Of a stretch of DNA of 33,980 nucleotides, positions 1 to 33,980 are shown piece after piece. The number at the start of each line of letters is the position of its first letter. Position 1 is the first letter of the stretch. Made by a program: the position numbers and the translations under genes. Source of the DNA: a bacterium (GTDB lineage: Bacteria > Omnitrophota > Gorgyraeia > Duberdicusellales > 4484-171); assembly GCA_021796115.1 (NCBI GenBank), contig JAJYOP010000020.1:1-33980 (forward strand). The letters are read 5' to 3'. Under the pieces are notes generated by a model that ran no database searches, had not been told where the DNA came from, and worked only from the letters and a program-made list of their open reading frames with translations.

Positions 1-64
1 CCGTCACCGTAATATTTTATTTGGGCGGGTCAGCCTTTGGCTGAAAACCCTAAACTCTAAATGG

Positions 65-117
65 TTCGACTCGCCTAAAGGCTCGCTCACCATCCTGAGC
101 GAACGAAGTGAGTCGAA
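65..117. repeat. REP-like palindrome, TTCGACTC family
   Basis: TTCGACTC (65-72) pairs with GAGTCGAA (110-117), and the interior contains GCTCGCTCA and CCTGAGCGA segments. A related unit with the same CTCAGG/CCTGAG and TCGAAGGAC words lies at 28662-28710, so this is a dispersed family in the genome. Confidence 0.65.
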
Positions 118-180
118 GGACAAACTCGAAACTTGAAGGTTCCAAACTCTAAACGTTTAGAGTAGCAGACCGCCCACCCC

Positions 181-197
181 CGGGCTTTAGCCCGCGG
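181..197. repeat. GGGCTTTAGCCC palindrome, copy 1
   Basis: The 17-mer CGGGCTTTAGCCCGCGG can fold as CGGGC/GCCCG with a TTTA loop. It is repeated exactly at 298-314. Confidence 0.75.
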
Positions 198-254
198 GCT
201 GGACAGGGCTACGAGCGAAGCCAGAATTTTCCTGGCTGAGCGAGGGCACTTGTG

Positions 255-282
255 GCATAATCTGGCTATGGCCAGATTATGC
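255..282. repeat. 12-bp perfect hairpin
   Basis: GCATAATCTGGC (255-266) is followed by loop TATG and its exact reverse complement GCCAGATTATGC (271-282). No T-run follows on either strand, so it is more likely a repeat unit than an intrinsic terminator. Confidence 0.7.
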
Positions 283-297
283 AGTAATATGAAACCA

Positions 298-314
298 CGG
301 GCTTTAGCCCGCGG
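298..314. repeat. GGGCTTTAGCCC palindrome, copy 2
   Basis: Exact second copy of the 17-mer at 181-197, on the same strand and 117 bases further on, shortly before dnaE. Confidence 0.75.
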
Positions 315-362
315 AGATTCAGTTAGTGTTTAGAGTTTATCTCCAGCTTTCGGCTTACAAAT

Positions 363-3300
363 ATGGCGCACGCAGATTTTATCCACCTTCATGTTCATAC
401 GCAGTACAGCCTTCTTGACGGAGCCTGCCTGCTTGAAAAACTCATCGATAAAGCTTCTAAATTCAAATTGCCCGGTCTGGCTATTACCGATCACGGCAAT
501 CTTTTCGGCGCAATCAAATTTTATAAAGAGTGCATGAAAGCAGGGATTAAACCGATTATCGGCTGTGAGGTTTATATCGCTCCGGGCTCGCGTTTTGATA
601 AAGATTATAAAAGCGGCGAGGACAGTAATTTTCACCTGATATTGCTTGCTAAAGACGAAGAAGGCTATAAAAACCTTATCAAGCTTGTTAGCCTTGCCTC
701 TCTTGAGGGCTTTTACTATAAACCAAGAATAGACAAACAAATATTAACCGAAAACAGCAAAGGCTTAATCGGCTTGAGCGCCTGCCTGAAAGGAGAAATT
801 GCCTCACATATAATTTCTGACGATGTAAAAGGCGCCTATAAACTTGCGGATGATTACCTGCAAATTTTCGGCAAAGGAAATTTCTACCTGGAAATTATGG
901 ATAATGATTTGCCGGAGCAAAAAAAGGCAAACGATAGTCTTTTAAGGATTTCCAAAGAACTCAATATAGCCCTCGTTGCTACCAATGATATTCATTATAT
1001 AGAAAAGAACGAAGCCTTTGCGCATGAAGTACTTCTTGGAATACAGACACAAACGACCCTGTCTGATCCAAACCGTTTTAAGTTCGGCAGTCAGACATTT
1101 TATTTCCGCAGCCCGGAAGAGATGAAGGAAATATTTAAAGACATACCCATTGCCATAGAAAATACTATTGAGATAATGCAAAAATGTAATTTGACTTTTG
1201 ATTTCTCTAAAATACATCTTCCTAAATTTCCCATACCGAATAATGAAACCGAAATGGATTATCTGCGGTCGATAGTTTATGAAAATCTTCCCAAACGCTA
1301 TCATGAGGTTAACGAAGAAGTGGAAAACCGCCTTAAGTATGAACTTGATGTAATTAAAAATACCGGTTTTGCCAGCTATTTTTTGATTGTCTGGGATCTT
1401 ATAAAATACGCCAAAGAAAGTAATATTCCGGTAGGACCGGGGCGCGGAAGCGCTGCCGGAAGTATTGTTGGTTTTCTTCTTGGCATAACCGACATCGACC
1501 CTTTATGTTATGATCTTCTTTTTGAAAGGTTTCTTAATCCGGCGCGTATCTCTATGCCCGATATTGACATGGATTTCTGTTACGAAAAACGCTCCGAGGT
1601 TTTAAAGTACGTCAGCCAGAAATACGGAGAAGCCAACGTTGCCCAGATTATTACCTTTGGAACCATGCTTGCCAGGGCCGTTATCAGAGATGTTGGACGA
1701 GTTATGGGCTACAGCTATTCCGAGGTGGATAAAATCGCAAAAATGATACCGGTTGTTGTTGGTCATCAAACCACTTTAAAAGAAGCGCTCACGCAAAGCC
1801 CGGAACTTGCACAGGTGTATGATTCAGACAGCGGTATAAAGCGCTTAATTGATGTTGCTATGCAGCTTGAGGGCCTTTCCCGTCATGCCTCAACTCACGC
1901 TGCAGGAGTAGTTATTTCCGATAAGCCGTTAATGGAGCGTATACCTTTAACCCGTGGCGCCGAAAATGAAATTGTTACCGGTTTTGATATGGAATCGCTT
2001 GAAAAAACCGGCATGCTCAAGATGGATTTTCTTGGGCTCAAAACCCTTACCGTTATTGACTCGACCGTAAAAATAATAAAAAGAACCAGAGGCGTCGATC
2101 TTGATATTACAAATTTGCCGCTTGACGATAAGAAAACTTTTAAATTGCTTGCTGACGCTGAAACAATCGGCGTATTCCAGCTTGAATCTAGGGGCATGCG
2201 CGAAATCCTAACCAAACTTGTACCTACGCGTTTCGAAGATTTAATCGCAGTGCTTGCGCTTTATCGTCCGGGGCCGCTTGGAAGCGGGATGGTCGATGAT
2301 TTTATCGACAGGAAAGCCGGGAAAAAACCAGTTACATATTTGCATTCCAAGCTTGAATCAATTCTTAAAGAAACCTACGGCATCATTCTTTATCAGGAGC
2401 AAACTATGCAGATTGCTTCAAAGCTTGCGGGTTTTAGCCTTGCCCAGGCTGATCTTTTGCGAAAAGCCATCGGTAAAAAAATTCCCGAAATCATGGAAGA
2501 ACAGAGAAATTTGTTTATCGAAGGAAGCCGGAAAAACGATATCGGCCAGCGCATTGCCACGCAGATTTTTGATTTGATCGATTATTTTTCGGGGTATGGA
2601 TTTAACAAATCACATAGCACCGCTTACGCAATGATTTCGTACCGTACAGCATACCTGAAAGCAAATTATCCTGTAGAATTTATGGCGGCACTTCTTACGA
2701 GTGAACGTACGAACACCGACAAAATTGTTGAATACGTAAACGAAGTAAACCGTATGGATATGAAAGTGCTTCCTCCGGATATAAATACGAGTTTTGCAAA
2801 TTTTACGGTTACGGACGAGAAAAATATCAGATTCGGGTTACTGGCGATTAAGAATGTCGGCACCACTGCGCTTGACAGTATTATCGAAGTTCGCAAGCAG
2901 AAAAAATTCGATGACTTTTTCGATTTTTGCGACCGCGTAGATTCACGGGTAGTAAATAAAAAGGTTATTGAAAGTCTTATAAAATCAGGAGCGATGGATA
3001 GTTTCGGCCTGAAACGCGCGCAAATGGTAGCCATACTTGATAAAGTTTTAGCGCGCACGATAAAGAAGGAAGACCCTTTGCAAATGCTTTTATTTTCCGC
3101 TCCCAAGAAACGCGAAGAAATCCCCCAAGTTGAAGAATGGCCGCTCCTTGAGATTCTTGGTTTTGAAAAATCTCTGCTTGGGATTTATGTCTCAAGCCAC
3201 CCGTTATATTCATACGCAAACACAGTCAAGCATTTAAAGAGGCAGGAAATTGGTTCGTTGTATGACCTTGAATACAAGGAAGAGGTGATTATCTGCGGTA

Positions 3301-3770
3301 TAATTGACAAAGCGCGGGTGATTACAACCAGAAAAGCCAACGAAAGAATGGCGATTTTAAAAATCGAAGACGAGACATCAGCGGTTGAGGTTTTTGTTTT
3401 CCCGCGGCTCTTTGCCGAGGTTTCCGGAAACTTGCGGGAAAAAAGCATCGTGATTATAAAAGGCAAACTTGAGTCAAAAGATAAGACCCCCAAGGTTTTA
3501 GCCAGCCAAATAATACCAATGGAAAGCATCTTTGATAGCATCAAAGGATTAAATATTGCCGTTAAAGGCGATAAATTCCCCTTGGCCCGCCTTAAAGAAA
3601 TTTTTCTTAATAACCGCGGCCAAACGCCGGTAGTTTTCATGTTCAACGGCTCAAAGTTAAACGGCATAAAAATAAAAACAGGCAACGGTTTTTCTCTTCG
3701 TTTAAGCGAAAATGTTTTGAAGGAAATAGAATCCCTGATTGGAGAAGAAAACATTTCGTTGATACTGTAA
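363..3770 (+). CDS. dnaE: DNA polymerase III subunit alpha (DnaE)
   Basis: Catalytic subunit of the replicative DNA polymerase III holoenzyme; it extends DNA at the fork together with the beta clamp. At 1135 aa it has the normal length for the DnaE1 type. An N-terminal PHP domain starts with HLHVH (H8, H10, H12) and continues with TDHGN and GCEVYI. The polymerase core has the glycine-rich GPGRGSAAGS and the palm motif MPDIDMDF with D400 and D402; the third catalytic Asp is D555 in LKMDFLG. A C-terminal OB fold lies around EEVIICGIIDKARV. The PHP metal ligands look intact, so it may retain PHP-type exonuclease activity (inference). The ATG at 363 leads straight into the PHP domain and has no obvious Shine-Dalgarno sequence. 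The gene stands alone, 119 bases before the HU gene, with a repeat island upstream. Confidence 0.97.
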   Translation: MAHADFIHLHVHTQYSLLDGACLLEKLIDKASKFKLPGLAITDHGNLFGAIKFYKECMKAGIKPIIGCEVYIAPGSRFDKDYKSGEDSNFHLILLAKDEEGYKNLIKLVSLASLEGFYYKPRIDKQILTENSKGLIGLSACLKGEIASHIISDDVKGAYKLADDYLQIFGKGNFYLEIMDNDLPEQKKANDSLLRISKELNIALVATNDIHYIEKNEAFAHEVLLGIQTQTTLSDPNRFKFGSQTFYFRSPEEMKEIFKDIPIAIENTIEIMQKCNLTFDFSKIHLPKFPIPNNETEMDYLRSIVYENLPKRYHEVNEEVENRLKYELDVIKNTGFASYFLIVWDLIKYAKESNIPVGPGRGSAAGSIVGFLLGITDIDPLCYDLLFERFLNPARISMPDIDMDFCYEKRSEVLKYVSQKYGEANVAQIITFGTMLARAVIRDVGRVMGYSYSEVDKIAKMIPVVVGHQTTLKEALTQSPELAQVYDSDSGIKRLIDVAMQLEGLSRHASTHAAGVVISDKPLMERIPLTRGAENEIVTGFDMESLEKTGMLKMDFLGLKTLTVIDSTVKIIKRTRGVDLDITNLPLDDKKTFKLLADAETIGVFQLESRGMREILTKLVPTRFEDLIAVLALYRPGPLGSGMVDDFIDRKAGKKPVTYLHSKLESILKETYGIILYQEQTMQIASKLAGFSLAQADLLRKAIGKKIPEIMEEQRNLFIEGSRKNDIGQRIATQIFDLIDYFSGYGFNKSHSTAYAMISYRTAYLKANYPVEFMAALLTSERTNTDKIVEYVNEVNRMDMKVLPPDINTSFANFTVTDEKNIRFGLLAIKNVGTTALDSIIEVRKQKKFDDFFDFCDRVDSRVVNKKVIESLIKSGAMDSFGLKRAQMVAILDKVLARTIKKEDPLQMLLFSAPKKREEIPQVEEWPLLEILGFEKSLLGIYVSSHPLYSYANTVKHLKRQEIGSLYDLEYKEEVIICGIIDKARVITTRKANERMAILKIEDETSAVEVFVFPRLFAEVSGNLREKSIVIIKGKLESKDKTPKVLASQIIPMESIFDSIKGLNIAVKGDKFPLARLKEIFLNNRGQTPVVFMFNGSKLNGIKIKTGNGFSLRLSENVLKEIESLIGEENISLIL

Positions 3771-3811
3771 TTAAGCAGGTAACAAGTTCCACGTACCACA
3801 TAAGACGTACC

Positions 3812-3843
3812 ACGTAACAAGTATCACGTGATACGTGTTGCGT
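3812..3843. repeat. 32-bp palindromic element, copy A (imperfect)
   Basis: ACGTAACAAGTATCAC is followed by its near-complement GTGATACGTGTTGCGT. It has the same length and layout as the 32-bp element at 23293-23324 and shares the TATCACGTGATA core with 33707-33718. The preceding bases (3778-3811) contain related 'acgtaccac' direct repeats. Confidence 0.7.
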
Positions 3844-3855
3844 TTTATTACTCCC

Positions 3856-3883
3856 TTGACACCCCCAAAAACAATGATAGACT
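3856..3883 (+). promoter_or_regulatory. Sigma70-type promoter of the HU gene, predicted leaderless
   Basis: TTGACA (3856-3861), a 16-base spacer, then TAGACT (3878-3883). The ATG of the HU gene is at 3890, just where transcription would be expected to start, and there is no Shine-Dalgarno sequence. A leaderless mRNA is inferred. Confidence 0.6.
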
Positions 3884-3889
3884 AAAGCC

Positions 3890-4162
3890 ATGCGTAAACG
3901 CGATATTGTCTTAAAGATAGCTCAAGAAACAAATATAAAACAGGTAGTGGTAAAAGAGGTTGTACACCGCACTTTTGACACTATTTTCGAGGCTTTAAAG
4001 AACGGCGACCGCATAGAATTAAGGAATTTCGGGGTTTTTCAGGTAAAAATCAGGAAACGAAGAATTGGAAGAAATCCCAAAACCGGGCAAGTCGTTCCAG
4101 TTCCTGAAAGGCATACGGTAACCTTTAAGCCCGGCCTCGAAATGAAACAAGCCATTAAGTAA
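3890..4162 (+). CDS. HU/IHF-family DNA-binding protein
   Basis: Small basic nucleoid protein that bends and compacts DNA as a dimer. The 90-aa length is typical for the family. The signature region of the DNA-binding arm is visible as RRIGRNPKTGQ, followed by VTFKPGLEMK near the C-terminus; the N-terminal half carries the helical dimerisation part (residues 1-40). I cannot separate HU from an IHF subunit by eye. It has its own promoter immediately upstream and no ribosome binding site. It is followed after 16 bases by hisS, so the two may be co-transcribed. Confidence 0.93.
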   Translation: MRKRDIVLKIAQETNIKQVVVKEVVHRTFDTIFEALKNGDRIELRNFGVFQVKIRKRRIGRNPKTGQVVPVPERHTVTFKPGLEMKQAIK

Positions 4163-4178
4163 TTTCACTCCTAAAAAT

Positions 4179-5471
4179 ATGACAAAAACCTACAAAAGCG
4201 TCAGGGGGACTTATGATTTTTCTCCTGCCGAAGCAAATCTATTTAACGAACTCGCTGAAGGAGCCCGTAAAATTTTTCATTTGTTCGGATATGAAGAAAT
4301 CATCCTTCCGCTTATCGAAGAAGAAGGTGTTTTTGTCCGGAGTGTCGGAGAAACCACGGATATTGTTGAAAAACAAATTTTCCGGATTATAAAACGTTCC
4401 GAAGAAGACACCAGCATAGTTTTGCGACCGGAAGGGACCGCACAGGTTGTCCGCTACTATCTTGAAAATTCAATTTATAAACAAAGGAGTTTGAGCAAAT
4501 TTTTCTATATCGGCCCAATGTTTCGGGGTGAGCGGCCGCAAAGAGGGCGGCTGCGTCAATTCAATCATTTCGGCGCCGAAGCTATTGGGTCAAAAAGTAT
4601 ATATCTAGATGCCGAAATAATTTTGCTGGCGATGAAGATTCTTGAGGCCATCGGCATATCCCAGGTTAAATTAAATATCAACACACTGGGGTGCCAGAGC
4701 GATAAAGAAAAATTCCAACAGCTTCTAAGAGAAGAATTAGCCAGAGAAAAATCAAGGCTTTGCGACGATTGCAAAAGACGCCTGGAGAAAAATTCCCTAA
4801 GGATTCTTGACTGCAAAGAAGAGCAATGTAAAAAGATTGCCAATAATTTTTGCGTCCGCGATATTAATGACCGGTTTTATCTTTGCGCGGATTGCAAAAA
4901 AGATTTCAATGATTTAATGTCTATCTTAAAAAATTCCGGACTAAAACCGGACTATAATCCATGTTTGGTTAGGGGCCTTGATTATTACACAAATACGGTT
5001 TTTGAAATTACCTCTGGATACCTCGGCTCACAGGATGCACTCGGCGCCGGCGGAAGATATAATAATCTCATCAAGAATTTAGGCGGGCCGGAAATTCCAG
5101 CCATCGGCTTTGCCCTTGGCGTAGAAAGGATTATTTTAGCTTTAAACAAAAAAGGCAAAATTACACCTCAAACAGCGTTTGTCGCTCTAACCGGCGAAAA
5201 ACTTATTAACGAGGCATATCTTATTTTGCAACTTTTAAGGAACGCGAATATTTCTGCGGATATGGATTTTTGTGCAAAGTCCCTCAAGGGGCAATTCCGT
5301 TACGCGGAAAGAAAAGAGGCAAGCTATGTGGTAATTATCGCAGATGACGAATACAAAGAAGGATATGTTCTCTTAAAAAACATGGAAACTGGAGAGCAGG
5401 AGAAAATAAAGAAGGAAGAATTGATATCGACATTACGCGGCTACATTGCCGACGGAGAAGGCGCAGCGTGA
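4179..5471 (+). CDS. hisS: Histidyl-tRNA synthetase (HisS)
   Basis: Class II aminoacyl-tRNA synthetase that charges tRNA-His with histidine in the cytoplasm. At 430 aa it is full length. The N-terminus KSVRGTYDFSPAE is typical. Motif 2 is seen around FYIGPMFRGERPQRGRLRQF, and the HisRS-specific RGLDYYTNTVFEI follows. The insertion carries a Cys-rich stretch (CDDCKRRLEKNSLRILDCK) common in bacterial HisRS. The motif 3 region is AIGFALGVERI, followed by the anticodon-binding domain from about residue 335. The start codon has no clear Shine-Dalgarno sequence. aspS follows after a 136-base repeat spacer, a common hisS-aspS pairing in bacteria. Confidence 0.97.
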   Translation: MTKTYKSVRGTYDFSPAEANLFNELAEGARKIFHLFGYEEIILPLIEEEGVFVRSVGETTDIVEKQIFRIIKRSEEDTSIVLRPEGTAQVVRYYLENSIYKQRSLSKFFYIGPMFRGERPQRGRLRQFNHFGAEAIGSKSIYLDAEIILLAMKILEAIGISQVKLNINTLGCQSDKEKFQQLLREELAREKSRLCDDCKRRLEKNSLRILDCKEEQCKKIANNFCVRDINDRFYLCADCKKDFNDLMSILKNSGLKPDYNPCLVRGLDYYTNTVFEITSGYLGSQDALGAGGRYNNLIKNLGGPEIPAIGFALGVERIILALNKKGKITPQTAFVALTGEKLINEAYLILQLLRNANISADMDFCAKSLKGQFRYAERKEASYVVIIADDEYKEGYVLLKNMETGEQEKIKKEELISTLRGYIADGEGAA

Positions 5472-5607
5472 GAGAGAAGAGTTGCGTTAGTCGGTTGCAC
5501 TTAGCGCGGCTCGTTACGGTTGCGTCATACGTATGATGTATAACGATAGACGAAACGTGTTGCGTAACTGCAACCGTAAGGCGTAACCGGATAAGGAAGG
5601 ACAAATC
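5472..5607. repeat. Composite repeat spacer between hisS and aspS
   Basis: The spacer contains GGTTGCACTTAGCGC (5493-5507), whose exact reverse complement occurs at 23340-23354. It also has 'cgatagacga', shared with the spacer before 33751, and GTTGCG/CGTAAC words shared with the 32-bp palindrome family. The only functional site I see is the ribosome binding site GGAAGGA just before aspS. Confidence 0.6.
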
Positions 5608-6996
5608 ATGTTAAGAACGCATACTTGCGGTGAGCTTACTCAAAATGATTTAGACAAAAAAGTTGTATTATGCGGTTGGGTTTCTTCGCGCCGAGACCAC
5701 GGCAAATTAATTTTTATCGATATACGCGACAGATACGGCATTACCCAGGTAGTTTTTACGCCCAAGCCCCATAAAGAAACTTATGAGGAAGCAAAGGCTT
5801 TAAGAAGCGAAGACGTTATCAAAATAAAAGGTATTGTCAATAACAGACCAAAAGGAACGGAAAACCTCAAGCTTAAAACCGGGCTAGTCGAACTTTTCGG
5901 CGTCGAGCTTGAGATAATTAACCAGTCTTTGGACCTTCCATTTGTGATTGATGATAACGTGGAGCCTTCGGAAGAAGTAAGGCTTATTTATCGTTACCTT
6001 GATTTACGCAGAAAAAAATCCCTGGATAAAATGGTTTTACGCCATAATTTTAACCAGGCTCTTCGGGATTTCCTCAATAAAAAAGATTTTCTCGAAATCG
6101 AAACGCCGTTTTTAACTAAATCAACACCGGAAGGCGCGCGCGATTTTCTTGTGCCTTCGCGTTTGAGTCCGAATAAGTTTTACGCTCTTCCGCAATCGCC
6201 GCAGCTTTTTAAGCAGATTCTTATGGTTTCCGGCATGGACAGGTATTACCAGTTTGCAAGGTGTTTCCGCGACGAAGATTTACGTAAAGACCGTCAGCCG
6301 GAATTTACCCAGCTTGATATTGAAATGTCTTTTATCACCGAAGACGACATAATGTCGCTTATGGAAGATATGGTGGTCGAGGTTTTTAAAAATGCGCTTG
6401 GTATAGAAATCAAAAAACCGTTTTTAAGAATTCCTTATGCCGAGGCTATGGAAAAACATAAAAGCGACAAACCCGATATCGGAGAAGGCGAATATCGTTT
6501 TCTCTGGGTAGTTGATTTTCCGCTTTTTGAATACAATGATGAAGAAAAAAGATGGCAGGCCTGCCACCACCCTTTTACCTCGCCAAAAATAGAGGATGTT
6601 GGCTTACTTTCCGGCGATCTTTCCAAAGTAAAAGCCAGAGCCTATGACCTTATTCTAAACGGCGAAGAGATTGCCGGAGGCTCGATAAGGATACATTCAT
6701 CGAGCATGCAGCAAAAGATTTTCTCGATTCTTGGTATATCCGATGAAGATGCAAAAAAGAAATTTGGTTTTCTTCTCGATGCTTTCAAATACGGTGCCCC
6801 AGTGCACGGAGGTATTGCTTTCGGGCTAGACCGCTTATGTTCGATTATCACTAAATCTGAAAGTATCAGAGATGTTATTGCTTTTCCGAAAACACAAAAA
6901 GGCACATGCCTTCTTTCTGATGCGCCTTCGTATGTTGAAGATAAACAGTTAAAGGAAGTATATATAAAATTGATCGAGCAGGAGAAGAGTAGTTAG
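5608..6996 (+). CDS. aspS: Aspartyl-tRNA synthetase lacking the GAD domain (AspS)
   Basis: Class II synthetase that charges tRNA-Asp. At 462 aa it is about 125 residues shorter than usual bacterial AspRS (about 590). The N-terminal OB-fold anticodon-binding domain spans about 1-105. Motif 2 is FRDEDLRKDRQPEFTQLD (220-237) and motif 3 is GIAFGLDRL (402-410). Family members place the GAD insertion domain between YAEAMxxxxSDKPD and LLWVxDFPLFE; here SDKPD (286-290) is followed after seven residues by FLWVVDFPLFE. The flanks stay in one frame, so this is a clean domain absence rather than a frameshift. Residues H31 and G83 match the pair known from non-discriminating AspRS of Pseudomonas aeruginosa, so it may also charge tRNA-Asn. 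A good ribosome binding site supports the start. Confidence 0.95.
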   Translation: MLRTHTCGELTQNDLDKKVVLCGWVSSRRDHGKLIFIDIRDRYGITQVVFTPKPHKETYEEAKALRSEDVIKIKGIVNNRPKGTENLKLKTGLVELFGVELEIINQSLDLPFVIDDNVEPSEEVRLIYRYLDLRRKKSLDKMVLRHNFNQALRDFLNKKDFLEIETPFLTKSTPEGARDFLVPSRLSPNKFYALPQSPQLFKQILMVSGMDRYYQFARCFRDEDLRKDRQPEFTQLDIEMSFITEDDIMSLMEDMVVEVFKNALGIEIKKPFLRIPYAEAMEKHKSDKPDIGEGEYRFLWVVDFPLFEYNDEEKRWQACHHPFTSPKIEDVGLLSGDLSKVKARAYDLILNGEEIAGGSIRIHSSSMQQKIFSILGISDEDAKKKFGFLLDAFKYGAPVHGGIAFGLDRLCSIITKSESIRDVIAFPKTQKGTCLLSDAPSYVEDKQLKEVYIKLIEQEKSS

Positions 6997-7068
6997 TAGT
7001 TTGTAGTTAGTTGAATGAAACTCGCAGTTTTATTTAAACAAACTACCAACTACAAACTACCAACTACA
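6990..7068. repeat. Imperfect inverted repeat after aspS
   Basis: A left arm of TAGTTAGTAGTTTGTAGTTAG type overlaps the aspS stop codon. The right arm, CAAACTACCAACTACAAACTA (from 7039), is close to its reverse complement. Each arm is itself a direct repeat of a unit of about 7-14 bases. It may act as a transcript end by folding, but no clean stem plus T-run is seen. Confidence 0.55.
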
Positions 7069-7104
7069 AAATTAGTTTTTGTTGTATCCTAAAGAGGAGG
7101 GTTT

Positions 7105-7605
7105 ATGAGGTATCTAACAGTATTCTTAGGGATTATTCTTTTAGGCGGATGCATTACTAGAACCTATACCACAGAAACACCAAGGGTAGATACTGAAATA
7201 AAGGGAAACCAGGGTTTTCTTTTCGGAACTCCTAAAGCAGAACCTAAAACAAAAAAATTAGGCCCTAACCGTATAAATTCAGTCTTAGAGATCGAACTTC
7301 CTTCGCTTCCGAAGCTTCCGCGGCATAAAGGCGTAAAAGAGGAAGAAACTAAACCAGCCGAAGCACCAGTTGCCCAGGAACAAGTTGCTCAGGTTGAGGC
7401 ACCGGCAGTTGAAAATCAGGTGCCAGAGAAAAAATATGAAAACTATGTCATTCAAAAAGATGACACCTTGCAGAAGATTTCCGAAAAATTTTACGGCACA
7501 ACCAGAAAATGGCAGATGCTTTACGAAGAAAACAAAGATGTCCTGAAAAACCCAAACAGTTTACGTCCCGGAAAGACAATTAAGATACCAGTATTAAGTA
7601 AATAA
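7105..7605 (+). CDS. LysM-domain lipoprotein
   Basis: Predicted peptidoglycan-binding lipoprotein. The N-terminus is a lipoprotein signal peptide with lipobox LLGGC and the lipidated cysteine at residue 16. A Pro/Glu/Ala-rich linker covers about 70-110. One LysM domain follows at about 113-163, starting YVIQKDDTLQKISEKFYG and ending LRPGKTIKIP. LysM domains bind N-acetylglucosamine-containing glycans, so the protein probably links the membrane to the cell wall (family knowledge). No catalytic domain is visible. A strong Shine-Dalgarno sequence (AGAGGAGGG) supports the start. The gene lies between two repeat spacers, so it is probably transcribed on its own. Confidence 0.88.
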   Translation: MRYLTVFLGIILLGGCITRTYTTETPRVDTEIKGNQGFLFGTPKAEPKTKKLGPNRINSVLEIELPSLPKLPRHKGVKEEETKPAEAPVAQEQVAQVEAPAVENQVPEKKYENYVIQKDDTLQKISEKFYGTTRKWQMLYEENKDVLKNPNSLRPGKTIKIPVLSK

Positions 7606-7611
7606 ATTTCA

Positions 7612-7698
7612 GGTTACGAAAGTTACGAAGGTTACCCTCCAATCACTTGATTTATTGTAACATTCTAACTTTCGTAACATCCGTAACCTTCGTAACTG
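7612..7698. repeat. Imperfect inverted repeat of GTTACGAA units
   Basis: The left arm GGTTACGAAAGTTACGAAGG (from 7612) faces right-arm words TAACTTTCGTAAC and CGTAACCTTCGTAACT (7668-7698). Each arm is a small direct repeat. It fills the whole spacer between the LysM gene and phoH. Confidence 0.6.
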
Positions 7699-7702
7699 AT
7701 TT

Positions 7703-8677
7703 ATGGAAAAGTTAGTAAACATAGAAGATCTTTCCAAAATACGGGAGATATTCGGTGCAGAAGACCGTAACCTCCGTTTACTGGAAAAAGAATTCAAGGT
7801 AAACATTTCTTTGAAATCCCATGGCGTTTTGATTAAGGGAAAAGCTTCCAATACCGAAGAGGCCGCAAATTTCTTAAAGAAAATGCTCGATTTAAGTAAA
7901 GAGGGGCTTGTCTTTGATCGGGAAGAGCTCGCACAATATTTAGGAACAAATGCCCAAGGTCCGGAAGTCTTTAGAATACCACAATCGAAACCTATAGAGC
8001 AAGAAGGAATAAGAGTTTTTGCGGCACACAAGAAATTTGTCTATCCTAAAACGCATGGGCAAACTGAATATGTCCGGGCAATGCGGGATTATGATATTGT
8101 TTTTTCTATTGGCCCCGCAGGAACCGGCAAAACCTATCTTGCCATGGCCATGGCGGTGAATTTCCTGATAAATAAAAAGGCCGGCAGGATTATCCTTACT
8201 CGCCCAGCGATTGAGGCAGGGGAGTCGCTGGGATTTTTACCAGGCGATTTATACGAAAAATTAGGGCCCTATCTAAGGCCCCTGTATGATGCGCTCTATG
8301 ATATGATGCAGCCGGAAACAATTGAGGAATATATCGAAACCGGCGTAATCGAAGTCGCGCCTTTAGCCTATATGCGCGGCAGAACCTTAAATAATGCGTT
8401 TATTATCCTTGATGAAGCGCAGAACTGCACTGCCGAGCAATTAAAGATGTTTATAACCCGGTTTGGCTTTGATTCAAAAGCGGTAATAACCGGAGACATT
8501 ACCCAGACAGATTTACCAGGAGGCAAGCCTCTGGGCCTCATGGAAGGAATAAACATTTTAAAGCGTATTGAAGATATAAAATTTATTTCTTTAAGCAGAA
8601 AAGATGTGGTGAGGCATCCGTTAGTCCAGAAAATAATTCAAGCTTATGAAGATTCATATCGAGAAAAAACAGCTTAA
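7703..8677 (+). CDS. phoH: PhoH-family ATPase (PhoH-like protein)
   Basis: Cytoplasmic P-loop NTPase of the PhoH/YbeZ family, usually encoded beside ybeY and linked to RNA metabolism. At 324 aa it has the usual length. An N-terminal KH-like region (about 1-65) precedes the ATPase core. Walker A is GPAGTGKT (137-144) and Walker B is IILDEAQN (234-241), followed by the sensor VITGDITQTDLP. The conserved TRPAIEAGESLGFLPGD is intact. The downstream order 7TM-HD then ybeY is the classic PhoH neighbourhood. The gene overlaps the annotated start of the HD gene by 32 bases. No Shine-Dalgarno sequence is seen before the ATG. Confidence 0.95.
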   Translation: MEKLVNIEDLSKIREIFGAEDRNLRLLEKEFKVNISLKSHGVLIKGKASNTEEAANFLKKMLDLSKEGLVFDREELAQYLGTNAQGPEVFRIPQSKPIEQEGIRVFAAHKKFVYPKTHGQTEYVRAMRDYDIVFSIGPAGTGKTYLAMAMAVNFLINKKAGRIILTRPAIEAGESLGFLPGDLYEKLGPYLRPLYDALYDMMQPETIEEYIETGVIEVAPLAYMRGRTLNNAFIILDEAQNCTAEQLKMFITRFGFDSKAVITGDITQTDLPGGKPLGLMEGINILKRIEDIKFISLSRKDVVRHPLVQKIIQAYEDSYREKTA

Positions 8678-10004
8678 TATGCTGTTGCAAATTTTTTGGG
8701 CGGCAGTATTTTTTATTGTCGCAGGAATTGTGTTTTTTACCTATTCCATAGACATATCTCCGCTACTATTCGGTTTCTTCCTGCTTCTTTACGCTAAATA
8801 TTTTAGAAAGATAGAAATATCTATTTCTGCTTTAGATTTGTTTATCCTGGTAGCACTTGCAATTTTAGTTTCCATACTTACAACCGTAACCTTTCGTATA
8901 CCGGGTTACGGTATACCGGCAATCGGTTTTGTAATGCTGGTTACGCTTTTGTTTGATAACCTTGAATTCTCTTTTCTCTTTTCGCTATTTTTCTTTTCTC
9001 TTGGCGCAAGCATTGAGGGAGGAAACCTTACTGTGGGAACCAGCTTGTTCGTCGGCTCGCTAAGCGCGGCATTATTTTCTTACCGAGCCAGAAGAAGGTT
9101 CGAAGTTATAAAAGCAGGCATTCTTGCCGGAGTGATACAGTTTATTGTAGCTTTCTTGATAGAGAAAGTGAAAAACGCCGGTTTTATAACGGGATTCAGG
9201 CCGGACACAGCTCTTCTTGCGCTTTGCTTTATTAACGGTGTAATCGCTATAGCCTTAACCATACTTTTGCCTATTTTTGAATATATGTTCAAGGTTGTGA
9301 CCAGCATATCATTGCTTGAGCTCTCCGATCTTAACCATCCGTTATTAAGAAGATTAATTTTAGAAGCGCCGGGAACTTATCAGCATTCATTGGTAGTTGC
9401 AAATTTAAGTGAAGCCGCCGCTGAAAGTATAGGCGCTAACTCTCTTTTAGCGAGAGTCGGCGCATATTATCATGATGTAGGAAAAATGATTAAGCCAAAT
9501 TATTTTGTCGAGAATATCGTGGGTTATAAAGACATCCATAAGGATTTAAAGCCCTCGATGAGTAAATTGATCATAACCAATCACGTCAAAGATGGTATCG
9601 AGCTTGCCCATAAATACCACGTCAATCCGAAAATAATAAACTTTATTACCGAACATCACGGAAGAACACTGGTTTATTATTTCTACCAAAGGGCCAAAGA
9701 GCTTGAGCCAGGTACGGAACACGAAGAGGACTACCGTTATCCCGGCCCCCGGCCACACAGCAAAGAAACGGCAATCGTGGCTCTGGCTGATACAATTGAA
9801 GCGCTTTCGCGCACGCTTGACGAACCCACACCCTCAAGAATAGAAGAAATGGTAAAAGAAGTTGTGCGAAAAAGATTTACGGAGGGGGAGCTTGATGAAA
9901 GTAGTTTAACTCTTAAAGACCTTGAAAAGATAACCCAGAAATTTACCCACGTCCTTAATGCGCTGTTTCATACCCGCATAAATTATCCAAAAGATGAACA
10001 GTAA
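8646..10004 (+). CDS. 7TM-HD phosphohydrolase, PgpH-like, lacking the extracellular domain
   Basis: Membrane protein with a cytoplasmic HD domain of the PgpH/YqfF type, a family known to hydrolyse cyclic di-AMP. About seven to eight hydrophobic segments cover residues 13-215. The HD domain begins with SDLNHPLLRRLILEAPGTYQHS (H247), continues with YYHDVGK (H276-D277), and has TNHVKDG and TEHHGR as further ligands. The 452-aa length is much shorter than full PgpH (about 700), because the N-terminal extracellular 7TMR-HDED domain is absent. An in-frame ATG at 8679, right after the phoH stop, is an alternative start and would remove 11 residues. Cyclic di-AMP as substrate is inferred from the family only. 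The gene overlaps ybeY by 11 bases. Confidence 0.9.
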   Translation: MKIHIEKKQLNMLLQIFWAAVFFIVAGIVFFTYSIDISPLLFGFFLLLYAKYFRKIEISISALDLFILVALAILVSILTTVTFRIPGYGIPAIGFVMLVTLLFDNLEFSFLFSLFFFSLGASIEGGNLTVGTSLFVGSLSAALFSYRARRRFEVIKAGILAGVIQFIVAFLIEKVKNAGFITGFRPDTALLALCFINGVIAIALTILLPIFEYMFKVVTSISLLELSDLNHPLLRRLILEAPGTYQHSLVVANLSEAAAESIGANSLLARVGAYYHDVGKMIKPNYFVENIVGYKDIHKDLKPSMSKLIITNHVKDGIELAHKYHVNPKIINFITEHHGRTLVYYFYQRAKELEPGTEHEEDYRYPGPRPHSKETAIVALADTIEALSRTLDEPTPSRIEEMVKEVVRKRFTEGELDESSLTLKDLEKITQKFTHVLNALFHTRINYPKDEQ

Positions 10005-10488
10005 AAGACAAAGCCTAAAGCCAGAAAATAATCAAAATTCAGAAATAACCTCCCGGCAGAAGATTAAAAATATAAATATAAAAAAAATCAATCTAATTCT
10101 TAAAGAAGTCTTTTTTCTGCTTAATGAGCCGCGTGCGAAGGTTTCAATTCTTTTCTGTGATAATAAATTTATCAGTAAATTGAATAAGAAATTTTTTAAA
10201 AATATGCGGCCAACTGACGTAATCGCTTTTCCTCTGCAGGATAAGCTTCAAAAAGATTATCTTGGTGAAATAGTTATATCTGTAGAGCAGGCAGAAAAAG
10301 CTTGCCCTTATTATGGCAAGAAATGGCAGGAGGAGTTAATGCTTTATCTTATCCACGGCATCCTGCATCTCTTGGGTTATGATGATACAAAAGCAAAAGA
10401 AAAACTGATAATGGATAGAAAACAGGAAAGAATTCTACAAAGGTTGGTTGAGGCTGATTCAAATTTAATCTATTCAATAGACAGATAG
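9994..10488 (+). CDS. ybeY: Endoribonuclease / rRNA maturation factor YbeY
   Basis: Single-strand endoribonuclease involved in 16S rRNA maturation and ribosome quality control. At 164 aa it fits the family. Conserved elements are TDVIAFPL, LGEIVIS and the metal motif HGILHLLGYDD. The family motif is usually HGxLHLxGYDH; here the third ligand position is Asp instead of His, a variant that could still bind metal. An N-terminal Lys/Asn-rich extension of about 25 residues precedes the fold, so a later start is possible. The overlap with the upstream HD gene and the phoH context support the call. Confidence 0.92.
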   Translation: MNSKRQSLKPENNQNSEITSRQKIKNINIKKINLILKEVFFLLNEPRAKVSILFCDNKFISKLNKKFFKNMRPTDVIAFPLQDKLQKDYLGEIVISVEQAEKACPYYGKKWQEELMLYLIHGILHLLGYDDTKAKEKLIMDRKQERILQRLVEADSNLIYSIDR

Positions 10489-10498
10489 GCATAAATTT

Positions 10499-11221
10499 AT
10501 GATTGCAAAAGACATCGGTTTTTTAATGAAACGCCACAACTTCCGGGAAACCAGTGTTATCGCTTCTTTCTATACGAAGAAATTCGGGAAAATTACCGGA
10601 ATTTTAAAAGGTTTTTATACTCCCAAAAAAGAATTTTCTTCTAACCTAGATATATTTACTCTCAATGAACTTGTTTTTTATCCCAAAAAAAGCGATATCT
10701 GGCTGGTTTCGTTTGTTGATTTAGTGCGCGATTATGCTTTTTTGCGAAAAAATATTAAAGCTGCCACTGCGGCATCAGTTTTTATTAATCTTACCGACAA
10801 AGCCTTAGGTGCTTGGGATAAAAATGCAGAGGTATTTAATCTGATCAAAGAAGCACTTTCTTTTTTGGAGAAAGAAGATACGCATAGAGTGTTATATGTA
10901 TTTTTGGTAAAATTCCTGACACTTTCCGGTTTTAAGCCGGAATTCGGAAAGTGTCTTAATTGCCATAAGCCAATTGATGAAGAAACGTTTTTTAGCGTAC
11001 TTAGAGGAGGGCTTATTTGTAAAAAATGCAGCAACAAAGAGCATGACTTAAGGAGAATAGGCCGGGAGACTATTGCTTCAATATTCTATATGCAAAATAA
11101 TGATTTTATTATCGCTCTTCGCTTAAATCCTACAGAGGAATGCGAAAAGGAGATTTTATTTATTTTAAGGGAGTTTTTGTGCTACCATTTGGAGTTCGAT
11201 ATTTTGCCTATGAGTTCATAA
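10499..11221 (+). CDS. recO: DNA repair protein RecO
   Basis: Recombination mediator of the RecFOR pathway; it binds ssDNA and SSB and helps load RecA. At 240 aa it has the normal length. The N-terminal OB fold (about 1-80) begins with AKDIGFLMKRHNFRETSVIASF, typical of RecO. The C-terminal helical domain contains a four-Cys zinc site (CLNCHKPI and LICKKCS). It starts 10 bases after ybeY. The promoter of queF overlaps its last codons or follows them directly. Confidence 0.93.
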   Translation: MIAKDIGFLMKRHNFRETSVIASFYTKKFGKITGILKGFYTPKKEFSSNLDIFTLNELVFYPKKSDIWLVSFVDLVRDYAFLRKNIKAATAASVFINLTDKALGAWDKNAEVFNLIKEALSFLEKEDTHRVLYVFLVKFLTLSGFKPEFGKCLNCHKPIDEETFFSVLRGGLICKKCSNKEHDLRRIGRETIASIFYMQNNDFIIALRLNPTEECEKEILFILREFLCYHLEFDILPMSS

Positions 11222-11227
11222 AAACTT

Positions 11228-11236
11228 TGGTATAAT
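11228..11236 (+). promoter_or_regulatory. Extended -10 promoter of queF, predicted leaderless
   Basis: TGG-TATAAT forms an extended -10 (TGnTATAAT); the perfect TATAAT is at 11231-11236. The ATG is at 11243, the expected transcription start, and there is no Shine-Dalgarno sequence. No good -35 box is seen, as allowed for extended -10 promoters. Confidence 0.55.
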
Positions 11237-11242
11237 GCCCAT

Positions 11243-11674
11243 ATGATTTATCCGGATAGATACGTAGATCCACTGGAGAAAAAGGCGAAAAAAACAAGCG
11301 GAGAGACTTTTCTGCCCAAACACATAGATGCTTCGATTCTGCAAGCGATTCGCTATGAGTATCCCAAGCAAAGAACCAATGTAGAATTGAGCACTGAAGA
11401 GTTTACTTCTATTTGCCCGTTTTCCGGCCTGCCGGATTTTGCAATAATTACGATAAATTATGTTCCGCGCCAAAAACTTATTGAATTGAAATCTCTGAAA
11501 TATTATTTATATTCCTACCGTAATGTAAAAATTTATAATGAGCACGTCGTTAATCAAATTCTTAAAGATTTAAAGAAAATACTCAATCCTTACGAAATCT
11601 GCATAACCGGATCGTTTACTTCAAGGGGCGGTATAAAGAACAAAGTTTATGCCTCTTATAAATCCGGCAGATAA
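11243..11674 (+). CDS. queF: NADPH-dependent 7-cyano-7-deazaguanine reductase (QueF)
   Basis: Reduces preQ0 to preQ1 with NADPH in queuosine biosynthesis. This is the short unimodular form (143 aa). The substrate and catalytic region FTSICPFSGLPDFA supplies the nucleophilic C58 and D65. The QueF motif ELKSLKYYLYSYRN follows (81-94). The C-terminus ends in a normal way for the family. No other queuosine gene is adjacent, and no preQ1 riboswitch can exist upstream if the mRNA is leaderless as predicted. Confidence 0.95.
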   Translation: MIYPDRYVDPLEKKAKKTSGETFLPKHIDASILQAIRYEYPKQRTNVELSTEEFTSICPFSGLPDFAIITINYVPRQKLIELKSLKYYLYSYRNVKIYNEHVVNQILKDLKKILNPYEICITGSFTSRGGIKNKVYASYKSGR

Positions 11675-11691
11675 TTTTTTAAAATTCAGCA

Positions 11692-13401
11692 ATGAAAAAT
11701 CAGGAAGTAGCTAGGATATTTCGAGAGATAGCGAAAATATTAGAGCTTAAAGGCGAAAATGTTTTTCGTATCAGGGCTTATGAGCATGCGGCTCAAAGCC
11801 TGGATAATCTTGAAGACGCCATTGAGGTAGTCGCAGGAAAAGGCGCACTTAAAGAAATTCCCGGTATCGGCGCCGACCTGGCGGAGAAGATTAAAGAAAT
11901 AATAAAGACCGGCAAACTCAAATATTTGGATGAGCTCAAAAAAAAGATGCCAGACGGCCTCGTGAAAATGATGGAGATACCTTCGCTTGGCCCCAAGACG
12001 GTTAAAAAGCTCTACGAAGAATTAAAGATAGATTCGGTAGAAAAACTGGAAAAGGCAGTCCGGGAAGGTAAATTAAAAAACCTTGAAGGCATAAGAGAAA
12101 AAACCGAGGAAAACATCTTAAGGGGAATCGGCCTCATAAAAAAAGGCGCATCGAGACAACCGATTAATTTTGCGCTTAATGTAGCAAAAACTTTTCTCGA
12201 TAGCTTAAAGGTAATGGAAGAGATAGATAAAATCGAAGTTGCCGGCTCTTTACGCCGGCAGAAAGACACAGTAAAAGATATCGATATACTAATTACCTCA
12301 AAAAATCCTAAACCGATAATGGATAAATTCGTCACGCTCCCTTTAGTAAAAGAAATTTTAGCCCATGGCGAGACCAAATCTTCGATAGTCGCAAAAGAAA
12401 ATAACATGCAGGTAGATTTACGGGTTGTCGAAGATAATAGCTTTGGCGCAGCTCTCTTGTATTTTACCGGTTCAAAAGAATTTAATATTAAATTGCGCCA
12501 GTTAGCAATTAAAAAGGGCTTAAAAGTAAATGAATACGGGGTTTTTAGAGGTAATAAAAAGCTTGCCGGAAAAACCGAAAAGGATATCTTTTCTTTGTTT
12601 AAAATGGATTACATTCCCCCGGAATTAAGAGAGGATCGAGGGGAGATAGATGCGGCTATTTGCGGAAAATTACCAAAACTGGTTGGGCTAAAAGATATTA
12701 AAGGTGATTTTCATGTTCATTCAAAGTATAGCGACGGACTATCTTCTATTGAAGAAATCGCAAAAAAAATCGAAACCTACAATTATGAATATGTGGCAAT
12801 ATGCGACCATTCCCAAAGCCTTAAAGTTGCCGGCGGCCTTTCTAAGGAAGAAGTCTATAAAAAACTAAAGGAGATTGAAAAAATTAACAAAGAAAGTAAA
12901 GTCCGCATTCTAAGCGGAACAGAGGTTGACATAACTTCAGATGGGGGAATTGATTATTCGGAAAGTATTTTAAAAGAATTTGATGTGGTTATTGCAGCAA
13001 TTCATACTGGATTTAAGCAAACAAGAGTTCAACTTACAAAAAGAATTACCAGTGCCTGCAAAAATAAATACGTAAATATTATCGCGCATCCCACAGGAAG
13101 ATTATGGGGGGTTCGCGAGCCATACGATATCGATATTGACGAGATTTGCAAAGCCGCTAAAGATAACCAGGTTGCTCTGGAAATTAATTGTTATCCGCAG
13201 AGGCTCGACCTTAGCGATGCGAATGTGATGCACGCAAAGAAAAAAGGCGTTAAATTTGCTTTAGGCACAGATAGCCATCAATTAGACCAGCTACGGTCAA
13301 TGGGATTAGGTTTAAGCGTTGCCAGAAGAGGATGGCTTACGAAAACGGATATTATAAATTGCCTTAATTTTGATAAACTGATGGAGTGGCTGAAGAAATA
13401 A
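11692..13401 (+). CDS. polX: Family X DNA polymerase with C-terminal PHP domain (PolX)
   Basis: Repair polymerase that fills short gaps, with a PHP domain that in bacterial PolX proteins gives 3'-5' exonuclease and AP-site processing. At 569 aa it is full length. The order is an N-terminal 8-kDa helix-hairpin-helix region with IPGIG (about 56-60), a second HhH with IPSLGPKT, then the palm with GSLRRQKDTVKDIDI (185-199; D196, D198) and D242. The PHP domain starts at about 337 with DFHVHSKYSDG and contains CDHSQ, GTEVDI, AIHTGF, AHPTGR and GTDSHQ. All metal-binding motifs look intact. It begins 17 bases after queF. Confidence 0.96.
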   Translation: MKNQEVARIFREIAKILELKGENVFRIRAYEHAAQSLDNLEDAIEVVAGKGALKEIPGIGADLAEKIKEIIKTGKLKYLDELKKKMPDGLVKMMEIPSLGPKTVKKLYEELKIDSVEKLEKAVREGKLKNLEGIREKTEENILRGIGLIKKGASRQPINFALNVAKTFLDSLKVMEEIDKIEVAGSLRRQKDTVKDIDILITSKNPKPIMDKFVTLPLVKEILAHGETKSSIVAKENNMQVDLRVVEDNSFGAALLYFTGSKEFNIKLRQLAIKKGLKVNEYGVFRGNKKLAGKTEKDIFSLFKMDYIPPELREDRGEIDAAICGKLPKLVGLKDIKGDFHVHSKYSDGLSSIEEIAKKIETYNYEYVAICDHSQSLKVAGGLSKEEVYKKLKEIEKINKESKVRILSGTEVDITSDGGIDYSESILKEFDVVIAAIHTGFKQTRVQLTKRITSACKNKYVNIIAHPTGRLWGVREPYDIDIDEICKAAKDNQVALEINCYPQRLDLSDANVMHAKKKGVKFALGTDSHQLDQLRSMGLGLSVARRGWLTKTDIINCLNFDKLMEWLKK

Positions 13402-13408
13402 GCATACC

Positions 13409-13417
13409 TGCTATAAT
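13409..13417 (+). promoter_or_regulatory. Extended -10 promoter of panB, predicted leaderless
   Basis: TGC-TATAAT is an extended -10, with TATAAT at 13412-13417. The panB ATG is at 13423, only five bases after the box, and there is no ribosome binding site. Confidence 0.55.
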
Positions 13418-13422
13418 ATATT

Positions 13423-14301
13423 ATGAATAAACTAACCCCGCAAGACATTTTAGCTGACAAGGGCAAAAGAAAAATTACGATGTTGACCTGCTACGATTAT
13501 TCTTTTGCGCAAATTTTAGATGAAGCGAATATTGATATAATTTTAGTCGGTGATTCTTTGGCAAACGTAATCCTGGGGCTTGATGAGACAAGTAAGGTAA
13601 GCTTTACGGAAATGCTTAATCATACTAAAGCCGTAGCCAAGGCAGTTAAACATAGTTTAATCATAGCGGACATGCCTTATTTAAGTTATCAGATAAATCC
13701 CAAAAAAAGCATCAATTATGCAAAAAAGTTTATTGCCGGCGGAGCTGAAGCCGTCAAAATTGAGTGGTTTTCGGGAAATGCTTCAACAACTAAAGGTAAA
13801 GAATGTATTTATGTAATAAAAAATCTCATTAAAAATAAAATTCCGGTTATGGGCCATATCGGTTTAACTCCACAGACTGCATCTTCACTTGGCGGCTATA
13901 AGGTTCAAGGCAAAGATAAGGATTCGGCTCTAATGCTTATAAAAGAAGCAAAAATATTACAAGATTTAGGAGTTTTCAGCATTGTTCTAGAGTGTATTCC
14001 TTATCAAATTTCGCGCCTCATTACCAAAGAGTTGAAGATCCCGACTATCGGCATTGGCGCAGGCAAATTTTGCGATGGACAAGTATTGGTTCTCTACGAT
14101 TTTCTCGGATTATATAAAAAAATAAAACCAAGATTTGTACGAAGCTATAAAGACCTTTCTTCGGAAATAAAAGTAGCAATAGGTAAATTTATCAAAGAAG
14201 TAACAAACGGTGATTTTCCCAATAGAGAAGAGAGTTTTTCAATGAAAGAGGACGAATGGAGAGCTTTAGCGAAAAATCTTCGCTTGGATGATACGCTCTA
14301 A
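13423..14301 (+). CDS. panB: 3-methyl-2-oxobutanoate hydroxymethyltransferase (PanB)
   Basis: First committed step of pantothenate/CoA biosynthesis: it transfers a hydroxymethyl group from 5,10-methylene-THF to 2-oxoisovalerate, giving ketopantoate. At 292 aa it is slightly longer than usual (about 265-280). Family motifs include MLTCYDYSFA, VGDSLANV and IADMPYLSY (metal-binding Asp residues), GHIGLTPQ, VLECIP (catalytic Glu) and IGIGAGKFCDGQVLVLYD. No panC or panD is adjacent. A -10 box lies just upstream, so it is probably transcribed independently of polX. Confidence 0.95.
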   Translation: MNKLTPQDILADKGKRKITMLTCYDYSFAQILDEANIDIILVGDSLANVILGLDETSKVSFTEMLNHTKAVAKAVKHSLIIADMPYLSYQINPKKSINYAKKFIAGGAEAVKIEWFSGNASTTKGKECIYVIKNLIKNKIPVMGHIGLTPQTASSLGGYKVQGKDKDSALMLIKEAKILQDLGVFSIVLECIPYQISRLITKELKIPTIGIGAGKFCDGQVLVLYDFLGLYKKIKPRFVRSYKDLSSEIKVAIGKFIKEVTNGDFPNREESFSMKEDEWRALAKNLRLDDTL

Positions 14302-14314
14302 GTTTTTGTTTAGA

Positions 14315-14343
14315 TTGACATTTTATTCAACAATTTCTATAAT
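14315..14343 (+). promoter_or_regulatory. Perfect consensus sigma70 promoter
   Basis: TTGACA (14315-14320), exactly 17 bases, then TATAAT (14338-14343). Both boxes match the consensus fully. Transcription should start near 14350, about 30 bases before the secreted protein gene at 14381. Confidence 0.85.
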
Positions 14344-14380
14344 AGTTGCAGCATCTTTCACCTTTTCTTAAGGGAGGATA

Positions 14381-15127
14381 ATGAAAAAAATATTAATACT
14401 GATAAGCATTTTTCCATTACTTTTTGCTGCCAATATTTGTTTTGCAGAAATTGATTCTACCTCCACTAACCATTCCGGTTGGGACTCTTCCCTTGAGGAT
14501 GAACTTAATAGCATCGGAATAAACACAAGCATGCTTACTGGGGATATGAGTAATTTTCGCGATGGAGACTTTAGGCTTACGGATAAAATTATTCGCGCGA
14601 TTATGTCCGATAAATTGCTTAAAAATAACCTCGAAGCCAGAACAAATTTACAGCAAGAAATCAATAAAAATGCGACATTGGTTTTTCCCTGGAGTAATAG
14701 CGGGCTTGTGAAGTTAGTCAATGAAAATGGCAAATTATGGGCAGAGTTGCGTCAAGATAACGGAGAAAATACCAGCCTTAGCCAGGGTATTATTTTTAAA
14801 AATAGCAATGCCTCGCTTAAATTCGATTTAGAGATAATAAAGGTTAATTCTAATGATGTGCTGGAAATATTAATCGATAATCTTTTAACTACGGCGGACG
14901 AGCCGGAGCTAGTTGTTGCTTCCTATAAATTATCGAATCTTTCCGGAACAAATCAATTTGTCGTAGATCTTTCTCGCAACAGGCAATTTACGGCAGCTTT
15001 AGCAGAATTAAAAAATAAACCAAAACAAGACCAGCCTATGGTGGATGTAGTTTTTCGCCTGACAGGGAGTAAAAATAAAGCAGAACCGACAATAATACGT
15101 TTAGGTAACCTACAAATTGCCTATTGA
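14381..15127 (+). CDS. Secreted protein of unknown function
   Basis: I do not recognise a family. The N-terminus is a clear Sec signal peptide (about 1-22, with a hydrophobic core LILISIFPLLFAANICFA). The mature part of about 226 aa is acidic and Ser/Asn-rich and has no cysteines. The second half (about 105-248) alternates polar and hydrophobic residues in a beta-sandwich-like way, ending IIRLGNLQIAY. It has a strong Shine-Dalgarno sequence (AAGGGAGG) and a consensus promoter, so expression is probably high. It precedes the radical SAM cassette by about 145 bases and may be functionally linked, but 15272 has its own promoter. Confidence 0.75.
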   Translation: MKKILILISIFPLLFAANICFAEIDSTSTNHSGWDSSLEDELNSIGINTSMLTGDMSNFRDGDFRLTDKIIRAIMSDKLLKNNLEARTNLQQEINKNATLVFPWSNSGLVKLVNENGKLWAELRQDNGENTSLSQGIIFKNSNASLKFDLEIIKVNSNDVLEILIDNLLTTADEPELVVASYKLSNLSGTNQFVVDLSRNRQFTAALAELKNKPKQDQPMVDVVFRLTGSKNKAEPTIIRLGNLQIAY

Positions 15128-15198
15128 TATTTGTATTAATAATAATCTTGCCAAGTAATATTTTTATCGAGGTAATATTTCCAAATATGAATAAAATA

Positions 15199-15226
15199 TT
15201 GACTTTGGTTATGTTAGATATAAAAT
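15199..15226 (+). promoter_or_regulatory. Sigma70-type promoter of the HXS-like cassette
   Basis: TTGACT (15199-15204), 16 bases, then TAAAAT (15221-15226). It lies about 45 bases before the ATG at 15272, which has a strong AAAGGAGGT ribosome binding site. The rest of 15128-15271 is AT-rich and shows nothing else. Confidence 0.6.
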
Positions 15227-15271
15227 AAAATTAAATATGACTAAATTTTATCTTCAAGAAAGGAGGTAATA

Positions 15272-15697
15272 ATGACGAAAAAAATTTTTATTATTTTTAT
15301 TAATGTGGGAATCTTTTTTACTATGTTTTTGTCATCCCTGGCTTTTAGTCAGGAAACGCTGACTATTACTACTTATTATCCTGCACCATTTGGCGTATAT
15401 CGCGAATTGCAATTATTAAAGCAAGATCATAACCAGGAAATACGTTTAAATAGCGATAATACTGGCAGCGCAAATATTGAATTACGCTCTCTTACTCCAG
15501 TTGCAAGCGGTACGCCGTACATTGATTTCTCAAATGATAGCGTCAGTGATTTTGATTATCGTCTCATTCTCATGGGCGATGGTGATTTTAGATTTCAGGG
15601 TGGAACCGCAACATTTACCGATAACGCAGGAACCAGCTATGCAAACGTTAGGGCCGCGGAATTCTGGATATGCTCCGGCGCTGTAACCGCACCTTAA
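15272..15697 (+). CDS. Small secreted protein with TTYYPAP N-terminal motif
   Basis: A 141-aa protein with a signal peptide (about 1-27) followed directly by QETLTITTYYPAPFGVYREL. From memory, short secreted proteins starting TTYYPxPxGxYxEL recur in Omnitrophota-type genomes; their function is unknown. The rest is Asn/Ser/Asp-rich and beta-like, with one Cys near the C-terminus (FWICSGAVTAP). The gap to the HxsD-like gene is only 16 bases, so it probably leads the radical SAM operon. It could be a second exported partner or substrate of that system. The + strand ORF at 15477-15686 is a shadow. Confidence 0.75.
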   Translation: MTKKIFIIFINVGIFFTMFLSSLAFSQETLTITTYYPAPFGVYRELQLLKQDHNQEIRLNSDNTGSANIELRSLTPVASGTPYIDFSNDSVSDFDYRLILMGDGDFRFQGGTATFTDNAGTSYANVRAAEFWICSGAVTAP

Positions 15698-15713
15698 AAG
15701 AGACTAATCCGCT

Positions 15714-16103
15714 ATGCAAAAAATTTTAGAAAAAGCTGATGGCGGAATAAAATTGACCATCGAGCCGTCAGTTTATCCGCTTTCCACGGTTTATGCCGCA
15801 GGTTATATATTTCTGGATAAAGCTTATCTTTACGTGGATAAAAACCCTCAAGGCAAGATAATAATCTGGCTTTTTCCAAAAAAGAAAAACGAAAATTTAG
15901 ATACCTTGGGAATGGATTTTTACAACGAACTTCTTAATTACGCGCATTATTTTAGCAGTCTTAAAGTTAATGCCGGTATCGTGAAAGCGCTGATGCAGAG
16001 AGCCTTATTTTCTACTGCCCCATCCTTGGTGAATGAAGCGGGGAAAAAAGAAATCGAGAATTTAATCGGTGAATTACGGGAAAAAGAAGAATCTGACGAC
16101 TAA
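15714..16103 (+). CDS. HxsD-like protein of a His-Xaa-Ser type RiPP system
   Basis: A 129-aa protein without a signal peptide. The N-terminal half (VYPLSTVYAAGYIFLDKAYLYVD) and the central FYNELLNYAHYF followed by IVKALMQRALF resemble HxsD, the small conserved partner in His-Xaa-Ser systems, whose family has an F-x-N-E-L-L-x-Y/D-x-x-L-R type motif. The canonical Leu-Arg after the motif is replaced here by His-Tyr-Phe. The C-terminus is a charged tail. Its position two genes before an HxsB-like radical SAM protein supports the call. Its role, probably binding leader or substrate, is inferred. It could also be a different RRE-like small protein. Confidence 0.65.
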   Translation: MQKILEKADGGIKLTIEPSVYPLSTVYAAGYIFLDKAYLYVDKNPQGKIIIWLFPKKKNENLDTLGMDFYNELLNYAHYFSSLKVNAGIVKALMQRALFSTAPSLVNEAGKKEIENLIGELREKEESDD

Positions 16104-16109
16104 AGATAA

Positions 16110-16331
16110 ATGTACCATTTTTTGCAAAAAGTAGACAATAAATTAAAAATTAAATTAAATATTGAAGTATATAATAAAAGCCTGTTCGATCAAATCAGAA
16201 AAGAAGACCCCCGACGTATAAAATCCGTCAAAACAAAAAACGGCTATTTTTTTGTAGAATTAAATGTTAAGAAATCCAAAGATTATCTGGATTTTTTAAA
16301 TTACCTAATTTATCTTGAAAGAAGCAGATAA
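16110..16331 (+). CDS. Small orphan protein between HxsD-like and radical SAM genes
   Basis: A 73-aa basic protein, not recognised. It begins six bases after the HxsD-like gene and ends three bases before the radical SAM gene, so it is translationally embedded in the operon. It is Lys-rich and very AT-rich in codon use. The alternation in KIKLNIEVY and GYFFVELNVKK suggests a small beta-containing fold, ending in a helix DYLDFLNYLIYLERS. The end of that helix faintly resembles the FxNELLxY part of HxsD, so it may be a shortened HxsD paralogue or a leader-recognition protein. This is speculation. Confidence 0.6.
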   Translation: MYHFLQKVDNKLKIKLNIEVYNKSLFDQIRKEDPRRIKSVKTKNGYFFVELNVKKSKDYLDFLNYLIYLERSR

Positions 16332-16334
16332 ATC

Positions 16335-17720
16335 ATGCCTTCAATAGAAAAAGATACTTTTGCCGTACTACCCTTTAGCAGGCGTCCCATAAAAGATAAA
16401 TACCTTGTTTCTAATTTTTTAGGCGGATGGGATTTTCTGACTAAAGATGAGCTAGGTAAATTGAATTCTTTTAAAATAGAAACTGATACACCGCTTGCCA
16501 TGCGGCTCAAGGAAAGAAGTTTATTGGCTGATGAAAATAATCTGGAAGGACTTATAGAAAAGTATAGGAATTTAAACAGTAATCTATTTATTGACACATC
16601 GCTGCATATCGCTGTAGTTACTACCAGATGTAATTTATCCTGCAAATATTGTCAGACAAAGACAAAAAAAGCTGATATGGGCATTAAAGTAGCTGAACGG
16701 GTTTTAAAATATCTTTTCGATGTAAAAAACACATTAGTAAGCCTTGAGCTTCAAGGCGGAGAGGCATTGCTAAATTGGGAAACTACCAAGTTTCTTATAA
16801 AAAATAGTCGCAAGGTAAATAACGGGCAAAAGAACTTGAAAATCACAATCGTTACCAACCTTACGTTATTAGATGACGAAAAAGCAAAATTTCTTACCGA
16901 CTATGATGTAGAGATTTGCGTTTCTTTTGACGGGCCAAAATATTTACACGATAAAAATCGAATTTTTTCAAAGAACAAAGGTACCTATGATAGCGTAAGC
17001 AAGAACATCGAAAAACTTAATCAGAATTTCAAAAGAAATGTATGTTTATTGCCGACAATTACTAAGCATTCTTTAAAATATTCTAAGGAAATAATTGATG
17101 AATACATAAGGAGAGGTCAGGAAAGCATCGCTCTTCGCCCGGTTAATAAAATAGGCAATGCTTGTGTAAATTGGGACGTTCTCGGCTATTCCGCTGACGA
17201 ATTTATTGCTTTTTATAAAAAAGCAATGGATTATATTTTAGAGTTGAACAAAAAAGGCATTTTTGTAAGGGAAAGAATGGCTAATGTAATTTTGCAAAAG
17301 ATTCTTTCTGCTAAAGATCCGCGCTATGCAGATATGATGAATCCTTGCGGCGCTGGCAGGGCACAGATTGTCTATATGCCGAATGGTGACTGTTTTCCGT
17401 GTGATGAAGCAAGAATGCTTGGCGGGGAAGAATTTCTGTTGGGCAATGTTCTTAGGGATGATTATGAAAAATTGGTAAGTAATGAGAGCCTTTTGCATCT
17501 TCTGGAGATGTCGGTCGTAAATCTCTGGGATGGAAATTCCGCATTTTTTCCCTGGACAGGAACCTGCCCTGTGCTAAACTATTCTCAAGAGAATAATTTC
17601 GTGCCCAAGATACATTGTTCTTTTATGCATAAAATATACAACTTCCAGTTTGACTATTTATTTGAAAAAATTCTGGAAAGTAAAGAGAATCTTGAAATAT
17701 TTAAGCACTGGATAAATTAA
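16335..17720 (+). CDS. HxsB-like radical SAM/SPASM peptide maturase
   Basis: Predicted radical SAM enzyme that modifies a ribosomal peptide. At 461 aa it matches the length and layout of HxsB, a maturase of His-Xaa-Ser systems. An N-terminal region (about 1-85) has the LPFSRRP and LVSNFLGGWDFLTKDEL features of the family. The radical SAM motif CNLSCKYC (C99, C103, C106) is preceded by TSLHIAVVTTR. GGEALLNWE (141-149) and VSFDGPKYLHDKNR follow. The C-terminal SPASM-like part has CGAGRAQIVYMPNGDCFPC (C338, C353, C356) plus C411 and C428 for auxiliary Fe-S clusters. Canonical HXS loci have a second radical SAM protein (HxsC); none is seen here. The putative substrate gene follows after 12 bases. 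Confidence 0.85.
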   Translation: MPSIEKDTFAVLPFSRRPIKDKYLVSNFLGGWDFLTKDELGKLNSFKIETDTPLAMRLKERSLLADENNLEGLIEKYRNLNSNLFIDTSLHIAVVTTRCNLSCKYCQTKTKKADMGIKVAERVLKYLFDVKNTLVSLELQGGEALLNWETTKFLIKNSRKVNNGQKNLKITIVTNLTLLDDEKAKFLTDYDVEICVSFDGPKYLHDKNRIFSKNKGTYDSVSKNIEKLNQNFKRNVCLLPTITKHSLKYSKEIIDEYIRRGQESIALRPVNKIGNACVNWDVLGYSADEFIAFYKKAMDYILELNKKGIFVRERMANVILQKILSAKDPRYADMMNPCGAGRAQIVYMPNGDCFPCDEARMLGGEEFLLGNVLRDDYEKLVSNESLLHLLEMSVVNLWDGNSAFFPWTGTCPVLNYSQENNFVPKIHCSFMHKIYNFQFDYLFEKILESKENLEIFKHWIN

Positions 17721-17732
17721 TAGGAGGAATGA

Positions 17733-18134
17733 ATGAATAAAAAAATATTACGCAAGAAATTTAAAAAAACCATAAAAAGTTTTATTAAGGATGAAGACGG
17801 TTTTGTCAATAAAGACCAAATTTTAAAAATTGGTTTAGGAACAATTGGGTGCTTAAGTATGCTAAGTTCATTGTCTAACGTTTATGCCGGGACAATAACC
17901 GCTAATCCTTGTAGTGCAACAGTTCATGCTAATTTTGATAATACCGCGCATCAGAATGGATTAGATTGTACTGCGGTTGGAACCTGTTACAGGTGTGTTA
18001 TGCATAATAACGCTAGCGCCACTACCCACGTTGATCATTCTGCCGTAACAAATATAAAAGTTTCCGGTGTAGGAACGCTTTCCGGCAAAGGCAGCGCTGA
18101 CCTGAATATTCATTGCCCTCCAAGCTATAGATAG
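17733..18134 (+). CDS. Putative RiPP precursor, secreted Cys/His-rich peptide
   Basis: A 133-aa protein directly downstream of the radical SAM gene, with an excellent ribosome binding site (AGGAGG). It has three parts. Residues 1-30 are a very basic leader ending KSFIKDEDGFVNKDQ. Residues 30-53 are a hydrophobic segment ending VYAG. Residues 54-133 are a Cys/His-rich core with C60, C79, C85, C88, C128 and H65, H73, H91, H99, H102, H127. There is no His-Xaa-Ser triplet, but there are three His-Xaa-Asn triplets (HAN, HQN, HNN). The KDEDG-F context followed by a hydrophobic stretch resembles Flp-type prepilin leaders, while VYA-G would suit signal peptidase I. The position and composition suggest a maturase substrate; this is inference. 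Confidence 0.7.
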   Translation: MNKKILRKKFKKTIKSFIKDEDGFVNKDQILKIGLGTIGCLSMLSSLSNVYAGTITANPCSATVHANFDNTAHQNGLDCTAVGTCYRCVMHNNASATTHVDHSAVTNIKVSGVGTLSGKGSADLNIHCPPSYR

Positions 18135-18143
18135 TTGCTATAA

Positions 18144-19001
18144 TTATTTGATTGCTAACGGAAGCTTTATTACCCACCAGAGAAAATCTGTATTTGTCAG
18201 GAGCGCACCCAAGAAAACAAAAGGCGAGAAGGAGATACGCATTGGCTTTTGCTCTTTTAGATAAACAATGTTTGTCAGGATATAAAAGATAATCGAGTAA
18301 ACAAGCATATACCTTAAATAGCTGAAAAAATTATCAACAGAGAATGAGTATGGCATCACGATATATCTTAAAGCTAAGCCGGCTATCATTATAAAAACAA
18401 TCAAGAATTTGCTTATTCTGCCAAGGCACTTGGAAATCAGTAAATACCCGCCAAAAAGAAGTATAAAATTTAAAAAGATATTGTTTTGAAGAGGCAAAAA
18501 AGCCATTATCGGTTGTATTACCCAGGATACGCAGAAAGTAATAAAGAAAATTTGGCCGAAAAACAAAATAACTTTTTTAATCGCGGCTTTCTTGAAAACC
18601 ATAGTTTTGTTATGTATAATACCGTATATTGATAAGGGCAAAAGAAACAGGAAGCTAAGCAAAAATGTATTGATAAATAAGGTAAAACAGGAAAGTGGCA
18701 AAATAGCCGAATAACCATTTGCCGGCAAAAGCAAAGAATAGGTAGCAAACAACTTAGCGTCTCCCGGTTTCCATAATCCAGAAAGATAAAAAAGAAAACC
18801 GATGACTAAACCTGCGATTGGATTCAAGATGAGGTGGATGGACATTTTTAAATTGCCCGATAAAAATAAAATAAAGTATAATAATAGAGCTAACGAACCG
18901 ATAAATAAAAGATGGGCGTTTTTTATCTTGCGTTGGCAAATATCCGTATAGATAGTTAGAATTCCCGTAAGAACGATTAAACCGTAAAAATAGATACTCA
19001 T
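18144..19001 (-). CDS. Prepilin peptidase-like (A24 family) membrane protein
   Basis: Polytopic membrane protein with about eight to nine hydrophobic segments. Two aspartates sit in A24-like contexts: YTDICQRKIKN (compare D-x-x-x-R-x-I-P-N) and KPGDAKLFA (compare G-x-G-D-x-K-L). These are the two catalytic Asp of prepilin peptidases, so peptidase activity is plausible. It lacks the N-terminal Cys-rich methyltransferase domain of PilD; the C-terminal half (about residues 120-300) is additional membrane segments of unknown role. The ORF track starts at a TTG (19049); I prefer the ATG at 19001, with another ATG at 19031. A TATAAT lies just upstream of 19001. It converges with the putative precursor gene (9-base gap), so it may process that peptide, but no data show this. 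Confidence 0.7.
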   Translation of the reverse strand: MSIYFYGLIVLTGILTIYTDICQRKIKNAHLLFIGSLALLLYFILFLSGNLKMSIHLILNPIAGLVIGFLFYLSGLWKPGDAKLFATYSLLLPANGYSAILPLSCFTLFINTFLLSFLFLLPLSIYGIIHNKTMVFKKAAIKKVILFFGQIFFITFCVSWVIQPIMAFLPLQNNIFLNFILLFGGYLLISKCLGRISKFLIVFIMIAGLALRYIVMPYSFSVDNFFSYLRYMLVYSIIFYILTNIVYLKEQKPMRISFSPFVFLGALLTNTDFLWWVIKLPLAIK

Positions 19002-19054
19002 ATATTTTGCAATATTATAACATACCTTCATAATATTAAAAACTGACAAACTAA

Positions 19055-20062
19055 ATGAGTAGTTTATCTGATTTCAAAGTTAACGCGTGCCAGGAGGCTG
19101 ATTTAATCCGGGTAATTGATTTTTTCAAAAAGATGCAAAACAGCACTCTTTATTTCCTGCCGGAAGAAAAAAACGATATCGTAAAGAAGTATAGAAAATA
19201 TAAAGATGGTTCGGAAGGCTTAAGCCTATTTTTGCTTAAGGATAAAAATAAAAATATCATCGGTTGCAGCGGTTATGTGCCGTTTAAGGGGATTTTGTGC
19301 GGACAGGCAATTGATGGTTTTATCGGTTCGGATGCGATAATAGATGCAAACGAAAGAAAGCAGTTTCCATTACTTGCGATGCTCCTTGCTCATTGCTATG
19401 AAAATTTAGTCCGTAAAGAAAAACTTTTTCCTTTAGTCTGCCCGGCGAACAAAGAAGTGTCAAAATCTTTTGAGAGCGTTCAGTGGCAAGATTTTTGCCG
19501 TATTTGGCGGCTCACCAGCGATTTTGCGGTTAAAATGATACCAAAACTGGTTTTTTCAGGTATCGAATTCAAGCAGATTAAACATTTTGATAAAGATTTT
19601 AAATCTTTTTTTGAAAAGATTAAAGAGGAACACCATTTTTTATTAAATACGGATATAAGTTTTCTAAACTGGAAATATTTTTCTGACTCATCTGCCAAAA
19701 ATGTGGTTTTGGCCGCATTCAAGAAGAAAAAAATTTCAGGTTATATAATAGCTGAAAAGAGATACGGCGATATACATATTATCGATATAACTGTAGATTT
19801 AAAATACCCAAGTACGATATTATATTTATTATTTAAATCTTTAGATTATTTTGAAATAAAAGAATTAACTCCGATAGTCTGCTGCCTTAGCCATAAATCC
19901 TATATTGATATTCTGATGCGTGCGGGATTCATACAGAATTGGCGTATAGATTGTTTATTCTTTAAAGTGGGCCTTTTGTTTAGTAAAATAAAGTCCGGTA
20001 ATTTTTATTCATCAAATAAAGATTTATATCATTTCAATGGTTTCGCCCAGCATTTATATTAA
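19055..20062 (+). CDS. GNAT-like acyltransferase family protein
   Basis: A 335-aa cytoplasmic protein, probably of the GNAT acyltransferase superfamily. The N-terminal half (VNACQEADLIRVIDFF, then GFIGSDAIIDANERKQFPLLAMLLAHCYENLV) resembles the acyl-CoA-binding motif A region, although the usual Q/RxxGxG/A loop is degenerate (ERKQFPL). The C-terminal half (FLNWKYFSDS, then FKKKKISGYIIAEKRYGDIHIIDITVD, ending LMRAGF) looks like a second GNAT-like unit. It is encoded divergently from the A24 gene and 14 bases upstream of the ketosynthase-like gene, so it probably belongs with the KS/ACP module, perhaps as an acyltransferase. The substrate is unknown. Confidence 0.6.
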   Translation: MSSLSDFKVNACQEADLIRVIDFFKKMQNSTLYFLPEEKNDIVKKYRKYKDGSEGLSLFLLKDKNKNIIGCSGYVPFKGILCGQAIDGFIGSDAIIDANERKQFPLLAMLLAHCYENLVRKEKLFPLVCPANKEVSKSFESVQWQDFCRIWRLTSDFAVKMIPKLVFSGIEFKQIKHFDKDFKSFFEKIKEEHHFLLNTDISFLNWKYFSDSSAKNVVLAAFKKKKISGYIIAEKRYGDIHIIDITVDLKYPSTILYLLFKSLDYFEIKELTPIVCCLSHKSYIDILMRAGFIQNWRIDCLFFKVGLLFSKIKSGNFYSSNKDLYHFNGFAQHLY

Positions 20063-20076
20063 CCTAAAATAATCTT

Positions 20077-20973
20077 ATGAACTTTTCTATAACCGGCATA
20101 GACATTGTAAACAGAAAAAATAATTTTAGTATAGACGATATTCCCGGCTCTATAAAAACGGCCTTCCGTGACAGCGATACAAAAATAGACAATAAAAATT
20201 GCCGCACAGTAGGGATTTTTATCGGCACTACCTTCCATAATTCCGATACCAGAAGAGATAATACCGATAATTACCGTAAAGGCGGAGTAAGAATAGTAAA
20301 CCCTGCGGATTTTCCAAGATGCCTTATCTCTTATCTGGGAGGTCATTTATCCGGCACTTTTAACTTAAAAGGTGCAAACAGCACTATGTCTTCGGGTATT
20401 TCTTCTGGATTTGATGCGCTTATTCAAGCGGCATATTTTGTGGAACAAACAAAGAGAAATAAAGCTTTAGTCGTAGAATTGGAAGAAAAAGTATCGGAGG
20501 ATTTAAAATGTGTTTTAGGCGGCAGTGCCTGCCTTGTAATAGAGAATAAGGCTGGAACCGCAAAAAAGGATAATAATATTTATGGAGATATTTTGGCGAT
20601 AGAGTCATTTTTTGAACGAGAGGGAAAAAACAGCAGCCTCGCAAAAGCAATAGGGAAGGTCCTGGAAAAAAGCAGATTAAACTTGAGAGACATAGATTAC
20701 ATTTTTATTCCGGAAAAACCAAAGACAGCACCTTATAGTCCGGAAGAGAATACATTAAAAGAATTTTCTAATCTTTCAAATATCGAGCCTCCCTACCGTC
20801 TTTTTAAAATAGCCGGGCACAACAAAGGGTTGTTTATGATTGCCAATATTTTGAAAAATATGGATTTTGCTGCTTATCCAGAGAAAAAACCGATTATTTC
20901 ACTTTTTCTTTCCTTAGGCAAAGATAGTAACAGCAGTTCCGCAGTCATCAAAATATACAGAGGGGGTAGATAG
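20077..20973 (+). CDS. Catalytically degenerate ketosynthase-like protein (CLF-like)
   Basis: A 298-aa protein with a reduced thiolase/ketosynthase fold. The usual nucleophile motif (ACSTG-like) is replaced by STMSSGISSGFDALIQAA, with Ser at the Cys position. The first catalytic His (NAHGT) aligns with IPEKPKT and is missing. A second-His equivalent remains in KIAGHNKGLF. It is about 100 residues shorter than normal ketosynthases. This pattern is like chain length factor (KS-beta) subunits, which pair with an active KS-alpha. The active ketosynthase two genes downstream could be its partner. It has no ribosome binding site and sits in a tight + strand operon. Confidence 0.75.
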   Translation: MNFSITGIDIVNRKNNFSIDDIPGSIKTAFRDSDTKIDNKNCRTVGIFIGTTFHNSDTRRDNTDNYRKGGVRIVNPADFPRCLISYLGGHLSGTFNLKGANSTMSSGISSGFDALIQAAYFVEQTKRNKALVVELEEKVSEDLKCVLGGSACLVIENKAGTAKKDNNIYGDILAIESFFEREGKNSSLAKAIGKVLEKSRLNLRDIDYIFIPEKPKTAPYSPEENTLKEFSNLSNIEPPYRLFKIAGHNKGLFMIANILKNMDFAAYPEKKPIISLFLSLGKDSNSSSAVIKIYRGGR

Positions 20974-20977
20974 GCTT

Positions 20978-21292
20978 ATGAATAAAGAATCCGGCGACAA
21001 AAAAAGCAAAACAAAACTTCCGTCAAAAAGTAAACTTAAAAGCAAAAGCGAAGAGAAGATAAAAAAAGAAATTGTAGAAATAATAAGTAATTTAGGAAAA
21101 ATTCCCAAAGAGAGGATAGATTTGAAAGAGCACTTTACCTCGGCAGGGCTCGATTCTTTTACGATAATCGAGATAATTTTTGCCATCGAAAATAAGTTTG
21201 AAATTGATATTCCTCAGGATAGCCTGGCAAATATTCAGAATGTCGGCCAGCTTATCGAACTCACAAAACAATTAATAGAAAAACGTGGCTGA
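20978..21292 (+). CDS. Acyl carrier protein
   Basis: A 104-aa carrier protein. The phosphopantetheine attachment site is S60 in SAGLDSFTIIE, with helix III in FEIDIPQDSLANIQNVGQLIEL. An unusual N-terminal tail of about 28 residues is made almost only of Lys, Ser and Glu, unlike FAS-type AcpP (about 78 aa). It starts four bases after the ketosynthase-like gene and overlaps the downstream ketosynthase by 8 bases, so it very probably serves that module rather than general fatty acid synthesis. Confidence 0.92.
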   Translation: MNKESGDKKSKTKLPSKSKLKSKSEEKIKKEIVEIISNLGKIPKERIDLKEHFTSAGLDSFTIIEIIFAIENKFEIDIPQDSLANIQNVGQLIELTKQLIEKRG

Positions 21293-22442
21293 AAGAGTTG
21301 TTATCACAGGTTTGGGTTTGGTGACATCGCTCGGCAGTAGCCTTGAGGAATTTTGGCCTAATTTAACGAATGGTAAATCAGGTATAAGCAAAATTTCAGC
21401 GTTCGATACCTCACACTTAGAACGCCATTACGGCGGCGAAATAAAAAATTTTAGCTTTAAACTTCCTGATAATAAAATTTCCGGATATTTGCCCAGATCG
21501 CATCAATTCGCCATCACTGCTTCCAGAAGCGCTTTTAAAGACGCTGCAATAATCAATTCTAAAGAAGCGGGATTAGCTCATGGCACCATAGTATCGGGGC
21601 TGGAGTTTTTAGAGAATAAAAGAAAAAAATTCCCAGAATACCCTGTGTACATGGCTACGGCAAATATTTGTAAAGCGCTTGGGCTAGAGGGAAGTGCTTT
21701 TACTCTATCGGGTGCATGTGCAGCAGGTAATTATGCAATAAGCCTTGCGTATGAAAGAATCAAAAATAGCCAGGAGACTATTATGTTGGCTGGAGCAACG
21801 GATTATTTTTCTTTAGGTACCTTCATCGGCCTTTATCGCGTTTTTTCGCTCGCGCCTTTAAAATGCCAGCCTTTTGATAAAAATCGAAAAGGCCTTATAC
21901 CTGCTGAAGGTTCCGGTATGCTTGTGTTAGAAAGTCTTTCTTCCGCCAAAAAAAGAAACGCACATATTTATGCAGAAATTTTAGGTTATGGCTTAAGTGC
22001 TGACGCATATCACCCGCTCATACCTTTGCAGGAGGGAGTTTTTAATTGTATGGAGAGAGCTCTCAGGGTTACAGGATTATCGCCAGGCGACATAGATTAT
22101 ATTAACGCCCACGGAACAGGTACGGTGCCTAACGATAAAACCGAATGCGCAGCGATAAAAAAAATATTCGGTAAAAAGCGCGCTAAAACTATACCTGTAA
22201 GTTCAATTAAATCAATGCTGGGCCACAGTATGGGTGCAGCTTCTTCCATTGAGGCCATTTCCTGCTGCCTTACTTTAAAGACCGGGGTTATTCCGCCCAC
22301 AATTAATTACGAAACTCCCGATCCGGAATGTAATATCGATTGTGTTCCAAACAAAGCCAGGCGTCAAAAAGTTAAAATTATATTGAATAATTCTTTTGGT
22401 TTTGGCGGTATGAACTGTTCTTTAGTTTTATCGGCATACTAA
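21285..22442 (+). CDS. Beta-ketoacyl-ACP synthase (KAS II/FabF type)
   Basis: Condensing enzyme that extends an acyl chain with malonyl-ACP. At 385 aa it is slightly shorter than FabF (about 410). The catalytic triad is complete: C145 in SGACAAG, H276 in NAHGTGT and H314 in MLGHSMGAA, with K309 in SIKS. The C-terminal FGFGGMNCSLVL is typical. It starts at a GTG inside the end of the ACP gene (8-base overlap). The neighbours (ACP and CLF-like protein) suggest a dedicated minimal type II polyketide or special fatty acid system, not the housekeeping fab cluster: no fabD, fabG, fabH or fabZ is present. Confidence 0.93.
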   Translation: MAERVVITGLGLVTSLGSSLEEFWPNLTNGKSGISKISAFDTSHLERHYGGEIKNFSFKLPDNKISGYLPRSHQFAITASRSAFKDAAIINSKEAGLAHGTIVSGLEFLENKRKKFPEYPVYMATANICKALGLEGSAFTLSGACAAGNYAISLAYERIKNSQETIMLAGATDYFSLGTFIGLYRVFSLAPLKCQPFDKNRKGLIPAEGSGMLVLESLSSAKKRNAHIYAEILGYGLSADAYHPLIPLQEGVFNCMERALRVTGLSPGDIDYINAHGTGTVPNDKTECAAIKKIFGKKRAKTIPVSSIKSMLGHSMGAASSIEAISCCLTLKTGVIPPTINYETPDPECNIDCVPNKARRQKVKIILNNSFGFGGMNCSLVLSAY

Positions 22443-22494
22443 ATTTGAGATGTTTTAAACCGAAAGCCCGAATCGTTTTTATGTATAACATTTG

Positions 22495-22523
22495 TTGACG
22501 TATTACTTTTTTGCTGATAAAAT
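22495..22523 (+). promoter_or_regulatory. Sigma70-type promoter of the TIGR04073-like gene
   Basis: TTGACG (22495-22500), 17 bases, then TAAAAT (22518-22523). It lies about 40 bases before the ATG, which has a GGGAGGTGG ribosome binding site. Confidence 0.7.
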
Positions 22524-22564
22524 AAACCATTATTTAATTAGGACTTATTAAAGGGAGGTGGCTA

Positions 22565-23224
22565 ATGAGGAAATTGTCGGTTCTCTTAATCCTTTCCTGC
22601 TTAGTTTTTTCCTTTTCAGCTTACGCAGAAGACAGTTATGTAATAAAGTCGGTGGATAAGGCAAAACAAGGCTTTACAAATATCCTTACTGGATGGCTTG
22701 AAGTGCCTTATCAAGTTGTTAAGGGCTATAAAGGTGGTTGGGGAGAAAAAGAAAAGAACAAAGCGCTCGGAGGATTCTTTGGTATCTTTAGAGGAATTTT
22801 CCATAGCGTAGGCCGCACAGCATCTGGCGTCTATGAAGTTGCCACCTTTCCCTTGCCAAACCCTAAAAATAACGAAGGCATAGGGATACCTTTGGATAGC
22901 AAAAATGTGTGGGAAGAGGGTACCCAATATTCCATTCTCAATAATGGCAGCCAACCAATTGGCCGAAAGCTGCAAAATGGCGTAATCAATGCAGTTTTCG
23001 GTATCTTTGATTTTCCCGGGCAAATCGGAAAAGGATTCAGTCAGGATAAACCTGTAAAAGGTATCGCAAAGGCAATAGTATTTCCTCTTGGCAGGATTGC
23101 CTTCGGCGTTTATGAAACCGTAACCTTCTTCCTTCCTGGAGATGTTGATAATTACGGTTATCCTTTGTCGGAAAAGTATCCTTGGGATAGTTTTGACAAG
23201 AAAAACTGGGATAACGGGTTATAA
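22565..23224 (+). CDS. Secreted TIGR04073-like (exosortase system-associated) protein
   Basis: A 219-aa exported protein with a signal peptide ending SAYA (about 1-21). Two related units are visible. The first (about 33-98) runs KAKQGFTNILTGWLEVPYQ to GRTASGVYEVATFPLP; the second (about 134-195) runs KLQNGVINAVFGIFDFPGQ to GRIAFGVYETVTFFLPG. Each has the N-x-x-x-G-x-x-x-x-P and G-V-Y-E-x-x-T-F features that I associate with TIGR04073, a family named from exosortase-containing genomes. No PEP-CTERM-like tail is seen. The function is unknown. It has its own promoter and is followed by a repeat spacer, so it is probably monocistronic. Confidence 0.75.
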   Translation: MRKLSVLLILSCLVFSFSAYAEDSYVIKSVDKAKQGFTNILTGWLEVPYQVVKGYKGGWGEKEKNKALGGFFGIFRGIFHSVGRTASGVYEVATFPLPNPKNNEGIGIPLDSKNVWEEGTQYSILNNGSQPIGRKLQNGVINAVFGIFDFPGQIGKGFSQDKPVKGIAKAIVFPLGRIAFGVYETVTFFLPGDVDNYGYPLSEKYPWDSFDKKNWDNGL

Positions 23225-23292
23225 TATAAAAATTCCCTGAATCATTTTACGGTTGCGGTTGCGCTACCCATATCGGTTATGTATCGCGTCGC

Positions 23293-23324
23293 ACGTAACA
23301 GGTATCGCGTGATACCTGTTACGT
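23293..23324. repeat. 32-bp palindromic element, copy B (perfect)
   Basis: A perfect 14-bp inverted repeat: ACGTAACAGGTATC (23293-23306), loop GCGT, then GATACCTGTTACGT (23311-23324). The right half with its loop (18 bases) recurs exactly at 27799-27816, and an imperfect full copy is at 3812-3843. The same spacer carries GCGCTAAGTGCAACC at 23340-23354, the reverse complement of 5493-5507. Nothing else is seen in 23225-23387. Confidence 0.85.
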
Positions 23325-23387
23325 AAATCCTAACAAGTTGCGCTAAGTGCAACCAAATAACACCCAGCCTTACCACCCTCATTTTAA

Positions 23388-23416
23388 TTGACTTATCAAT
23401 CATATTCTGCTATCAT
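23388..23416 (+). promoter_or_regulatory. Sigma70-type promoter of purB
   Basis: TTGACT (23388-23393), exactly 17 bases, then TATCAT (23411-23416). The predicted start is near 23423, giving a leader of about 38 bases without a clear Shine-Dalgarno sequence before the purB ATG. No purine-riboswitch-like sequence is visible in so short a leader. Confidence 0.75.
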
Positions 23417-23460
23417 GAGAATTCGTCAAAATTAACAAACCCTCGTAAAACCTTAAAAAT

Positions 23461-24750
23461 ATGATTGAAAGATATACTCCAAAAGAGATTGGCAGTATTT
23501 GGAGCGACGACGAGAAATTCAAGAGGTTTTTAGCCATTGAAGCGCTGCTTTGTGAAGCCCGGGAAGCCCGCAAAGAAATTCCCAGAGGAAATGCTGCAAA
23601 GATAAGAAAAGCAAAGATTTCTCTTGTCGAGATACAGAAAATAGAGGAAAAGACCCACCATGATATTATTGCTTTTATCAAGAGTGTCTCTCCGCAAATT
23701 GGAACACGCGCCAAGTTCTTGCATTTCGGAATGACGTCGTCGGATTTGCTTGATACCACTTTGGCCTGGCAGATAAAAGATGCTACCACAGTAATCTTGA
23801 AAGATTTTGATTCGCTGATAAAAGCAGTCAAAGAAAAAGCTTTAAAGTATAAAGATACTTTATGCGTGGCAAGAACGCACGGAGTGCATGCCGAACTTTA
23901 CAGCTTTGGCTTAAAATTTGTCTATCTTTATAATGATTTAAAATACGAGCGCAATCTTCTTGAGAAGAGCCTTGAGTATGCGGCCTGCGGAAAAATTTCC
24001 GGGGCCGTCGGCACCTTCGCCCATTTTTCTCCGGAAATAGAAAAATACATTTGCAAAAAAATCGGCATTAATTACGCAAAAATTTCAACCCAGATTGTCT
24101 CAAGAGAAAGGTTCGCTTATTATCTTTCGATACTTTCCTTGATTGGTTCAAGCCTTGAGAGATTTGCTACGGAGATTCGGCACCTTCAGCGCACGGAAGT
24201 TGATGAAGCCAAGGAGCCGTTTTACGAAGGCCAGAAAGGCTCAAGCGCCATGCCGCATAAACAAAATCCGATTATTTGCGAAAGAATTGCCGGTTTAAGC
24301 CGGTTATTAAGAGGTAATATGCTTGCTTCTTTTGAAAATATCAATCTCTGGCACGAAAGAGATATTTCACATTCTTCAGTTGAGCGGGTAATTATACCGG
24401 ATTCAACGATTATTGTTGATTACATGATTAAAAAGACAGAAGAGGTAGTCAAAGGGTTAAAGGTAAAACCTGAGAATATGTTAAGAAACATGGAGCTAAA
24501 CCGCGGCATTATTTATTCGCAGAAAATACTGCTTAAATTAATGGGAAAAGGCATCGCCAGAATGGCAGCCTATGATATGGTCCAGGCGGTTGCGCTTAAA
24601 GTTATTAACAGCAACTCAAGCTTTAAAAAAGAAATTTTAGCTGATAAGGAAATAAATAAGTATCTGACTCAGACCGAAATAGAAAAGATTTTTGATCCTT
24701 ATACGTACCTTGCTAACGTTGATAAAATTTATAAGCGCGCAGGTTTCTGA
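23461..24750 (+). CDS. purB: Adenylosuccinate lyase (PurB)
   Basis: Cytoplasmic fumarase/aspartase-superfamily enzyme with two roles: it releases fumarate from SAICAR in IMP synthesis and from adenylosuccinate in AMP synthesis. At 429 aa it has the expected length. Features include MIERYTPKEIGSIW at the N-terminus, HFGMTSSDLLDT, ARTHGVHAE and the superfamily signature GSSAMPHKQNP with the catalytic flexible-loop Ser. It opens the purine block, but a hairpin and a separate -10 box precede purL, so it may be its own transcription unit. Confidence 0.97.
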   Translation: MIERYTPKEIGSIWSDDEKFKRFLAIEALLCEAREARKEIPRGNAAKIRKAKISLVEIQKIEEKTHHDIIAFIKSVSPQIGTRAKFLHFGMTSSDLLDTTLAWQIKDATTVILKDFDSLIKAVKEKALKYKDTLCVARTHGVHAELYSFGLKFVYLYNDLKYERNLLEKSLEYAACGKISGAVGTFAHFSPEIEKYICKKIGINYAKISTQIVSRERFAYYLSILSLIGSSLERFATEIRHLQRTEVDEAKEPFYEGQKGSSAMPHKQNPIICERIAGLSRLLRGNMLASFENINLWHERDISHSSVERVIIPDSTIIVDYMIKKTEEVVKGLKVKPENMLRNMELNRGIIYSQKILLKLMGKGIARMAAYDMVQAVALKVINSNSSFKKEILADKEINKYLTQTEIEKIFDPYTYLANVDKIYKRAGF

Positions 24751-24805
24751 CAGGGGTAGAAGATAGATGTTTTTATAAATAATAATAGCCATTTTTAATC
24801 TTTCC

Positions 24806-24825
24806 TGCCTGCCGGCAAGCAGGCA
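24806..24825. terminator. Hairpin with short T-run after purB
   Basis: TGCCTGC (24806-24812), loop CGGCAA, GCAGGCA (24819-24825), then TTTTCC. The stem is GC-rich and followed by T residues, so weak intrinsic termination is possible. The sequence also belongs to a CCTGCCTGC palindrome type that recurs at 28770-28789, so it may simply be a dispersed repeat. Confidence 0.45.
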
Positions 24826-24851
24826 TTTTCCATTTTCAAAAGTCTTTAGTG

Positions 24852-24857
24852 TATAAT
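24852..24857 (+). promoter_or_regulatory. -10 box of purL, predicted leaderless
   Basis: A perfect TATAAT ends eight bases before the purL ATG (24866). No Shine-Dalgarno sequence is present and no convincing -35 is seen. Confidence 0.45.
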
Positions 24858-24865
24858 TCTTCAAC

Positions 24866-27754
24866 ATGATCTGGCGAATAGATGTTTTTTCCAAAGCGGA
24901 AGTTCCTTCCCGGGGACTAATTTCTCAAATAAGAGATTTAGGTCTTAAGGGAGACTTCAAAGTATTTTGCCGCAAGGTCTATTTTGTCGAGGGAGAAAAC
25001 AGCCAAGCCGAGATAAAAACTATCGCCGAGTCGCTTCTTATCGATTCCGTAACCGAAAAGTATACCTGTCAGAAAGGTTTATTTCCAGAAAAACCGGATT
25101 CAAGCGAAATTATTATCACCTATAATCCCGGAGTTTCTGATCCGGTGGCTCTATCTTTTGAGAAAGCCATCCGGGACTTAAACTTGCAAGTTAAAAATAC
25201 AAAAATTGCCCGGTTGTATAAATTCGATGGTCTTGCCCCTGACCAGATAAAAAACATAAGCATCCAACTTCTTTATAACCCGCTTATCGAGCACATTCTC
25301 GAGTATGGAAAAGCTGCTCATATCGAAAGCCTGGACGAATTTCTCGGGCAAAAATATCAATTTGAACTGGTTTCAATCGATATCCTTAATGCTGGCGATG
25401 AGAGATTAAAAGATATCTCAAACGATGGCTGTCTTTCGCTTAGCCTTGAGGAAATGCGGATAATCAAAGAATATTTTGCCAAGCATAAACGTAACCCCAC
25501 GGATTGCGAATTGGAAACCATTGCCACGCTTTGGTCTGAACATTGCGGCCATAAAACCTTCCGGGGATTAATTGACTATGAAGAGAAGAATAAAGCCGGA
25601 GAAACGATAAAAAAAACCAGTATCAATAATCTTCTTAAGTCAACAGTAATGAAGGCAACCAGCGAGATTAATTCTTCCAATTGTGTTTCTGTTTTTCACG
25701 ATAATTCCGGCGTGGTTGAGTTCGATAAAGATTTTAATATCTGCTTTAAGGTTGAAACCCATAATCATCCGTCAAGTTTAGAGCCTTACGGCGGAGCATC
25801 AACCGGAATTGGCGGTGTTATCAGGGATATTTTAGGCACTGGCCAGGCAGCAAAGCCTTTTGCTTCCGTTGATGTCTTTTGTTTTTCTCCCTGGCACATT
25901 GCTTACGATGATTTACCGATTGGCCTGCTTCATCCAAAGCGCGTAATAAAAGGCGTTATCGGAGGAGTAAGAGACTACGGAAACAGAATGGGGATCCCGA
26001 CAGTTGCCGGCGCAGTGCTTTTTGATGAGAGATTTCTTGGAAACCCTTTAGTCTACTGCGGCACATTAGGGCTTATTCCTAAAAAGAAATCATTTAAAAA
26101 AGTAGATAAAGGCGACTTGGTATTTGTTTGTGGCGCAAAAACCGGAAGAGACGGTATCCACGGAGCAACCTTTTCTTCAAAAGAGCTTGACGAAAAAACA
26201 GTTTTCTTAACCAGCGCGGTTCAAATTGGCAATGCTATCGAAGAGAAAAAATTGACCGAAGCAATTTTACGCGCGAGAGACTTGAATTTATTTAATGCCA
26301 TCACTGATTGCGGCGCCGGAGGACTTTCCAGCGCGGTTACCGAACTTGCCGGTGAGCACGGAGTTCGCGTGTCACTTGAAAAGGTGCCTCTTAAATACAG
26401 CGGCCTTAGCTATACCGAAATCTGGATTTCCGAATCACAGGAAAGAATGGTTTTCTTTGCCAAAAAGGGGAATCTGAAAAAGTTGCAGCAGATTTTTGAA
26501 GAGGAAGATGTTGAGCTGACCGTAATCGGAGAGGTGACCTCGACAAATAAGCTTGAACTTTTTTACCAAGATAACAAAGTGTGCGAATTAGATATGAGTT
26601 TCGTTCTTGATTTACCGAAATTAAAGAAAAAAGCCAGCTGGCTGATAGAAAAAGAAGAAGAAGTTTATGTTGCTGATAAAACTAATTATTCCGAAGATTT
26701 AAAGGCGTTGCTTTCATCGCCTAATATTGCCTGTAAGGACTGGGTATTAAGGCAATATGACCACGAGGTCCAGGCAGGTTCAGCGCTTAAGTCAATTTAC
26801 GGCATTGAGAATTTAAGCGTTTCTGATGCTGCAGTGGTCCGACCGGATTTAAAAAGCGATAAATGCGTGGCTATTTCTTGTGGAATCAATCCTTTTTATT
26901 CCGATATCGACCCTTACTGGATGTCGGCCCTGGCTATGGACGAAGCTTTGCGTAATATCGTTTGTGTCGGAGGCTCATTAAAAAATACTTACATCCTTGA
27001 TAATTTTTGCTGGGGTTCGCCGCAGGATGAACGCGCACTCGGCGGGCTGGTAAGGGCTGCATATGCTGCTTATGATTTTTCAACCTACTTCGGTGTGCCG
27101 TTTATTTCCGGAAAAGACAGCTTATATAATGAATATTCGGTTGAAGATAAAAAAATATCCATACCGGGAACACTTTTAATTTCCGGATTTTCCGTACTTG
27201 ATGATTGGGAAAAGATAATCAGCGCTAATTTGAAAAATGAAGGAAATTTTTTGTATATCGTTGGTTTTACTAAGCCACAAATGGCTGCTTCTGCGTATTT
27301 CAGGCAGCTAAAAATAAAAGATGGGTTTATTCCGCGGGTAGACAAGTTGATTGCGAAGAAAATATTTGAAAAATTAAGCGATGCGATAAATAAAGAATTG
27401 GTTCTTTCGTGTCATGATTTGTCAGAAGGGGGGCTGGCGGTTGCTATTGCGGAAATGTGCATAGGCTCAAATCTTGGCGCAAATATCTTCCTCGAGGCTG
27501 TTCCCCAAGACAAAGATATGCATAATTATGAGATTCTTTTTTCGGAATCGCCGACCAGATTTATTGTTGAAATCGCCAAAGACAAAAAAGAAAAATTCGA
27601 AAAAGAATTGAAAGGACTGCCTTTTAGTCTAATCGGTTGCGTTTCAAAGGAGAAGAAACTTGTAATGTATGCCAGCGAAAAAGAAGAAATTATAAATGTG
27701 AATTTAAGTGATTTAAGAGATGCCTGGACGAAGACTTTCGAAGAATTTAGATGA
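24866..27754 (+). CDS. purL: Phosphoribosylformylglycinamidine synthase, PurL with fused PurS-like domain
   Basis: ATP-dependent synthetase that converts FGAR to FGAM using ammonia supplied by PurQ. At 962 aa it is longer than small PurL (about 740) and shorter than the one-chain large enzyme (about 1300). The extra N-terminal part (about 1-150) has two halves that each look PurS-like: RIDVFSKAEVPSRG at the start and EIIITYNPGVSDP from about residue 80. So a PurS-dimer-like unit appears to be fused to PurL, as in large PurL. The synthetase core has the active-site VETHNHPSSLEPYGGASTGIGG and GAGGLSSAVTELAGE. There is no C-terminal glutaminase; that activity is in the next gene, purQ. Confidence 0.95.
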   Translation: MIWRIDVFSKAEVPSRGLISQIRDLGLKGDFKVFCRKVYFVEGENSQAEIKTIAESLLIDSVTEKYTCQKGLFPEKPDSSEIIITYNPGVSDPVALSFEKAIRDLNLQVKNTKIARLYKFDGLAPDQIKNISIQLLYNPLIEHILEYGKAAHIESLDEFLGQKYQFELVSIDILNAGDERLKDISNDGCLSLSLEEMRIIKEYFAKHKRNPTDCELETIATLWSEHCGHKTFRGLIDYEEKNKAGETIKKTSINNLLKSTVMKATSEINSSNCVSVFHDNSGVVEFDKDFNICFKVETHNHPSSLEPYGGASTGIGGVIRDILGTGQAAKPFASVDVFCFSPWHIAYDDLPIGLLHPKRVIKGVIGGVRDYGNRMGIPTVAGAVLFDERFLGNPLVYCGTLGLIPKKKSFKKVDKGDLVFVCGAKTGRDGIHGATFSSKELDEKTVFLTSAVQIGNAIEEKKLTEAILRARDLNLFNAITDCGAGGLSSAVTELAGEHGVRVSLEKVPLKYSGLSYTEIWISESQERMVFFAKKGNLKKLQQIFEEEDVELTVIGEVTSTNKLELFYQDNKVCELDMSFVLDLPKLKKKASWLIEKEEEVYVADKTNYSEDLKALLSSPNIACKDWVLRQYDHEVQAGSALKSIYGIENLSVSDAAVVRPDLKSDKCVAISCGINPFYSDIDPYWMSALAMDEALRNIVCVGGSLKNTYILDNFCWGSPQDERALGGLVRAAYAAYDFSTYFGVPFISGKDSLYNEYSVEDKKISIPGTLLISGFSVLDDWEKIISANLKNEGNFLYIVGFTKPQMAASAYFRQLKIKDGFIPRVDKLIAKKIFEKLSDAINKELVLSCHDLSEGGLAVAIAEMCIGSNLGANIFLEAVPQDKDMHNYEILFSESPTRFIVEIAKDKKEKFEKELKGLPFSLIGCVSKEKKLVMYASEKEEIINVNLSDLRDAWTKTFEEFR

Positions 27755-27756
27755 TA

Positions 27757-27816
27757 AGTAACAGGTGTCAGTATTAGCTAACGCGTAAGACGTTCTGAGC
27801 GTGATACCTGTTACGT
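27757..27816. repeat. 32-bp palindrome family, copy C (split by insertion)
   Basis: The left half GTAACAGGTGTCA (27758-27770) and right half GCGTGATACCTGTTACGT (27799-27816) are separated by about 28 unrelated bases. The right half is identical to 23307-23324. The spacer between purL and purQ is mostly this element. Confidence 0.7.
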
Positions 27817-27843
27817 GTGACGTGTCACATTCCTAAAATAAGC

Positions 27844-28614
27844 ATGAAGCCAAAAGTATTAATCATTAGGACCGCGGGGACTAATTGCGACAAAGAAACA
27901 GAATACGCATTCCGCCTTGCTGGGGCGGAGACGCAATTGCTGCATATAAATCACATTAAGAATGAAGGAAACCTTAGCGAGTATAAAATTATTGCCGTTC
28001 CCGGAGGCTTTAGCTATGGCGACGATCTTGGCGCCGGAAAAATTCTGGCTTTAGAATTAATGCTTTGGTTTAAAGACGAGCTTAAAAATTTTATCGACAA
28101 AGGTAGCCTGATTATCGGGATATGCAATGGTTTTCAAGTTCTCGTAAAAACCGGGATCCTGCCGGACCTTGATTTTAAACAAAAGGCTACTCTTACCTTT
28201 AATGATTCAGCGAGGTTTGAGGACAGGTGGGTTTATTTAAGGAAACCAGAAATCGGAGAACAGAAACCAGAGAATATTTGGCTAAAGGAGTTGCCGGAAA
28301 TTATCAATTTGCCGGTTGCGCATGGAGAGGGAAAGTTCTATGCAGAAAAAGATATTTTGGATAAAATAGAAAATAATGGTCAGGTAGTTTTGCGCTATAC
28401 GGATAGTTGCGGTAAATCGGCAAGTTATCCTTTAAATCCAAACGGCTCATTAAATGATATCGCCGGTATAACCGATATAACCGGAAAGATTTTCGGGCTT
28501 ATGCCGCATCCGGAAAGATTTATGTTCGAACATCAGTGGCCTTCCTGGAAGGAAAGAGTGCTAGAGCCGTTCGGGTTGCAGATATTTAAGAACGGAGTTG
28601 AATACTTTAAATAA
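27844..28614 (+). CDS. purQ: Phosphoribosylformylglycinamidine synthase glutaminase subunit (PurQ)
   Basis: Class I glutamine amidotransferase that feeds ammonia to PurL. The ORF track begins at a GTG (27817) within the repeat element; I place the start at the ATG at 27844, because KPKVLIIRTAGTNCDKET is the family N-terminus and the upstream residues come from the repeat. This gives 256 aa, near the upper end for PurQ. The nucleophile is C94 in GICNGFQVL, and the His/Glu pair is in GLMPHPERFM near the C-terminus. VPGGFSYGDDLGAGK is conserved. It completes the PurS-PurL plus PurQ enzyme. Confidence 0.95.
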   Translation: MKPKVLIIRTAGTNCDKETEYAFRLAGAETQLLHINHIKNEGNLSEYKIIAVPGGFSYGDDLGAGKILALELMLWFKDELKNFIDKGSLIIGICNGFQVLVKTGILPDLDFKQKATLTFNDSARFEDRWVYLRKPEIGEQKPENIWLKELPEIINLPVAHGEGKFYAEKDILDKIENNGQVVLRYTDSCGKSASYPLNPNGSLNDIAGITDITGKIFGLMPHPERFMFEHQWPSWKERVLEPFGLQIFKNGVEYFK

Positions 28615-28912
28615 TACAAATAATTACAGATGTGATGAAATTCCAAGCTCCAAACACCAACCCTTCGACTTGTTTTCACTCGCTCAGGGTTGTCCTGAGC
28701 CTGTCGAAGGACAAATTCCAAATAAATTCCAATGACCAAATGTTCAATGTTCCAAACGCTTTAGGTTTGCCTGCCTGCTGGCAGGCAGGGAATTTTGGTC
28801 ATTGAATATTCTCCGCCACTGATATATTTTTATATGTGGGTGGCCTCGCCTCTGGCAGAGAATTTGTTTGTGATTTGGAAATTGGAATTGGGAATTTTTT
28901 ATCTGTGCTAAC
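28615..28912. repeat. Composite repeat spacer between purQ and purF
   Basis: About 300 bases without a gene. It contains a REP-like hairpin (28662-28710: CCTTCGAC/GTCGAAGG around CTCAGG/CCTGAG), a perfect palindrome CCTGCCTG-CTGG-CAGGCAGG (28770-28789), an 11-bp inverted repeat CAATGACCAAA (28730-28740) / TTTGGTCATTG (28794-28804), and many 'ttccaaa' or 'ttggaatt' words facing each other on the two sides. The nested layout means most of the spacer could fold back on itself. No RNA gene was recognised. Confidence 0.7.
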
Positions 28913-28924
28913 TTGTATAAAAAT

Positions 28925-30322
28925 ATGGGGCATTTAAAAGAATTTTGCGGATTGTTTGGAGTTTACAATAATGAAGAAGCGAGCTTGCTTACTTTTCTAG
29001 GCCTTTATTCGCTGCAACACCGGGGAGAGGAGTCTTGCGGGATTATTTCTTTTGATTCCACAACTTTTAACAGCCATCTTGATATGGGCTTAGTTAGCGA
29101 AGTTTTTACGCAAGATGTAATTGCCAAATTAAAAGGTTCGCAGGCAATCGGCCATGTGCGATATTCGACAACCGGCTCAAGCGCGTTGCGCAACGCCCAG
29201 CCGCTTTTTGTCGATTCGAATAAACTTCCCATAGCCCTCGCCCATAATGGCAACTTGGTTAATTCAAAAGAATTGCGCGAAATCCTTGAAAATAAAGGTG
29301 CGATATTTCAGACTACTTCCGATTCTGAACTTATATTACACCTTATCATGCGCTCGAAAGAGCAGAGCGTTGAAGGGAAGATTGTCGGCGCTTTAAGGAA
29401 GATTAAAGGCGCATTCTCGCTTGTTTTAATGACGAAAGACGCAGTTATCGGCATAAGAGATCCCATGGGGTTCAGGCCCCTGGCATTAGGGCAAAAAGAT
29501 AATGCAATTTTTGTTTCTTCCGAGTCTTGTGCGCTTGATCTTGTCGGAGCCAAAATTTTGCGCGAAGTTGAGCCGGGAGAAATGGTAATTATCAGTAAAG
29601 ACGGCATCAAATCCGTGAAATATGCCGAGGCAAAAAAACGATACGGATTCTGCGCCTTTGAGCATGTTTATTTTTCAAGGCCTGACTCGATAATTTTTGG
29701 TGAAACCGTGCATTTGGTCAGGGAAAAGCTTGGCCGCCAGCTTGCCAAAGAACATCCGGTAAAAGCGGATATTGTTATTGGTGTGCCTGATTCAGGAACA
29801 TCAGCGGCACTTGGTTTTGCGAAAGAAAGCGGTGTGCCAATTGAAATTGGCATAATTCGAAACCATTATATCGGCCGCACATTTATACAACCGCATCAGG
29901 AAAAAAGGGAATTCGGCGTAAAACTTAAATTCAATATTTTAAAGGAAGTGGTGAAAGGAAAACGAATTGTCATTGTTGATGATTCGATTGTGAGAGGAAC
30001 CACTTCCCGGATACGTGTAAAAAATTTCCGTGAAATGGGCGCAAAAGAGGTTCATTTACGGATATCCTGTCCTCCGCACAGATTTGGTTGTGTCTATGGC
30101 ATAGATTTTCCTGACCCGAAAAAATTAATCGCTAACGAAAAGACAATAAAAGAAATTGAAACTTATTTAGGAGTCGATAGTTTGGGTTATTTAAGTTTAG
30201 AGGGTATGCTCAAGTGTTTTAAAAACCCGGTTTCTTGTTATTGCAATGCCTGCTGGTCCGGAGATTACCCGGTGAAATTTCATTTAGCCGATAAATATGC
30301 TTTAGAAAAAACGAAAGAATGA
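28925..30322 (+). CDS. purF: Amidophosphoribosyltransferase (PurF)
   Basis: First committed step of purine synthesis: PRPP plus glutamine gives 5-phosphoribosylamine. A short propeptide MGHLKEF precedes the catalytic cysteine (CGLFGVY), which becomes residue 1 after processing. Class II glutaminase motifs include LQHRGEESCGI and HNGNLVN. The PRPP-binding loop is IVIVDDSIVRGTTS. Cys residues in YGFCAFEH, ISCPPHRFGC and CYCNACWSGD fit the Bacillus-type 4Fe-4S enzyme. The track starts at a TTG (28913); the ATG at 28925 is the simpler choice, and both give a plausible propeptide (7 or 11 aa). It overlaps purM by four bases (ATGA). Confidence 0.96.
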   Translation: MGHLKEFCGLFGVYNNEEASLLTFLGLYSLQHRGEESCGIISFDSTTFNSHLDMGLVSEVFTQDVIAKLKGSQAIGHVRYSTTGSSALRNAQPLFVDSNKLPIALAHNGNLVNSKELREILENKGAIFQTTSDSELILHLIMRSKEQSVEGKIVGALRKIKGAFSLVLMTKDAVIGIRDPMGFRPLALGQKDNAIFVSSESCALDLVGAKILREVEPGEMVIISKDGIKSVKYAEAKKRYGFCAFEHVYFSRPDSIIFGETVHLVREKLGRQLAKEHPVKADIVIGVPDSGTSAALGFAKESGVPIEIGIIRNHYIGRTFIQPHQEKREFGVKLKFNILKEVVKGKRIVIVDDSIVRGTTSRIRVKNFREMGAKEVHLRISCPPHRFGCVYGIDFPDPKKLIANEKTIKEIETYLGVDSLGYLSLEGMLKCFKNPVSCYCNACWSGDYPVKFHLADKYALEKTKE

Positions 30323-31305
30323 AAAAACTGTCATATAAAAATTCCGGTGTAGATATAACTAAGGCTGATAACTTTGTCGATGGTATAAAAAATTTCCTCT
30401 CGCTTAGTAAATTAAGCCAGGTAGCTGCGTTTGGTTGCCCTTTTGACCTTGGGCAATCGCTTAAGAAATATAAACATCCTGTCCTGGTTTCTTCCACCGA
30501 TGGCGTAGGCACAAAGTTAAAAATCGCGCAAAGTTTAAACATCCATAATACTGTTGGCATAGATTTAGTGGCAATGAGCGTCAATGATGTGATTTGTCTT
30601 GGTGCCGAACCTTTATTTTTTCTTGATTATATTGCCTGCGGCAAGGTCAAGCCGGCAGCATTAAAAGAAGTGCTTAAAGGAATCCATAAAGCTTTAGTTG
30701 ATTCAAATTGCCAGCTTCTTGGCGGTGAAACAGCGGAGATGCCCGGAATGTACAAACAAGATGAATATGATTTAGCCGGTTTTTGTGTCGGTATTGTTGA
30801 TAAGGATAGAATGGTTAACGGTTCAAAGATTACCGAAGGGGATTTAATCCTTGGTTTAGAATCAAACGGCCTTCATTCCAATGGGTTTTCTTTGGTCAGA
30901 AAAGCTTTAGGCGAAAAAGGCATCAAAAAATACGCTCACGAGTTGCTTAAGCCCACCCGTATTTACGTCAAGCCCATCCTGTCTTTGCTATCGACTATTA
31001 AAGGAATTGCCCATATTACCGGCGGAGCTTTTTATAAAAAGGCGGTTAAAATCTTGCCGTATGGCTATGGGATGATTATTGATAAAAAAAGCTGGAAGGT
31101 TCCAGAGATATTCAAGGTGATTCAGGAAAAAGGAAACATTGCCGAAGAAGAGATGTATACGGTTTTTAATATGGGGATAGGGATGGTTTTAGTCGTAAAA
31201 CCAAATACAACAAAAAAAATATTGTCGCAACTTAGCAGGTTTGATTTTAAATCCAAACTTATCGGGCACATCGTAAAGAGCAAAGATAAAATTAAAATTA
31301 TTTAA
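30319..31305 (+). CDS. purM: Phosphoribosylformylglycinamidine cyclo-ligase (PurM)
   Basis: AIR synthetase: ATP-dependent closure of the imidazole ring from FGAM. At 328 aa it is slightly short for the family (about 340). Conserved parts include YKNSGVDITKADNFVDGIK, STDGVGTKLKIA, GIDLVAMSVNDVICLGAEPLFFLDY, LLGGETAEMPGMY, GLESNGLHSNGFSLVRK and HITGGAF. Its start overlaps the purF stop (ATGA), indicating translational coupling. Confidence 0.97.
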   Translation: MKKLSYKNSGVDITKADNFVDGIKNFLSLSKLSQVAAFGCPFDLGQSLKKYKHPVLVSSTDGVGTKLKIAQSLNIHNTVGIDLVAMSVNDVICLGAEPLFFLDYIACGKVKPAALKEVLKGIHKALVDSNCQLLGGETAEMPGMYKQDEYDLAGFCVGIVDKDRMVNGSKITEGDLILGLESNGLHSNGFSLVRKALGEKGIKKYAHELLKPTRIYVKPILSLLSTIKGIAHITGGAFYKKAVKILPYGYGMIIDKKSWKVPEIFKVIQEKGNIAEEEMYTVFNMGIGMVLVVKPNTTKKILSQLSRFDFKSKLIGHIVKSKDKIKII

Positions 31306-31322
31306 AAAAAAGGAGATGGGGG

Positions 31323-32189
31323 ATGATTACTTTAAAATTCATCATTGGCGTCATCATTGTTTTGCTCATCTTGGGGATTAAAATTGTCAGGCCGACTCAC
31401 CGTGGTTTAATTGAAAGATTGGGCAAATATAACCGTTTTGCCACGCCGGGATTAAATTGGGTTTTTCCTGTAATTGAGCACATTTATTTAATTAACACCA
31501 CCGAACAAATGGTTGATGCGGAGCCTCAGGAAATAATTACCAACGATAATTTGAATGCCCGCGTCGATGCTCAGGTGTATTTTAAAGTAAAGGCTGATGA
31601 GGAAAGCGTTAAAAGCTCGCAATATAATGTCAATAATTACCAGTGGCAGATAGTTAATTTGGCGCGCACCACTTTAAGAAACATAATCGGAACCCTCACC
31701 TTAAAATCAGCGAACAGCGAAAGGGGGAAAATTAATGCTGAATTACATAAAACACTTTGTGAAGAAACAAAAAGCTGGGGTCTGGAAATTGTCAGAACAG
31801 AATTAAAGGAAATAGATCCGCCAAAAGATGTCCAGGAAACGATGAACAAAGTTGTTAAGGCGGAAAATGAAAAAATTGCTGCCGTAGATTTTGCAACCGC
31901 CACAGAAACTGCCGCTGACGGACAAAAACGAGCGGAAATTAAAAAAGCTGAAGGCATCAAGCAAGCAAGAATCCTTGCAGCGCAAGGTGAAGCCGAAGCT
32001 ATTCGCCTAGTTAATGAAGCGGCAAATCAATATTTTATCGGCAATGCCCAGATTTTACGAAAATTGGAAGCAGTAGAAACATCTTTGCAAAATAATGCCA
32101 AAATAGTTGTGCCAACCGACAGCGAATTGGTGAATGTAATCGGAGAATTGGCAGGAGTTTTGCCTCTTAAGGGCGAAACTAGTAAATAA
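31323..32189 (+). CDS. SPFH/stomatin-family membrane protein
   Basis: A 288-aa band-7 protein. One N-terminal membrane segment (about 3-22) is followed by RPTHRGLIERLGKYNRFATPGLNWVFPVIE, the start of a stomatin/prohibitin domain. A helical region EVVxAE-like (VVKAENEKIAA to AEAIRLVNEAANQY, about 175-240) is typical of the coiled-coil oligomerisation part. Proteins of this type form membrane rings and often regulate proteases. It has a strong ribosome binding site (AAAAGGAGATGGGGG) and lies 17 bases after purM, so it is probably co-transcribed with the pur genes. No partner NfeD or FtsH gene is adjacent. Confidence 0.92.
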   Translation: MITLKFIIGVIIVLLILGIKIVRPTHRGLIERLGKYNRFATPGLNWVFPVIEHIYLINTTEQMVDAEPQEIITNDNLNARVDAQVYFKVKADEESVKSSQYNVNNYQWQIVNLARTTLRNIIGTLTLKSANSERGKINAELHKTLCEETKSWGLEIVRTELKEIDPPKDVQETMNKVVKAENEKIAAVDFATATETAADGQKRAEIKKAEGIKQARILAAQGEAEAIRLVNEAANQYFIGNAQILRKLEAVETSLQNNAKIVVPTDSELVNVIGELAGVLPLKGETSK

Positions 32190-32341
32190 AAGAAGGACGA
32201 AGGACGAAAGAGTGCACAGCGAAGTAAAGCCGCGTGAAGCCTTCCCGTAAGGGAATCACCGAAGGGGACGAAGGACGATAAAAAATTACAATTAAATTTT
32301 TCTTCATCCTTCGTCCATCGTCTTTCGTAATTTTAAACATT
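32190..32341. repeat. Imperfect inverted repeat of GAAGGACGAAGG units
   Basis: The left side has GAAGGACGAAGGACGAAAG, the right side TTCATCCTTCGTCCATCGTC and CTTTCGTAA, nearly complementary. Between them is a small hairpin TTCCC-GTAA-GGGAA. It fills the spacer between the SPFH gene and purD. Confidence 0.6.
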
Positions 32342-33637
32342 ATGAAAGTTCTAGTAATTGGCTCCGGCGGTAGGGAGCATGCTTTAGTTTGGAAGATAGC
32401 TCAATCGAAATTAGTTGATAAGATTTTCTGCGCGCCGGGAAACGGCGGCATTTCCGAAATTGCCGAATGTATTGAAATAAAAGGAAATGATACCGAGCGT
32501 TTATTAAGTTTTGCCCGGAAAGAAAAAATTGATTTAACTGTTGTTGGTCCGGAAGCGCCTTTAGTTTTAGGCATTGTCGATGAGTTCTCCAATTATGGCT
32601 TAAAAATTTTTGGGCCAAAAGAAAATGCTGCCAAACTTGAAGAAAGCAAGGTTTTTGCCAAAAAGTTAATGGCAAAATACAATGTTCCTACTGCTGACTT
32701 TAATATTTTTGATAATCCTGATGAAGCTAAAAAACACGTAAGGCGAATCGGCGTGCCATGTGTAGTTAAGGCTGATGGCCTCGCCGCAGGTAAAGGCGTA
32801 GTCGTAGCCAAATCAATCGAAGAAGCCGAAAAGGCAATTGTTTCCATAATGCAAGAAAAGATTTTCGGCGATGCCGGAAATAAAATTATCATCGAAGAAT
32901 GTCTGGAAGGCCAGGAAGTATCCATCCTTATCCTTACTGATTCAAAAGCAGTTATCCCGCTAGTTTCAAGCCAGGATCACAAACGATTGCTTGATGGCGA
33001 TAATGGGCCAAATACCGGCGGTATGGGCGCGTATTCACCGGCACCAGTTTTGACCGAACCGGTATTTAAGGAAATTATGAAAAATGTTATCAACCGAACC
33101 ATTGCCGGTTTAACTCAAGAAAGCATAACTTATAGCGGAGTTATTTATGCCGGAATTATGCTTACCAAAAATGGGCCAAAAGTTTTAGAATTTAATGTTC
33201 GCTTTGGCGATCCGGAAACCCAATCCATACTGCCGCGCTTGCAATCAGATTTACTTGAAGCAATAATTGCGACTGCTGAAGGGAATTTAAGCAAATTTGC
33301 CAAATCCGGCGGGTTTAAGTGGGGCAAGCGTGCCTGCGTGTCGGTCGTTTGCGCCTCGAAAGGTTATCCCGCAAACCATGAAGCCGGCAAAGAAATATTC
33401 GGCCTTGAAGAAGTTAAAAAAATGGAAAATATCGTAGTTTTTCATGCCGGCACAAAACGCCTGCCGCAAAGCAGAGCCGGCAAAACCCAATTTGTAACCA
33501 ATGGAGGAAGGGTACTAGGCGTAACCGGCCTGGGAAATAGCATTAAAGAAGCAATAGCTAATACTTACAAAGCAGTAAGCCGCATAAATTTCGAAGGCAT
33601 GCAGTATCGTAGGGATATCGGAAGCAAAGCATTATAG
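32342..33637 (+). CDS. purD: Phosphoribosylamine-glycine ligase (PurD)
   Basis: GAR synthetase: joins glycine to phosphoribosylamine with ATP, the step after PurF. At 431 aa it has the usual length. The N-terminal MKVLVIGSGGREHALVWKI, the GPEAPLVLGIVDEF region, the ATP-grasp core VVKADGLAAGKGVVVA and the metal-binding LEFNVRFGDPETQ are intact, with the family C-terminus (RRDIGSKAL). There is no Shine-Dalgarno sequence before the ATG. It ends the pur block in this window; a repeat spacer follows. Confidence 0.97.
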   Translation: MKVLVIGSGGREHALVWKIAQSKLVDKIFCAPGNGGISEIAECIEIKGNDTERLLSFARKEKIDLTVVGPEAPLVLGIVDEFSNYGLKIFGPKENAAKLEESKVFAKKLMAKYNVPTADFNIFDNPDEAKKHVRRIGVPCVVKADGLAAGKGVVVAKSIEEAEKAIVSIMQEKIFGDAGNKIIIEECLEGQEVSILILTDSKAVIPLVSSQDHKRLLDGDNGPNTGGMGAYSPAPVLTEPVFKEIMKNVINRTIAGLTQESITYSGVIYAGIMLTKNGPKVLEFNVRFGDPETQSILPRLQSDLLEAIIATAEGNLSKFAKSGGFKWGKRACVSVVCASKGYPANHEAGKEIFGLEEVKKMENIVVFHAGTKRLPQSRAGKTQFVTNGGRVLGVTGLGNSIKEAIANTYKAVSRINFEGMQYRRDIGSKAL

Positions 33638-33750
33638 GATATTCGTCGGACAATCGCACTTAACGCACTCATTTTAGGTCTTAGCTGACATGTATTGCTT
33701 AACAACTATCACGTGATACCTGCGTAAACGATAGACGACATTGAAGAAGC
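33638..33750. repeat. Repeat spacer with palindrome family copy D
   Basis: The core TATCACGTGATA (33707-33718), followed by CCTGCGTAA, is a diverged copy of the 32-bp family. 'cgatagacga' is shared with the hisS-aspS spacer, and 'cgcacttaacgc' resembles GCACTTAGCGC there. Confidence 0.6.
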
Positions 33751-33980
33751 ATGATAAAATATATTAAATATTTACTAACAAGTTTTAGCGTTTCCTTTTT
33801 ATTTTTACAAACACTGGGCTTCTGCGATACCATAATCCTTAACGATGGAAGAAAAATAGAAGGACTTGTTGTAGAAAAATCCGACAGTTTCATAAAAGTT
33901 GAATTCGAAGGTGTCGAACTTAAATTCTACAACAAAGATATCAAAGAAATAATCCATGATGAAAATGTGCCTTCGAAATT
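33751..33980 (+). CDS. Secreted protein, N-terminal fragment (runs off the window)
   Basis: An open frame starts at the ATG at 33751 and continues without a stop to the window end (76 codons); it is not in the ORF track. The N-terminus MIKYIKYLLTSFSVSFLFLQ, ending LGFCDT, is a Sec signal peptide. The start of the mature part, TIILNDGRKIEGLVVEKSD, and EGVELKFYNKDIKEI show a small beta-domain pattern (DG-x-x-x-x-G-x-V) seen in many secreted proteins of unknown function. No family can be named from the fragment. Confidence 0.7.
   Translation, partial: MIKYIKYLLTSFSVSFLFLQTLGFCDTIILNDGRKIEGLVVEKSDSFIKVEFEGVELKFYNKDIKEIIHDENVPSK

Follow-up and report, generated by a model that had tools for sequence, protein, structure and literature searches.

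The window, a 33,980-nucleotide stretch of Omnitrophota DNA, most probably encodes a reduced His-Xaa-Ser (HXS)-type RiPP system, consisting of the radical SAM maturase HxsB, two HxsD-like proteins, an HxsA3-like precursor and, linked to them, a homologue of A24 peptidases; we assign this reading a probability of roughly 0.8. The broader assignment to HXS-type radical SAM RiPPs is highly probable. The locus is a real, coherent system and a variant within the HXS kind, forming no separate class.

The window represents one entire contig of a 1.72-Mb, 43-contig genome with 87.75% completeness. Five open reading frames (ORFs) lie head to tail on the same strand at 15272–18134, separated by 16, 6, 3 and 12 bases (Table 1); the original prediction, which had described tightly spaced genes behind a small secreted protein, was exact in coordinates and gaps. 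An order of HxsD, a protein of ~75 aa, HxsB and a Cys/His-rich peptide recurs in other, sequence-diverged Omnitrophota genomes and, therefore, the run is not a product of chance. The downstream peptide, whose absence from related genomes had been named as a point against the proposal, is present there. In the Omnitrophota relatives, a secreted ‘TTYYPSPYG’ protein is usually located 5′ of these four genes. The ‘TTYYPAPFGVYREL’ family protein of the window is probably not HXS specific, as its family is multicopy in the window genome.

Table 1 Features of the putative HXS-type locus and its surroundings in the window.
Position	Strand	Length (aa)	Feature	Remarks
15272–15697	+	141	Secreted ‘TTYYPAPFGVYREL’ family protein	Opens the gene run; often upstream of hxsD
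15714–16103	+	129	HxsD-like protein	TIGR03976, 33.8 bits; alignment of 25 homologues; AF2 pLDDT 82.7
16110–16331	+	73	HxsD2, probable second HxsD-like protein	hhalign; AF2 model pLDDT 90.1
16335–17720	+	461	HxsB radical SAM maturase	TIGR03978; CNLSCKYC motif; diverged SPASM-type C-terminal half
17733–18134	+	133	HxsA3-like precursor	NF038309 leader match; Cys/His-rich core
18144–19049	−		Homologue of the A24 family (type IV prepilin peptidases)	Transcribed towards the peptide gene; catalytic-type motifs TDICQRKIKN and PGDAK both retained
19055–22442	+		Probable accessory operon	Transcribed away from the A24 gene; encodes a 335-aa protein of unknown family, a ketoacyl-synthase-like protein, ACP and a ketoacyl synthase

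The proposed HXS relationship was borne out by HxsB, which exceeds the curated cut-off of TIGR03978 (385.8 bits, cut-off 370) and aligns to model positions 2–466 of 466. The next-best families were PapB (134 bits) and the SCIFF maturase (113.5 bits), with the anaerobic sulfatase maturase (anSME) lower at 99.6 bits. The alternative raised with the prediction, that the protein is an anSME or another SPASM enzyme, thus fails because TIGR03978 scores far best. Radical_SAM (PF04055) was matched at 2.5e-16, and SPASM (PF13186) stayed below its cut-off. As anticipated, HxsB is the single radical SAM enzyme in the gene run, with the substrate gene 3′ of it.

Upstream, the 129-aa protein matches TIGR03976 (HxsD) near full length with E = 3.2e-8. 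This agrees with the expectation of an HxsD-like protein, but the score of 33.8 bits lies under the cut-off of 50. Relatives’ proteins at the hxsD position reach up to 72 bits, and we read the window protein, from its profile match, as a divergent HxsD. The 73-aa protein had been regarded as an orphan. Instead, it is very probably a second HxsD-like protein, here termed HxsD2, as both its profile and its predicted fold fit the HxsD family. We aligned 17 such proteins from 17 loci, each encoded between hxsD and hxsB, and compared them using hhalign to 25 HxsD homologues, obtaining a probability of 93.7% and E = 2e-7. In relatives, TIGR03976 also weakly matches the ORF after hxsD (67 and 20.8 bits for hxsD and the next ORF in genome G179, 72 and 20.5 bits in G089). 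AlphaFold (AF2) models of HxsD and HxsD2 share an identical predicted order of elements (E-E-H-E-E-H), with a much longer helical C terminus in HxsD. A PDB fold search with both models returned no hit at E ≤ 0.001 and a sequence search was likewise empty; HxsD as an RRE or another solved fold was, accordingly, set aside.

The 133-aa peptide consists of a basic N terminus, a KDEDG/FVNKDQILKIGLGT leader-plus-hydrophobic segment and a core with HAN, HQN, HNN and HVD triplets. It matches the HxsA3 model NF038309 below the cut-off (26 bits, cut-off 65; E = 5.7e-6; positions 4–47 of 81). This match involves the leader part alone; peptides of close relatives also match HxsA3, two of them (L034 and L050) across both leader and core. 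One peptide from a second Omnitrophota HxsB clade passes the HxsA4 (NF038313) cut-off (74.2 versus 55). With the NCBIfam models HxsA3, HxsA4 and HxsC4 already close to this type, the branch is not wholly undescribed, in contrast to the original suggestion. The alignment of 23 precursor peptides contains the invariant residues E21, G23 and G34. Of 161 His-x-x triplets in these peptides, 142 are HxS (93) or HxN (49), compared to 30 HxS and 11.7 HxN expected from shuffled cores. The window core contains three HxN triplets (0.5 expected), one HxD and no HxS. Hence, the earlier observation that His-Xaa-Ser repeats are lacking is literally true but misleading, and the substrate does not stand outside the HXS kind, given its HxsA3-like leader and the placement of His in HxN/HxD triplets. 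Because HxS and HxN alternate across homologues, the window peptide marks, by its sequence, the Asn extreme of a continuum between Ser and Asn.

The same core contains five Cys residues, a feature that could be taken to mean that HxsB forms ranthipeptide-like thioethers from them, in which case the His residues would bind metal or be incidental. The ranking of PapB and the SCIFF maturase as second-best and third-best families for HxsB fits this explanation. Against it, no more than one Cys is present in most homologous cores, and the HxS/HxN triplets are strongly enriched overall; we consider thioether formation improbable, if the best placed of the alternatives weighed here.

The absence of HxsC, a further element of the original prediction, was confirmed in the assembled genome. 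No protein scored over the cut-off, the best TIGR03977 match (37.6 bits) being HxsB itself, and the HxsC4 model NF038332 had no match; a copy hidden elsewhere in the assembly is, therefore, discounted. At 87.75% completeness, this makes the case for absence strong, short of proof. All 25 HxsB-positive Omnitrophota genomes searched likewise lacked an HxsC over the cut-off. In contrast to the window genome, many of them have HxsC4-like enzymes, including sister loci such as L034 and L046 with the gene directly upstream of hxsB. An ordinary HXS system, with nothing reduced and its HxsC gene in the 12% of the genome missing from the assembly, would be compatible with the 43-contig assembly and with the HxsC4-like gene upstream of hxsB in the close relative L034 (59% identity). 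However, the L034 gene adjoins hxsB, and the hxsD–hxsD2–hxsB run of the window is intact with no room for it. Moreover, the other close relative, G286, yielded only a generic 33-bit match, and at least eight other HxsB-positive genomes have no HxsC-like gene. An unassembled HxsC is, thus, a rather unlikely explanation. Five or more changes between presence and absence of an adjacent HxsC-like gene fall on the tree of HxsB, identifying HxsC absence as a recurrent variant. A link between HxN-rich cores and HxsC-less loci was considered from raw mean HxN shares (0.68 versus 0.34 by genome, p = 0.003) and rejected, as it failed the control for relatedness (sign test with three independent pairs from supported branches, p = 1).

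The first reading drew the cassette bounds too narrowly, omitting the convergent A24 gene, which seems to belong to the system. The window copy scores 20.4 bits against PF01478 (Peptidase_A24; cut-off 26.5), and several relatives of the same subfamily pass. D19, N27, G79, D80 and K82 are invariant in 14 subfamily sequences, with both Asp motifs kept. HxsB-positive genomes typically encode one ordinary prepilin peptidase and one divergent A24 protein of the window subfamily, the latter usually ~2–17 kb from hxsB on the same contig. A subfamily profile retrieved 27 of 270 Omnitrophota genomes, comprising all 24 sampled HxsB-positive genomes and three of the 246 others (p ~ 2e-31, a value that ignores relatedness of the genomes). 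These counts cross-match the list of HxsB-positive genomes with the A24-subfamily list and leave out HxsB-positive G282, which holds an A24 gene yet is unlisted and was, therefore, taken as outside the A24 sample. The three exceptions are G203, with the gene at a contig end; G195, from the genus of HxsB-positive G179; and G127, for which the A24 match alone was viewed. A decayed HxsB beside the A24 gene of G203 was also considered; the gene in question turned out to be a different radical SAM gene, itself intact, on a contig that stops at the A24 gene. On this evidence, the A24 gene very likely belongs functionally to the HXS system. Nearly all Omnitrophota HXS systems, thus, seem to be accompanied by their own pilin-type peptidase, suggesting a cutting and export route for the modified peptide.

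Whether the A24 protein cuts the precursor itself is an even bet. TadV, a dedicated prepilin peptidase, cuts 50–80-aa Flp prepilins after Gly in G/XXXXEY (PMC4322843). The window leader KDEDG/FVNKDQILKIGLGTIGCLSML resembles this arrangement in its acidic-x-Gly sequence, Asp at +5 and subsequent hydrophobic stretch. Within the window’s HxsB clade, 13 of the 15 peptides aligned have E or D at position +5; peptides of the second clade, where an A24 gene is likewise present, have Lys or Asn there. Further similarities to Flp/Tad prepilins and TadV/CpaA are the short precursor and a dedicated A24-type peptidase without a methyltransferase domain. In contrast to Flp/Tad, the window peptide has no Tyr at +6, and so misses the Flp/type IV prepilin motif, and contains Lys within the hydrophobic stretch; the peptidase has ~290 aa. 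The peptide has no Pfam pilin match, and no Tad or other pilus assembly genes were seen adjoining the locus. Signal peptidase I is a real alternative, as most precursor leaders have an Ala-x-Ala-like site immediately N-terminal to the core.

Beyond the A24 gene, the four genes of the probable accessory operon recur in the same order in the A24 locus L069 of the same-family genome G203 (32%, 33%, 43% and 66% identity). There, A24, GT28, radical SAM and DegT genes precede those for the 335-aa unknown, ketoacyl-synthase-like, ACP and ketoacyl synthase proteins, and the window, therefore, appears to hold a pared-down version of a larger cluster. Relatives’ loci additionally contain a 435-aa radical SAM protein, a GT28 glycosyltransferase and a DegT aminotransferase between or beside the HXS genes. 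Strong matches to the 435-aa protein are limited to HxsB-positive genomes, and it is missing from the window locus. The system may include a lipid part. Decay of the locus, with loss of HxS triplets from the peptide and of the genes for HxsC, GT28, DegT and a second radical SAM protein, and gain of a C-terminal tail, would agree with the missing accessory genes of L035/L069 and with the 27 residues past HVDHSAV (the closest relatives end in HVNHDAY or HMSHDSY), but is the least probable of the explanations weighed here since every ORF is intact with short gaps in between, HxsB retains its full length and its motifs, and HxN triplets exceed expectation in the window core.

The reduced HXS-type system shares with canonical HXS loci (HxsA/HxsB/HxsC/HxsD, TIGR03976–TIGR03978) an HxsB over the cut-off, HxsD upstream of HxsB and a small His-rich secreted precursor. 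It differs in lacking HxsC and in having two HxsD-like proteins, HxN instead of HxS and an adjoining A24 gene. In the four canonical plasmid loci examined, from Aeromonas, Nostoc, Methylobacter and Adhaeribacter, hxsC directly follows hxsB and no A24 gene is annotated within 7 kb; their HxsB proteins are at most ~34% identical to that of the window. For the chemistry, the closest parallel is offered by triceptide enzymes, which join residues i and i+2, including C2(His)-Cbeta, Phe-Cbeta(Ser) and Trp-Cbeta(Asn/Asp) (PMC11002830). As with XncB, OscB, MscB, HaaB, YhhB and FxsB, the window combines a SPASM-type radical SAM enzyme with an aromatic-x-Ser/Asn/Asp motif and i to i+2 spacing. Unlike members of these families, window HxsB scores at most 70 bits with the models of the known cyclophane formers YhhB, GrrM and FxsB, compared to cut-offs of 310–445. 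The literature searched contained passing mentions of HXS and no reaction for any HXS system, the original HXS paper being outside the search; a His cross-link, thus, rests on analogy, and formation of a cyclophane-type cross-link by HxsB is a tentative proposal to which we give slightly less than even odds.

From these comparisons, we infer a route of leader binding, cross-linking, A24 cleavage and export. The conserved leader would be bound by HxsD and HxsD2, which would thereby offer the core to HxsB. In H-x-N/S/D triplets, this enzyme, using SAM and its Fe-S clusters, would link the ring of His to Cbeta of residue i+2, in the manner of three-residue cyclophane formers. HxsB would suffice alone here, and the HxsC-like enzymes of relatives may perform a second, optional modification. 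The modified precursor would then be inserted into the membrane. Either the dedicated A24 peptidase would cut it behind the invariant Gly (DEDG/FVNKD), in the way TadV processes Flp prepilin, or signal peptidase I would cut it at the Ala-x-Ala-like site that precedes the core. The result would be a small modified peptide that is exported or anchored in the membrane.

A more far-reaching and, taken as a whole, doubtful proposal is that Omnitrophota HXS peptides in general are radical-SAM-modified, pilin-like precursors, His cross-linked by HxsB and cut by A24 after the invariant Gly to give modified membrane-anchored or filament-forming peptides. The window would then represent the minimal form, with HxsB as the sole modifier and His-Xaa-Asn as the motif. 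Of the new facts, the linkage to A24 and the minimal layout with a single enzyme are of greatest value. With one radical SAM enzyme, one precursor and four H-x-N/D triplets, the window offers the simplest HXS version to reconstitute, making HxsB function directly testable. The tie to A24 provides a first concrete hypothesis for HXS precursor maturation and export, and would connect pilin processing with RiPP biosynthesis.

Genes for secreted proteins with an N-terminal TTYYPSPYG/TTYYPAPFG motif, which belong to no Pfam family, often precede hxsD and occur at seven sites in the window's own genome (G000). In relatives, the precursor gene is adjoined by two protein families without a counterpart next to the window copy; neither is in Pfam or NCBIfam. 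In several HXS-carrying Omnitrophota genomes, many radical SAM genes are packed in dense runs, mostly on a contig shared with hxsB, and some are long open frames of 600-1000 aa.

Features within and around HXS loci (G, genome; C, contig; L, locus in a relative)
Feature	Location	Strand	Remark
TTYYPSPYG/TTYYPAPFG secreted protein	15272-15697; others on G000:C15, C4, C5		
A24 prepilin-peptidase homologue	18144-19049	-	beyond the originally predicted cassette
335-aa protein, ketoacyl-synthase-like protein, ACP, ketoacyl synthase	19055-22442	+	
~241-aa family	L036:6251-6976		adjoins precursor gene
~252-aa family, Cys-containing, signal-like N-terminus	L035:6765-7523		adjoins precursor gene
Dense radical SAM runs	G179:C34, G117:C26, G170:C26, G159:C29		parts in L038, L043, L048, L071

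Across Omnitrophota, HxsB and the subfamily of the neighboring A24 homologue co-occur near-perfectly. The order of the four genes beyond it (19055-22442) is repeated, again adjoining the A24 gene, in a same-family genome (L069, 4722-7997). These genes possibly constitute an acyl-modifying arm of the same cluster as the A24 and HXS genes.
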